From NCBI GenBank assembly GCA_030604885.1, contig JAUVUZ010000008.1, forward strand, positions 1 through 64,000: a stretch of DNA of 64,000 nucleotides, in the 5' to 3' direction. The first letter of the stretch is position 1, and every line of letters starts with the position of its first letter. Below, in pieces: positions 1 to 64,000 of this stretch. The stretch comes from Alphaproteobacteria bacterium. Lineage in GTDB: Bacteria; Pseudomonadota; Alphaproteobacteria; Rhodospirillales; Rhodospirillaceae. The translations under genes and the position numbers were made by a program. The notes below the pieces were generated by a model. That model was not told the origin of the DNA, made no database searches, and worked only from the letters and a program-made list of their open reading frames with translations.

Positions 1-50
1 CCCAGCCCAAAAAGCCGGGCGCTTCACACTTCAACTCAAATACACCTTCC

Positions 51-127
<77 letters not shown>

Positions 128-140
128 ACTTTACTTGATC

Positions 141-173
141 AAAGCCGTCGGAGACACCTCCGGCGGCTTTTTT
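141..173 (+). terminator. Rho-independent terminator after tRNA-fMet
   Basis: AAAGCCGTCGGAG-acac-CTCCGGCGGCTTTTTT hairpin plus T-run. Confidence 0.85.
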
Positions 174-357
174 CATGTCCGCCGCCCCTCAATGAAAATC
201 CCGCGAGCGCACATCGAGGCGAGCATCGCCGATGCGGGAGAGGTCGGCGGGGAATGCAATACCATAACATATCGAATTGACCGGTCCGGGCCGACGTTGA
301 TATACGCAGTGCGGGGGCGGGCTGCGGTTTGCGTGGCGGGGAGCACAGGGGGTAAGG

Positions 358-2286
358 GTGGGGGACGATGGCTCGGGTGCGGCTTCGTGCCGCGTGTATC
401 CGTTTTCGGCGATTTTGGCGCAAGAGGAGATGAAGCTCGCGCTGTTGCTGAACGCGGTGAACCCGTCGGTGGGCGGGGTGGTGGTGCGCGGGCAGAAGGG
501 GACGGCCAAATCCACCGCGGCGCGGGGGGTGCGGGCGCTCTTGCCGCGCGACGATGCCGGGCGGGTTCCGGCGTTCGTGGATTTTCCCCTCGGCGCGACC
601 GAGGACATGGTGGTCGGCTCGATCGACTTCGAGGCGGCGGTGCGCGACGGCGAGGTGCGGTTTCAGCCCGGGCTGCTGGCGCGCGCGCACCGGGGCGTGC
701 TCTACATCGACGAGGTCAACCTGCTGGACGACCATCTGGTCGACAGCATTCTCGACGCCGCCGAGACCGGCGCCAACGTGGTGGAGCGCGAGGGCCAGAG
801 CCTGCGCCACGCGGCGCGCTTCATCCTGATCGGCACGATGAACCCGGAGGAGGGGGAGCTGCGGCCACAGCTGCTCGACCGCTTCGGCCTCGCGGTGGCG
901 ATCGCGGGCGAGGCGGACCCGGCGCTGAGGGTCGAACTGCTGAAGCGCCGCGAGGCGTTCGACGCCGACCCGGAGGGCTTCCTCGCCGCCCACGCCGCCG
1001 CCGAGGCCGATCTCGCGCGCCGGGTCGGCGAGGCGCGGGCGCGCCTGCCCGAGGTGATGATCGCCAGTCATCTGGTCGGCTTCATCGTCGAGATCTGCGC
1101 CCGCAACCGCGTCGCCGGGCACCGCGCCGACATCGTCATCGCGCGCGCCGCCGCCGCGCTGGCGGCGTGGGAGGGGCGGAGCGACGTCTCGGCCGACGAC
1201 ATCCTCAAGGTCGCGCCGCTGGCGCTGCTGCACCGCATGCGCTCGGGTACCCCGGACATGCCGCCGCCGCCTCCTCCTCGTCCGCCGGAACCGGAGGAGG
1301 ACGCGGAAACTCCCGACGCGCCGCCGCCCGAAGGCGAGGCGGCGGGCGAGGAGGCTCCCGCGCCGCCACAGCAGCGCCGGGACGATGCCGCCGAGCGCCC
1401 CGAACCGTCCGACGACGATCCGCCCGAGGAAATTCAGGAGGTCGGCGCGCCGTTCGCGGTGCGCAGGATCGAACGGCGGAGCGTGGATCGGGAGTTGCGC
1501 ACCGGCTCCGGCCGCCGCTCGCGGTCGCGCTCGGCGAGCAAACAGGGGCGTTACGTCAAAAGCACCACCCGGCGCGGCCGCAACGACCTTGCCCTCGACG
1601 CGACGATCCGCGCCGCCGCGCCCTATCAGATCGTCCGTCGTGCCGCCGCCGCGCACGATCTCGCGGTGCACATCGCCGAGGGCGACATCCGCGAGAAGGT
1701 GCGCGAGCGTCGGGTGGGGAACTTCCTGCTGTTCGTGGTGGACGGCTCCGGCTCGATGGGGGCGCAGCGGCGCATGGTCGAGACCAAGGCGGCGATCCTG
1801 AGCCTGCTGCTCGACGCCTATCAGAAGCGCGACACCGTGGCGATGGTGAGCTTCCGCCATCGCGGCGCGGCGGTGGTGCTGCCGCCTACCCATTCGGTGG
1901 ATCGCGCCGCCCGGCTGTTGGCGGATCTCCCCATCGGCGGCCGCACGCCGCTGACCGCCGGGCTGGGCGCGGCCGCCAACGTGCTGCGCCGGGCGCTGCG
2001 GAAAGATCCGGCGCTGCTGCCGCTGGTGATCGTGATGACCGACGGCCGCGCCAACGCCGGAATCGGCGCCGCGCCACCCCACGAGGAGGCGTTGAAGGCC
2101 GCCGCCGCGCTCGCCGAGCGCTATCCGAGCGCGCAGTTCGTCGTCGTCGACACCGAGGCTCCGGGCGCGGTGCGCCTCGGCCTCGCGCGCAAACTCGCCG
2201 CCGCGCTGGGCGCGGCGTACGTCAAGGTCGCCGATCTTCGCGCCGAGGATCTGGTGGCCATAGCCAAGGAGCATCAAGGGTGGTGA
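358..2286 (+). CDS. Magnesium/cobalt chelatase D-type subunit (AAA+ ATPase, Pro/acidic linker, VWA domain)
   Basis: Walker [10 protein letters not shown], ChlI-like motifs [11 protein letters not shown] and [19 protein letters not shown]-terminal MIDAS DGSGSMG. Confidence 0.85.
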
Positions 2287-3299
2287 GCATCGACACCGCG
2301 TCCCCGGCCGTCTATCCGTTCGTCGCCATCGTCGGGCAGGAGACGCTGAAGCAGAGCCTGATCCTCAACGTCGTCAACCCCGGCCTCTCGGGGGTGCTGA
2401 TCCGCGGCGAGAAGGGCACCGCCAAATCCACCGCGGTGCGCGCGCTCGCCGACCTGCTGCCGGAGATCGCGGTGGTCGAGGGCGACCCCTTTCAGAGCGA
2501 TCCGGCCGACCCGCGCGGCATGGCGCCCGAGGTGCGCGCCCGCTTCGCGGCGGGCGAGGCGCTGCCGGTGCGGCGGCGCAAGGTGCGGGTGGTCGAACTG
2601 CCGATTTCCGCCACCGAGGATCGCGTCGTCGGTACCCTCGATCTCGAAACCGCGCTCAAGGAGGGCCGCAAAACCATCGAGCCGGGCCTGCTCGCCGCCG
2701 CCAACCGGGGCTTGCTGTACGTCGACGAGGTCAACTTGCTGGACGACCACGTGGTCGACGTGCTGCTGGATTCCGCCGCGATGGGGGTGAACACCATCGA
2801 GCGCGAGGGGATCAGCTTCTCGCATCCGGCGCGCTTCACCCTGATCGGCACGATGAACCCGGAGGAGGGCGACCTGCGGCCGCAGCTCCTCGACCGCTTC
2901 GGCCTGTGCGTGCAGGTGGAGGGGCTGACCACCCCGGCGGAGCGGGTCGAGGTGGTGAAGCGCCGCGCCGCCTACGAGGACGACCCGGACGCCTTCGCCG
3001 CGCGCTGGGCGGAGGAGACGGCGCAACTCCGCGACAAGGTGGCGGCGGCGATCGCGCTGTGCCCGCAGGTGACGGCGTCCGACGCGATCCTGTTCGCGAT
3101 CGCCGAACGCGCGCTCAAGCTCGGGGTGGACGGTCACCGCAGCGACATCGTCATGCTCAAGGCCGCCAAGGCCCTCGCCGCCTGGGGCGGGCGCGAGGAG
3201 GTGACGCCCGCCGACGTCGAGCGCGCCGCGGCCCTCGCCCTGCCGCACCGCATGCGGCGCAAGCCGTTCGAGGAGATCCTCGGCCCCCACGCGGCCTGA
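2283..3299 (+). CDS. Magnesium/cobalt chelatase I-type AAA+ ATPase subunit
   Basis: [58 protein letters not shown] start overlaps the upstream stop. Confidence 0.85.
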
Positions 3300-3301
3300 G
3301 G

Positions 3302-3344
3302 GCGGAGGCGGCGGCGGGCCTGGGTCATCCGCCGCCGCCTCCGC
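3302..3344. other. Perfect 14-bp stem-loop between the chelatase pair and hmuT
   Basis: GCGGAGGCGGCGGC ... GCCGCCGCCTCCGC; no T-run. Confidence 0.5.
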
Positions 3345-3346
3345 AA

Positions 3347-3395
3347 TTGACACGCCGGTCGGCTTCGGCTAGCCCGGACGACGTTATAGTGTTGC
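3347..3395 (+). promoter_or_regulatory. Candidate promoter/operator upstream of hmuT
   Basis: TTGACA (3347-3352), 17-nt spacer, TAGCCC (3370-3375), then CGTTATAGTGTTGC (3382-3395). Confidence 0.4.
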
Positions 3396-3408
3396 ATTGG
3401 GGGACGCG

Positions 3409-4251
3409 ATGGGAAGGCTGGGGAGTGCGCTGGCGGGGATCGTCGGCTGGGCGATGCTGGCCGCCACGGCCCAGGCCGGGGAGCGGATCGTCAGCCTCGG
3501 CGGTTCGATCACCGAAACCGTGGCGGCCTTGGGATTCGCCGACGCCATCGTCGGCGTCGACCAGAGCAGCCTGCGCCCGCCCGAGGTGACGAAGCGGGTG
3601 CCGCGCGTCGGCAGCCCCCGCGCGGTGCCGCTGGAGGCGATTCTGGCGGTGTCGCCGACGGTGGTGGTGACCTATGCGGATCTTCAGCCGCCCGAGGCGA
3701 TCCCCAGCCTGAAATCCCTCGGCATCCGGGTGGTGACGGTGCCGCGCCGCCCGGACGTGGAGGCGGCGCGGCAAAAGGTTCTCGCCATCGCCGAGGGGCT
3801 GGGGGCGCCGGAACGCGGCCGCGCGCTGCTCGCCGACATCGACCGGGACCTCGCCTGGCCCGACGCCCTGCCGCGCCCGGCGCGCAAGGCGCGGGTGCTG
3901 TTCATCCAGAGCATGGGCAACGGGCCGCTGATGATTTCCGGCACCGGCACCACCGCGGCGGCGCTGCTGGAGGCCGCCGGGGTGGACAACGCGGTGACCG
4001 CGTTCGAAGGCTATCGTCCGCTGAACGCCGAGGCGATGCTGGCCATCGACCCGGACACGATCGTGATCCTCAAGCGCGCCCTCGACCGCATCGGCGGTCC
4101 GGCGGGGCTGGCCGCCTCGCCCGGGCTGGGCGACACCCGGGCGGTGCGCGAGAACCGCCTGGTGATGTCCGATGACGCCGCCTTTCTCGGCCTCGGCCCC
4201 GGGTTCGGCGTGGCGGTGCGGGAACTGCGCGAAGCGGTGTACGGCCGATGA
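3409..4251 (+). CDS. hmuT: Heme/hemin ABC transporter substrate-binding protein
   Basis: Signal peptide MGRLGSALAGIVGWAMLAATAQA; ERIVSLGGSITETVAALGFADAIVGVD, EGYRPLNAEAMLAIDPDTIVIL; followed by permease and ATPase genes. Confidence 0.8.
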   Translation: MGRLGSALAGIVGWAMLAATAQAGERIVSLGGSITETVAALGFADAIVGVDQSSLRPPEVTKRVPRVGSPRAVPLEAILAVSPTVVVTYADLQPPEAIPSLKSLGIRVVTVPRRPDVEAARQKVLAIAEGLGAPERGRALLADIDRDLAWPDALPRPARKARVLFIQSMGNGPLMISGTGTTAAALLEAAGVDNAVTAFEGYRPLNAEAMLAIDPDTIVILKRALDRIGGPAGLAASPGLGDTRAVRENRLVMSDDAAFLGLGPGFGVAVRELREAVYGR

Positions 4252-5315
4252 TCGGGGCGCTGCGCAGCCGCATGGCCGCCGCCGAGGGCGGCGAGGCCCG
4301 GGCCTACGCGCTGCTGGCGGCGGCGCTGCTGGCGGCCCTCGGCGTCAACTTGTCCGCCGGGGCGCTGCACGTGCCGCTGGAGGCGATGCTGCGGGTGTTC
4401 GCCGCCGCGCTCGGCCTCGCCGAGCCGCGCGCGGCGGACCGGATTTTCGAGGTGGTGCTGCTGGACGTTCGCCTGCCGCGCCTCGCCATGGCGTGCGTGG
4501 TGGGCGCCACCCTCGGGGTTTCCGGCGCGGCGATGCAGGGGGTGCTGCGCAACCCGCTGGCCGAGCCGGGCCTGCTCGGCACCACCAGCGGCGCGGCCCT
4601 CGGCGCGGTGGCGGCGATCGTGCTGGAAGGCTGGCTGACGCGACGGCACGATTTCGCCCACCTGCTGGTGCCCGGCGCGGCGTTCGGCGGCGCCCTGGCG
4701 GCCACCCTGGTGGTGGTGGCGGTGGCGCGCGCCGTGGCTCTGCCGAGCGCGGCGACGCTGCTGCTCACCGGCATCGCCATCAACGCCCTGTCCGGCTCCG
4801 CCATCGGCCTGCTGATCTCCATCGCCAACGACGAACAGCTGCGCAACCTCACCTTCTGGATGATGGGCAGCCTCGCCAACGCCAACCGCGCCCATACCCT
4901 GGTGGTGGCGCTGGCGGGCGGGCTGGGGGCGTTCGCGGTCTATCGCCACGCCCTGGCCCTGGACGCCGCCACCCTCGGCGACGACGTGGCGGGGCACCTC
5001 GGCCTCGATCCGGTGGCGGTGCGCGGCCGGGTTCTGGCGGCGGTGGCGCTGGCGGTGGGGGCGAGCGTGGCGTTCGTCGGCATGGTCGGCTTCGTCGGCC
5101 TGGTGGCGCCGCATCTGGTGCGGCTGATGCTGGGGGCGCGGCACCGGCTGGTGATCCCCGCGGCGGCGCTGCTGGGGGCGACCCTGGTGCTGCTGGCGGA
5201 TCTCGCGGCGCGCACCGCGGTCGCCCCGGCGGAACTGCCGCTCGGGGTGCTCACCGGGTTGATCGGCGGGCCGTTCCTGCTGTGGCTGCTGATGCGCGGG
5301 GGGATGGACAAATGA
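4248..5315 (+). CDS. hmuU: FecCD-family ABC permease (heme type)
   Basis: GAAMQGVLRNPLAEPGLLGTTSGAALGA, FVGMVGFVGLVAPHLVRLMLG. Confidence 0.85.
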   Translation: MIGALRSRMAAAEGGEARAYALLAAALLAALGVNLSAGALHVPLEAMLRVFAAALGLAEPRAADRIFEVVLLDVRLPRLAMACVVGATLGVSGAAMQGVLRNPLAEPGLLGTTSGAALGAVAAIVLEGWLTRRHDFAHLLVPGAAFGGALAATLVVVAVARAVALPSAATLLLTGIAINALSGSAIGLLISIANDEQLRNLTFWMMGSLANANRAHTLVVALAGGLGAFAVYRHALALDAATLGDDVAGHLGLDPVAVRGRVLAAVALAVGASVAFVGMVGFVGLVAPHLVRLMLGARHRLVIPAAALLGATLVLLADLAARTAVAPAELPLGVLTGLIGGPFLLWLLMRGGMDK

Positions 5316-6091
5316 TCTCCGCCCGCGGCATCACCGTGCGGCGCGGCGGCCGCACCCTGCTCGACGGTGTCGACCTGGACGCCGCGCCCGGCAGCCTCAC
5401 CGCCATCGTCGGCCCCAACGGCGCGGGCAAATCGACCCTGCTCAAGGTCGTGACCGGCGACCTGGCCCCCGACGCGGGCACCGTGGCGGTGCTCGGCCGC
5501 GACCTCGGCGCGTGGCCGCGGCGGGAGATCGCGCGCCGCCGCGCGGTGTTGCCGCAGGGCATCGCCCTCGCCTTCGCCTTCCGTGCCCGCGACGTGGTGC
5601 GCCTGGGCCGCCTGCCGTTCGGGTCCGGCCGCGACGACCGCGCGCTCGCCGATGCCGCCCTCGCCGAGGTGGGCCTCGCCGACCGGGCCGCCGAACTCTA
5701 CCCCAACCTGTCGGGCGGCGAGCAGCGGCGGGTGCAGTACGCGCGGGTGCTGGCGCAGATCGCCGAGGCCTCGGCGGCGGGCGAGGGGCTGCTGCTGCTC
5801 GACGAACCCACCGCCAACCTCGACCCGGCCCACGGCCTCGGCGTGCTCGCCCACGCCCGCAGGCTCGCCGACCGGGGGCTGACGGTGGTGGCGGTGGTCC
5901 ACGACATCAACCTCGCGACGCCGTTCGCCGACCGCTTCGTCGGTCTGCGCGGCGGGCGGGTGCGGTTTGCCGGACCGGCGGCGGAGACCGTCACCGCCGC
6001 CAATCTCGAAGACCTGTTCGGCGTGACGGCGGTGGTGACGCCGCATCCGGTTCACGCCTGCCCGATGGTGGCCTTCGTGGCGCCGGTGTGA
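5312..6091 (+). CDS. hmuV: Heme ABC transporter ATP-binding protein
   Basis: MISARGITVRRGGRTLLDGVDL, GPNGAGKST, LSGGEQRRVQYARVLAQI, LLLDEPTANLDPAH; ATG overlaps hmuU stop. Confidence 0.85.
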   Translation: MISARGITVRRGGRTLLDGVDLDAAPGSLTAIVGPNGAGKSTLLKVVTGDLAPDAGTVAVLGRDLGAWPRREIARRRAVLPQGIALAFAFRARDVVRLGRLPFGSGRDDRALADAALAEVGLADRAAELYPNLSGGEQRRVQYARVLAQIAEASAAGEGLLLLDEPTANLDPAHGLGVLAHARRLADRGLTVVAVVHDINLATPFADRFVGLRGGRVRFAGPAAETVTAANLEDLFGVTAVVTPHPVHACPMVAFVAPV

Positions 6092-6244
6092 CCCCGGTGC
6101 CACACCGGCACGGATAGAATACTATAACATAACATTTGACTCGTGCCGTCGACCGTCGCGCCCTAGTATGCGGCCGCCGGAGAGGGCGCGCGGGGGTGCG
6201 CCGTCCCGGTTTCGCGGGGCCGTGGGGAAACGGCCCCACACACC

Positions 6245-8197
6245 GTGTATGGGGGAGGACACCCGATGACTTTCGGATTCGCGTCGCCGCGGGCGATGCT
6301 GTGCGCGGGCGTCGCCGCGCTGGCGGTTGCGCCGGGCGCGGCGCTGGCGCAGCAGGCGCAGGACCTGGGCGAGATGGTGATTTCGGCCAACCGCGTCGCC
6401 ACCGACGCCAACAAGGTGGGCAGCTCGGTGACCGTGATCACCGCCGCCGACCTCGAGAAGAAGCAGGCGGCGACGCTGGAGGACGTGCTCAAGGACGTGC
6501 CCGGCCTCTACGTCTATTCCAACGGCAACTCGCGCAACAACACCCGCTTCAAGCTGCGCGGCTACGATTCCGGCCGGGTTCTGGTGCTGGTCGACGGCGT
6601 CAAGATCGACAACCAGGCGAGCCAGATGTACGACCGCCCGTACAACCACCTCCAGGCCGCCGACATCGACCGCGTCGAGATCCTGCGCGGCAATCAGAGC
6701 TCGCTCTACGGCTCCGACGCCATCGGCGGCGTGATCTCGATCACCACCAAGTCGGGCAAGGCCGCCGGCAAGATCATCGAGGGCGTCGCCACCGCCGAGA
6801 TCGGCTCGTTCGTCACCCGCAGCTCCTCGCTCTCCGCCTGGGGCCGCTATGGCGACGTCTACTACAAGGCCTCGGGCGCCGCCCTCGCCACCCACGGCGA
6901 CGACAACCGCCCGATGGTCCCCCCGGAAGAAAGCGACGGTTCGAAGAGCGTCAACACCGACTTCAAGATCGGCGCCGACGTGGTCAAGGACCTGGGCGTC
7001 CTCGACCTCCTCAATATCGAGGGCACCCACAACCGGATGCGGGGCGACGCCGAATACGACACCGCCACTTCCGCCACCGACACCGAGGGCTTCCTCCACC
7101 AGAAAACCGAGACCTCCAGCGCCAAGCTCAACGCCAAGATGTTCGACGGCGTGCTCGACAACACCTTCACCGCGAGCCGCATGGACGCCTACGTCGTCGC
7201 CCGCTCCAATCGGTATTCCGGCACCCTCAACCGCTACTGGGGCGACTTGCAGAAATACGAATATCAGGGCGTGCTGAAGCCGCTGGACGGGCATTCGCTG
7301 GTGTTCGGCGCGGATCAGGAGCGCGACCACTTCCGCACCCGCACCTCGACCGCGGCGCAGACCCAGGCGCTGGTCAACTCGTCGGTGTTCGGCGACTACG
7401 CCGTCGACCTGTTCGAGAACCTCACCCTCAGCGCGGGCATGCGCCAGTACTACCACGACACCTTCGGCAGCAACACCACCTACCGCACCACCGCGTCGTA
7501 TCGCGTGCCCGAAACCGGCACCCGCGTCCACGGCAGCTACGGCACCGGTTTCAAGGCGCCCACCCTGGTGCAGGCCCTCTACAACCGCTCCACCGCCGTC
7601 GCCGCCGGATTCGACGAGACCGTGAACCCCGAGGAATCCCGCGGCTACGACGTGGGCGTCGAGCAGTCGCTGCTCGACGGCCGCCTGGTGGTGGACGTGA
7701 CCTTCTTCAACAACCGCATGACCGACGCGATCGAATCCCGCGGCCCCACCGCCAACCGCTACTACGTCAACATCGGTTCGGTGCGCAACATGGGCTTCGA
7801 GACCAGCGCCGACTTCGAGGTGAGCGACGAGGTGACCCTGACCGGCACCTACACCTTCACCCAGTCGCGCGACAACGCCACCGGCCTCCAGATCGACCAG
7901 GCGCCGGTGCACCAGGGATCGATGCGGGTGTCCTATGCGCCGCACGCGGTGGAGGGACTCGACACCTGGGTGCGGATGACCGCCGCGGGCAAGAGCTTCG
8001 ACACCCCGAGCACCGCGCTCGGCCGCCGAAAGCTCGACGGCTGGGCCACCTTCGACCTCGGCGCCGACTACAAGATCGACCAGACCTTCAGCGTCTACGG
8101 CCGGGTCGAGAACCTGTTGGACAAGGATTACGGCCAGATGTACGGCTTCGAGAACGCCGGGGTCGGCGCCTACACCGGCGTTCGCGCCAAGTTCTGA
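6245..8197 (+). CDS. TonB-dependent outer-membrane receptor, BtuB-like
   Basis: Signal peptide; plug domain (RFKLRGYDSGRVLVLVDGVKI, VEILRGNQSSLYGSDAIGGVISITTK); ends ENLLDKDYGQMYGFENAGVGAYTGVRAKF. Confidence 0.85.
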   Translation: MYGGGHPMTFGFASPRAMLCAGVAALAVAPGAALAQQAQDLGEMVISANRVATDANKVGSSVTVITAADLEKKQAATLEDVLKDVPGLYVYSNGNSRNNTRFKLRGYDSGRVLVLVDGVKIDNQASQMYDRPYNHLQAADIDRVEILRGNQSSLYGSDAIGGVISITTKSGKAAGKIIEGVATAEIGSFVTRSSSLSAWGRYGDVYYKASGAALATHGDDNRPMVPPEESDGSKSVNTDFKIGADVVKDLGVLDLLNIEGTHNRMRGDAEYDTATSATDTEGFLHQKTETSSAKLNAKMFDGVLDNTFTASRMDAYVVARSNRYSGTLNRYWGDLQKYEYQGVLKPLDGHSLVFGADQERDHFRTRTSTAAQTQALVNSSVFGDYAVDLFENLTLSAGMRQYYHDTFGSNTTYRTTASYRVPETGTRVHGSYGTGFKAPTLVQALYNRSTAVAAGFDETVNPEESRGYDVGVEQSLLDGRLVVDVTFFNNRMTDAIESRGPTANRYYVNIGSVRNMGFETSADFEVSDEVTLTGTYTFTQSRDNATGLQIDQAPVHQGSMRVSYAPHAVEGLDTWVRMTAAGKSFDTPSTALGRRKLDGWATFDLGADYKIDQTFSVYGRVENLLDKDYGQMYGFENAGVGAYTGVRAKF

Positions 8198-8288
8198 TCC
8201 CCCGGCCGACCGCTGCCGTTTGCCGCCGCCGCCCCTCCCCGGGGCGGCGGCGTGCGTTTGTGGGGATGCGCAAGGCCTCCGGGTTCGG

Positions 8289-8321
8289 TTGACGGGGTGG
8301 ATGTGTGATGTTATTACATCC
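8289..8321 (+). promoter_or_regulatory. Candidate promoter with palindrome upstream of riboswitch 1
   Basis: TTGACG-N17-TATTAC; inverted repeat GATGT-TATT-ACATC (8307-8320) over the -10. Confidence 0.45.
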
Positions 8322-8322
8322 G

Positions 8323-8504
8323 CGCACGACGGTCCCCGCCTTGGGGCGGGGCCATGAGGGAACCCGGTGGAAATCCGGGGCTGCCCCCGCAACTGTCAGC
8401 GAGGAGTTGCCGCCCACAGTCGCCACTGACGCCCCGGACGACCGGGGAGCCGGGAAGGCGGGCGGCCGCGACGATCCGCGAGCCAGGAGACCTGCCGTCG
8501 TGCG
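8323..8504 (+). ncRNA. Cobalamin riboswitch 1
   Basis: P1 CGCACGACGG/CCGTCGTGCG; GGAAATCCGGGGCTGCCCCCGCAACTGT; GCCACTGA; CCGGGAAGGCGGGC; B12 box GCGAGCCAGGAGACCTGCC (8478-8496). Confidence 0.92.
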
Positions 8505-8712
8505 CGTACCCACCCAAGGGGCGGGGAGGCCCCACGGGAACGGGACATCGGCGGCGACGCCGGGGTCCGCAGTCGGTCGCTCCATTGGGGGAGAGGGCCG
8601 GTTCGCGGCGGCGGTCGCGGGTTGCGTTGGGGGATGGGGCAGTGATGTTATGTAACGCTAGAACATACCTGACTCGATTGCCGATGGCACATCAGCCCTG
8701 CATGGAGTGGGA

Positions 8713-10785
8713 ATGACTATGGATCAGCAGGAACTCGGACTCGCGGCGGATTTCCCCGCAGTCAGCTACGATCAATGGAAAAAGATCGTCGAGGACAAAG
8801 AACTGAAGGGCGTGCCCTTCGAGAAGAAGATGGTGACCAAGACCCCGGAAGGGATCGACATCCGGCCCCTCTACGTCGCCGAGAACTGGCCGTGGGCCGG
8901 GGATCCCTCGGGCTTTCCCGGGTTCTTCCCCTATACCCGCGGCACCCAGGCGATCGCCCGCACCCGCAAGGGCTGGGATATCCGCCAGGAATTCCGCGAA
9001 GCCGACCCGGCCGACGCCAACCGCGAGATCAAGCACGACCTCGGGCGCGGCGTGACCTCGGTGGCGCTTCGCCTCGACGAAGCGGTCCGCGCCGGTTTCG
9101 GTCCCGATGCGCCGGGCGCGGGCGCGAACGGTGCGCTGATTCACGATCTCGCCGCCCTCGAAACCGCGCTCGCGGGGGTCGATCTCGCCAAGGTTCCGGT
9201 GGCGCTGGAAGCGGGCGCGGCGTTCCTGCCCGCCGCGATGGCGCTCTCCGCGCTGTGGAAGAAGGCGGGGTTGACGGCGGAGACCGCCACCGGCGGCTTC
9301 GGCGCCGATCCGGTCGCCACTCTTGCCGAGACCGGCGGCCTGCCGATGTCGGCGGACGCGGCGCTGGCGCAACTGGGGGCGCTCGCCGCCTTCACCGTCA
9401 AGACTTGGCCGAAGGTGCGCGCGGTTTCGGTGGATACCTCGGTCTACCACAACGGCGGCGCGAACGAGGCCCACGACCTCGGCATCGCCCTCGCCACCGC
9501 GCTCGCCTACGTCAAGGCGATGGAACATGCCGGTCTCGGCATCGACCAGGCCTGCGGGCAAATCGCCTTCACCGTCTCGGTGGGTTGCGAGGAATATCTC
9601 CAGATCGCCAAGCTGCGCGCCGCGCGCAAGCTGTGGGCGGCGCTCGCCAAGGTGTGCGGCGCTTCCGACGCGGCCGCGTGCATGAGCCTGCGCGCCAAGT
9701 CGGCGGAGCGGATGTTCACGCGCATCGACCCGTGGGTGAACATGCTGCGCGCCACCGTCTCGACCTTCGCTTCGGCGGTCGGCGGGGCGGATGCCGTCAC
9801 CTGCCTGCCCTTCGACGTCGCGATCGGCCTGCCCGACGACATGGGGCGCCGCATCGCCCGCAACACCCAGATCATCCTGGCGGAGGAATCGAACCTCTAC
9901 CGCGTCGCCGATCCGGCGGGCGGCGCGTGGTCGATGGAAACCCTCACCGACGAGATGGCCGAAAAGGGCTGGGCGTTCTTCCGCGAGATCGAGGCCAAGG
10001 GCGGCATCGTCGCCGCGCTCGGCTCCGGCTTCGTCCAGGACGCGATCGCCGCGACCATGGCGCAGCGCGACAAGGATATCGCCAAGCGCAAGGTTCCGCT
10101 CACCGGCGTTTCCGAATTCCCGAACATCCTCGAGAAGCCGGTGGTGCGTCCGGTGGCGGACGTGGCCAAGGCCAAGGCCGAGGCGGTCAAGCGGATCGCC
10201 GCCGCCAAGGCTCCGGCCGCGAGCGGCAATCCGGTGGCCGATGCGGCCCACGCCGTCGGCGCGGGCGTCGGCTTCGCGGCGGCGCTGGCGAAGGCGGCGG
10301 GGCCGGCGGTGAAGCCGGTGGTCAAGCGTCACCTCGCCGACACCTTCGAGCGGCTGCGCGACGCGGCCTTGGCGCACAAGGAGACCACCGGCGCGTTCCC
10401 GACGATCTTCCTCGCCAATCTCGGGCCGATCGCCAAGCACACCGGCCGCGCCACCTTCGCCAAGAACTACTTCGAGGCGGGCGGCATCCAGGCGCTCGGC
10501 AACAACGGCTTCGAAACCGTCGAGGCGTGCGTCGCCGCATTCGAGCAAAGCGGTGCGCGGATCGCGGTGATCTGCTCGTCGGACGCGCTCTACGAGGAAA
10601 TGGTGCCGACCTACGCGCCCGCCCTCAAGGCCGCCGGGGCCGAGACCCTCTACCTTGCCGGTGCGCCCGGCGACAAGAAGGACGCCTACGACGCCGTGGG
10701 CATCGACGACTACATTTTCATGGGTGCGGACGTTCTGGGCAAGTTGACCGCCCAGTTGGTTCGCCTGGGAGTGATCGCGCAATGA
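8713..10785 (+). CDS. Methylmalonyl-CoA mutase, small (non-catalytic) subunit
   Basis: [48 protein letters not shown]; directly followed by the large subunit. Confidence 0.88.
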
Positions 10786-12992
10786 TTCCGAATTTCGCCA
10801 ACGTCGATCTCAAGTCGATCAAGAGCAGCGCCGCCTATACCGACTGGGAAGCCCGGGTGCGTGCGGAAACCGCCAAGGGCGTCGATGCGGTGCTGTGGGA
10901 AACCCCGGAGAAGATCGGCGTCAAGCCGCTCTATTCGGCGGCCGATCTCGACGGCATGGATCACCTTCACACCATGCCCGGCCTGCCGCCCTACAAGCGC
11001 GGCCCGTATACCACGATGTACGTGAACAAGCCGTGGACGGTGCGCCAGTACGCGGGCTTCTCGACCGCCGAGGAGTCGAACGCGTTCTACCGCCGCAACC
11101 TCGCGGCGGGTCAGAAGGGCCTGTCGATCGCCTTCGACCTCGCCACCCATCGCGGCTATGACTCCGACCATCCGCGCGTCGTCGGCGACGTCGGCATGGC
11201 GGGCGTGGCGGTGGATTCGATCCTCGACATGGAGGTGCTGTTCTCCGGCATTCCGCTCGACCAGATGTCGGTGTCGATGACGATGAACGGCGCGGTGCTG
11301 CCGGTGCTCGCGCTCTATATCCTCGCCGCCGAGGAGCAGGGCGTCTCCCGCGACAAGCTCGCCGGAACGATTCAGAACGACATTCTGAAGGAGTTCATGG
11401 TCCGCAACACCTACATCTATCCGCCGACCCCGTCGATGCGGATCATCTCCGACATCTTCGAGTACACCTCGAAGTATATGCCGAAGTACAACTCGATCTC
11501 GATCTCCGGCTATCACATGCAGGAAGCCGGAGCGACCGCCGATATCGAAGTCGCCTACACCCTCGCCGACGGCAAGGAATACATCCGCGCCGGCATCGAG
11601 GCGGGCCTGACGGTGGACGATTTCGCGCCGCGCCTGTCGTTCTTCTGGGCGATCGGCATGAACTTCTTCATGGAAGTGGCGAAGATGCGCGCCGCCCGCC
11701 TGCTGTGGGCGCGGATCGTCAAGGGTTTCGATCCCAAGAACCCGAAATCGATGTCGCTGCGCACCCACTCGCAGACGTCGGGCTGGTCGCTCACCGCGCA
11801 GGACGTGTTCAACAACGTGGTGCGCACCCAGATCGAGGCGATGGGCGCGGCCCAGGGCCACACCCAGTCGCTCCACACCAACGCGCTCGACGAAGCGCTG
11901 GCGCTGCCGACCGATTTCTCGGCCCGCATCGCCCGGAACACTCAGCTGTTCATCCAGCAGGAAACCGGCATCTGCAACATCATCGATCCCTGGGCCGGTT
12001 CGTATTACGTCGAATCCCTCACCGACCAGTTGGCGCGGCGCGCCTGGGCGCATATCGAGGAGGTCGAGGCCTCCGGCGGCATGGCCAAGGCGATCGAGGC
12101 GGGGATTCCGAAGATGCGCATCGAGGAGGCGGCCGCCCGCACCCAGGCGCGCATCGACGCGGGTCGCCAGACCGTCGTCGGCGTCAACAAGTTCAAGCTC
12201 GACGGCGAGGAATCCGTCGACGTGCTGAAGGTGGAAAACACCGAGGTGCGCAAGAAGCAGATCGAGAAGCTCGAACGGCTGCGCGCCAATCGCGACCAGT
12301 CGCGGGTGGACGCCTGCCTCGCCCGCATCACCGAGGCGGCGGGGGCCAAGCGTGGCGAAGCCGCCTACGGCAATCTTCTGGAACTGGCGGTCGAGGCGGT
12401 GCGTGCCCGCGCTTCGCTCGGCGAGATTTCCGACGCCTGCGAGAAGGTGTTCGGTCGCCACAAGGCGGTGATCCGCGCGATTTCGGGCGTCTACACCGCC
12501 GAAGTCGGAAAGGACTCGCCGCAGATGAAAACCGTCGCCAAGCTGATCGAACGCTTCGAGGCCAAGGAAGGCCGTCGTCCGCGCATCTTCCTCGCGAAGA
12601 TGGGCCAGGACGGCCACGATCGCGGCCAGAAGGTGATCGCCACCGGCTTCGCCGACATGGGCTTCGACGTCGATATCGGCTCGCTGTTCCAGACCCCGGA
12701 GGAAGCCGCTCGCCAGGCGGTGGAAAACGACGCCCACGTCGTCGGCGTCTCGTCGCTCGCGGCCGGGCATCTCACCCTGGTTCCGGCGCTGCGCGACGAA
12801 CTCAAGAAGATGGGCCGCGAGGACATCATGATTATCGTCGGCGGCGTGATTCCGCCGCAGGACTTCCAGGCGCTCTACGATTTCGGCGCGGCGGCGATCT
12901 TCCCGCCCGGCACGGTGATCTCGGAATCCGCCAAGGAAGTGCTGGAGAAGCTGATGGTCCACCTCGGCTTCGACACCGGGGCGGTCGCGTGA
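10782..12992 (+). CDS. Methylmalonyl-CoA mutase, large (B12-binding) subunit
   Basis: [55 protein letters not shown]-terminal B12-binding motif [27 protein letters not shown]. Confidence 0.96.
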
Positions 12993-14065
12993 TGACGGCG
13001 CTTTCGGTCGATACCGGCAAAGTGTCGGTCACGCCGCCCAACGCAGGCAAGGAGGCGCGCGTCAAGCGCGCCTCCCTCAGCCTCGAAGACTACGTGAACG
13101 GCATCCTCTCCCGCGACCGCGCCCGCCTCGCGCGGGCGATCTCGCTGGTGGAGAGCAGCAACCCGGACCATCAGAAGCTCGCTCAGGAGCTGCTGGTGCA
13201 ATTGGCGCCGCATGCGGGCAAGGCGCACCGCATCGGCATTACCGGCGTGCCCGGGGTGGGGAAGTCCACCTTCATCGAATGCTTCGGCAATCTCCTCACC
13301 GCCAAGGGGCACCGCGTCGGCGTGCTGGCGGTGGACCCCAGCTCCAGCCGCTCCGGCGGCTCGATCCTCGGCGACAAGACCCGCATGGAGACCCTCGCCA
13401 ACAATCCCGACGCCTACATTCGCCCCTCGCCCTCCTCGGGGCGGCTGGGCGGCGTCACCCGCACCACGCGCGAGACGATGCTGGTGATGGAGGCGGCGGG
13501 CTACGACGTGATCCTGGTGGAGACGGTGGGCGCGGGGCAGAACGAGACCGTGGTCGCCGACATGACCGATTTCTTCCTGGTGCTGATGCTGCCCGGCGCG
13601 GGCGACGAGCTTCAAGGGATCAAGAAGGGCGTGCTCGAACTCGCCGACATGATCGCGGTCAACAAATGCGAGGACGACAACGCGCAAAAGGCCGAGGCGG
13701 CGCGTCAGCACTATGCCAACGCGTTGCACATCATGACCCCGACCTCGCCCAACTGGCGGCCGCCGGTGCTGAAGATCTCCGGTCTCAAAGGCATCGGCCT
13801 CGAAGAGCTGTGGGAGAATATCGAGGAACACCAGCGCATTCTCGCCGAAACCGGCGAGCTGGACGAGGCGCGCCGCCGCCAGCGCATCAAGTGGATGTGG
13901 AGCATGATCGAGGACAAGCTGATGGATGCGGTGAAGAGCCATCCGGAGGTGCGCGCCGAACTGCCCGCGATCCGCGCCGATGTGGAGGCGGGGGCGATGA
14001 CGGTGCCGCTGGCGGTGCTCAAGGTTTTGCGCGCCTTCGGTCTCGAAGTGGGGTTGGGGGGCTGA
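12992..14065 (+). CDS. meaB: Methylmalonyl-CoA mutase-associated GTPase MeaB/ArgK
   Basis: RIGITGVPGVGKSTFIECFG, VDPSSSRSGGSILGDKTRM, VETVGAGQNETVVADMTDFFLVLMLPGAGDELQGIKKG. Confidence 0.93.
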   Translation: MTALSVDTGKVSVTPPNAGKEARVKRASLSLEDYVNGILSRDRARLARAISLVESSNPDHQKLAQELLVQLAPHAGKAHRIGITGVPGVGKSTFIECFGNLLTAKGHRVGVLAVDPSSSRSGGSILGDKTRMETLANNPDAYIRPSPSSGRLGGVTRTTRETMLVMEAAGYDVILVETVGAGQNETVVADMTDFFLVLMLPGAGDELQGIKKGVLELADMIAVNKCEDDNAQKAEAARQHYANALHIMTPTSPNWRPPVLKISGLKGIGLEELWENIEEHQRILAETGELDEARRRQRIKWMWSMIEDKLMDAVKSHPEVRAELPAIRADVEAGAMTVPLAVLKVLRAFGLEVGLGG

Positions 14066-14071
14066 AACCCC

Positions 14072-14100
14072 TTGACCTCTGGTATGTGATAGTGTAACAA
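14072..14100 (+). promoter_or_regulatory. Candidate promoter upstream of riboswitch 2
   Basis: TTGACC-N17-TAACAA, with TGTGATAGTGTAAC across spacer and -10. Confidence 0.4.
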
Positions 14101-14110
14101 ATATTCTTGT

Positions 14111-14288
14111 CGATGCGACGGTTCCCCCGGACCACCGGGGGTGAAAAGGGAAGCCGGTTCAATTCCGGCGCTGTCCCCGCAACTGTGAGCGGCGAGCCCA
14201 GTCCGAATGCCACTGGCCGAATGGCCGGGAAGGCGGACCCCGGGTCCAGACCCGCGAGCCAGGAGACCTGCCGCCGCACGCGTCACGA
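14111..14288 (+). ncRNA. Cobalamin riboswitch 2
   Basis: AAGCCGGTTCAATTCCGGCGCTGTCCCCGCAACTGTGAGCGG; GCCACTGG; CCGGGAAGGCGGA; B12 box GCGAGCCAGGAGACCTGCC (14254-14272). Confidence 0.94.
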
Positions 14289-14643
14289 CCGCAGGCCGGG
14301 GGCTGTGTGCGGTGCGGATTTCCGCTTGTGACGCAAGGTTTTGTGTCATGGGTCGGAGTCCGTTGCGATGCGAGAGTTTCCGGGATTTTCCCTGCATGTT
14401 TTGGCCCGCTGGTCGGGCGATCGCGGATTCGTGCCGCCGTTCTGGGGAGCGCGCGCGTTCCCCGAGGATTTGCCGTTCGCCGCCGGGTGCGCCCACACCG
14501 CGCCCGGCGAGCGCGAGACTCCGGCGGCACAGACGGGACCGTGACCTGCAACTTTGGAGCAGGCGATAACGGCCCGCCCGCTCCCCCCTGTTGAAGGTCG
14601 CGTTTGACCGACCCCGCACCGAGCAGCGGGTCGGCAGACTTGC

Positions 14644-14676
14644 GGCGGCGGCCTCTCCCGGCTGCCGCCGCCTTTT
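14644..14676 (+). terminator. GC-rich hairpin plus T4, candidate expression platform of riboswitch 2
   Basis: GGCGGCGGC-...-GCCGCCGCC-TTTT, ending about 10 nt before the cobN Shine-Dalgarno GGAGG. Confidence 0.5.
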
Positions 14677-14696
14677 CGTATGCGTGGAGGTTGGAA

Positions 14697-17600
14697 TTGT
14701 CTTCGAGCGACGCAACGGTGCTGGTGGTGGACGCCACCGGCTCGCATCTCGCCCAGTTCGCCGCCGCGGCGGCACGGCTGCCCGAGGGGGTGCGGGTGGC
14801 GGCCCGCAGCCGCGACGACCTCGCCGGCCCGGGCGCCCTCGACGCCTGCGTGGCGCTGGCGGCGGAGGCCGCGGCGCTGATTCTGCTGCCGATGGGCGGC
14901 AGCGCGTCGATTCCCGGGCGCGACCGTCTGGTGGCGGCGCTGGCGGGGCGGCCGGTGCACGTTCACGCCGGTCTCTCCTCCGCCGACGAACAGGGGTTCG
15001 CCCAGGCCGTGTGCGCCGATTTCGGCAGTCCCGCGTATCTGCGGCGGCAGGCGTACCTGCGGCGCGGCGGCGCCGACAACCTGGCGGCGCTGATGCAGCA
15101 GTTGCTGCGTGACGGCGGGCGCGACCTCCCCGCGCCGCCGCCGCCCGCCGAGCGCCCCACCGAGGGGATTCATCACCCGGCGTGGACCGGCGGTCACGAC
15201 ACCGACGCCTATCTCGCCTGGGCGCGGGCGCGCCTCGGCGCCGACGCGCCGGTGCTCGGCCTGTGGTTCCACCACAACGCCTGGGCCAACGCCGATCTCG
15301 CGCCCTACGATGCGCTGATCGCGGAAATCGAGGCCCAGGGCGGCATTCCCCTGCCGGTGTTCCATGTGCGCTTCCCCGATGCGGACCTCGGCAACCTCAC
15401 CGGGGCGGCGCTGGTGGAGCGGTTCTTCAAGCGCCGCGGCCGGGCGGTGATCGACGCGCTGCTGTCGCCGATGAGCTTCTCCCTGGCGCGCGCCGGGATG
15501 GATGCGGAGGCGATGTTCGCAGCCCTCGACGTGCCGGTGCTGCAACTGGTGGTCGCCTCCTCCTCCGCCGCCGCGTGGGAGGCCTCGGCGCAGGGGTTGT
15601 CGCCGGTCGACGTGTCGATGCAGGTGGCGCAGCCGGAGTTCGACGGCGCGATCCTCGGCGGCGTCGTCGCCACCCGCGAACTCGGCGCGCCGGATGCCGC
15701 CACCGGCGCCCGCGCGGTGCGGCGCGAGCCGGTGGAGGAGCGGGTGCGCGGCCTCGTCGCCTGGGCGATGAACTGGGTGCGCCTGCGCCGCACGCCGCCT
15801 GCCGCGCGCAAGGTGGCGATCCTGTTCCACCACTATCCGCCGAAGAATCACCGCCTCGGCTGCGCCTTCGGCCTCGACAGCTTCGCCAGCGTGGTGGCGA
15901 TGCTGGAGCGCTTGAAGGCGGAGGGCTATTCCGTCGCCCGCGATTACGCCGACGGCGACGCCCTGGCCTTCGACCTCCTGTCCCGCCTCACCAACGACCG
16001 CCGCTTCCTGCCGCCCGCCGAGATGGCGCGCCGCGCCGCCGCCCGCGTGCCGGGGGAACGGGTGGCCCGCTGGGCGGACGCGCTGCCCGAGGCGCCGCGC
16101 GCCGAAATGGCGCGGGCGTGGGGGCCGCCGCCGGGGGTCGCCTTCTGCCACGGCGGCGAGGCGCTGATCGGCGGCGTCGTCAACGGCAACGTCTTCATCG
16201 GCATGCAGCCGTCGCGGGTGCGCGAGGCGGGCGAGGGCGAGGCCCTCGACCTGCCCGACGGCGGCCTGATCCACGATCCGCATCTGCCGCCCACCCATCA
16301 CTACCTCGCCTATTACCGCTGGCTGCGGGAGGACTTCGGCGCCCACGCGGTGGTCCACGTCGGCATGCACGGCACCCTCGAATGGCTGCCGGGCAAGGCG
16401 GTGGGCCTGTCCGGCGCGTGCTATCCCGAGGCGATCCTGGCGGACCTTCCCAACCTCTACCCCTACATCGTCGACAACCCGGGCGAGGGCACCCAGGCGA
16501 AGCGCCGCGCCCGCGCGCTGATCCTCGACCACATGATCCCGGCGCAGATGGGCGCCGGACTCGCCGAGCCGGTCCAGGAGATCGCCGACCTGATCGAGCG
16601 GGCGGGCCTGGCGGCGCAGGAGGACCCGGCCAAGGTGGCGATGCTGGCGGCGGAGATCCGCGCCCGCGCCGCCGCCGCGCACCTCGACGTGCCCGAGGGC
16701 GACGACGCGGCGGTGCTGGAGGCGCTCCACGATCGGATCACCGAACTCGCCACCACCGCGGTGGCCGACGGCCTGCACGTGTTCGGCAGCCCGCCCCAGG
16801 GCGCGCGCTTCAACCGCACCCTCGCCCAGTTCGCGCGTCTGCCCAACGGCGGCACGCCCTCGCTGTGGGAGGCGATCGCCGCCGCCAACCGCGTCGGCGA
16901 GGCGGAGGCGCTGGCGCAGGCCGAGGCGGCGTTCGCCGAGCTGGACGCGCGCGGCTGGGATGCGGCGACGGTGGCGGCGGTGACGGCGGAGCGGTTCGGC
17001 GGCTCCGCGCGGGTGCGCGCGGCGCTCGCCTTCGTCGCCGAGGTGGCGCGGCCCAAGCTGGTTCAGACCACCGACGAGCTGGAGTCTTTCGCCCGGGGCC
17101 TCGCCGGGCGCTACGTGCCGCCGGGCGGCTCCGGCGCGCCGACCCGCGGCAGCCTCGACGCCCTGCCCACCGGGCGCAACTTCTACTCCGTCGACCCGGC
17201 GCGGATTCCGACGCGGGAGGCGTGGACCGTGGGGGTGGCGCAGGGCGACGCCCTGGTGGCCCGCTACCGCGCCGACCACGGTCGCTATCCCGAACAGGTG
17301 GGGATGGTGCTGTGGGCCGGGCCGACGATGCGCACCCGCGGCGACGACGTCGCGGAAATCCTCTACCTGATCGGCGTGCGGCCGGTGTGGGAGGCGGGGT
17401 CCGGCCGGATTCTCGGGGTCGAGCCGATCCCGCTGGCGGAGCGCGCGTTCCCCCGCCTCGACGTGACGGTGCGGGCGAGCGGCCTGCTGCGCGACGCCTT
17501 CCCCAACCTGATGGGGCTGATCGACGCCGCGACGCGGATGGTGGCGGCCCTCGACGAGCCGCCCGAGGTCAACCCGCTCGCCCGCAACGTGGCGGTGGAC

Positions 17601-18434
17601 GCGGCCGAGCTGGTGCGGGCGGGCGTGCCGCCCGAGGAGGCGGCGCGGCGCGCGCGCTTCCGGGTGTTTTCCGACCGCCCCGGCACCTATGGCGCGGGCG
17701 TCAACCACCTGCTCGAAAGCGGCGAGTGGCGCACCGTGGACGACATCGCCGCGGTCTAGGTCGGCTGGGGCGGCTACGCCTACGGCGAGGGCGTCCACGG
17801 CGCGGCGGGCCACGAGGATTTCCGCCGCCGCCTCGGGCGTCTCGACCTGACCCTCAAGACCCAGGACAGCCGCGAGCACGACATCCTCTCGGGCGACGAC
17901 CCCAACGCCTACCAGGGCGGCATGAACGCGGCGGTGCGCGCCTTCTCCGGCCGCGCGGCGGCGAGCTACGCCGGGGATTCCAGCGACCCACGCAAGCCCA
18001 AGGTGCGCACCACCGCCGAGGAGGCGCGCTTCGTGTTCCACGCCCGGGTGCTGAACCCGCGCTGGATCGAGGGCATGCGCCGCCACGGCTTCAAGGGCGC
18101 GGGGGACATGGCGCGGCAGGTGGAACTCGCCTGCCAGTGGGACGCCACCAGCGGCATCCTCGAGGACTGGCAGTATGAGGAAATCGCCAAGACCTACGCC
18201 TTCGACCCGGAGATGCAGGCGTTCTTCAAGGCGCACAACCCCTATGCGCTCCACGATATCGCCGAACGTCTGATGGAGGCGATTTCCCGAGGTCTGTGGG
18301 AGAGCCCCGGCGCGGCCTATGCCGACTTGGAAGCGCTTTTGCTCGACGCCGAGGGCGATATCGAAGATGCCGTCATGGGAGATGGGGAGTCGGAAAACGA
18401 GGGAAAATGCGAATCCGCATCGCAGTTCGGGTGA
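14697..18434 (+). pseudogene. cobN: Cobaltochelatase CobN-type subunit, frame interrupted by in-frame TAG at 17757-17759
   Basis: CobN motifs HVGMHGTLEWLPGKAVGLSGACYPEAILADLPNLYPYIVDNPGEGTQAKRRAR, then after TAG in the same frame VGWGGYAYGEGVHG...KTQDSREHDILSGDDPNAYQGGMNAAVRAFSG. TTG start with GGAGG Shine-Dalgarno. Confidence 0.8.
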
Positions 18435-18520
18435 CTCCAGGAGGCCGAAGCCACGTCCAACATGGGGCCGGTATGAACGCCAAGGATCTATGGATTTAGA
18501 TAACAGAGCTGCTGAGCACA

Positions 18521-18583
18521 GACAGTTGGGGTCCCCGGAACCAAAACAAAGCCCGTTAGGAGAAATCCTGGCGGGCTTATTGT
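18521..18583 (+). repeat. Left copy of ~60-bp imperfect direct repeat (tRNA-3'-end-like plus terminator hairpin)
   Basis: GACAGTTGGGGTCCCCGGAACCAAAACAAAGCCCGTTAGGAGAAATCCTGGCGGGCTTATTG; compare 46462-46523. Confidence 0.6.
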
Positions 18584-18658
18584 ACGCAGGCGCAGGGATG
18601 ATCTAGGGTGGGGCGCGGGCTTGGACCTGCTCCCCTTTTTTTGTTTCTGCCGCTTGGA

Positions 18659-19585
18659 TCAGCGAGGTTCGACGACTCCGGTCTGGGCAGTGATTCGGCC
18701 ATAGTGTTCGATCCGCCGATGGCGGGCGAAGTCGAATATCGTGCTCTTGCCGAACGCGCAGAGGTCGAAATCGCAGTCGGCGGTAATCAACTCGTCGTCC
18801 TCGGTTTCCGCCTTGGCGATGATGAATCCGTTCGGATCGACGATCACGCTGCCGCCCATCAGGTGATTTCCGTCCTCGACGCCCGTCTTTGCGATTCCGG
18901 CCACGAACGTGGCGTTCTGGTATGCGCCCGCTTGCAGCGAAAGCTCGGAGTGGAACAGGCGCTCCTTCAGCCCTTCTCCGGGGTGTTGGCTGTTCGCCGA
19001 CGGCGTGTTGTAGCCGATGGTGACGAGCTGCACGCCCTGGAGACCCATGCAGCGGAAGGTTTCCGGCCAACGGCGGTCGTTGCAGATCGCCATGCCCATC
19101 AGCACGCCTTCGTTGCGCCAGACGTTGAAGCCGAGGTCTCCCGGTTCGAAGTAGCGCTTTTCGAGGTGCTGGTGGGTGCGCTCGGGGTCGTATTCGACGT
19201 GGCCGGGCAGGTGGATCTTGCGGTACTTGCCGACGATCTCACCCTTGCGGTTGGTGAGGATCGAGGTGTTGAAGTGGTGTCCGTCGGGGGTAAGCTCGGC
19301 ATAGCCGAAGGTCATCGCGACGCCGAGTTCTGCCGCCAGATCGAACAGCGGGCGGGTCGCGCCGTTCGGCATCTCCCGCTCGAACCAGACGTCCGCTTCG
19401 GCGCGATTTTCCATATACCAGCGGGGGAAGAAGGTGGTCAGCGCGAGCTCCGGGTACACCAGCATGCCGACACCCTTCGCCGCGGCCTCCCGCATCAAGT
19501 CCATCATCCGCACCACCACGGTTTCGCGGCTGTCCTCCTTCTGAGCCGGGCCCATCTGGGCGCCGCCGACAATGAGTCTGGTCAT
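18659..19585 (-). CDS. N-carbamoyl-D-amino acid hydrolase (carbon-nitrogen hydrolase family)
   Basis: PELALTTFFPRWYMENRAEAD, NTSILTNRKGEIVGKYRKIHLPGH, HLEKRYFEPGDLGFNV, GMAICNDRRWPETFRCMGLQG. Confidence 0.88.
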   Translation of the reverse strand: MTRLIVGGAQMGPAQKEDSRETVVVRMMDLMREAAAKGVGMLVYPELALTTFFPRWYMENRAEADVWFEREMPNGATRPLFDLAAELGVAMTFGYAELTPDGHHFNTSILTNRKGEIVGKYRKIHLPGHVEYDPERTHQHLEKRYFEPGDLGFNVWRNEGVLMGMAICNDRRWPETFRCMGLQGVQLVTIGYNTPSANSQHPGEGLKERLFHSELSLQAGAYQNATFVAGIAKTGVEDGNHLMGGSVIVDPNGFIIAKAETEDDELITADCDFDLCAFGKSTIFDFARHRRIEHYGRITAQTGVVEPR

Positions 19586-19682
19586 GCTTGCCTGTCCTTA
19601 TCACGGCCTGAGATGAACCTTGTCCATACGGTGTGAGGGCAGGCGGGGGAAATCAGTATTGCGTGGGAAGGATAACCCTGGC

Positions 19683-20699
19683 TTATACCCGGCGCGTCGG
19701 CAGAGACTGTGCGAACGCGTCCGCTCCGGCGCGGCGCTTGCCGCGTGGTCGCGCCGGAGCCGACTTCGGCTCGGTCTTGGCGGTGTCTTCCCGTGCGCCG
19801 AGGCCGGCCTCGGCCATTGCCGCGCGGATGGTGCGGATGAAGGCCTTCGCGGGTTTTGACAGGGGTGCGTAGCGGGAATAGATCACCTCGGCGGGAACGT
19901 CGATGGTCTCGGTGCCCACGACTTTCCGCACCCGCAACCCCGGAAGTTCGAGCTTTCCCGTCGCGAATTCGTCGACGATGGCGATCCCGGCGCCCGCCTG
20001 TACCATCGGATAGGCGTGGGCGGGAGAGAGAACCTCGATCACCGGATGCAGGGGCGCGCCCGCCTTGGCCCACATGGTTTCGAGAATTGAGCCCAGCGGA
20101 CTTTCCGGCGGATAGCTGATCAGCGGATAGCGCGTCAGGTCTTCGAGCGTGATGCGAGCAAGGCGTTCGAGCGGGTGTCCGTGCGGGCAGATGCAGACCA
20201 GGCCCGCGCAGCCGACGACGCGGGATTCGAGGCTGGGGTGGTCGCTGCGCATGATCTGGAAGCCAAGCTGGTGGGTCTGGTCCAGCACCGACTGCACCAG
20301 AAGGCTACGCGGCAGCTTGTGCAGAAAAACCTTCACCTCTGGGTATTGCTCGCGAAACCGTGCGATCGCGCGAGGAATGATCACCTCGCCGGTGGAGGGA
20401 CTGGAGACGATCTGAAGGTATTGGTCGGCCTTGAGCGCGAGTTTGCCTGCGAGGTCGTTGATGCGCGAGATCCCGACGTAGGCGGCGTTGATCTCGCGCT
20501 GAAGTTCGCGGGCTTCGTGGGTTGGGTGGAGGCGGCCGCGCACGCGTAGGAACAGCGCGTAGCCCAGGCGGGTCTCCATGTAGGCGAGCGACTGGCTTAT
20601 GGCCGGCTGCGACACGCAGAGGATACGCGCCGCGCCGCTGATCGATCCGGCCTCGGTAATCGCCTTGAGAACTTCGATTTGACGCAGGCTGAGAAGCAT
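19683..20699 (-). CDS. LysR-family transcriptional regulator
   Basis: N-terminal HTH MLLSLRQIEVLKAITEAGSISGAARILCVSQPAISQSLAYMETRLGYALFLR. Confidence 0.88.
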   Translation of the reverse strand: MLLSLRQIEVLKAITEAGSISGAARILCVSQPAISQSLAYMETRLGYALFLRVRGRLHPTHEARELQREINAAYVGISRINDLAGKLALKADQYLQIVSSPSTGEVIIPRAIARFREQYPEVKVFLHKLPRSLLVQSVLDQTHQLGFQIMRSDHPSLESRVVGCAGLVCICPHGHPLERLARITLEDLTRYPLISYPPESPLGSILETMWAKAGAPLHPVIEVLSPAHAYPMVQAGAGIAIVDEFATGKLELPGLRVRKVVGTETIDVPAEVIYSRYAPLSKPAKAFIRTIRAAMAEAGLGAREDTAKTEPKSAPARPRGKRRAGADAFAQSLPTRRV

Positions 20700-20967
20700 G
20701 ATCCGTACTCAAGCAAGATGCAGACCATCGTGTTCGTGCAGAATTGTTAATATATTTCAATGAGGTGGGTTTCTGTCTGGAGTGCGTGCGGCGGTTTGCG
20801 GCGGACGCCGGCGCGAAAAATGTGCAAATCCTTTGATGCGCCCGGTTTTTCGGCAGGTTCCATAACCGTCCATTATGGATTGCGACTTTTTCTGATAACC
20901 GGCCCGGGGAATGCCGATGTTAGCGTTTTTACTCCATTCCGAATGACTCCAGATTCCGGGGGGTGAA

Positions 20968-22566
20968 ATGCATCGTCGATGGTTTCTGAAAAATCTCGCA
21001 ACGGCTGGTGTGGCGGCGGGGGCGGGCATCCTCGCCAAGCCGACGCTGCTTCGCGCCGCGTCGCCGAAGGTGTTGCGCTTCGTGCCGCAGGCCGATCTCG
21101 CCAATTTCGACCCGATCTGGGGCACTCAACTCGTGGTGCGCAACGCATCGGCGATGGTCTGGGACACGCTCTATGGCTTCGACGAGAAATTCCGGATCCA
21201 GAAGCAGATGCTGGAATCCGACGACGTGTCCGCCGACGGACTGGTTTGGACCTTCAAGCTGCGCCCGGGCCTAAAGTTCCACGACGGCGAGCCGGTCCGC
21301 GCCAAGGATGTGGTGGCCAGCCTCGACCGCTGGAGCCAGCGCGACAATATGGGTGTGATGGTGCGAGCGCTGCAGAAGGAACTGGTGGCGCGCGACGATC
21401 GCACCTTCCGCTGGACCCTCGGCAAGCCGTTCCCGAAGCTGCGCTTCGTTCTCGGCAAGATGAACACGCCGGTGGCGTTCATCATGCCCGAGCGCATCGC
21501 CAAGACCGATCCGTTCAAGAAGATTTCCGAGTACGTCGGCTCCGGCCCGTTCCGTTTCGTCGCCAACGAGTGGGTACCGGGATCGCAGGCGGTGTTTGAG
21601 CGCTTCGCCGACTATCTGCCGCGTGACGAAGCCGCGTCGTGGATGGCGGGCGGCAAGCGCGTGCTGCTCGACCGCGTCGAGTGGGTGACCATGCCCGATC
21701 CCTCGACCGCCGCCGCCGCGCTGCAGAACGGCGAGATCGATTGGTGGGAAGATCCGCTGCCCGATCTCGTGCCGCTGTTCCGTAACGCGGCGGGCGTCAC
21801 CGTCGATATCGCCGATCCGATGGGCAACGTCGGTTCGTTCCGCATGAATCACCTCCAGCCGCCGTTCAACAACGTCAAGGTGCGTCGCGCCGTTCTCACC
21901 GCGATCAGCCAGTCGAACTACATGCAGGCGGTGGTTGGCGACGATCCGAAGCTGTGGAAGCCGCTGCCGGGCTTCTTCACCCCCGACACCCCCTGGTACA
22001 CCGAGGACGGCGGCGAAGTCCTCAAGAATGGTGGCGACCTTGCCCTCGCCAAGAAGATGCTCGCCGAGAGCGGTTACGCGGGCGAGCCGGTGGTCTGCCT
22101 GATCGCGCAGAACCAGTCGATCGTCAAGGCGATGGGCGACGTTACCATCGACCTGCTCAAGCGCCTCGGCATGAATGTCGAGTTCGTCGCCACCGACTGG
22201 GCAACGGTGGGCTCTCGCCGCGCCAGCAAGGCGCCGGTCGCCGAAGGCGGCTGGAGCATGTTCCACTCCTGGCACAAAGGCGCGGACTGCATCGGGCCGT
22301 ACACCGGTGCGCGCGCCAGCGGCGATCATGCCTGGTTCGGCTGGCCGAGCGACGCCAACGTCGAGAAGGCGTTCGATGACTGGTTCGCCGCGACCAACCT
22401 CGCTGGCGAGCAGGACGCTCTGCGGCGTGTCAACCGCTACGGCCTCGAATCCGTGGTCTACGCGCCAACCGGCTTCTTCCGCACCTATGCGGCGTGGCGC
22501 AATTCGGTCAGCGGTATCGCCAAGGGGCCGCTGCCGTTCTTCTGGGGCGTCAACAAAACCGCGTGA
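20968..22566 (+). CDS. ABC transporter substrate-binding protein, family 5 (dipeptide/oligopeptide type)
   Basis: Twin-Arg-like leader MHRRWFLKNLATAGVAAGAG; SBP_bac_5 features DGLVWTFKLRPGLKFHDGEPVRAKDVVASLDRW. Confidence 0.9.
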   Translation: MHRRWFLKNLATAGVAAGAGILAKPTLLRAASPKVLRFVPQADLANFDPIWGTQLVVRNASAMVWDTLYGFDEKFRIQKQMLESDDVSADGLVWTFKLRPGLKFHDGEPVRAKDVVASLDRWSQRDNMGVMVRALQKELVARDDRTFRWTLGKPFPKLRFVLGKMNTPVAFIMPERIAKTDPFKKISEYVGSGPFRFVANEWVPGSQAVFERFADYLPRDEAASWMAGGKRVLLDRVEWVTMPDPSTAAAALQNGEIDWWEDPLPDLVPLFRNAAGVTVDIADPMGNVGSFRMNHLQPPFNNVKVRRAVLTAISQSNYMQAVVGDDPKLWKPLPGFFTPDTPWYTEDGGEVLKNGGDLALAKKMLAESGYAGEPVVCLIAQNQSIVKAMGDVTIDLLKRLGMNVEFVATDWATVGSRRASKAPVAEGGWSMFHSWHKGADCIGPYTGARASGDHAWFGWPSDANVEKAFDDWFAATNLAGEQDALRRVNRYGLESVVYAPTGFFRTYAAWRNSVSGIAKGPLPFFWGVNKTA

Positions 22567-22584
22567 TTGGAGGACGGACAGAGC

Positions 22585-23526
22585 ATGTACGGCTATATCG
22601 CGCGTCGCATTCTCTCCACCATTCCGGTGGTGCTCATCGTCGGCGTGATCGTCTTCAGCCTTCTGTTCGTCGCTCCCGGCGATCCGGCGGCGATCATCGC
22701 GGGGGATCAAGCGTCGCCCGCCGACGTCGAGCGAATTCGCCGCACCCTCGGACTGGACCAGAGCTTCCTGGTCCAGTTCGGCCATTGGTTCAGCCGGGTG
22801 ATGATGGGCGATCTCGGCACCTCGATCTTCAACGGCAAGCCGGTCACCGAACTGATTGGCCTACGCCTCGGCCCGACGCTGTCGCTGATGTCGGTGACAT
22901 TGACCTTCGCGGTGCTGATCGCGGTGCCGCTCGGCGTGCTCGCCGCGGCGCGGCAGGGCACCTGGGTCGACACCGGTGTGATGATGATGGCGGTGCTCGG
23001 GTTTTCGCTCCCGGTGTTCGTCGTCGGCTACCTTGTCACCTATGTCTTCGCGCTCCAGCTCCAGGCGTTTCCGGTGCAGGGATACCGGCCGCTCGACGAG
23101 GGCTTCTGGCCCTGGCTCCACGGGCTGATCCTGCCCGCGCTGTCCCTGGGCGGCGTCTACATCGCCCTGATCGCCCGCGTCACCCGCGCCGCGATGCTCG
23201 AGGTGCTCGGCCAGGATTACATCCGCACCGCGCGGGCCAAGGGCCTCGGCCTCGGCCGGGTGCTGTTCCTGCATGCGCTGAAGAACGCCTCGGTGCCGGT
23301 GGTGACCTCGATCGGCCTCGGCCTCGCGTTGCTGATCGGCGGCGCGGTGGTGACCGAGAGCGTGTTCGCCATCCCTGGCGTCGGCCGCCTCACCGTCGAC
23401 GCCATTCTCCAGCGCGACTACCCGGTGATCCAGGGTGTCGTGCTGGTGTTCAGCTTCGTTTATGTCGGCGTCAACCTGATGCTCGACCTGGTTTACACGC
23501 TTCTTGACCCGAGGATCGCCTATTGA
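22585..23526 (+). CDS. ABC transporter permease (DppB-like)
   Basis: MYGYIARRILSTIPVVLIVGVIVFSLLFVAPGDPA; EVLGQDYIRTARAKGLG. Confidence 0.92.
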   Translation: MYGYIARRILSTIPVVLIVGVIVFSLLFVAPGDPAAIIAGDQASPADVERIRRTLGLDQSFLVQFGHWFSRVMMGDLGTSIFNGKPVTELIGLRLGPTLSLMSVTLTFAVLIAVPLGVLAAARQGTWVDTGVMMMAVLGFSLPVFVVGYLVTYVFALQLQAFPVQGYRPLDEGFWPWLHGLILPALSLGGVYIALIARVTRAAMLEVLGQDYIRTARAKGLGLGRVLFLHALKNASVPVVTSIGLGLALLIGGAVVTESVFAIPGVGRLTVDAILQRDYPVIQGVVLVFSFVYVGVNLMLDLVYTLLDPRIAY

Positions 23527-24446
23527 GCGCCGCACCAGACCGTTTCCCGGATAGCGCCGTCGGGGTGATCGCCGCGCCCGAGATGCCGGATATCCTGCCG
23601 GAGTTCACGCCGCGCGCCGGCGTGATCGGCTTCCTCCGCCGCAACCCGAGAATCGCCGTGGGCGGCACGATCCTGCTGCTGTTGCTGTTTTGCGCGGTGT
23701 TCGCCGGGTATCTCGGGACCGTCGACCCGGCCGCGATCGCGCCCTCTCGCCGTGCCCGCCCGCCGTCGTCGGAGCACTGGTTCGGCACCGACATGATCGG
23801 CCGCGATCTCTATTCGCGGGTGGTTTACGGCACCCGCGTGTCGCTGTTCGTCGGATTTGCGGTGGCGCTGGTGGCGTCGGGCATCGGCCTTGCGATCGGC
23901 CTCGTCGCGGGCTTCCTCAAGTGGGTCGACGGCCCGGTGATGCGGGTGATGGACGGCCTGATGTCGATCCCGCCGATCCTCCTGGCGGTGGCGCTGATGG
24001 CGCTGACCCGGGGCAGCGTCGGCAACGTGGTGATCGCAATCGCGATCGCCGACGTACCGCGAGTCTGCCGCCTGGTGCGCAGTTCGGTGCTGTCGCTGCG
24101 AGAACTGCCGTTCATCGAGGGCGCGGTGACCGCGGGCAGCAGCACGCCGCGCGTCATCCTGCGCCACGTGCTGCCCAACACTCTCGCGCCGCTCACCGTG
24201 CAGGCCACCTACATCTGCGCCAGCGCGATGATCACCGAGGCGATCCTGTCGTTCATCGGCGCGGGCTCGCCGCCCGACGTGCCGTCGTGGGGCAACATCA
24301 TGGCCGAGGGGCGGATGCTCTGGCAGGTCAAGCCGTTCATCATCGCGTTCCCCGCCGTGTCGCTGTCGATCACGGTGCTCGCGGTGAACCTGCTCGGCGA
24401 CGGCCTGCGCGACCTCCTCGACCCCCGTTCCGCGACGAAGGCGTAG
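23523..24446 (+). CDS. ABC transporter permease (DppC-like)
   Basis: [50 protein letters not shown]. Confidence 0.92.
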
Positions 24447-24450
24447 TGGC

Positions 24451-25437
24451 ATGGCATTGCTTGAAGTCAGCGATTTGCAGATTCACTTCCGCACCCAGGG
24501 CGGTGGCGTCAACCGGTCGGTCGACGGCCTGTCGTTTGCGGTGGAGGAAGGCGAGACTCTCGCCATCGTCGGGGAATCCGGGTGCGGCAAGTCGATCACC
24601 TCGATGTCGATCCTCGGGCTGGTGCCGCAGCCGCCCGGCAAGATCGCGGGCAGCATCCGCTTCGGCGACCGCGACCTGTTGCAGCTCTCCGACATCGAGA
24701 TGCGCAAGCTCCGCGGCAACGAGATCTCGATGATCTTCCAGGAACCGATGACCAGCCTTAATCCGGTGCTGACCGTCGGTCGCCAGATCGCCGAGGTGCT
24801 GCGCCTGCACCAGAAGCTCGACGGCGGGACGGCGACGGCGCGCGCGGTGGAACTGCTGGGGCAGGTGGGAATCCCCGAGCCCGCGCGGCGGGTGCGCGAG
24901 TATCCGCACCAACTCTCCGGCGGCATGCGCCAGCGGGTGATGATCGCCATCGCGCTCGCCTGCTCGCCCAAGCTGTTGATCGCCGACGAGCCGACCACCG
25001 CGCTCGACGTGACGATCCAGGCGCAGATTCTCGATTTGATGCGCAACCTCAAGACCCAAACCGGCGCGGCGATCATCCTGATCACCCACGATCTCGGCGT
25101 CGTCGCCGAGGTCGCCGAGCGGGTGATGGTGATGTACGCCGGGCGCAAGGTCGAGGAAGCGCCGGTGCGCGAACTCTTCCGCGACATGCGCCACCCCTAT
25201 ACGCGCGGCCTGCTGGGCGCGGTGCCGCGCCTCGGCGGTTCGGTTTCCGGCGCGACGGATCGTCTGTCGGAAATTCCCGGAACGGTGCCGAGCTTGTCGC
25301 GGCGGATCACCGGGTGCGTCTTCGCCGACCGCTGTTCCGAGGCGCGCGACGTTTGCCGCGCGGTGGTTCCCGGCCTGCGCCGCACCGGCCCCCGCCACGT
25401 CGTCGCGTGTCATCTTTGCGAGGGAGAGCCGGTATGA
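24451..25437 (+). CDS. ABC transporter ATP-binding protein (DppD-like)
   Basis: [57 protein letters not shown]. Confidence 0.93.
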
Positions 25438-26414
25438 GCATCCCGATTCTCGAACTCAACGACGTGCGCAAGCGCTATCCGGTCGGCTCGCGCCTGCCGG
25501 GGCGGCAGCGCCGCTTCGTCCACGCGGTGGACGGCGTGTCGTTCGGCATCGCGCGCGGCGAGACGCTGTCGCTGGTCGGCGAATCCGGCTGCGGCAAGTC
25601 CACTGTCGGCCGCACCATCCTCCGTCTCACCGACGTCACCTCGGGGCAGGTGGTGTTGAACGGCATGCGCATCGACGGCCTGTCGCCGCGCGGCCTGCGG
25701 CCGTATCGCCGCTCGGTGCAGATCGTCTTCCAGGACCCGTTCTCGAGCCTCAATCCGCGCATGCGGGTGCGCGACATTCTCGCGGAACCGATCCGCAACT
25801 TCGGTCTCGCCACGTCGGCGGCGGACCTCGAAGCCCAACTCGTCGATCTGATCACCAAGGTCGGCCTCCGGGGGGAGGCGCTCGACCGCCGCCCGCACGA
25901 GTTTTCGGGCGGGCAACGGCAGCGCATCGGCATCGCCAAGGCCCTGGCGACGCGCCCCGACCTGATCATCTGCGACGAGGCGGTCTCGGCCCTCGACGTT
26001 TCGGTGAAGTCGCAGATCGTCAACCTGCTCGCCGACCTGCAGCGGGAGATGGGGCTATCGCTGCTGTTCATCAGCCACGATCTCGCGATCGTCGAATATC
26101 TCACCCATCGCGTCGCGGTGATGTACCTCGGCAAGATCATGGAAATCGGCAGCCGCCGGCAGATTTTCGGCGCGCCCAAGCATCCGTATACCAAGGCGCT
26201 GCTGTCGGCGGTTCCGGTGCCCGATCCGGAGGCCGAGCGGTCCCGCATCGTGCTCGAAGGCGACATTCCGAGCCCGATCGCACCGCCGCGCGGCTGCCGC
26301 TTCCACACCCGCTGCCCGCTCGCGTTCACGCGCTGCCGCGAAGAGGAGCCGGTGCTTGCGGTGCAGGCGGAAGGCCACGAGGTGGCCTGCCACCTCACCG
26401 AAGCCGGGAACTAA
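25434..26414 (+). CDS. ABC transporter ATP-binding protein (DppF/OppF-like)
   Basis: [60 protein letters not shown]. Confidence 0.93.
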
Positions 26415-26424
26415 GGAGACTGGA

Positions 26425-27867
26425 ATGTACGATCTCGCTATTCTCGGGGCGCGGCTGATCGACGGCAGCGGCGCGCCCGGGGAGGAAACCGACCTCGCGG
26501 TGAGCGATGGGCGGATCGCCCGGATCGGCAGCATCGCGGCCGGGACGGCACGGCGCGTCGTGCAGGCCGAGGGGCGGGTTCTCGCGCCCGGGTTCATCGA
26601 TTCCCATACCCACGACGACGGCTATCTGCTCACCAACCCGACGATGGTGCCGAAGGTGTCGCAAGGCGTGACCACTGTGGTCACCGGCAACTGCGGCATC
26701 AGCCTCGCGCCGCTGGTGCGTGAGACCGTGCCCCAGCCGCTCGATTTGCTCGGCCCCGATCGCCTGTTCCGGTTCGCGCGCTTCGCCGATTGGACGCAGG
26801 CGGTGGATGCCGCCAATCCGGCGACCAACGTTGTGCCTCTGGTCGGACACACCACCCTGCGCGTCGCGGCGATGGACGACGTCGGCCGGCCCGCCGATAC
26901 CGGCGAAATCGCGAAAATGTGCGGCCTGCTGACCGAGGCGATGGACGCGGGGGCGTTCGGCATTTCCACCGGCACCTTCTATCCGCCCGCCGCCGCCGCG
27001 CCGCTCGCGGAAATCATCGCGGTGTGCGCGCCGCTCGCGGGGCGGCGGGCGATCTATGCCACCCATCTCCGCGACGAGGCCGACGCGATCGTTCCGGCGA
27101 TGGAGAAAGCTCTCGCCGCCGGTCGTTCGTGCGCCGCGACGGTGGTGTTCTCACACCACAAGCTCGCAGGCGCGGCCAATCACGGCCGGTCGCGCGAGAC
27201 CCTGGCGATGATCGACCGCGCTGCCGAAACCCAGCCGGTGTGCATCGACTGCCACCCCTATCCGGCGACCTCGACGATGCTGCGTCTCGACCGGGTGCGA
27301 CTGGCGAGCCGCACTCTGGTCACCTGGTCGAAGGGCTATCCGGAAGCATCGGGGCGCGACTTCGCCGAAGTCTGCGCCGAACTCGGACTCGACGACGCGG
27401 CAGCGGTGGCACGCCTCGCGCCCGCCGGAGCGATCTATTTCCTCATGGACGAGGCGGACGTGAAGCGGATATTCCGCCACCCCCGCACCATGGTCGGGTC
27501 CGACGGCCTGCCGTTCGATCCGCACCCGCATCCGCGCCAGTGGGGCACCTTCCCCCGCGTTCTCGGCGCGTTCGTGCGCGAGCAGGGCGTGCTCGGGCTG
27601 GAGGAGGCGGTGCATCGGATGACTGGCTTGGCGGCATCGAGCTATGGGCTGGTGGAGCGCGGCTTGCTCAAGGAAGGCTATTGGGCGGATCTGGTGCTCT
27701 TCGACCCCGATGCGGTCGGCGATCGCGCCACCTTCGCCGCGCCGATCCAGACCAGCACCGGGATTTCCGGGGTTTGGGTGAACGGCGAGATGGTGTGGAA
27801 CGGCAGCGCGCCGGTGACGACCGAGGCACGGCACGGTAGGGTTTTGCGCCCGGCGGCGCGGATTTAG
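26425..27867 (+). CDS. D-aminoacylase / N-acyl-D-amino-acid deacylase (amidohydrolase), copy 1
   Basis: MYDLAILGARLIDGSGAPGEETDLAVSDGRIARIG; GFIDSHTHDDGYLLTNPTMVPKVSQGVTTVVTGNCGISLAPL. Confidence 0.87.
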   Translation: MYDLAILGARLIDGSGAPGEETDLAVSDGRIARIGSIAAGTARRVVQAEGRVLAPGFIDSHTHDDGYLLTNPTMVPKVSQGVTTVVTGNCGISLAPLVRETVPQPLDLLGPDRLFRFARFADWTQAVDAANPATNVVPLVGHTTLRVAAMDDVGRPADTGEIAKMCGLLTEAMDAGAFGISTGTFYPPAAAAPLAEIIAVCAPLAGRRAIYATHLRDEADAIVPAMEKALAAGRSCAATVVFSHHKLAGAANHGRSRETLAMIDRAAETQPVCIDCHPYPATSTMLRLDRVRLASRTLVTWSKGYPEASGRDFAEVCAELGLDDAAAVARLAPAGAIYFLMDEADVKRIFRHPRTMVGSDGLPFDPHPHPRQWGTFPRVLGAFVREQGVLGLEEAVHRMTGLAASSYGLVERGLLKEGYWADLVLFDPDAVGDRATFAAPIQTSTGISGVWVNGEMVWNGSAPVTTEARHGRVLRPAARI

Positions 27868-27879
27868 GAGAGTCAGCAG

Positions 27880-29322
27880 ATGGTCGGTGAGTACGACCTC
27901 GTCGTTCGCGGCGGCATGGTGATCGACGGAACCAACCGGCCGCGCTTCCGCGCCGATATCGGGGTCCGGGACGGGCGGATCGCCGCCGTCGGCGATCTCG
28001 GCGGGGCGACGGCGCGGGAGGTTCTCGACGCGGCGGGGCGGATCGTCGCGCCCGGGTTTATCGACTCCCACACCCACGACGATCAGGCGCTGTTCGTCGA
28101 TCCGGAGATGATGGCGAAGGTTTCGCAGGGCGTGACCACGGTGATCACCGGCAACTGCGGCATCAGTTCCGCACCGATGACCACGGCGCGGCCCCTTCCT
28201 CCGCCGTTCAACCTTCTCGATCTGCCCGACGACCGGAGCTTTGCCGCGTTCGCCGACTATTTCGACGCCCTTGCCGATGCGCCACCGTCGGTGAACGTCG
28301 TGGGTCTGGTGGGGCATGCGTCGCTGCGCGTGCGGGCGATGGGTCGCGATCTCGATCGTCCCGCAAGCGCGGCGGAGATTGAGGAGATGCGGGAGACGCT
28401 GCGGCAAAGCCTCGAAGGTGGGGCGGTGGGGTTGTCCTCGGGACTGGTGTATCCCCCCGCCGCCGCCGCACCGATGGCGGAGCTGATCGAGATCGGCCGG
28501 CCGCTCGCCGAGTTTGGCGGCATCTACGTGACCCACATGCGCAATGAGGAAGACCGCGTGTTCGAAGCGCTGGAGGAGACCTTCGGCATCGGCCGCGCGC
28601 TCGGGATTCCGGTGGTGATCTCGCATCACAAGGTGATGTACCCGCGCAACTTCGGGCGTTCCGCCGCGACCCTGCCGCGCATCCGCGAGGCGATGGCGAA
28701 CCAGCGGGTGGGTCTCGACTGTTATCCCTATCATGCGAGTTCGACGATGATCCGCAGCGATCCCGCACTCGACGAGATGCGGGTGATCATTGCCGAGAGC
28801 GGCCCGCACCCGGAGTGCGACGGCCGCGAGCTTGCCGAGATCGCCGCCGAGTGGGGGGTGAAACCGCACGAGGCGGCGCGCCGCCTGCAGCCCGGCACCG
28901 CGGTCTACTTCACCATGGACGAAAACGACGTGCGGCGGATCCTGGCGTTCCCGCAGACCATGGTCGGTTCCGATGGAATCTGCGTCGGCAAGCGGCCGCA
29001 CCCGCGCCTTTGGGGAACCTTTCCCCGAGTCCTTGGCCACTATAGCCGCGATGTCGGGTTGTTTCCGCTCGAAACGGCGGTGTGGAAGATGACCGGCCTT
29101 TCCGCCGCGACCTTCGGCCTCGATGATCGTGGCGTGCTGCGTGTCGGCGCGGCGGCGGATATCACCGTGTTCGATGCGGATACGGTTCGGGACGCGGCAA
29201 ATTTCGAAACCCCGAGCGAGGCTGCCGAAGGGATCGCTGCGGTGGTGGTGAACGGCGCGATCACCTTGCGCGACGGCCTCCACACCGGTGCGCGCGCAGG
29301 TGTTCCCCTGCGGCGCGCCTGA
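27880..29322 (+). CDS. D-aminoacylase / N-acyl-D-amino-acid deacylase, copy 2
   Basis: PGFIDSHTHDDQALFVDPEMMAKVSQGVTTVITGNCGISSAPM; same architecture as the upstream gene. Confidence 0.87.
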   Translation: MVGEYDLVVRGGMVIDGTNRPRFRADIGVRDGRIAAVGDLGGATAREVLDAAGRIVAPGFIDSHTHDDQALFVDPEMMAKVSQGVTTVITGNCGISSAPMTTARPLPPPFNLLDLPDDRSFAAFADYFDALADAPPSVNVVGLVGHASLRVRAMGRDLDRPASAAEIEEMRETLRQSLEGGAVGLSSGLVYPPAAAAPMAELIEIGRPLAEFGGIYVTHMRNEEDRVFEALEETFGIGRALGIPVVISHHKVMYPRNFGRSAATLPRIREAMANQRVGLDCYPYHASSTMIRSDPALDEMRVIIAESGPHPECDGRELAEIAAEWGVKPHEAARRLQPGTAVYFTMDENDVRRILAFPQTMVGSDGICVGKRPHPRLWGTFPRVLGHYSRDVGLFPLETAVWKMTGLSAATFGLDDRGVLRVGAAADITVFDADTVRDAANFETPSEAAEGIAAVVVNGAITLRDGLHTGARAGVPLRRA

Positions 29323-29331
29323 GCCTCGGCG

Positions 29332-30276
29332 TCAGTATCCGCGCGCGACGTCCACGGTGACCGGCAGGGTGTGCTGGCGTCGGTACTGACGGATGTTGCG
29401 CGCGACGGTCTCGGCGGCGCTTTCGCGCGGCGTCGGTGCGGAGAGATGGGGGAGGACGCTGACCCGAGGGTGCGACCAGAAACGGGAGTCCCGCGGCAGG
29501 GGTTCGACGTCGAACACGTCGAGGACGGCGTGGTAGAGATTACCCGCGTCGAGCGCGGCGAGCAGATCGTCGGCGACGATCAGCGGGCCGCGCGCGAAGT
29601 TGATGATCCCGGCGTCGCGCGGCAACAGGGCAAGCCGCTCCGCGTTCAGCAACCCCCGGGTTTCCGGCGTCAGCGGCAGAAGGCAGACGAGGATTTCGGA
29701 CCGCGCCAGAATGGTTTCGAGACCATCCATGCCGTGGTGGATTTCGATGTCGTTCACTGTCTTTGGCGAGCGGCTCCAGCCGGTGACGTTGAAGCCGGCG
29801 CTCTTGAGCAGCTTGGCGGCGGCGAGGCCGAGTTCGCCCAACCCCAGCACTCCGACGGTCACATCCTCGGCGGGGCGGTAGGGCAACTGCTCCCAGCGTC
29901 GCTCGCGCTGGAAAGCGGCGTAGGTCGGCATCCGGCGGAACAGGTAGTAGGTCCAGGCGAGAGCGGATTCCGCCATGGTTTTGCTCATCCGCGGATCGAC
30001 GAGGCGGACGATCGGGATTCCGGCGCTGCCGTATTCGGCCACCAGGCGCTCGACCCCCGCCCACAGGCTGTGGACCCATTTGAGGTTGGGGAGCTTGGCG
30101 AGGTTGTCCGGGTTGGGGCCCGCGACGATGGCGATGTCGATGTCGGCGTAGGATTCTGCCGTCAATCGGCGGAACGACACCACCGGCTCCTGCCGGAGCG
30201 CATCGCCGAGCACCTGGAGCCAGAGGGTTTCGTCGGTGTCGGTCATTTCCGAGACGAGGGCGATGTGCGGGCGCAT
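29332..30276 (-). CDS. D-2-hydroxyacid dehydrogenase (GhrA-like)
   Basis: VGVLGLGELGLAAAKLLKSAGFNVTGWSRSPK; GIINFARGPLIVADDLLAALDAGNLYHAVLDVFDVEPLP. Confidence 0.85.
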   Translation of the reverse strand: MRPHIALVSEMTDTDETLWLQVLGDALRQEPVVSFRRLTAESYADIDIAIVAGPNPDNLAKLPNLKWVHSLWAGVERLVAEYGSAGIPIVRLVDPRMSKTMAESALAWTYYLFRRMPTYAAFQRERRWEQLPYRPAEDVTVGVLGLGELGLAAAKLLKSAGFNVTGWSRSPKTVNDIEIHHGMDGLETILARSEILVCLLPLTPETRGLLNAERLALLPRDAGIINFARGPLIVADDLLAALDAGNLYHAVLDVFDVEPLPRDSRFWSHPRVSVLPHLSAPTPRESAAETVARNIRQYRRQHTLPVTVDVARGY

Positions 30277-30338
30277 GGCGGAGCCTTCCTGAAGGGTGCA
30301 CCGCTCCGGCAAGGGAGCGGCGCTGGGGAGATGAGGCG

Positions 30339-31043
30339 TTACTGCGCGGCCTTGAAGGCTTCGTAGCGCGCCTTGTTTCCCTCGTTCGGCGGATAGAGGC
30401 CGGGCAGGGGGGTGCCCTTCTCAACTTCGCTCATGATCCAGCCTTCGAGGCGTTCCTGCTCGACCGCGACCGGCACGATTTCGTCGATCAGCGCCTGCGG
30501 GATCACCACCGCGCCATCGTCGTCGACCACGATCGCGTCGCCCGGGAACACCGCGACGCCGCCGCAACCCACCGGCTCCTGCCAGTTGACGAAGGTGAGA
30601 CCGGCCACCGACGGCGGCGCGGCGACGCCGTCGCACCATACCGCGAGGCCGGAGGCGAGCACGCCCGCGACGTCGCGGACCACGCCGTCGGTCACCAGAC
30701 CGGCGACGCCGCGCTTCGCCATGCGCGAGCAGAGGATGTCGCCGAAGATGCCCGCGTCGGTGATGCCCATCGCGTCGACCACCGCGATGCAGCCTTCCGG
30801 CATCGCCTCGATCGCGGCGCGGGTGGAGATCGGCGACGACCACGACGCCGGGGTGGCGAGATCCTCGCGCGCCGGGACGAAGCGCAGCGTGAACGCCTCG
30901 CCGACGATTCGGCCCTGGCCTTCGCGCAGCGGCTTGGTGCCGCGCAGCCAGACGTTGCGCAGGCCTTTTTTAAGCAGGACGGTGGTCAGGGTCGCGGTCG
31001 AGACGTGCTTCAGCGCCGCGACGATCTCGGGGGAGAGAGCCAT
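30339..31043 (-). CDS. RraA-family protein (possible 4-hydroxy-4-methyl-2-oxoglutarate aldolase-like)
   Basis: GRIVGEAFTLRFVPAREDL, VDAMGITDAGIFGDILCSRMAKRGVAGLVTDGVVRDV, VGCGGVAVFPGDAIVVDDDGAVVIP. Confidence 0.8.
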   Translation of the reverse strand: MALSPEIVAALKHVSTATLTTVLLKKGLRNVWLRGTKPLREGQGRIVGEAFTLRFVPAREDLATPASWSSPISTRAAIEAMPEGCIAVVDAMGITDAGIFGDILCSRMAKRGVAGLVTDGVVRDVAGVLASGLAVWCDGVAAPPSVAGLTFVNWQEPVGCGGVAVFPGDAIVVDDDGAVVIPQALIDEIVPVAVEQERLEGWIMSEVEKGTPLPGLYPPNEGNKARYEAFKAAQ

Positions 31044-31055
31044 GTTCGGGTGTCC

Positions 31056-32258
<1,203 letters not shown>

Positions 32259-32364
32259 TCTAGAAAACCTCTGCCAAGCTGAATTTCGCGGTCGAGTATG
32301 GGCGGAGGAGTCAGGGTAAAAAATCTATATAATCGTGAATTCAGACGATATAAAATCTATCTTC

Positions 32365-33252
32365 ATGGATACCCGCTTCCTCGAAAGCTTCGTGATGGTG
32401 GTCGAAACCGGCTCGATCGCCGAAACCGCGCGCCGCCTGTATCTTACCCCGGCGGCGGTGGCGCAGCGCCTGCGCGCGCTCGAGTCCGAACTCGGCAAGC
32501 CGCTGGTGTCGCGGGTGGGGCGCACGGTGCGCCCCACCGAAACCGGCATGGCGATTCTCGATCGCGCGCAACTGCTGCTCCGCACCGCGCGGGAGCTGCG
32601 CGCGGTGGACGTCGAGGGGGTGCTGAGCGGGTCGCTGCGCCTGGGCGCGACCTCGACCGCGTTGACCGGGTTGATGCCGCGAATTCTCTCCGAACTGATG
32701 GGGCGGCACCCGCAGATCGAGCTTTACATCGTGCCCGGCACTTCGGTGGATTTGTATCATCAGGTTTTGCAGGGCGAGCTGGATGGCGCGGTGATCGTGC
32801 AGCCGCAGTTCGCGATCCCGAAGGCGTGCGATTGGCAGTTGCTGCACGAGGAGCCGATGGTGGTGCTCGCGCCCGAAGCGCTGCGCGACGCCGACCCGCA
32901 CTGCTTGCTCGCGACCGAGCCGTTCATGCGTTACGACCGCAATCATTGGGGCGGGCAGCTCGTCGATCGCTATTTGCGGATGGCGGGGATTCGCCCGCGC
33001 GAACGCTTCGAGATGGATGCGCTCGACGCGATCGCGGCGATGGTGGATCGGGGGTTGGGGGTGTCGCTGGTGCCGGATTGGGCGCCGCCGTGGCCCGAGG
33101 GCTTGCGGATCGTCAAGCTGCCGCTGCCGATTCCCGGCTGGGTGCGGAGCGTCGGCCTGTTCTGGGTGCGGATGACGCCCGCCGCGCGGCTGGTGCGCGC
33201 CTTGAGCGAGGTCGCGGTGGATGCGATGACGGAGTGGAAAGGCCGGGGATGA
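32365..33252 (+). CDS. LysR-family transcriptional regulator
   Basis: MDTRFLESFVMVVETGSIAETARRLYLTPAAVAQRLRALESELGKPLVSR. Confidence 0.9.
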   Translation: MDTRFLESFVMVVETGSIAETARRLYLTPAAVAQRLRALESELGKPLVSRVGRTVRPTETGMAILDRAQLLLRTARELRAVDVEGVLSGSLRLGATSTALTGLMPRILSELMGRHPQIELYIVPGTSVDLYHQVLQGELDGAVIVQPQFAIPKACDWQLLHEEPMVVLAPEALRDADPHCLLATEPFMRYDRNHWGGQLVDRYLRMAGIRPRERFEMDALDAIAAMVDRGLGVSLVPDWAPPWPEGLRIVKLPLPIPGWVRSVGLFWVRMTPAARLVRALSEVAVDAMTEWKGRG

Positions 33253-33264
33253 CCCCGGCCTTTC
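33238..33264. terminator. Bidirectional terminator between convergent lysR and SDR genes
   Basis: AAAGGCCGGGG-atga-CCCCGGCCTTT; overlaps the lysR stop codon. Confidence 0.7.
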
Positions 33265-33270
33265 GCGGTT

Positions 33271-34059
33271 TCAGACCGACTTGATCGAGCCGCCGTCGCA
33301 GCGGATCACCGAACCGGTGACGTAGCCCGCCGGTTCGCTGCAGAGGAACGCGGCGACCGCGCCGAACTCGGCGACCTTGCCGTAGCGGCCCGCCGGGATC
33401 GCCGCGCGCGAGGCGGCGCGGACCTCGTCGATGGTCTTGCCGGTGCGCTTCGCCGCGGCGGCGTCGAGCTGGTCGGTGCGCGCGGTGTGGATGCGGCCCG
33501 GCAGCAGCATGTTGCAGGTGACGCCATCGGCCGCGACCTCGTTGGCGAGGGTTTTGTTCCAGCCCACCAGAGCGCTGCGCAGGGTGTTGGACATGGCGAG
33601 GTTGGGAATCGGCTGGAGTACGCCGGAGGAGGCGCAGGTGAGCACGCGTCCCCAGCCCGTCGCGACCATCGCCGGGAGCAGGCGGTTGGTCAGGGCGATG
33701 ACGCGGAACACCATCGCCTGCGCCTGCGCGGTCAGGGTTTCCTCGTCCATCATCGTGCTGGTGCCCGGCGCGGGGCCGCCGGTGTTGTTGACCAGGATGT
33801 CGACCCGGCCGAGGCGGGTTTCCGCTTCCGCCGCCAAGGTGTCGACGAAGGCCGGGTTCGACAGGTCGGAGGCGACCCACTGGGCTTTGCCAGCGCCCCG
33901 CGCGTTGATCGCGTCGGTGGCGGCGGCGAGAGCCGCCTCGTCGCGACCGGTGAGGAGAACGCTCGCGCCTTCTGCCGCGAGTGCTTCGGCGATGCCTAGG
34001 CCGAGGCCTTTCGATGACGCCAGGACCAGCGCGGCCTTGCCCTTCAATCCGAAGTCCAT
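33271..34059 (-). CDS. SDR-family oxidoreductase
   Basis: KAALVLASSKGLGLGIAEALAAEGASVLLTGRD, VDILVNNTGGPAPG, GYVTGSVIRCDGGSIKSV. Confidence 0.9.
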   Translation of the reverse strand: MDFGLKGKAALVLASSKGLGLGIAEALAAEGASVLLTGRDEAALAAATDAINARGAGKAQWVASDLSNPAFVDTLAAEAETRLGRVDILVNNTGGPAPGTSTMMDEETLTAQAQAMVFRVIALTNRLLPAMVATGWGRVLTCASSGVLQPIPNLAMSNTLRSALVGWNKTLANEVAADGVTCNMLLPGRIHTARTDQLDAAAAKRTGKTIDEVRAASRAAIPAGRYGKVAEFGAVAAFLCSEPAGYVTGSVIRCDGGSIKSV

Positions 34060-34061
34060 GT

Positions 34062-34991
34062 TCAGAGATCCTTGAGTTTGCTGTCGGTGCGCGCCATCAG
34101 GCGGTCGATTTCGGCGATGTCCACCGCCGAGAGTTTGGGCCCCGGCGCGCGCAGGGCGGAGTCGGCAATCACGCCGCGTCGCATCAGGATGTGCTTGCGG
34201 ACCGCCAGACCGAGTCCGAGTTGCTGTTCGAGGCGGAGAATCGGCAGATAGCAGTCGTAGAGGTCTTCCGCGGCGTCGTCCTTGCCTTCCGCATGGAGGC
34301 GGACGGTTTCGACCAGCGCCTCGGGGTAGGCGAAGCCGGTCATCGCGCCGTCCGCGCCCCGCATCAGTTCCTGCGGGAGGTAGAGGCCGCCGTTGCCGCA
34401 GAGGATCGAGAGGCGCGGCGAACCGGCTTTCTCGGCTTGGCGGATCGCAGTGATCTTGGCCAGCGCCGGGCTTTCCTCGTGCTTGAGCATGACGATCTGC
34501 GGCAGGTCGCGGGTGAGTTCGAGAATGCCGCGTGCCGAGATCGGCACGCCGGTGGTCTGGGGGAAGTCCTGGTAGACCACCGGGACCTCCGGGCCGATCG
34601 CGGCGCAGACCTGATGGAAGTAGGCGAGCACCCGGTCTTCGCGCGGCGTGCCCCGGCTCGGCGCGACCATTACGCCTGCCGCGCCCTTGTCCATCGCGAA
34701 CTTGGTGATGTCGGCGAGGTTACCCATTCCGGCGTCGGAAACGCCCGCGATCACCGGAATCCGGCCGTCGAGGCGGGTCATCACGCGGTCGAATACGGCG
34801 CGGCGCTCGTCGGGAGTGAGCTTGTCCGCTTCGCCCATGATGCCGAGGACGGTGACGCCATTCACGCCCGAGTCCACATAGAACTCCAGCAGGCGCTCGA
34901 GGCTGGGGAAGTCGATGGCCCCGTTCGCGGTGAACGGCGTCGCGCAGATGATGTAAACGCCGCGCGTGTTGCGGTCGATCAAGGTCGGCAT
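34062..34991 (-). CDS. Dihydrodipicolinate synthase/N-acetylneuraminate lyase family protein
   Basis: GVYIICATPFTANGAIDFPSLERLLEFYVDSGVNGVTVLGIMGEADKLTPDER; VYQDFPQTTGVPIS; MLKHEESPALAKI. Confidence 0.85.
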   Translation of the reverse strand: MPTLIDRNTRGVYIICATPFTANGAIDFPSLERLLEFYVDSGVNGVTVLGIMGEADKLTPDERRAVFDRVMTRLDGRIPVIAGVSDAGMGNLADITKFAMDKGAAGVMVAPSRGTPREDRVLAYFHQVCAAIGPEVPVVYQDFPQTTGVPISARGILELTRDLPQIVMLKHEESPALAKITAIRQAEKAGSPRLSILCGNGGLYLPQELMRGADGAMTGFAYPEALVETVRLHAEGKDDAAEDLYDCYLPILRLEQQLGLGLAVRKHILMRRGVIADSALRAPGPKLSAVDIAEIDRLMARTDSKLKDL

Positions 34992-35002
34992 GAGCAGGGT
35001 CC

Positions 35003-35785
35003 TCAAGCGGTTGCGGTGGGGAGGGCGAAGGGCGCGAAGGTGATGCCTTCGGCGGCCATGGTGGCGCGCAAGGCAGCGGCGGTGGCGACCGCGCCGGGGG
35101 TGTCGCCATGGATGCACAAGGTGGCGGCGTCGACTTCGAGCTTGCGACCGCCGACGGTGGGGATGAAGCCGTCGCGCACCATGCACAGCACCTGCTCGAC
35201 GCTCTGCCGCGGGTCGTGGATCACCGCGTCGGGGCGCTGGCGCGAGGTGAGCATGCCGTTGTCGTCGTAGGTGCGGTCGGCGTAGACCTCGCAGGCGACG
35301 CGCAAACCGGCGCGTTCCGCCGCTTTCATGGTTTCCGAATAGGGCAGGGTGATGAAGGCGAGACTCGGGTCGACCGCCTTGATCGCGCGCACGCAGAGGG
35401 CGGCGAGGTCGGCGTCCTCGGCGGCGATGTTGCCGAGCGCGCCGTGGGTCTTGACGTGGGTGATCGGCCAGTCGAGGGCGTGCGCCATGCCCTGGATCGC
35501 GGCGATCTGATAGATCAACTGGGCTTCGAGATCTTCCGGCCGGTCGCCGAAAATTCTACGCCGTCCAAAGCCGTAGAGGTCCATGAACGACGGATGCGCG
35601 CCGATCGCAACCCCGTGCGCCTTGGCGGCGAGGATGGTGCGGCGCATCACCGCCGGGTCGCCCGCATGGAACCCGCACGCGATGTTGGCGGTGGTGATCA
35701 ACTCCATCATCGCGGCGTCGTCACCGATGGTGTAGGCGCCGAACCCTTCTCCCATGTCGCAGTTCAAATCCACCGAAGTGGTCAT
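35003..35785 (-). CDS. pxpA: 5-oxoprolinase subunit A (LamB/YcsF family)
   Basis: VDLNCDMGEGFGAYTIGDDAAMMELITTANIACGFHAGDPAVMRRTI; CIHGDTPGAVA. Confidence 0.93.
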   Translation of the reverse strand: MTTSVDLNCDMGEGFGAYTIGDDAAMMELITTANIACGFHAGDPAVMRRTILAAKAHGVAIGAHPSFMDLYGFGRRRIFGDRPEDLEAQLIYQIAAIQGMAHALDWPITHVKTHGALGNIAAEDADLAALCVRAIKAVDPSLAFITLPYSETMKAAERAGLRVACEVYADRTYDDNGMLTSRQRPDAVIHDPRQSVEQVLCMVRDGFIPTVGGRKLEVDAATLCIHGDTPGAVATAAALRATMAAEGITFAPFALPTATA

Positions 35786-35906
35786 TGCAACCTCCTGTCA
35801 AGCCCCGGGAATCGCGTCGGTTTTCCGGGTTTAAGCACAAATTTGCATCACGGCGTTGATTTGCGCAAAAAAGCATCATACGATCCCTCCTCACGGACAT
35901 ACAGGT

Positions 35907-35931
35907 GGTATACCGAAATGGCAAGCCATTT
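35907..35931. promoter_or_regulatory. Candidate GntR-type operator(s) in the pxpA/TRAP divergent region
   Basis: GGTATACC (35907-35914) and perfect inverted repeat AAATGGC-AA-GCCATTT (35916-35931). Confidence 0.45.
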
Positions 35932-35982
35932 GCGCTCCGCTTCCCCGAGCCTCTGCTCCTATCGACGAGAGGGATTTTGACG

Positions 35983-36966
35983 ATGAAGACATTCGGTATC
36001 CGCACCGCACTGGTCGCGGCGATTGCCCTGGCCGCCACCCCCGCTCTGGCGGAAACCCGTTGGGATATGTCCGTGGTCTGGCCGGAAGGGAACTTCCACA
36101 CCCAGGACGCCAAGGCCTTCGCCGACGAAGTGAAGAAGGTGACCAAGGGCAACGTGGTGATCACCGTCCACTCGGGCGGCGCGCTCGGGATCAAGGGGCC
36201 GGAAGGCATGGCGGCGGTGCGCGACGGCCTGGTGCCGGTCGCCGACATCCTGATGAACCAGCAGGTCGGCGAAGCGCCGGTGCTGGGCATCGAGACCCTG
36301 CCGTTCCTCGCGCCGACGACCCAGGACTTGGCGCTTCTGCATAAGTTCTTCCGTCCGAAGGTCGAGGACGTCGCGGCGAAGATGAATCAGAAGCTGCTCT
36401 ACATGGTGCCGTGGCCGGGTCAGGCGGTGTACTCGAAGCAGCCGATCAAGACCATCGACGACCTTGCCGGTCTCAAGCTTCGCGTCGTCGACGCGAACGG
36501 ACACGATTTCTTCACGCGCCTCGGCGCCGCGCCGTTGCAGATGCCCTGGGGCGAAGTGGTTCCCTCCCTCGCCGCGGGCACGATCACCGGCGTGACCACC
36601 TCTTCGTCCTCGGGCGTCGATGGCGCGTTCTGGGAGTTCCTGTCCAACATGAGCACCTTCAACTGGCAGGCCTCGAGCAACATCGTCACCGTCAATCTCG
36701 ACGCCTGGAAGGCGCTTTCGGCGAAGGACCAAGTCGCGATCGAGGATGCCGCGAAGCGCCTCGAAGGCCAGTTCTGGCTGGTCAGCCGCGCCGAAGACGC
36801 GAAGAAGCTTGAGATTCTGAAGTCGCACGGCGTCAACGTTGTCGAGCCCTCGCCGGAACTCAAGGCCGAGCTGATGAAACGCGCTAAGCCGATGTGGGAT
36901 GCCTTCAAAGCCCGCGTACCGGACTCCGCGCCGTACATCGACGCCTACCTCGCCGCCCGTAACTGA
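35983..36966 (+). CDS. TRAP transporter substrate-binding protein (DctP family)
   Basis: Signal peptide MKTFGIRTALVAAIALAATPALA; TIDDLAGLKLRVVDANGHDFFTRLGAAPLQMPWGEVVPSLAAGTITGVTTSSSS. Confidence 0.92.
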   Translation: MKTFGIRTALVAAIALAATPALAETRWDMSVVWPEGNFHTQDAKAFADEVKKVTKGNVVITVHSGGALGIKGPEGMAAVRDGLVPVADILMNQQVGEAPVLGIETLPFLAPTTQDLALLHKFFRPKVEDVAAKMNQKLLYMVPWPGQAVYSKQPIKTIDDLAGLKLRVVDANGHDFFTRLGAAPLQMPWGEVVPSLAAGTITGVTTSSSSGVDGAFWEFLSNMSTFNWQASSNIVTVNLDAWKALSAKDQVAIEDAAKRLEGQFWLVSRAEDAKKLEILKSHGVNVVEPSPELKAELMKRAKPMWDAFKARVPDSAPYIDAYLAARN

Positions 36967-36974
36967 TGGTTTGA

Positions 36975-36994
36975 GGGGCGCCTTCGGGCGCCCC
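36975..36994. other. Stem-loop between TRAP binding protein and small permease genes
   Basis: GGGGCGCC-ttcg-GGCGCCCC. Confidence 0.6.
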
Positions 36995-37017
36995 ATCGGC
37001 CTGGAGATTTTCCGACC

Positions 37018-37560
37018 ATGACCAACGCCGAAGGCGGCCGCTTCGAGGCCGTGATTTCGAAGATCGATGCCGTGACGTTCGGCGCCTGCGTCGGCGGCAG
37101 CATCTGTCTCGCGGGGATTTTCATCCTCGTCGCGCTCGAGGTGCTGAGCCGCAACATTCTCGGGACCAGCATTCCGTTCAGCTGGGATTTCTCAGCCTAC
37201 ATGATGGGCGGGTGCTTCCTGTTGTCGTCGGGCAATGCGCTTAAGAGCGGCAGCCACGTGCGGGTCACCGCCCTGTTCGACGTGTTGTCGCCGCGCGGCG
37301 TGGTCCTGCTCAACCTCGCGGCGTGCGCCGTGGGTTTTGCGATTGCCTGCGTGCTGACCTATGCGCTGGGCAATATGGCCTATCTGTCGTTCGTGCGCGG
37401 CTCGGCGGCGGCAACCGTGGTGAAGACGCCGCTCTGGATCCCCCAGGGCGTGATGACCGTCGGCGCGGCGGTCTTCGTCCTCCAACTGGTGGCGCAGTTC
37501 CTGCGCGCATTGCGCGGCGAAATGCCGATGGCGCACACTTCGATCGAGGAAGCAGTGTAA
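37018..37560 (+). CDS. TRAP transporter small permease (DctQ family)
   Basis: Short membrane protein with FILVALEVLSRNILGTSIPFSWDFSAYMMGGCFLLSSGNALKSGSHVRVT, between TRAP SBP and large permease. Confidence 0.9.
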   Translation: MTNAEGGRFEAVISKIDAVTFGACVGGSICLAGIFILVALEVLSRNILGTSIPFSWDFSAYMMGGCFLLSSGNALKSGSHVRVTALFDVLSPRGVVLLNLAACAVGFAIACVLTYALGNMAYLSFVRGSAAATVVKTPLWIPQGVMTVGAAVFVLQLVAQFLRALRGEMPMAHTSIEEAV

Positions 37561-38873
37561 TGGGTAAAATCGGTTTGACTCTTGTCGGTCTGATGACCTT
37601 GCTCCTCGGCGCCGGCGTATGGGTCGGCCTCGGCCTGATCGGCACCGGCATCGGCACTATCGCCATCTTCCGCCCGAGCATGCCGGTGGAAAAGCTCCTT
37701 GCCCAGCAGGCTTGGAATTCCTCGGTGAGCATGGAAATGCTGGCCCTGCCGCTGTTCATCCTGATGGCGGAACTGCTGTTCCACACCCGGGTTTCGGAGG
37801 CCCTGTTCACCGGCCTCGCGCCCTGGACGCGCCGTTTGCCCGGCCGCATGGCGCACGTCACGGTGCTCGCTTCCACCCTGTTCGCGGCGGTTTCCGGCTC
37901 GTCGGCCGCGACCACCGCGACGGTCGGGCGGATCACCGCGAAGGAACTGATCGCCAAGGGTTACGACCGCGATCTCGTCACCGGCAGCCTGGCGGGGGCG
38001 GGGACGCTCGGCTTTCTCATTCCGCCCTCGACGATTATGATCATCTACGGCGTGCTTGCCGAGGAATCGATCCTCAAGCTGTTCATGGCCGGGATCGTAC
38101 CGGGCATCCTGCTCGCGTCGACCTACATGGCCTACATCGGCATCCGCGCGGTACTCAATCCGGCGTTGGTCGGCACCGCGCCCGAGCGCATCACCTTCCG
38201 CGAGAAGCTCGCGACCCTGCATCGTGAGGGTCTGGGGCCGCTGTTCCTGCTGATCTTCGCGGTGATCGGCTCGATGTACGGCGGGCTCGCGTCGCCGACC
38301 GAGGCCGCGTCCGTCGGCGTCGCGGGTTCGCTTGCCCTCGGCGTCTGGCAGAAGTCGCTGTCCTGGCGCATCCTTGGCGAATCGCTGTACCACGCGTCGC
38401 AGACCTGCGCGATGATCGGGCTGATCATCGTCGGCGCGATGTTCCTTTCGGTCGGCCTCGGCTACCTAGGCCTGCCGCGCTTCGTCGCGAGCGAAATCCA
38501 GTCGCTCGGGCTTTCACCGATCGCCCTGGTGGTGGTGCTGCTGGTGTTCTACACCGTGCTCGGTTGCTTCATGGAAGGCATGTCGTGCATCGTCATGACC
38601 CTGCCGATCACCCTACCGCTGGTGCTCGCCGCCGGGTACAACAAGATCTGGTTCGGCATCTTCCTGGTTCTCGTCGTCGAGATGGCGCAGATCACGCCGC
38701 CGGTGGGCTTCAACCTGATCGTAATCCAGCGGCTGGTCGGCGGCAAGATCGGCCAGGTGGCGCGCGCCGCCCTGCCGTTCTTCCTGATCACCGCGGCCTT
38801 CACCATCCTGATCGCCTGCTTCCCCGGGGTGATCGACTGGCTGCCCAACCTTCTGGTGCAGAGGAACGGCTGA
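37560..38873 (+). CDS. TRAP transporter large permease (DctM family)
   Basis: LPLFILMAELLFHTRVSEALF, SGSSAATTATVGRIT, GAGTLGFLIPPSTIMIIYGVLAEES. Confidence 0.93.
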   Translation: MGKIGLTLVGLMTLLLGAGVWVGLGLIGTGIGTIAIFRPSMPVEKLLAQQAWNSSVSMEMLALPLFILMAELLFHTRVSEALFTGLAPWTRRLPGRMAHVTVLASTLFAAVSGSSAATTATVGRITAKELIAKGYDRDLVTGSLAGAGTLGFLIPPSTIMIIYGVLAEESILKLFMAGIVPGILLASTYMAYIGIRAVLNPALVGTAPERITFREKLATLHREGLGPLFLLIFAVIGSMYGGLASPTEAASVGVAGSLALGVWQKSLSWRILGESLYHASQTCAMIGLIIVGAMFLSVGLGYLGLPRFVASEIQSLGLSPIALVVVLLVFYTVLGCFMEGMSCIVMTLPITLPLVLAAGYNKIWFGIFLVLVVEMAQITPPVGFNLIVIQRLVGGKIGQVARAALPFFLITAAFTILIACFPGVIDWLPNLLVQRNG

Positions 38874-39589
38874 TGACGCCGAGGGTGTTGTGCGCCGGGG
38901 ATCAGGCGCTCGCGGTGGAGTTCTCCAGCCGCATCGACGCGGCGATCAACGCGCGGGTGATCGCGCTGGCCAAGTCCCTCGCCGACGATCCGCTGCCGGG
39001 AGTGCGGGAGACCGTGCCGAGCTATCGCTCGCTGCTGGTCTGTTACGACCCGGAAGCTGTGCGCGGCGCGGCGCTAACCGAGACCTTGCAGCGTCGCGCC
39101 GCGGCGATTTCCGACGCGGTGTCGGCCTCGCGGCTGTGGCGCGTGCCGTTGCTGTTCGGCGGCAGCGCGGGACTCGACCTTGAAGACCTGGCGCAGATGA
39201 AGTCGCTCTCGGTGGACGAACTGATCGCGCTGTTCGTCTCGCCCGAGTACCGCGTCTACATGATCGGCTTCGCGCCCGGCTTCGCCTATCTCGGCGGCTT
39301 GCCCGAACTTTTGCACACGCCGCGCCTGCCGACGCCGCGCCAGCGCCTCGAAGCCGGGGCGGTGGGGATCGGCGGCGAGCAGGCCAACATCAACTCGGTG
39401 GCGGGGCCGAGCGGATGGCGCTTCGTCGGCCGCACGCCGCTACGGTTGTTCGATCCGGCGCGGCCCGAGCCGTTTCTATTCGCGGCGGGCGACGCGGTGC
39501 GCTTCGTGCCGGTGAGTGCGGAGGAGGCAGCCGATCTCGACGCCGCCGTCGCCGCCGGAGAGACCATCGTGGAGCCCGAAATCCGATGA
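38873..39589 (+). CDS. pxpB: 5-oxoprolinase subunit B
   Basis: FVSPEYRVYMIGFAPGFAYLGGLPELLHTPRLPTPRQRLEAGAVGIGGEQANINSVAGPSGWRFVGRTPLRLFDP. Confidence 0.93.
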   Translation: MTPRVLCAGDQALAVEFSSRIDAAINARVIALAKSLADDPLPGVRETVPSYRSLLVCYDPEAVRGAALTETLQRRAAAISDAVSASRLWRVPLLFGGSAGLDLEDLAQMKSLSVDELIALFVSPEYRVYMIGFAPGFAYLGGLPELLHTPRLPTPRQRLEAGAVGIGGEQANINSVAGPSGWRFVGRTPLRLFDPARPEPFLFAAGDAVRFVPVSAEEAADLDAAVAAGETIVEPEIR

Positions 39590-40599
39590 GCGCGACGTTA
39601 TCGATTCTGCGAAGCGGGCCGATGACCACGGTGCAGGACGCCGGGCGTCCGGGGCTGCTGCACGCGGGGGTTTCCGGCTCAGGTCCGATGGACCCGCCGC
39701 TGTTCGCCATCGCCAACGCCCTGGTCGGCAATCCGGACGACGCCGCCGGTCTCGAGTTCGCCGGGATGGGCGGCGAGTTCTCGGTCTCGGCTCCGGTGCG
39801 GGTGGCGGTCACCGGCGATGCGGCGGCGCGGATTTCCGGCGAACCCATCGCGGCCTGGGAAAGCCACGACCTTTTGCCCGGCCAGATCCTGCGCGTCGGC
39901 GCGTTGCAGCGGGGCGTCTGGGGGTATCTCGCGATTTCGGGCGGGATCGCCTCGCCCCTCGTGCTCGGGTCGCGCGCCACCCACTTGCGCACCGGCATCG
40001 GCGGGCACGAAGGCCGCACTCTCAAGGTCGGCGATGTGCTGCCTCTCGGCGACGCGATCGCCGCGCCGTGCCTTCGTCTGGCGCAGCCGTTTGCGCGCGC
40101 GGACGGCCCGATCCGCGTCGTGCCCGGCCCGCAGGACGACGCCTTCGACCAGGGCGCATGGGATCTCCTCGCGGGCGACGGCTATACCGTCTCTCCGACC
40201 CGCGACCGCATGGCGCAGGCGATCGAAGGCCCAAAGATCGCGGCGGTACGCGGCCACGACATCGTCTCCGACGGCACGCCGCTCGGTTCGTTGCAAGTTC
40301 CGGGGTCCGGGCGACCCATGGTATTGATGGCCGAACGTCAGACCACCGGCGGCTACCCCAAGATCGGCACCGTCGCGTCGGTCGACCTGCCGCGTCTCGG
40401 CCAGATCCCCACGGGACAGCCGGTGCGGTTCGTAAAAATCTCGCGGGACGACGCGGAAGAGCTGCTGATCGCGGCGCGCAAGGCGTTACGGTCGCTGCTT
40501 GCGGACCTCAGGCCCAAGGCCGGGTTGGTCTGCGAGTCCGGCTTTCTTCTCGGCATCAACTTGATCGACGGCGTGGCCGCCGTCGCGGAGAGCGAATGA
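39586..40599 (+). CDS. pxpC: 5-oxoprolinase subunit C (biotin-dependent carboxylase-like)
   Basis: ILRSGPMTTVQDAGRPGLLHAGVSGSGPMDPPLFAIANALVGN; GDGYTVSPTRDRMAQAIEGPKI; LMAERQTTGGYPKIGTVASVDLPRLGQIPTG. Confidence 0.93.
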   Translation: MSATLSILRSGPMTTVQDAGRPGLLHAGVSGSGPMDPPLFAIANALVGNPDDAAGLEFAGMGGEFSVSAPVRVAVTGDAAARISGEPIAAWESHDLLPGQILRVGALQRGVWGYLAISGGIASPLVLGSRATHLRTGIGGHEGRTLKVGDVLPLGDAIAAPCLRLAQPFARADGPIRVVPGPQDDAFDQGAWDLLAGDGYTVSPTRDRMAQAIEGPKIAAVRGHDIVSDGTPLGSLQVPGSGRPMVLMAERQTTGGYPKIGTVASVDLPRLGQIPTGQPVRFVKISRDDAEELLIAARKALRSLLADLRPKAGLVCESGFLLGINLIDGVAAVAESE

Positions 40600-41243
40600 C
40601 CCAGTCCCTGATGCATCAGGCGCGTGCCCGGATCATCGAAATGATCTTTTCGGGCGACCTCAAGTCCGGCGACGCGCTCCACGAGGCCGAACTCAGCGCG
40701 CGCCTGTCGATGTCGCGCACGCCGGTGCGCGAGGCGTTCAAGCGCATGGAGTGCGAGGGGATGCTCGCCCGCGAGGGGCGTTTCCTCCGCCTCCGCATGG
40801 TCGACGCCGCCGAGGTCGAGGAAATCTTCCTGCTCCGCGCCGCGATCGAGACCGAAACCGCGCGCGCGGCGGTGCATTTGCCGCGCTCGGTGTTCGACGA
40901 CATGGCCGCGCGGATCAAGGCGTTCATGGCCACCGGGCCGGGCGAGGGGGAAGACGAGTGGAGCATCGACGACGCGTTCCACCGGATGATGGCGCGCGCC
41001 ACCAACAACCCGATCCTGCTCCACACCCTCGATGGTTTGCGTCTGCGGACCTACGTGTTCGACCGCTCGCGGGTGCCGGAGCGGTTTCTGCTCGGCTGCG
41101 AGGAACACCTGATGATGCTCGACGCCCTCAGGGCGGGCGACGGCGACGAAGCCTCGCGCCTGATGTTGGTGCACCTCGCGAACGCGCGGGACGCGATTCT
41201 TTCGTGCCTCGAACGCACCTCCGGCGTGGAGAAGACATCGTGA
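40596..41243 (+). CDS. GntR-family transcriptional regulator (FCD type)
   Basis: ARIIEMIFSGDLKSGDALHEAELSARLSMSRTPVREAFKRMECEGML. Confidence 0.9.
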   Translation: MTQSLMHQARARIIEMIFSGDLKSGDALHEAELSARLSMSRTPVREAFKRMECEGMLAREGRFLRLRMVDAAEVEEIFLLRAAIETETARAAVHLPRSVFDDMAARIKAFMATGPGEGEDEWSIDDAFHRMMARATNNPILLHTLDGLRLRTYVFDRSRVPERFLLGCEEHLMMLDALRAGDGDEASRLMLVHLANARDAILSCLERTSGVEKTS

Positions 41244-42193
41244 AGTGCCTGGTCATTCAGCCGATCCACGAGGACGGCCTGCAAGCCCTGCGGTCGGGCG
41301 GCGTCGAGCCGGTGATCTGCCCGGCCCCGGACATGGCTACCGTCGCCGCCCACGTCGGCGACTGCGACGCGGCGATCACCCGCGATGCCGGATTTTCCGC
41401 CGCCGCGCTCGCCGCCGCGCCGAAGCTGCGCGCCATCGTGGTGCACGGCGCGGGCTACGACCCGGTCGATGTCGCGGCGGCGACCGCGCGCGGCGTGCTG
41501 GTCTGCAATACCCCCGGCGTCAACGCCCAATCGGTGGCCGAACTCGCCCTTGGGCTCGCGATCGCCGCCGCGCGCCGGATTCCCGCCGGAGACCGGCGCG
41601 AGCGGGCGGGCGAACACGGTTATCGCGAAAGCGGCGGGTTCGTCGAACTCCACGGCAAGACCGCGCTGATCATCGGCTGGGGCAACATCGGCGCACGCGT
41701 CGGGCGCTTGCTCAACGCTGCGCTCGGAATGGAGATCCTGATTTATTCCCCGGTCTGCGACGACGATTTCGGCTTCACCCGAGAGGCGACGCTGGAGGAG
41801 GGCTTGGCGCGGGCCGACCTCGTCAGCCTGCACGCGCCGCTCACCGCGTCGACCTCCGGCTTGATCTCGCACGCCAGCCTTGCGGCGCTCAAGCCCGGCG
41901 CGATCCTGGTCAACACCGCCCGCGCCGGGCTGGTCGACGAGGCCGCGCTGGCCCAGGCGCTCGCCGGCGGCCGCGTGCGCGCCGCCGCGCTCGACGTCTA
42001 TTCTGCGGGCGCGTCGACCGGCCAACTCGCGGCGTTCGCCGACCGGGTGATCTTTACTCCCCACCTCGGCGGCACCACCGAGGATTCCCTCGCCCGCGTC
42101 GCGACCGCGGCGGCGGGCCACGTTCTCACCGTTTGCGCCGGAGGGGTTCCGGCCACGACCATCAACCGCCCGCACGAAAGGGTCAAGCCGTGA
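41240..42193 (+). CDS. D-2-hydroxyacid dehydrogenase family protein
   Basis: KTALIIGWGNIGARVGRLLNAALGMEILIYSP; GAILVNTARAGLVDEAALAQAL; GTG start overlaps previous stop. Confidence 0.9.
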   Translation: MKCLVIQPIHEDGLQALRSGGVEPVICPAPDMATVAAHVGDCDAAITRDAGFSAAALAAAPKLRAIVVHGAGYDPVDVAAATARGVLVCNTPGVNAQSVAELALGLAIAAARRIPAGDRRERAGEHGYRESGGFVELHGKTALIIGWGNIGARVGRLLNAALGMEILIYSPVCDDDFGFTREATLEEGLARADLVSLHAPLTASTSGLISHASLAALKPGAILVNTARAGLVDEAALAQALAGGRVRAAALDVYSAGASTGQLAAFADRVIFTPHLGGTTEDSLARVATAAAGHVLTVCAGGVPATTINRPHERVKP

Positions 42194-43425
42194 CTCCGGT
42201 GATTCAGGATACCATCGATCGCCTGCTCGAAGGAATCAACGCCATCAGCCTTCCCGGCCCGGGCGTGACCCGTCCGTCGTACGGCGATCTCGAAAGCGAG
42301 GCGCATGCGTTGGTCGCACGCGAGGCGTTGCGCCTGGGCATGACCGTCACCCGCGACGCGGCGCTCAACCTGTTCGCACGGTTGCCGGGCCGTGACCGCA
42401 GCGCTCCGCCGCTTTACATCGGCTCGCACCTCGACACCGTGGCGATGGGCGGGCGCTACGACGGGCAGGCGGGCGTGGTGGGCGGCATGGCGTTGGTAGC
42501 GGCGTTCGTCGCCGCCGGAACGCCGCCGCCGATGGATATCGTCGTGACCGTCACCCGGGCGGAAGAGAGCGTGTGGTTCCCGGTCTCCTACATCGGCTCG
42601 CGCAGCGCGCTCGGTCGACTGTTGCCCGAAGACCTGGAGGCGGTTCGATCCGACACCGGGCGAACCCTGGCCGACCACATGCGCGAGCAGGGCGGCGATC
42701 CGGACGCGGTGCTGGCTGGGCCTGGGCTTGCTCCCGCGCGGTTCGTCGAACTGCATATCGAGCAGGGGCCGATCCTCGATCGTGCGGGTGAGCCGTTCGC
42801 GCTGGTGTCGGGCATTCGCGGCGGGCTGCGCTACCGCAACGCCCGGATCGTCGGGGAGTGGGCGCACTCCGGCGGCGCACCACGCGAGGGCCGGGCGGAC
42901 ACGGTGTTCGCGTTGGCCGATGTCGTCACCGCGCTCGACCGGCATTGGGCGGCGTTGCTTGCCGAGGGTGCGGACATCGCCGTGACCTTCGGCCGCGTCG
43001 ATGCCGCCAGCCCGGAACATGCCTTCGCCAAGGTGCCCGGACGGCTGGATTTCTGCGTCGATTTCCGCAGTAACGACGTGCCGACCCTCGGCCGCGTCGA
43101 CGCGATCTTCAAGGACGAGATCGCCAAGGTGGAAGCGGCGCGCGGCGTGCGCTTCGAACTTGGGGCGGTGTCCCGCAGCACGCCCTCGGTGCTTTCCGCC
43201 GCGCTCGCCGACGAGATCGCCGCCGGAGCGGCGCGGATCGGGGCAAAGCCGCGCCGGATGGCTTCGGGCGGTGGGCACGACGCTTCCGCCTTCGCCCAGG
43301 CCGGGTGGGAGTCGGTGATGGTGTTCATCCGCAACTGGAACGGCAGCCACAACCCGGACGAAGCCATGGACGCTGCCGATCTCGCCGCTGCCGTCGGCGC
43401 GCTCTACGCGACCTGGCGGGAGTAA
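42190..43425 (+). CDS. M20-family Zn-dependent amidohydrolase (N-carbamoyl-L-amino acid hydrolase / allantoate amidohydrolase-like)
   Basis: PPLYIGSHLDTVAMGGRYDGQAGVVGGMALVAAF; ELHIEQGPILDRAGEPFALVSGIRGGLRYRNARIVGEWAHSGG; MASGGGHDASAFAQ. Confidence 0.9.
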   Translation: MTPVIQDTIDRLLEGINAISLPGPGVTRPSYGDLESEAHALVAREALRLGMTVTRDAALNLFARLPGRDRSAPPLYIGSHLDTVAMGGRYDGQAGVVGGMALVAAFVAAGTPPPMDIVVTVTRAEESVWFPVSYIGSRSALGRLLPEDLEAVRSDTGRTLADHMREQGGDPDAVLAGPGLAPARFVELHIEQGPILDRAGEPFALVSGIRGGLRYRNARIVGEWAHSGGAPREGRADTVFALADVVTALDRHWAALLAEGADIAVTFGRVDAASPEHAFAKVPGRLDFCVDFRSNDVPTLGRVDAIFKDEIAKVEAARGVRFELGAVSRSTPSVLSAALADEIAAGAARIGAKPRRMASGGGHDASAFAQAGWESVMVFIRNWNGSHNPDEAMDAADLAAAVGALYATWRE

Positions 43426-43431
43426 TCTGGA

Positions 43432-44070
43432 GTGCCCGCCACCGACAATCTTTCCCAACACGCCTATCAGGTGCTCAAGCGCAGTATCCTCGACGGAGCC
43501 TACACCGCCGACGATGTGCTGAGCGAGCGCATACTCGCGGGAGTTTGCGGAGTGTCTCGCTCGCCGCTGCGGGCGGCGATCTCGCGCCTGGTGAACGAAG
43601 GGGTGATCACCCGGCTCGCCAACGGCGCCCTGGTGATTCGCCCGGTTACAGTGATTCAGCTTCTCGAAATCGTGCAGACCCGGCGGATGCTTGAGGGGTT
43701 GGCGGCGGAACGCGCGGCGGAACTCGGACCCGCGCCAAGCCTGCTGCAATCGCACGAGACGATGCGGACGCTGATCGATCAGACCGACGTACCGTTCGAC
43801 AGCTTCTGGGATAGCGACCGGGCGTTTCATCACGCGGTCGCGGACTCCGCGCAATTCCGGCTTCTGCCGGGGATTCTCGACGAACTTCGCACCGCCGCGC
43901 GCCGCTGCACCATCGTTCGCACCCACGACAGCTTCGTGCAGCAGGCGAAGGAACATCTCGCGGTGATCGAGCGGATCGAGGCGGGCGATCCGCCCGGCGC
44001 GCGCAAGGCGATGGAAAATCATTTCGACAACACGCGGACACGCTTCCTCGAATGGGTGGCGCGGTCATAG
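43432..44070 (+). CDS. GntR-family transcriptional regulator (FCD type)
   Basis: QHAYQVLKRSILDGAYTADDVLSERILAGVCGVSRSPLRAAISRLVNEGVI. Confidence 0.88.
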   Translation: MPATDNLSQHAYQVLKRSILDGAYTADDVLSERILAGVCGVSRSPLRAAISRLVNEGVITRLANGALVIRPVTVIQLLEIVQTRRMLEGLAAERAAELGPAPSLLQSHETMRTLIDQTDVPFDSFWDSDRAFHHAVADSAQFRLLPGILDELRTAARRCTIVRTHDSFVQQAKEHLAVIERIEAGDPPGARKAMENHFDNTRTRFLEWVARS

Positions 44071-45248
44071 ACGAGGACACGGAATTGAGTTGTTTTGCTG
44101 AACTGCGGGGGCGGGAAGCCGCATTTCCCGCGTCGGAATTCGCGGCGCGCCAGGCGAAGTTACAGGCGAGCATGGCGCGGCAGCACATCGACGCTCTGGT
44201 GGTGACCGGGCCGGAAAACATCTATTGGCTCAGCGGTCGCCAGACCGCCGGATATTTCGCATTCCAGGCGCTGGTGATGCCGGCCGAGGGCGCACCCACC
44301 CTCCTGGTGCGTCAGTTGGAGCTTCCCGGTTCGTGTGCCAACACCTGGATCGATGCCATCGTCGCCTATCAGGACGGAGAGGCTCCGGCGGCGGCGTTGA
44401 CTGCGATATTGCGGAACCTGGGCGCGGAACGGGTCGCGCTAGAAGCCGACGGCTGGTTCGTTTCGCCGCGTCTGTATGTCGATGTCTGCGCAGGTTTGGC
44501 GCGCCCGCCAGTCGACGGCTCGGGTCTGGTCGCGGCGTTGCGCATGGTCAAGTCTCCCGCCGAGCTTGACGCGATCCGCAAGGCGGCGAGCTACGCGAAC
44601 GCGGGGATCACGGCAGGAATCTCGGCGTGCGCGGAAGGCGTCGACGAAAATGCGGTGGCGGCGGCGATGCTCTCCGCTGCGGTTTCATCGGGATCCGAGG
44701 CGATGGCGATGGAGCCGCTGGTGTCCTCCGGAGGGCGAAGCGGCCTGCCGCACATGACTTGGCGGCGGCGCGTTCTTGCCAAGGGCGATCCGGTGTTCCT
44801 CGAACTCGCAGGCAGTCACGCGCGCTATCATGGCGCATTGATGCGCTCGGTTTGGATCGGCGAACCGCCCGCCGAGGCGCGACGGATGATGGATTGCGCC
44901 GAGCGCGCCCTCGATGCCGCGCTCGCTGCGATCCGTCCCGGAGAGCCGTGCGCCGCGCCGCACCAAGCCGCCCAGGCGGTGATCGACACGGGCGGTTATA
45001 CCGAGGCCTTCCGCAAGCGGATCGGCTATTCGATGGGGGTGGCGTTTGCGCCGGACTGGGGCGAGGGCGGCATTCTCAGCCTGTTCACCGGGGTGACCGA
45101 AATTCTCCGGCCGGGCATGGCGTTTCACCTTCCGGCGACGCTGCGCGCCTACGGCGAGTGGACCGTCGGTGCGTCCGAAACCGTGATCGTCACCAAAAGT
45201 GGCGTGGACGTGCTATCGGATCTGCCTCGCGGAATTGCGGTGCGATGA
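44052..45248 (+). CDS. M24-family aminopeptidase/creatinase-like protein
   Basis: RQAKLQASMARQHIDALVVTGPENIYWLSGRQTAGYF; GRSGLPHMTWRRRVLAKGDPVFLELAGSHARYHGALMRSVWIG. Confidence 0.85.
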   Translation: MGGAVIDEDTELSCFAELRGREAAFPASEFAARQAKLQASMARQHIDALVVTGPENIYWLSGRQTAGYFAFQALVMPAEGAPTLLVRQLELPGSCANTWIDAIVAYQDGEAPAAALTAILRNLGAERVALEADGWFVSPRLYVDVCAGLARPPVDGSGLVAALRMVKSPAELDAIRKAASYANAGITAGISACAEGVDENAVAAAMLSAAVSSGSEAMAMEPLVSSGGRSGLPHMTWRRRVLAKGDPVFLELAGSHARYHGALMRSVWIGEPPAEARRMMDCAERALDAALAAIRPGEPCAAPHQAAQAVIDTGGYTEAFRKRIGYSMGVAFAPDWGEGGILSLFTGVTEILRPGMAFHLPATLRAYGEWTVGASETVIVTKSGVDVLSDLPRGIAVR

Positions 45249-46414
45249 CCGGGGCGATCGAGGGCAGGCTGAAGGCTCGGCTCGGGCGGCTTGTCGGGCT
45301 GAACACCGAAAATCCGCCCGGACGCGAGATCGAGGCGGCACGTTTCGTCGCCGACGAACTCGCCGCATGCGGCTGCGAAGTCCACGTCGACGGGTTCGAC
45401 GCGGAGCGCGCCAACATCGTTGCCGTGCTGCAGAACGGCGAGGGGCCGACGCTTGCGTTCAATTCCCACCTCGACGTCGTTCCCGCAGGAGAAGGTTGGT
45501 CTCGCGATCCGTTCGTGCTGGTGGAGGACGGCGGGCGTCTGTTCGGGCGCGGCGCATGCGATGCCAAGGGGCCGATCGTAGCGATGATCGAGGCGGTGGC
45601 GATGCTCGCCAATAATCGGCGTGCATGGGCGGGAACCCTTGTCGCGGTGTTCGTTGCCGACGAGGAAGTCGGCAGCCGCGGCGCACGGCGGTTTGCCAGC
45701 GAACTGCCGGGTATTGATTTCGTCGTCGTCGGCGAGCCGACCGGCAACGCGCCGGTGATCGCGCACAAGGGCAGTCTGCGGCCGATCGTGCGGGTCGAGG
45801 GGCGCATGGCCCATTCGGGCACGCCCGACCTCGGCGTCAACGCGATCCTCGGTGCCGCTCGCGTGCTCGATCGTGTCGCGGCTGCGCATCGCGAGATTTC
45901 TCTCCGCCGTCATCCCCTGGTCGGGTCGGCCAGCCTGACGGTGACGCGGATCTCGGGCGGCGTTGCCGACAACATCGTTCCCGATGCGTGCGAGATGATG
46001 CTGGATCGCCGGATGATTCCGGGTGAGCGCGAGGCGGACGCGATCGGTGAAATCCAGGCGCTGCTGCGCGCGGTGGAAACCGAGGACGGGGTGCATGCTA
46101 TGATCGTGCGGTTCCAGGAAACCACCGGCGGTGCGACCGAGACCGCCGCTGGGCACCCCATCGTCCTTGCAGCCTTGGCGGCGTGCCGGGCGAACGGCGT
46201 TACCGGCGCGAAGCTCGGCGGCTTCGGTGGTGGTTGCGATCTCGTGCATTTTCGTGAAATCGGGGCGCAGGGCGTGGTCGTCGGCCCGGGTGACCTCGCC
46301 CTCGCGCACAAGCCCGACGAATTCGTCCCGGTCGCCGAACTGGCTCAGTCGGCGTTCATCTATCGGGACATCGCCCTGCAGATGCTGGCCCCGGCTTCCG
46401 AAGGGAGGTCTTAG
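45245..46414 (+). CDS. M20-family ArgE/DapE-like deacylase/peptidase
   Basis: LTAFNSHLDVVP-like motif TLAFNSHLDVVPAGEGWSRDPF, LFGRGACDAKGPIVAMIEAVAML, ADEEVGSRGARRF. Confidence 0.9.
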   Translation: MTGAIEGRLKARLGRLVGLNTENPPGREIEAARFVADELAACGCEVHVDGFDAERANIVAVLQNGEGPTLAFNSHLDVVPAGEGWSRDPFVLVEDGGRLFGRGACDAKGPIVAMIEAVAMLANNRRAWAGTLVAVFVADEEVGSRGARRFASELPGIDFVVVGEPTGNAPVIAHKGSLRPIVRVEGRMAHSGTPDLGVNAILGAARVLDRVAAAHREISLRRHPLVGSASLTVTRISGGVADNIVPDACEMMLDRRMIPGEREADAIGEIQALLRAVETEDGVHAMIVRFQETTGGATETAAGHPIVLAALAACRANGVTGAKLGGFGGGCDLVHFREIGAQGVVVGPGDLALAHKPDEFVPVAELAQSAFIYRDIALQMLAPASEGRS

Positions 46415-46419
46415 GCAGA

Positions 46420-46441
46420 GTGCAGTTTCGGTGCAGTTCAG
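46420..46441 (+). repeat. Two tandem 11-bp repeats near right island end
   Basis: GTGCAGTTTCG GTGCAGTTCAG. Confidence 0.6.
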
Positions 46442-46461
46442 TAACGTCATCGTCGAACAAA

Positions 46462-46523
46462 GGCAGTTGCATGCCCCCGCAACCAATAAAAAGCCCGTCA
46501 GCACACGCTGGCGGGCTTTTGCG
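46462..46523 (+). repeat. Right copy of ~60-bp imperfect direct repeat; contains tRNA-fMet 3'-end match and terminator
   Basis: GGCAGTTGCATGCCCCCGCAACCAATAAAAAGCCCGTCAGCACACGCTGGCGGGCTTTTGCG; GCCCCCGCAACCAA is identical to the tRNA-fMet 3' end plus 2 nt. Confidence 0.65.
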
Positions 46524-46615
46524 TGTTCGGCAGGTGGGGAAAACGCCGTCTATCCATTGATGCTGCGTGACGAGGAGCAAAGATGTAGGGGCCGGAACCG
46601 TTTGGTGATGTGGCG

Positions 46616-47779
46616 ATGCGGGAAGGACGTGAAGGTTTGGTGCTGCGCCGGGTGGGGGAGGTCGCCCGCGTTCCGGCGGGCGAGTGGGATGCGTGCGCCG
46701 GGGCGGACGATCCGTTCGTCTCCCATGCGTTCTTACGGGCGGTGGAAGAATCCGGGTCGGCGACGCCGCGCTCCGGGTGGGTACCCTGTCACCTCGTTCT
46801 CCAGACCGGGGAGGGGCGGATCGTGGGGGTGGCGCCCCTTTACGCCAAGACCCATTCGTTCGGCGAATACGTGTTCGATTGGGGGTGGGCGGACGCCTGG
46901 GAGCGGGCCGGGGGGCGTTATTATCCCAAGCTGCAATGCGCCGTGCCCTTCACCCCGGTGCCCGGGCCGCGGCTGCTGGTGCGCCCCGAGGCGCGGGGGA
47001 TCGGCGCGGAGGCGCTGCTGGCGCGCGGCATGGTTCAACTGACCGATGAGGCGGGTTGGTCGTCGGCCCATGTCACCTTCTGCACGGCGCACGAGGCGGA
47101 GCTGCTGGCCGGGCAGGGCTGGCTGCTGCGCCTGGGCGAGCAGTACCACTGGCACAACCCGGGCTATGCGGATTTCGCGGATTTCCTCGCCACTCTCTCG
47201 TCGCGCAAACGCAAGGTGATCCGCAAGGAGCGGGAGGGGGCGGCCGCCCTCGGTCTTTCCATCCGCACCCTGACCGGCGACGACATCAAGGCGCGGCACT
47301 GGGATGCGTTCTACCGCTTCTACCTCGACACGGTGGAGCGCAAATCCGCGCAGGCCTACCTCACCCGCGAATTCTTCCACCGGCTGGGGGCGGGTCTGGG
47401 CGAGCGGGTGGTGCTGGTGGTGGCGGAGGACGGGCCGCGGATGGTGGCCGGAGCGCTCAACCTGCTGGGCGCCGACGCCCTGTTCGGCCGCAACTGGGGG
47501 GCCGAGGTGGACGCGCCGTTCCTGCATTTCGAGATGTGCTACTACCGCGCGCTGGATTTCGCCATCGCCCACCGGCTGGCCCGGGTCGAGGCGGGGGCGC
47601 AGGGCGCCCACAAGATCAGCCGCGGCTATCTGCCGGTGCCCACCTACAGCGCCCACTGGATCCGCGAGGCGCCGCTCCGCGATGCGGTGGCCGGGTTCCT
47701 GGAGCGGGAGCGGGTGCTGATGGCGGCGGAGATCGCCGAGGGGCGCCGCCTCGGCCCCTATCGCCGGGGCGAGGCGTAG
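46616..47779 (+). CDS. GNAT-like / COG3146-type peptidogalycan biosynthesis protein
   Basis: DPFVSHAFLRAVEESGSA, GRIVGVAPLYAKTHSFGEYVFDWGWADAWERAGGRYYPKLQCAVPFTPVPGPRLL, EAGAQGAHKISRGYLPVPTYSAHW. Confidence 0.85.
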   Translation: MREGREGLVLRRVGEVARVPAGEWDACAGADDPFVSHAFLRAVEESGSATPRSGWVPCHLVLQTGEGRIVGVAPLYAKTHSFGEYVFDWGWADAWERAGGRYYPKLQCAVPFTPVPGPRLLVRPEARGIGAEALLARGMVQLTDEAGWSSAHVTFCTAHEAELLAGQGWLLRLGEQYHWHNPGYADFADFLATLSSRKRKVIRKEREGAAALGLSIRTLTGDDIKARHWDAFYRFYLDTVERKSAQAYLTREFFHRLGAGLGERVVLVVAEDGPRMVAGALNLLGADALFGRNWGAEVDAPFLHFEMCYYRALDFAIAHRLARVEAGAQGAHKISRGYLPVPTYSAHWIREAPLRDAVAGFLERERVLMAAEIAEGRRLGPYRRGEA

Positions 47780-47788
47780 ACGGGCGCC

Positions 47789-47995
47789 TCAGGGGTGATC
47801 TTCGTGGTGCTCGTGCCCGTCCTGGCGGCGCTTGCAGTTCTCGCGCTTGCCGCCGCAGAAGGAGCACTCCTTCTCGATGCCGAGCAGGGCGATGCCGCCG
47901 CACGACCCCATGATGGGCCTGCGCCCGGCCATCACGCCGACGGCCATGGCGCCGACCACCACCAGCATGACGATGAACACGATCAACCAGGTCAT
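47789..47995 (-). CDS. nqrM: Na+-NQR maturation protein NqrM
   Basis: Short N-terminal TM protein with Cys motif GSCGGIALLGIEKECSFCGGKRENCKRR; adjacent to apbE/nqr. Confidence 0.88.
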   Translation of the reverse strand: MTWLIVFIVMLVVVGAMAVGVMAGRRPIMGSCGGIALLGIEKECSFCGGKRENCKRRQDGHEHHEDHP

Positions 47996-49074
47996 GAGCT
48001 TCCTTTCCCTGCGGGATACCGCTTTTCGAATTCCGGCGTGCCGTGGGCGGTGAAGGCCCGCGCGCCCTCGGCGGCCGTGTCGGTCTTGGTGACGAAGAAC
48101 GCCGCCAGTCCGTGCCGCACGGCGAAATCGTAGCCCCGTTCCGGCCCCAGCACCATCAGCAGGGTGGAGAGGCCGTCAGCTTCCAGGGCGGTTTCGGCGA
48201 TCACCGAGACCGCCGCCAGCTTGTGGACCACCGGCGACAGGGTACGCGGGTCCAGGGTATGCGAATAGCGGACGCCCGCCTCCTCGAAGTAGTTGCGGTA
48301 GTCGCCGGAGGTGGAGACGCCCGCCCCCTCCAGCGGCACGATGCGCTGGGCCACCCGTGCATCGGATATCGGGGCTTCGAGGGCGATTCGCCAGGCGTTG
48401 CCGTCGGGTTTGCGGCCCCGGGCGCGCAGTTCGCCGGTCACGTCGATGAGGAAGCTGGTGACGCCCTGGGTTTCCAGATACGCCGCGATCCGGTCCACCG
48501 CGTATCCGGCGGCGACGCTGTTGAACTCGATGCTGCTGGCGGCGTCCTTGCACAGGGCCTTGGGGTCCGCGTCGTCGACGCGGACGTGCGCCATACCGAC
48601 GACGCCGCGCAACGCCTCCAGCCGTTCCGGCGTCGGGCGTTCGGCGACCGTGCCGCGGGGGCCGAAGCCCCAGGCGGAGAGGGCGGGCAGGAGGGTGATG
48701 TCGAAGGCGCCCTCGCTCTCGCGGTTGAGGGTGCGGGCGTAGGCGAACAGCGTCATCACGCTGTCCGGCATCGCGCGGCAGGTGCCGGCGGGGGCGGCGT
48801 TGAAGCGCGCCACGTCGGAATCGTCGCGGTAGGTGGAAACGGCCCGGTCCAGCTCGTCCAGGATCGCCTGCACGCCGGACTGGAGGGGTTCGCCCCCGGG
48901 CGTTTTGGGACCCGCCACGTATTGCACCCGGTAGGTGCTCCCCATGGTCGGGCCGCCGAAGCTTTGGACCTTTTCGCCGGTGCAGCCCGCCAGAAGGAGG
49001 GCGATGGCGAGGCAGCCGAGCCGCCCCGCGCGTGCCGCCTCAGCCGCCGAAATCGTCCAGGAAGATATTCTCAC
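47992..49074 (-). CDS. apbE: FAD:protein FMN transferase (ApbE), lipoprotein
   Basis: Lipobox [44 protein letters not shown]. Confidence 0.92.
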
Positions 49075-50266
49075 GCTCCACTCCCAAATCCAGAAGCATC
49101 TTGATGACGGCCGCGTTCATCATCGGCGGTCCGCACATGTAGTATTCGCAGTCTTCCGGAGCGGGGTGGGACTTCAGGTAGTTGTCGTAGAGGACGTTGT
49201 GGATGAAGCCGGTCGGGCCGGTCCAGTTGTCCTCCGGCAGCGGGTCGGAGAGGGCCAGGTGCCACGTGAAGTTCGGGTTCTCCGCCTGGAGCTGATCGTA
49301 TTCCTCGACGTAGAAGGTTTCGCGCAGCGAGCGCGCGCCGTACCAGAACGAGATCTTGCGGTCGGTCTTGATTCGCCGCAGCTGGTCGAAGATGTGCGAG
49401 CGCATCGGCGCCATGCCCGCGCCGCCGCCGATGAAGACCATCTCGTTGTCGGTCTCCTTGGCGAAGAACTCGCCGAACGGGCCGTAGACGTCCACCTTGT
49501 CGCCGGGCTTGAGGGAGAACACCCAGGAGGACATCTTGCCGGGCGGAATGTCGTCGCGGTTGGGCGGCGGCGAGGCGACGCGGATGTTGAATTTGACGAT
49601 GCCCTTTTCCTCGGGGTAGTTCGCCATGGAGTAGGCGCGGATCACCGGCTCTTCCACCTTGGAGACGAAGCGCCAGAGGTTGAACTTGTCCCAGTCGGGC
49701 CGGAATTCCTCGGGGATGTCGAAGTCCTTGTAGTGCACCTCGTGGGGCGGGGCCTCCAGCTGCACGTAACCGCCGGCGCGGAAGTTGACGTTCTCGCCCT
49801 CCGGCAGGCGCAGCGTCAGCTCCTTGATGAAGGTGGCGACGCTTTCGTTGGCCTCGACGGTGCACTGCCACTTCTTGACGCCGAACACCTCCTCGGGGAC
49901 GACGATCTTCATGTTCTGCTTGACCGGGGTCTGGCAGGAGAGGCGCCAGCCCTCGACCATCTGGCGGCGGTTGAAGTGGGTTTCCTCGGTCGGCAGCATT
50001 TCGCCGCCGCCTTCCTCGACGATGCACTTGCACTGGGCGCAGGTGCCGCCGCCGCCGCACGCGGAGGAAAGGAAGATTTCGTTGTTCGCCAGGGTTTGCA
50101 GCAGCTTGCCGCCCGCGGGCACGGTGATGGTGCGCTCGTCGTTGATTTCGATGGTGACGTCGCCGGAGGACACCAGTCGCGCGCGCGCGAACAGGATCAC
50201 GACCACCAGCGTCAGCACGATCGCCGTGAACATGCCGACGCCCAGAATGATTTCCGTATTGTCCAT
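49040..50266 (-). CDS. nqrF: Na+-translocating NADH:quinone reductase subunit F
   Basis: 2Fe-2[20 protein letters not shown] motifs [44 protein letters not shown]. Confidence 0.96.
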
Positions 50267-50279
50267 GCCTCGCCGCCCC

Positions 50280-50888
50280 TCAGATCTGCACGCCGGAGAA
50301 GGACATGAAGCCCAACGCCATCAGGCCGATGGTGATGAAGGTGATGCCCAGTCCCTGAAGCCCGTCGGGCACGTCGCTGTATTTCAGCTTTTCGCGGATG
50401 CCCGCGAGCGCGGTGATCGCCAGCGCCCAGGAAAGGCCCGAGCCGACGCCGTACACGCCGCTTTCCGCCAGGGTGTAGTCGCGCTCGACCATGAACAGGG
50501 TGCCGCCGAGGATGGCGCAGTTCACCGTGATCAGCGGCAGGAACACGCCGAGCGCGTTGTAGAGGCTGGGGACGTACTTATCGAGCGTCATCTCGAGGAT
50601 CTGCACCAGCGCGGCGATCACGCCGATGTAGCTGAGCAGGCCGAGGAAGCTCAGGTCCACCTGCGGCAGGCCCGCCCAGGCGAGGGCGCCGTCCTTCAGC
50701 AGGTAGCGGTAGATCAGGTTGTTGGCCGGAACCGTGATGGCCTGCACCACCACCACCGCGACGCCCAGGCCGATGGCGGTCTGCACCTTTTTCGAGATCG
50801 CGATGAAGGTGCACATGCCGAGGAAGAAGGCGAGCGCCATGTTCTCGACGAAGACCGACCGGAAGAGCAGGCTGAGATAATGCTCCAT
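50280..50888 (-). CDS. nqrE: Na+-NQR subunit E
   Basis: [42 protein letters not shown]. Confidence 0.96.
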
Positions 50889-50889
50889 G

Positions 50890-51558
50890 TCAGTAGGACT
50901 CCGCTCGCACGTGGCTGGTGATCCGGAACGCCGCCGGTTCCTTCTGCCCGGTCTTCCAGCTGCGCAGGCCCCAGATCGCGAGGCCGATCAGGAAGAACGC
51001 CGAGGGCGGCAGCAGCAGCAGGCCGTTGGGGATGTACCAGCCGCCCTCGTTGACGGTCTGGAGGATGGTGATGCCCATCAGCTTGCCCGCGCCGAACAGC
51101 TCGCGCACGAAGCCGAGGGAGAGCAGCATGAAGCTGTAGCCGAGGCCGTTGCCGATGCCGTCGTAGAACGAGAGCTTGGGCGGGTTCTGCATCGCGAAGG
51201 CCTCGGCGCGGCCCATCACGATGCAATTGGTGATGATCAGCCCGACGAACACCGACAGCTGCTTGCTGAGGGAGAAGGCGTAGGCCTTGAGGATCTGGTC
51301 GACCACGATCACCAGCGACGCGATGATCACCATCTGCACGATCATGCGGATCGACGACGGGATCTGCGAGCGGATCGCGGAAATCGACAGGTTGGAGAAC
51401 CCGGTCACCAGGGTGAGCGCCAGCGACATCACCAGGGCGGTCTTGAGGTTCGAGGTGACCGCGAGGGCGGAGCAGATGCCGAGGATCTGCAGGCCGATCG
51501 GGTTGTTCTCGAAGACCGGGTTGAACAGGACGTGGCGAACGGTGGGTTTGGCGACCAT
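50890..51558 (-). CDS. nqrD: Na+-NQR subunit D
   Basis: [42 protein letters not shown]. Confidence 0.96.
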
Positions 51559-51560
51559 GG

Positions 51561-52349
51561 TCAGGCCTCCCCTTTTTTCAGGTTCTGCAGGAAGGGTCCG
51601 AAGCCGTCCGGACCGAGCCAGAAGTGCAGCAGATGCTCGACGCCCCGGCTGGTGAGGGTGGCGCCCGCGATCGCGTCCACCTGGTGCACCGCCTGCGGGT
51701 TGGCCGGGTTCACGCCGCCCTTGAGCATCACCACGGCGACGCGGCCGTTGTCGTCGTAGACGCGCTTGCCGGGCCATTGCGACAGCCAGCGCGGGTTGTC
51801 CACCTCGCCGCCGAGGCCGGGGGTCTCGGCATGCTGATAGAAGCCGAAGCCGCTCACGGTCTTGAGGTCCTTCTCGAGGGCGATGAAGCCGTAGAGGGTG
51901 GACCACAGGCCGTAGCCGCGCACCGGCAGGATCAGGGTTTCGATCTCGCCGTTCTTCTCCACCAGATACGCCACGCTGTAGCGCTCCAGGCGGCGGATCG
52001 AGGCGACGTCCTGCTCGGGGGAGAGGATCCGCGAGAGGGACGGGTTCTGCGCCGCCTTGACCGGCTCGAAGGTGCGCGGGTCCTCGGCGTCGGTGAAGTG
52101 GCCGGTCTGCAGGTCGACCAGACGGGCGGTGATGCCCTGGTCGAACACCCGCTGCACCTCGGCGCTGCCCGCGGTTTCGTCGATCATTCCGGCGATGCGC
52201 AGGATGCTGCGCTGTTTGTCGAGCAGCGCGTTCTCCTGCTGCTGGGGCTTGAGCGACACCGCCGCCCCCGAGACCACCACCGAGCAGACCAGGCAGACCG
52301 CGAGCGCCACGGAGAGGGTGCGGCCGATGGTTTCCTTACGCTCAGACAT
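51561..52349 (-). CDS. nqrC: Na+-NQR subunit C
   Basis: [68 protein letters not shown] flavinylation motif. Confidence 0.96.
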
Positions 52350-53553
52350 TGCGGGCGGCCCTCCGCTTGATGTTGGCCTGGATGACGAAATGGTCGATCA
52401 GCGGCGCGAACAGGTTGGCGAACAGGATCGCCAGCATCATGCCCTCGGGGAAGGCCGGGTTGATCACCCGGATCATCACCACCATCACGCCGATCAGCGC
52501 GCCGAAGATCCACTTGCCGGTGTTGGTCATCGAGGCCGAGACCGGGTCGGTGGCCATGTACATCATGCCGAAGGCGTAGCCGCCCACCACCAGGTGCCAG
52601 TACCACGGCATGGCGAACATCGGGTTGCTGGCCGAGCCGATCCAGTTCAGCAGCAGGGAGAAGCCGATCATGCCGATCATCACGCCGCCGACGATGCGGT
52701 AGGAGGCGATGCCCGCCAGCACCAGGATGCCGCCGCAGACGAGGATCGCGAGGGTGCTGGTTTCGCCCACCGAGCCGGGCATCACGCCGAGGAAGGCGTT
52801 CTGCCAGCTCAGGCCGTTGGCCACCACCGCCTCGATGCCGCCCGAGGCCGCCTGGCTGAGCGCCGTGGCTCCGGCGTAGCCGTCCACCGGCACCCACACC
52901 GAATCGCCCGACATGAAGGCGGGGTAGGCGAAGAACAGGAACGCGCGCGCCGCCAGCGCCGGGTTGATGAAGTTCTTGCCGGTGCCGCCGAACACCTCCT
53001 TGCCCAGCACCACGCCGAAGCTGATGCCGATCGCCGCCTGCCACAGCGGCAGGCTGGGCGGCAGCACCAGGGCGAACAGCACCGAGGTGACGAAGAAGCC
53101 CTCGTTCACCTCGTGCCCGCGGATCGAGGCGAACAGCACCTCCCAGGCGATGCCGACGAGAAAGATGGTGGCGTAGAGCGGCAGGAAGTAGAACGCGCCC
53201 TGGATCACGTTGTCCCACACGCTGCCCGGGTCGAAGCCCGACAGCATGCGGAGGAAGAAGAAGCGCCAACCCTCCTGCGCCGCCAGCAGGTCGGGCTGCT
53301 GGGCGAACACCAGGTTGGCCTGATAGCCGATGTTCCACATCCCGAACGCCATGATCGGGAAGGTGGTCAGCCACACCATCGTCATCATGCGCTTGAGGTC
53401 GAGGCTGTCGCGCACGTGGGCGGTGGTCTTGGTGACCGAACCCGGCCGGTAGAAGAAGGTGTCGATGGCTTCATAGAGCGCGAAGAAGCGCTCGTACTTG
53501 GTTCCGGGTTCGACGTGGTGCCCGATCTTGTCCAGAAGTTCTCGCAGTCCCAT
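52342..53553 (-). CDS. nqrB: Na+-NQR subunit B
   Basis: [47 protein letters not shown] flavinylation motif. Confidence 0.96.
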
Positions 53554-53556
53554 GCG

Positions 53557-54999
<1,443 letters not shown>

Positions 55000-55493
55000 T
55001 CAACTGGAGCGAAGGTGTCATCTCCCGCAAAGACGGATGAGGATCATGCACCTCAACTGAGAAAAAATCCAGATGTTGAGCGGGACGAGATGAACTGAAA
55101 TCCGAATTCCATGAGTTTCGTTCATCCGGGGCGTGCCGTGGCGGCGCGCCGGGGCACGGGGTTCCGCCGCCTTCGCGCGCTCCCCATTCCGATCCGACCC
55201 GCGTCACTGCAAAACCCCGAATTTTACCGACCTGCTCGCCAAGGGATGAACACGTTCCGGCGATCCGCGCGCCGAGTCGGCCGCGAGCCTTCCGGAGGGG
55301 GTGGAGGTTGAACTGTCAGCTTGCATTTCCGAGACGACGTCACGCGCACCGCGGGAAAAGCCATGGGATCGATGTTCACGCCGCCGCCGGACGGCGGTGT
55401 CATGAAAATGTGGATTGCGGGGTCGCGAATCAAGCCGAGGCGCGGGCGAATGTGTGGAGATTCCCGCCCGCCCGGGCGGGTCTCGGGCCGCCG

Positions 55494-56195
55494 TCAGCCG
55501 ATCAGCCAGCGGGCGAGGAAGCGGCCGGTTTCCTCCGGCTGTTCGAGGGGCGGCAGATGCCCGCACTCGGCGAACACGTGGAGGGTGGCGGTGGCGATGC
55601 CGAGGTAGATGTCCCGCGCTTCCGTGGGGGGCGTCAGCACGTCCGAATCCCCCACCGCGACCCAGGTGGGCACGCGGATCGCGCCGAGGCCGGGGCGGAA
55701 GTCCGGGCGGTCGAGGATGGCGCGCTGCTGGCGCAGGAACGCCTCGGCGCCGACCCGCTCCGCCATCGCCCGCACCTTGGCGCCGACCGGGCCGTCCACG
55801 TGCTTGGGGTGGACCAGTTGCGGCAGCAGGCGGCCGGTGACGCCCGCGAACCGGCCGACGCCGAGGGAGTCCATCGCCGCCTCGCGCCGCCCGGCGCGGC
55901 CCGCGGAATCCGGCGACGCGCTGGTGTCGATCAGCGCCAGGCGCGTCACCCGTTGCGGTGCCCGCCGCATGATCTCGAAGGCGACGTAGCCGCCCATCGA
56001 CAGCCCCGCCAGCGCGAACCGCTCCGGCGCCGCCGCCAGCACCCGCTCCGCCATCGCGCCGAGGCTGTCGTCGAGGGTCAGGTCCGCCACCGTCGGCGCC
56101 ACGCTCTCGCCCAGCGCGGCGATGGTCTCGCGCCACAGTTCGGCGTCGCACAGCAGGCCGGGAAGCAGCACCAACGGGGTGGGGGAGTCGCGCAT
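55494..56195 (-). CDS. Alpha/beta hydrolase
   Basis: PLVLLPGLLCDAELWRETIAAL, FALAGLSMGGYVAFEIMRRAPQRVTRLALIDTS. Confidence 0.88.
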   Translation of the reverse strand: MRDSPTPLVLLPGLLCDAELWRETIAALGESVAPTVADLTLDDSLGAMAERVLAAAPERFALAGLSMGGYVAFEIMRRAPQRVTRLALIDTSASPDSAGRAGRREAAMDSLGVGRFAGVTGRLLPQLVHPKHVDGPVGAKVRAMAERVGAEAFLRQQRAILDRPDFRPGLGAIRVPTWVAVGDSDVLTPPTEARDIYLGIATATLHVFAECGHLPPLEQPEETGRFLARWLIG

Positions 56196-56224
56196 GATGT
56201 CCTGGATTTGGTGACGCCGCGCGC

Positions 56225-57343
56225 CTAGTCCAACGGCCCGGTGGCGTGGAGGTTGACGCGGATGCCGCCGTGCAGCACCGGTGCCGACGGCGCGCGGAAC
56301 GGCAGGCCGGTGGCCTTGGCGAGGTGCGGGGCATCGGTGACGACGCCGACCCGCCAGCCGGAGAAGCGCGCCCGCAACGTGTCGCCGAGGGCGCGGTAGA
56401 GGGTCGCGAGTTCCGCCTTGTCGCCGATGCGGCCGCCGTAGGGCGGGTTGACGATCACCAGGCCGGGCGGCCCCTCGGAGCGGGCGAGGTCGCTGATGGC
56501 GCGGCGCTCGAACCCGCACAGGGCGTCGACGCCCGCGCGCGCGGCGTTGGCGCGGCTCATCGCCACCGCGCCGTCGTCGCGGTCGCTGCCGAAGAACCGC
56601 AGCCCGGGCGCAGGCAGGGGCGGGGCCGCGCGCATCGCCGCCCACGCCGCCGCATCGAAACTCGCGAACCGCTCGAACGCGAAGCCGCGCGAGCGGCCGG
56701 GCAGCAACCCGGCGGCGATCTCCGCCGCCTCGATGACGAAGGTGCCGGAGCCGCACATCGGGTCGAGCACCGGCTCGCGTCCGTCGTAGCCGCACATCCG
56801 CAGGAACATCGCCGCCAGGCTTTCGCGCATCGGCGCCTTGTTCACCGCCTCCTTGTGGCCGCGCTTGTGCAGCCCCTCGCCGGAGGTGTCGAGGCTGACG
56901 GTGCAAAGGTCGTCGTCGATGCGCGCCTTGACCGCGATTTCGGCGTCGTCGCGCACCTCGGCGCCGAGTTCCTCGGCGATCGCCCGGGCGATCCGCGACG
57001 CGGCGGCGCCGCCGTGGTAGATGCGCGAGTTCTTGGAAGCTGCGGCTTCCACCCGCACCGGCACGTCGGGGCGCAGGAACTCCGCCCACGGCACCCGCCG
57101 GGCGCGCTTGTCGAGCTGCGCCAGATGCATCGCGCGGAACGACGCCACCCGGGCGAGCACCCGGCTGGCGCCGCGCAGCGCGAGGTTGGCGCGCCACACC
57201 TCGGGCCAGCCGCCCCGCAGCGTCACCCCGCCGGCGGCGACGCGGGCGTCGGCGAATCCGGCGGCGCGCGCCTCCTCGCACAGCGGCGCCTCGAGGCCGG
57301 GGGTGGCGACCAGGAAAATCTCGAATGCGGTATCTTGGCTCAT
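56225..57343 (-). CDS. THUMP-domain class I SAM-dependent RNA methyltransferase (RlmK/L-like)
   Basis: MCGSGTFVIEAAEIAAGLLPG; LVIVNPPYGGRIG. Confidence 0.9.
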   Translation of the reverse strand: MSQDTAFEIFLVATPGLEAPLCEEARAAGFADARVAAGGVTLRGGWPEVWRANLALRGASRVLARVASFRAMHLAQLDKRARRVPWAEFLRPDVPVRVEAAASKNSRIYHGGAAASRIARAIAEELGAEVRDDAEIAVKARIDDDLCTVSLDTSGEGLHKRGHKEAVNKAPMRESLAAMFLRMCGYDGREPVLDPMCGSGTFVIEAAEIAAGLLPGRSRGFAFERFASFDAAAWAAMRAAPPLPAPGLRFFGSDRDDGAVAMSRANAARAGVDALCGFERRAISDLARSEGPPGLVIVNPPYGGRIGDKAELATLYRALGDTLRARFSGWRVGVVTDAPHLAKATGLPFRAPSAPVLHGGIRVNLHATGPLD

Positions 57344-57440
57344 CGCGACTACATAGCCCGAAGCGGCGCCGCGCCGAAGCGAAATCGGGGGGCGCGCCGG
57401 GGGCGGGATCGTGCGATGCTGGGCGGGGGAGGAGAACCTC

Positions 57441-58013
57441 ATGGACATCTATCTGGTGCGCCACGGCGAAACCGAGTGGAACAGAGCGGCGCGCCTCCAG
57501 GGGCGGATGGATTCGCCGCTCACCCCCCGGGGCCGGGCGCAGGCGCGCGCCGCCGGGCGGGCGCTGGCGCGGCTCGGCCTCGCCGGGCTGCCGCTGTGGG
57601 TGAGCCCGCTCGGCCGCGCCATGGCGACGGCGGCGATCCTCGCCGAGGAGGTCGCCCTCGGCCCGGTGACGGTGGAGCCGCGCCTGCAGGAGGTGGGCCT
57701 CGGCGCGTGGGAGGGCCTCACCTGCGACGCCATCGCCGCCGCGCATCCGGATCTGGTGGCGGGGTTCACCGGCCACGGCTTCGGCTTCCTCTGCCCCGAC
57801 GGCGAGGGCTTCGACCGTGCCGCCGCGCGGGTGTCCGCATGGCTGGCGGAGCGGCAAGGCCCGTGCATCGCCGTCGCCCACGGCATGGTCGGCCGGGTGC
57901 TGCGGGCGGTCTGCACCGGCATGCCGCGCGAGCGGGCGATCGCCGAACCGCTGCCGCAGGACGTGATCTGGCACTTTCAGGGCGCCGACATGACGGTTCT
58001 GCCGGTCTCCTGA
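57441..58013 (+). CDS. Histidine phosphatase family protein (phosphoglycerate mutase-like)
   Basis: MDIYLVRHGETEWNRAARLQGRMDSPLTPRGRAQARA. Confidence 0.92.
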   Translation: MDIYLVRHGETEWNRAARLQGRMDSPLTPRGRAQARAAGRALARLGLAGLPLWVSPLGRAMATAAILAEEVALGPVTVEPRLQEVGLGAWEGLTCDAIAAAHPDLVAGFTGHGFGFLCPDGEGFDRAAARVSAWLAERQGPCIAVAHGMVGRVLRAVCTGMPRERAIAEPLPQDVIWHFQGADMTVLPVS

Positions 58014-58082
58014 GGAACCGCGGGCCGGGTGCGGCGGTTTCCGCTGGGGCGCAGGTGCGCCGCCAACGGGAGACGCGCCGCC

Positions 58083-59336
58083 GTGACGCCTTACATCCTG
58101 TCCCTGATCGCCTTCGGCGCGCTGGTGCTGCTGACCGCGTGGCTGCCGATGCTGCTGAAGAACGCGCCGCTGTCGCTGCCGATCGTCTGCGTCGGCATCG
58201 GCGCCGTGGCGTTCGCGCTGCCCCACGACTGGGGCGGTCTGCTGCGCCTCGACGACAACCTCACGGTGGTCGAGCACGTCACCGAACTGCTGGTGATCAT
58301 TTCGCTGATGGGCGCGGGGCTGAAGCTCGACCGCCCGGTGGGCTGGCGCGCGTGGCGCGTCACCTGGCGGCTGCTGGGCATCGCCATGCCGCTCGGGATT
58401 CTCTGCTTCATGCTGCTGGGCGAGGCGCTGCTGGGGGTGGGCTGGGCGGCGGCGGCGCTGCTGGCGGCGGCGCTGGCCCCCACCGACCCGGTGCTGGCGA
58501 GCGACGTTCAGGTCGGCCCGCCCAACTCGGGGGAGGAGGCGGAAAGCCGCTTCGCCCTCACCTCCGAGGCGGGACTGAACGACGCGCTGGCGTTCCCGTT
58601 CGTCTACGCCGCCCTCGGTATCGCCGTCTTCACCGAGGCCGGGGAGCCGTGGTTCGGGCGTTGGGTGCTGGTGGACGTGATCTGGCGCCTGAGCGCCGGG
58701 CTGGCGGTGGGGCTGGCGGTGGGCAAGGCGCTCGCCTGGCTGCTGTTCCACATTCCCCAGCGCGCGCAGATCTCGCGCACCGGCGACGGCTTCGTCGCCC
58801 TCGGCATCACCCTGGTGGCCTACGGCCTGGCCGAACTGGCCCACGGCTACGGCTTTCTCGCGGTGTTCGTGGCGGCGGTGGCGGTGCGCGCGGCGGAGCG
58901 GGACCACGAATACCACCGCCGCCTCCACGAGTTTTCCGAGCAGCTCGAACGCCTGTTCATGATGGCGCTGCTGGTGGGCTTCGGCGGCGCCCTCACCGGC
59001 GGCGGCCTGCTGGAGGCGCTGACCTGGGGCGGCGTCGCCTTCGCCCTCGCGGCGGTGTTCGTGGTGCGGCCGCTCACCGCCTGGGTGGGGCTGGCGGGCA
59101 CCGGGCTGCCCGCCGACGAGCGCGCGGTGATCGCCTTCTACGGCATCCGCGGCGTCGGCTCGGTCTACTACCTGTCGTTCGGCCTGGGCAACGGCCTGTT
59201 TCCGGCGCCCGGCGAGGTGTGGGCGACGATGGCGTTCGTCATCCTGCTGTCGATCCTGCTGCACGGCGTCACCGTCACCCCGGCGATGCAGGCCCTCGAA
59301 CGCCGCCGGGAACCGGCCGGGGACGACGGCGGTTGA
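58083..59336 (+). CDS. Cation:proton antiporter (CPA1-like)
   Basis: AAALAPTDPVLASDVQVGPPNSGEEAESRFALTSEAGLNDALAFPFVY; GIRGVGSVYYLSFGL. Confidence 0.88.
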   Translation: MTPYILSLIAFGALVLLTAWLPMLLKNAPLSLPIVCVGIGAVAFALPHDWGGLLRLDDNLTVVEHVTELLVIISLMGAGLKLDRPVGWRAWRVTWRLLGIAMPLGILCFMLLGEALLGVGWAAAALLAAALAPTDPVLASDVQVGPPNSGEEAESRFALTSEAGLNDALAFPFVYAALGIAVFTEAGEPWFGRWVLVDVIWRLSAGLAVGLAVGKALAWLLFHIPQRAQISRTGDGFVALGITLVAYGLAELAHGYGFLAVFVAAVAVRAAERDHEYHRRLHEFSEQLERLFMMALLVGFGGALTGGGLLEALTWGGVAFALAAVFVVRPLTAWVGLAGTGLPADERAVIAFYGIRGVGSVYYLSFGLGNGLFPAPGEVWATMAFVILLSILLHGVTVTPAMQALERRREPAGDDGG

Positions 59337-59356
59337 CTCCCGAAAGGAGCACTGCC

Positions 59357-59668
59357 ATGCCGAAACCATCCGAACCGCAGAAGCGCACGGTCGAGCGGGT
59401 GATGCACGAATTCAAGCACGGCGACCTCGAAAGCGGCTCGGGGCGCAAGGTCAAATCCCGCAAGCAGGCGATCGCCATCGCCCTGAGCGAGGCGGGCGCC
59501 TCGAACCGGGAAACCCCGCAGGCCAATCGCGCCAACCTGCGCCGCACCAAGGCCAAGGAGCGGCAGCGCGAGACCAAGGCCGACCTCTACGCCGAGGCCC
59601 GCCGCCGCGACCTTCCCGGCCGCTCGAAGATGACCAAGGCGCAGTTGCGGAGCGCCCTGAAGCATTGA
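59357..59668 (+). CDS. Small basic DUF6496-type protein
   Basis: RVMHEFKHGDLESGSGRKVKSRKQAIAIALSEAG; C-terminal SAP-like SKMTKAQLRSALKH. Confidence 0.8.
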   Translation: MPKPSEPQKRTVERVMHEFKHGDLESGSGRKVKSRKQAIAIALSEAGASNRETPQANRANLRRTKAKERQRETKADLYAEARRRDLPGRSKMTKAQLRSALKH

Positions 59669-59821
59669 CGCGGCGGCCGCGCCGCCCCATATCCAAGGCA
59701 TGGGAACGACCCATTCCCGGCTCCACCGTCCGCTTTTCAAGTGCGGGGTCGGCACGGACCGGCGAAGATATCCGGCAATTCAGGAGGACATCCTCAAGAG
59801 CCGGAGGGCGTTTCCGAAGAG

Positions 59822-59861
59822 GGCCCGTCGGAGTGGATCAGATCCGCCGACGGGCCTTTTT
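59822..59861 (+). terminator. Strong Rho-independent terminator
   Basis: GGCCCGTCGG...CCGACGGGCC-TTTTT. Confidence 0.85.
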
Positions 59862-59968
59862 CCATTTGCGCATGCCTGCCGCTCCGATGGCGCGGGTTGT
59901 CGGCGGCTCCTCCCTTCCGTAAGTTATAGTCTTCGCCCGCGTCGCCGGGCCGCAGGGACATTCGGACG

Positions 59969-61234
59969 ATGCGCGAGCGGCTGCACTACGCATGGGTCGT
60001 CGCCGCCGTCACCTTCGCGGTGATGGTGGTGGGGGCGGGGGTCAGGGCCTCGCCCGGGGTGCTGATCGTGCCGCTGGAGCAGGAGTTCGGCTGGACCAAG
60101 GCCACCATCAGCATTTCCATCGCGGTGACGATCTTCCTCTACGGCCTGTGCGGCCCGTTCGCGGTGGCGATCTTCGAACGCTTCGGCCTCGCCCGCAGCG
60201 TGTCGGCGGCGCTGCTGCTGCTGGCCTTCGGCGTGTTCGCCACCTCGCGGATTTCCCACCCCTGGCACATGACCGCGCTGTGGGGCGTGCTGGTGGGCTG
60301 CGGCACCGGCATGATCGCCATGGTATTGGGCGCGACGGTGGCCAACCGCTGGTTCGTCAAGCGCCGGGGCGTGGTGCTGGGGGCGCTCACCGCCTCCGCC
60401 GCCACCGGACAGCTGGTGTTCCTGCCGATGCTCGCCAGCATCAGCGCCGCGCACGGCTGGCGCACGGTGTCCTACGTCGTCGCCGCGGCGGCGCTGGCGC
60501 TGGCGCCGGTGGCGCTGTGGCTGCTGCGCGATTATCCCGCCCACCTCGGCCTGCCGCGTTACGGCGAAACCGAGCCGACGCCGCCGCCGGTCTCCTCCGT
60601 CAACCCGGCGCGGCGCGCCATCGACGCGTTGCGCCGGGGCGTCGCCTCGCGGGATTTCTGGCTGCTGTCGGGCACCTTCTTCATCTGCGGCGCCTCCACC
60701 AACGGCCTCGTCGGCACCCACCTGATTCCGCTGTGCGTCGATTACGGCTACGCGGAGGTGGTGGGGGCGGGGCTGCTGGCGGCGATGGGCGTGTTCGACC
60801 TGATCGGCACCACCGCCTCGGGCTGGCTCACCGACCGCTACGACAGCCGCAAGCTGCTGGCGTGGTATTACGGCCTGCGCGGCCTGTCGCTGATGTTCGT
60901 GCCGTTCGCGTTCGGCTACGACACCCTGGGGCTGTCGATTTTTGCGGTGTTCTACGGCCTCGACTGGATCGCCACGGTGCCGCCCACGGTGCGGCTGGCG
61001 GGCAAGGCGTTCGGCGACGCCAACGCCGCGCTGATGTTCGGCTGGATCGCGGTGGCGCACCAGATCGGCGCGGCGTTCGCCGCCTACGCCGCCGGGTACG
61101 TGCGCACCGCCACCGGCGACTATTTCGCGGCGTTCTTCGGCGCGGGCGTGCTGTGCCTCGCGGCGGTGGTGATGTCGCTGGCGATCGGCCGCCGCACGGA
61201 TTCCGAGGACGGGCTGGCCGCCGAGGCCGCCTGA
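59969..61234 (+). CDS. MFS transporter (oxalate/formate antiporter-like)
   Basis: MRERLHYAWVVAAVTFAVMVVGAGVRASPGVLIVPLEQEFGWTKATISISIAVTIFLYGLCGPFA. Confidence 0.9.
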   Translation: MRERLHYAWVVAAVTFAVMVVGAGVRASPGVLIVPLEQEFGWTKATISISIAVTIFLYGLCGPFAVAIFERFGLARSVSAALLLLAFGVFATSRISHPWHMTALWGVLVGCGTGMIAMVLGATVANRWFVKRRGVVLGALTASAATGQLVFLPMLASISAAHGWRTVSYVVAAAALALAPVALWLLRDYPAHLGLPRYGETEPTPPPVSSVNPARRAIDALRRGVASRDFWLLSGTFFICGASTNGLVGTHLIPLCVDYGYAEVVGAGLLAAMGVFDLIGTTASGWLTDRYDSRKLLAWYYGLRGLSLMFVPFAFGYDTLGLSIFAVFYGLDWIATVPPTVRLAGKAFGDANAALMFGWIAVAHQIGAAFAAYAAGYVRTATGDYFAAFFGAGVLCLAAVVMSLAIGRRTDSEDGLAAEAA

Positions 61235-62046
61235 CGCCGCGCCGTCGCCGCGAACGCCAGCGCGAACTCGGCCATCAGCGCCAGCACGATGGTCGGCCCC
61301 GGCGCGCTGTCGATGACGGCGCTGACGCCGATGCCGACGCCGCACGCCAGCAGCGACGCCGCCACCGCCGTCGCCAGCATCCGTCCGAAGCTGCGGGCGA
61401 GGAGAAAGGCGACGGCGCCCGGCGCGATCAGCAGCGCGACGGTGAGGATGATTCCCGCCGCCTTCAACGCCCCCACCACCGCGAGCGACAGCATCGCCAG
61501 CAGGCCGTAATGCAGCAGCCGCACCGGCAGGCCGACGGCGCGGGCCTGCACCGGGTCGAAGGCGAACAGCAGCAGGTCCCGCCACTTCGCCGCCACCGCC
61601 AGCGCGATGACGGCGGCGATCAGCGCGGTGTCGCGGAGGTCGGCGGAGGAGACGCCGAGCACGTCGCCGAACAGGATGTGGTCGAGGTGAACCTCGGTCT
61701 CGATCTTGGTGTAGAGCACCAGGCCCAGCGCGAACATGCCCGAGAACACCACCCCGAGCACGGTGTCCTGCTTCACCCGGCTGTTGGCCTGAAGATAGCC
61801 CGCCCCCAGGGCGCAGGTCATCCCGGCGGCGAACGCGCCGAGGGGCAGGGGCACCCCGGCGACGTGGGCGAGGACGATCCCGGGCAGGACCGCGTGGGAG
61901 ATCGCGTCGCCCATCAGCGACCAGCCCTTGAGCACCAGGAAGCACGACAGCAGCGCCGTCGGCACCGCCACCAGAACCGAGATCGCCAGCGCCCGCTGCA
62001 TGAAGTCGAGGGACAGCACCTGAAGCAGGGTATCGAACGCGGTCAT
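61120..62046 (-). CDS. Metal ABC transporter permease (Mn/Zn/Fe, ZnuB/SitD family)
   Basis: CFLVLKGWSLMGDAISHAVLPGIVLAHVAGVPLPLGAFAAG; 3' end extends antisense into the MFS gene. Confidence 0.9.
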   Translation of the reverse strand: MTAFDTLLQVLSLDFMQRALAISVLVAVPTALLSCFLVLKGWSLMGDAISHAVLPGIVLAHVAGVPLPLGAFAAGMTCALGAGYLQANSRVKQDTVLGVVFSGMFALGLVLYTKIETEVHLDHILFGDVLGVSSADLRDTALIAAVIALAVAAKWRDLLLFAFDPVQARAVGLPVRLLHYGLLAMLSLAVVGALKAAGIILTVALLIAPGAVAFLLARSFGRMLATAVAASLLACGVGIGVSAVIDSAPGPTIVLALMAEFALAFAATARRQAASAASPSSESVRRPIASDITTAARHSTPAPKNAAK

Positions 62047-62891
62047 GATGCGACCTCCGCGGCGCGGCGGCGGGCGGCGAGCAGGCCGTGGACCGGCGCG
62101 AACACGAACGCGCCGAGGAACAGCAGGGTTTGCAGCACCACGATCACGCCGCCGGTGGCGCCGTCGAGGAAATAGCTGAGGTAGGCCCCCACCAGGCTGG
62201 TGCCCGCGCCGATGCCGACGCTGATGGCGAGCAGCCGGGGAAAGCGGTCGGTGAGCAGATAGGCGGTGGCGCCGGGAGTGACCACCAGGGCGATCACCAG
62301 GAACGCGCCGACGGTCTGCATCGCCGCCACGGTGCAGGCGGCGAGCACGGCGAAGAACATCACCTTCAGCCGCGTCGCCGGCAGGCCCACGGCGCGGGCG
62401 TGGGTTTCGTCGAAGAACACCAGCAGCAGGTCCTTCCACTTCGCCGCGAGGAAGACGAGGGAAACGACGCCGATCAGCAACAGTTGCAGGGTGTCGGCGG
62501 GGGCGATGGCGAGCACGTTGCCGAGCACGATGGTCTGAACGTTCACCGCCGTCGGGGAGAGCGACACCATGAACAGCCCGAGGCCGAAGAAGCCGGTGAA
62601 GATCAGCCCGATGATCGCATCCTGCTTGAGCCGGGTGCGGCGGTTGAGGAACAGCATCGCCGCCGCCGCCAGGCCCCCGGCGAAGAACGCGCCGAGGGAG
62701 AACGGCAGGCCGAGCATGTAGGCCCCCGCCACGCCCGGGACGATGGCATGGGAGAGCGCGTCGCCGATCAGCGACCAGCCCTTCAGCATGATGAACGCGG
62801 AGAGGAAGGCGCAGATGCCGCCCACCAGGGCGCTCACCAGGATCGCGGTGCGCATGGAGTCGTAAGCGAAGGGTTCCAGCAGCGTCGTCAT
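62043..62891 (-). CDS. Metal ABC transporter permease (SitC-like)
   Basis: AFIMLKGWSLIGDALSHAIVPGVAGAYMLGLPFSLGAFFAGGLAAAAM. Confidence 0.92.
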   Translation of the reverse strand: MTTLLEPFAYDSMRTAILVSALVGGICAFLSAFIMLKGWSLIGDALSHAIVPGVAGAYMLGLPFSLGAFFAGGLAAAAMLFLNRRTRLKQDAIIGLIFTGFFGLGLFMVSLSPTAVNVQTIVLGNVLAIAPADTLQLLLIGVVSLVFLAAKWKDLLLVFFDETHARAVGLPATRLKVMFFAVLAACTVAAMQTVGAFLVIALVVTPGATAYLLTDRFPRLLAISVGIGAGTSLVGAYLSYFLDGATGGVIVVLQTLLFLGAFVFAPVHGLLAARRRAAEVAS

Positions 62892-63703
62892 CGCCCCTCC
62901 GCCGGATCGCCGTAGAGCAGCAGGGGGCGCTCGTCGTCGGTCATCACCCCCACCGGCCGGTCGCCCCGGCCGAGCGCCACGTGGCGCAGCGCGCCGCCGA
63001 AGGTGGCTTCGAGATTGGCGCGGGTGAACACCTCGGCGGTGGGGCCCGAGGCCAGCACGGTGCGGTCCAGCAGCACCACGTGGTCGCAGAATTCCGGCAC
63101 GCTGCCGAGATCGTGGGTGGAGACCAGCATCACCCGGCCCTCGGCGCGCAGGCCGCGCAGCAGCTCGACGATCGCCGCCTCGCTCCCCACGTCGATGCCG
63201 GTGAAGGGTTCGTCGAGCAGGATCACGCGGCTGTCCTGCGCCAGGGCGCGGGCGAGGAACACGCGCTTCTTCTGGCCGCCGGACAATTCGCCGATCTGGC
63301 GCTTGCGCAGGGCGGAAAGGCCGACGCGGGCGAGGGCGGCGTCCACCGCCGCGCGGTCGGCGGTGCGGGGGATGCGCAGCGGGTTCATCCGCCCGTAGCG
63401 CCCCATCATCACCACGTCCTCCACCAGCACCGGAAAGCTCCAGTCCACGTCCTCGCTCTGCGGCACGTAGGCGACGAGGTTGGCTTTCAGCGCCGCCTCT
63501 ACCGGCTGGCCGAGCACCGCGACGCGCCCGCTGCCCCGCTCCAGCCCCATGATCGCCTTGAACAGGGTGGACTTGCCGCTGCCGTTCACCCCCACCAGGG
63601 CGGCGATGGCCCCGACCGGGATCGCGAAGCTCGCGTCGCGCAGGGCGGTGTGGCCGTTGCGATAGGTGACGGTAAGACCCTCGACGGCGAGGCCCGCGGT
63701 CAT
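62888..63703 (-). CDS. Metal ABC transporter ATP-binding protein
   Basis: GVNGSGKSTLFKAIMGLE, VAYVPQSEDVDWSFPVLVEDVVMMGRYG, LSGGQKKRVFLARALAQDSRVILLDEPFTGID. Confidence 0.92.
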   Translation of the reverse strand: MTAGLAVEGLTVTYRNGHTALRDASFAIPVGAIAALVGVNGSGKSTLFKAIMGLERGSGRVAVLGQPVEAALKANLVAYVPQSEDVDWSFPVLVEDVVMMGRYGRMNPLRIPRTADRAAVDAALARVGLSALRKRQIGELSGGQKKRVFLARALAQDSRVILLDEPFTGIDVGSEAAIVELLRGLRAEGRVMLVSTHDLGSVPEFCDHVVLLDRTVLASGPTAEVFTRANLEATFGGALRHVALGRGDRPVGVMTDDERPLLLYGDPAEGR

Positions 63704-64000
63704 GGCGCCAACCCCCGGGCGACGGTTTCGGCGGTGACCCGCAGCAGGTCGAGGTAGGTGGGCACCGGGCCGTCGGCGGCGGAGAGGGAGTCGACGTAGA
63801 GCACGCCGCCGTATTTGGCGCCGGTCTCCCGCGCCACCTGCTGCGCCGGTTTGGGCGAGATCGTGCTCTCGCTGAACACCGCCGGGATGCGGTGGCGCTT
63901 CACCGCGTCGACCACCTTGCGCACCTGCTGCGGCGTGCCCTGCTGGTCGGCGTTGATGGGCCAGAGGTACAGCTCCTTGAGGCCGAAATCGCGGGCGAGG
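63700..64000 (-). CDS. Metal ABC transporter substrate-binding protein (partial, runs off window)
   Basis: VRKVVDAVKRHRIPAVFSESTISPKPAQQVARETGAKYGGVLYVDSLSAADGPVPTYLDLLR; frame open to window end. Confidence 0.88.
   Translation of the reverse strand, partial: LARDFGLKELYLWPINADQQGTPQQVRKVVDAVKRHRIPAVFSESTISPKPAQQVARETGAKYGGVLYVDSLSAADGPVPTYLDLLRVTAETVARGLAP

Follow-up and report, generated by a model that had tools for sequence, protein, structure and literature searches.

A cobalamin riboswitch upstream of a B12-dependent methylmalonyl-CoA mutase in a bacterial genus with two mutases

Why should an enzyme that depends on B12 be placed behind a riboswitch that senses B12? Cobalamin riboswitch regulons have been filed as synthesis, B12 transport, cobalt uptake, or isozymes of B12-dependent enzymes, and the locus studied here, a riboswitch (RS1) followed by mutA, mutB, and meaB, targets neither synthesis nor transport nor a B12-independent isozyme (categories of PMC3766115). 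Since riboswitches near both cobamide-dependent and cobamide-independent reactions are mentioned in a study of the skin microbiome (PMC9600381), a riboswitch at a B12-dependent enzyme is not without precedent, and our literature search, which took in few of the classical riboswitch papers, returned no description of a cobalamin riboswitch directly on mutA. The case is that of a conserved B12 riboswitch on a B12-dependent enzyme, found, among 98 relatives, in just the genus that has two full mutases. It offers a simple system in which to ask what the switch is for, with cofactor economy, cobamide choice, and an ON switch each making a distinct reporter prediction.

The window, a stretch of 64,000 nucleotides, lies on contig C32 of a 60-contig genome (G000) that counts Alphaproteobacteria SZUA-351 and a Telmatospirillum MAG (the latter of the family Rhodospirillaceae) among its relatives. 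Its gene order is chlD-type, chlI-type, btuF, btuC, btuD, btuB, RS1, mutA, mutB, meaB, RS2 (a second cobalamin riboswitch), and cobN, where the btu and chlI names were given by similarity and position.

The riboswitch, its promoter, and the genes that follow

RS1 matches Rfam family RF00174 at 8313-8513 on the forward strand over the full length of the model (1-189), with 124.3 bits and E 9.2e-31 in an Rfam cmscan search against a gathering score of 31.5 bits. Its B12 box (GCGAGCCAGGAGACCTGCC, 8478-8496) is exact, and its L5 loop UGCCCCC (8382-8388), located by Rfam alignment and compared among 36 aptamers, is complementary to the loop GGGGAG (L13, 8523-8528) of a hairpin, P13, that is predicted to fold directly after the aptamer (8509-8544). 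Judged by these matches, RS1 is a full class-I cobalamin riboswitch with AdoCbl as its putative ligand. A first-pass annotation of the same DNA had placed an AdoCbl aptamer at 8323-8504, which is RS1 itself, trimmed a little at both ends.

That annotation had also given the aptamer its own promoter, and a relaxed pattern match identifies one, P1, at 8289-8316 on the forward strand (TTGACG-N16-TTATTA), which would put the transcription start near 8323. The relaxed pattern, TTG[AT]CN-N16/17-TTAT[CT]N, has a single occurrence in the window when both strands are counted (128 kb), and a stricter sigma-70 scan gave no match. All six leaders compared carry P1 (TTGAC or TTGTC, 16-17 nt, TTAT) at -346 to -460 from the ATG; because it is kept in the two leaders without an intact aptamer (G005 and L030), P1 probably serves mutA.

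Between the aptamer and the mutA ATG lies a gap of 205 nt that holds no gene. The earlier reading of mutA as directly downstream is borne out, while its ATG at 8713 and gap of 209 nt are superseded, since 8719 is the only ATG kept in all relatives and therefore the best start. No reading frame between RS1 and mutA is conserved across the four species with the riboswitch, so a missed ORF was rejected there; two ORFs overlapping the aptamer (8305-8655 and 8354-8716) are not kept in relatives. The conserved ribosome-binding region CAGCCCTGCATGGAGTGGGA (8693-8712, forward strand) before the start codon is kept in five species, riboswitch or not, and partly in L030. A stretch within early mutA codons that looked complementary to another aptamer loop (GGAAAU) was dropped because these codons encode conserved residues and also occur in riboswitch-less L030.

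The three genes of the operon all lie on the forward strand. TIGR00642 is still the best family for the product of mutA (8719-10785), the mutase small subunit, and is matched over profile positions 3-619 of 620, but the score of 494 bits stays under the curated cut-off of 617 that marks the small subunit of a heterodimeric mutase; PF01642 scores 430 bits, and there is no B12-binding domain. The product of mutB (10782-12992) scores as a large subunit, with 1300.6 bits against an NF006944 cut-off of 876 and a B12-binding domain (PF02310, 63.5 bits). Its closest solved chains are 6oxc_A and 1req_A of the Propionibacterium-type heterodimeric mutase, both matched over the whole length, and the difference from that type lies in the low-scoring MutA. 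The third gene, meaB1 (12992-14065), encodes the mutase-associated GTPase (NF006958, 483 bits against a cut-off of 329).

Linkage in relatives and a second, riboswitch-free mutase

Whether riboswitch and mutase stay linked in relatives was a point raised by the first-pass annotation, and RS1 is indeed found before mutA in four of the five genus genomes with a readable mutA start (G000, G001 at L009, G003 at L010, and G007 at L012), where aptamer and ATG are 205-237 nt apart. Sequence identity among the four aptamers is 68-91% (they differ by up to 32%), and they form one clade (ultrafast bootstrap 98) in a tree of 41 genus aptamers, midpoint-rooted for drawing, where they sit with cobN-type and orphan aptamers, apart from the transporter ones. 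In the fifth genome, G005, the site holds a decayed copy, a relic of the linkage amid differing upstream genes: the leader, about 85-115 nt shorter than the riboswitch-bearing ones, gives no Rfam match up to E 10; even so, it can be aligned colinearly with RS1 over the 5' half, starting at the P1 -10 region and extending into the stretch that follows GCAACTGT of the aptamer, and with two of the four references this alignment outscores at least 299 of 300 shuffles. At L030, which has no aptamer, a relic of RS1 was rejected because the alignment covers just the P1 stretch (a score reached by 0 of 300 shuffles against G003).

Farther afield, we scanned upstream regions for the B12 box with up to four mismatches, a sequence box rather than a covariance model, which recovers every known riboswitch of the genus. 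For 51 other mutA genes from the family and order, the 900 bp upstream held none, in keeping with the earlier view that a riboswitch before mutA is unusual; at 29 class-level loci, there were just two hits, both with four mismatches and neither preceded by the GCAACTGT motif. The mutA tree leaves the branching order of G005, G007, and L030 open, and a simple reading, rather than a proof, would be one gain of the riboswitch followed by one or two losses. Several of the genomes compared are fragmented, and the breaks that seem to interrupt mutB in G003 are runs of N.

Away from this locus, all eight genus genomes carry a methylmalonyl-CoA mutase of the homodimer type, though only part of it in G003 and G004. 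The G000 copy is found on contig C54 (718 aa; NF006944, 1263 bits against the cut-off of 876), with no adjacent riboswitch among the riboswitch matches listed; a second MeaB follows about 1.5 kb downstream in G001 and opens contig C51 in G000. NF006944 is matched above its cut-off in 85 of the 98 relatives, yet two full mutases occur only in G000, G001, G005, and G007, all of this genus; G003 and G004 have two that include pieces, and G002, rated 100% complete, has the second mutase and no MutAB-type MutA match. Among relatives, mutA bears a riboswitch only where MutAB is not the sole mutase, and because only this genus has both two mutases and a mutA riboswitch, RS1 would control a redundant set and not the only mutase. 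This association is a correlation within one genus, possibly a single evolutionary event, with the cause unproven. To the first-pass annotation, repressing a B12-dependent enzyme with its own cofactor had seemed paradoxical; the target is unusual, but the riboswitch-free second mutase/MeaB pair in the same genome weakens the paradox.

The five genus members tested, G000 included, lack MetE, so that B12 is needed anyway in G000, and PrpB went undetected in G000, G001, and G005. Further mutase-like genes below the NF006944 cut-off were seen in G007 (C1:4463-6088) and G002 (C307:3446-5008), with an additional MeaB-type gene about 1.9 kb from them.

Expression platform, sign of the switch, and competing explanations

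P13 is kept in all four species, with 96.9% of cells paired and one pair changed on both sides, a modest covariation support from four sequences only. L5 reads UGUCCCC in G007, and where paralogous riboswitches of these genomes have L5 UGCCUCC (CCUCC), it is accompanied by a GGAG loop, so that L5 and L13 vary together. Because L13 fits L5 in RS1 and likewise in the paralogs, RS1 has, by complementarity, the usual kissing-loop architecture, which is that of the genome's transporter riboswitches. Beyond P13, the mutA leader has a platform unlike the transporter, orphan, and cobN ones of the genus. Leader fold and alignment give a second small, partly conserved hairpin on the forward strand (CGGCG-GCGA-CGCCG, 8549-8562); no mutA leader has an intrinsic terminator, and the C-over-G Rho-like bubble of the transporter leaders is absent from three of the four mutA leaders, which are G-rich. 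Occlusion of the mutA ribosome site by aptamer or P13 was rejected because the predicted folds are inconsistent across the four species. RS1 thus shows neither the P13-controlled terminator nor the occluded start of an OFF-type switch, and its output might still run through Rho or RNA decay.

The best explanation, to which we give an even chance, is that RS1 acts as an AdoCbl OFF-type switch on an auxiliary MutAB-MeaB1 set that is used when B12 is scarce. RS1 would lie in the 5' leader of a mutA-mutB-meaB mRNA transcribed from P1, presumably with read-through into mutA, and AdoCbl binding would, in the manner of ordinary repressing B12 riboswitches, stabilise both P13 and the L5-L13 kissing loop, with AdoCbl-bound RS1 lowering expression of the operon. 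Such repression would be tolerable because MutAB-MeaB1 is taken as the auxiliary set, the second homodimer-type mutase with its own MeaB being riboswitch-free throughout the genus and the two enzymes presumably redundant. When AdoCbl is scarce, MutAB-MeaB1 would be raised, and when it is plentiful, the cell would rely on the second mutase; more apo-mutase at low cofactor could work by mass action, by a higher cofactor affinity, or by another cobamide preference. The sign itself is read by analogy, because the mutA platform has no terminator, no Rho-like bubble in three of four leaders, and no consistent occlusion. Counting against an OFF switch are the lack of an output device in the mutA leader, a platform unlike the other types of the genus, the need for B12 in G000 that comes with the absence of MetE, and the dependence of both mutases on AdoCbl, so that the classic isozyme logic of making a B12-independent form under low B12 does not carry over as it stands.

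More tentatively, RS1 may apportion one B12-dependent reaction between two complete B12-dependent enzyme/chaperone sets. With the same reserve, MutAB-MeaB1 could be meant for low or different cobamide and the homodimeric mutase with MeaB2 for replete conditions. If true, this would be a switch between isozymes that both need the sensed cofactor.

Known systems resemble this arrangement in part. With the RF00174 class-I OFF type of btuB and cob operons, RS1 shares the P1 stem, B12 box, L5-L13 kissing loop, and a promoter directly upstream, and G000 itself has four others before transport genes or cobN and an orphan; RS1 differs in that its first downstream gene encodes a B12-dependent enzyme and in its leader of 205 nt without a terminator or evident occluded start site. 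Riboswitch-controlled isozymes such as metE and nrdAB/nrdDG likewise have one of two systems for the same reaction under a riboswitch, but the controlled partner there is B12-independent (PMC3848588, PMC3766115), whereas here both mutases are B12-dependent. In cobamide locus 3 of Bacteroides thetaiotaomicron (bt2090-2101), mutAB (BT_2090/2091) are part of a transport locus with B12 riboswitches (PMC8941943), a likeness in arrangement only, with no claim of homology.

Among the rival explanations, it is unlikely that mutAB are expressed mainly from a second promoter at about 8640-8670, with RS1 providing only an extra B12-repressed increment or nothing beyond a short leader RNA. The first-pass annotation had proposed a bypass promoter at 8640-8670, and an 11-nt element within it, TAGAACATACC (8659-8669, forward strand), is a possible -10 of such a promoter P2: it is conserved 60 nt before the ATG where the leader is otherwise poorly conserved, being identical at -60/-61 in G000 and G003, with one change in G001, and weaker in G005 and G007. 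The proposal is left weak by the promoter scan, which found no recognisable -35 upstream of the element, by the L030 leader, which lacks it, and by P1, which is what the two riboswitch-less leaders retain.

We regard it as distinctly unlikely that RS1 is an ON switch through which AdoCbl binding raises mutAB-meaB, so that apo-enzyme is made only with cofactor present; if true, this would be the larger surprise. It has the simplest physiological logic for a B12-dependent enzyme, every OFF device sought is missing from the mutA leader, which has a platform unlike that of the transporter riboswitches, and in Xylanibacter cobalamin increases MutAB, albeit with no riboswitch (PMC11575231). Both P13 and the L5-L13 kissing loop, however, are of the OFF-switch kind, and the predicted folds offer no conserved alternative pairing that would free the mutA start. 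Cobalamin riboswitches are termed OFF switches in a review (PMC11477304), and a literature search of the same reach as above returned no clear case of an activating one.

It is very unlikely that the two mutases prefer different cobamides and that RS1 would silence MutAB when the preferred cofactor of the second is given. Mutase orthologs do differ in cobamide selectivity and binding (PMC6759758), the selectivities of riboswitches and isozymes mostly agree for metE/metH in a single species (PMC9600662), and in G005 the tandem riboswitches downstream of meaB are followed by a CbiZ remodelling gene, but the argument draws on the cobamide binding of other mutases. Least probable of all is a non-functional remnant, for instance of a lost transporter gene as the first-pass annotation suggested: btuB lies just upstream in the window and a decayed RS1 copy does exist in G005, but aptamer, B12 box, and P13 are intact in four species despite their divergence, unlike in G005, and the linkage or its remnant stays where upstream genes differ (G007 and G005), so that the aptamer tree, with its single clade outside the transporter aptamers, the mutA linkage, and the contrast with G005 led us to reject a transporter-leader relic.

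Companion riboswitches and the cobN region

RS2 (14102-14289, forward strand; RF00174, 139.1 bits, E 5.2e-35) lies before cobN at the far end of the same operon, scores above RS1, and goes unmentioned in the first-pass annotation. The six cobalamin riboswitches of G000 are RS1, RS2, those at a second TonB receptor, a BtuF-like cluster, and a BtuC-like cluster, and one orphan, with the downstream genes of those outside the window named by inspection of predicted proteins. In the long leader between RS2 and cobN (14290-14700), an ATG at +78, a position shared with the orphan riboswitch, opens a 58-codon ORF from 14368 that is recognisably similar in G003, while in other species mostly just the first codons are. 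Within cobN, an in-frame TAG (17757-17759) has CobN-like frame on both sides (14718-17759 and on to 18434); a nonsense mutation, read-through, and a sequencing error are the candidates. The ChlD/ChlI-type AAA and VWA genes near cobN (window 394-3299) are probably the small subunits of a cobaltochelatase.

After meaB, tandem cobalamin riboswitches about 400-480 nt apart were seen in G005 (L011:13434-13628 and 14032-14229), with a CbiZ gene, a radical SAM gene, and cobN downstream, and in G004 (L013:3993-4189 and 4669-4872). The radical SAM gene downstream of RS2-type riboswitches (L011:15612-16610, before cobN in G005; L012:13836-14840, assigned by sequence resemblance only) encodes a distant relative of the peptide-maturase and NirJ families that passes none of the curated cut-offs shown.

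The orphan riboswitch of G000 (C46:27808-27998; L002:1501-1691, reverse strand) has no long same-strand gene after it and faces the 3' end of a glutamine-amidotransferase-like gene in G000, G002, G005, G006, and G007. Its aptamer and about 100 nt of near-identical platform are found in all eight genus genomes (also L015, L018, L021, L024, L028, L116, and L118), with a conserved ATG at +78 to +81 that opens a short ORF of 28-57 codons, and a small RNA or small ORF is a candidate for what it controls.
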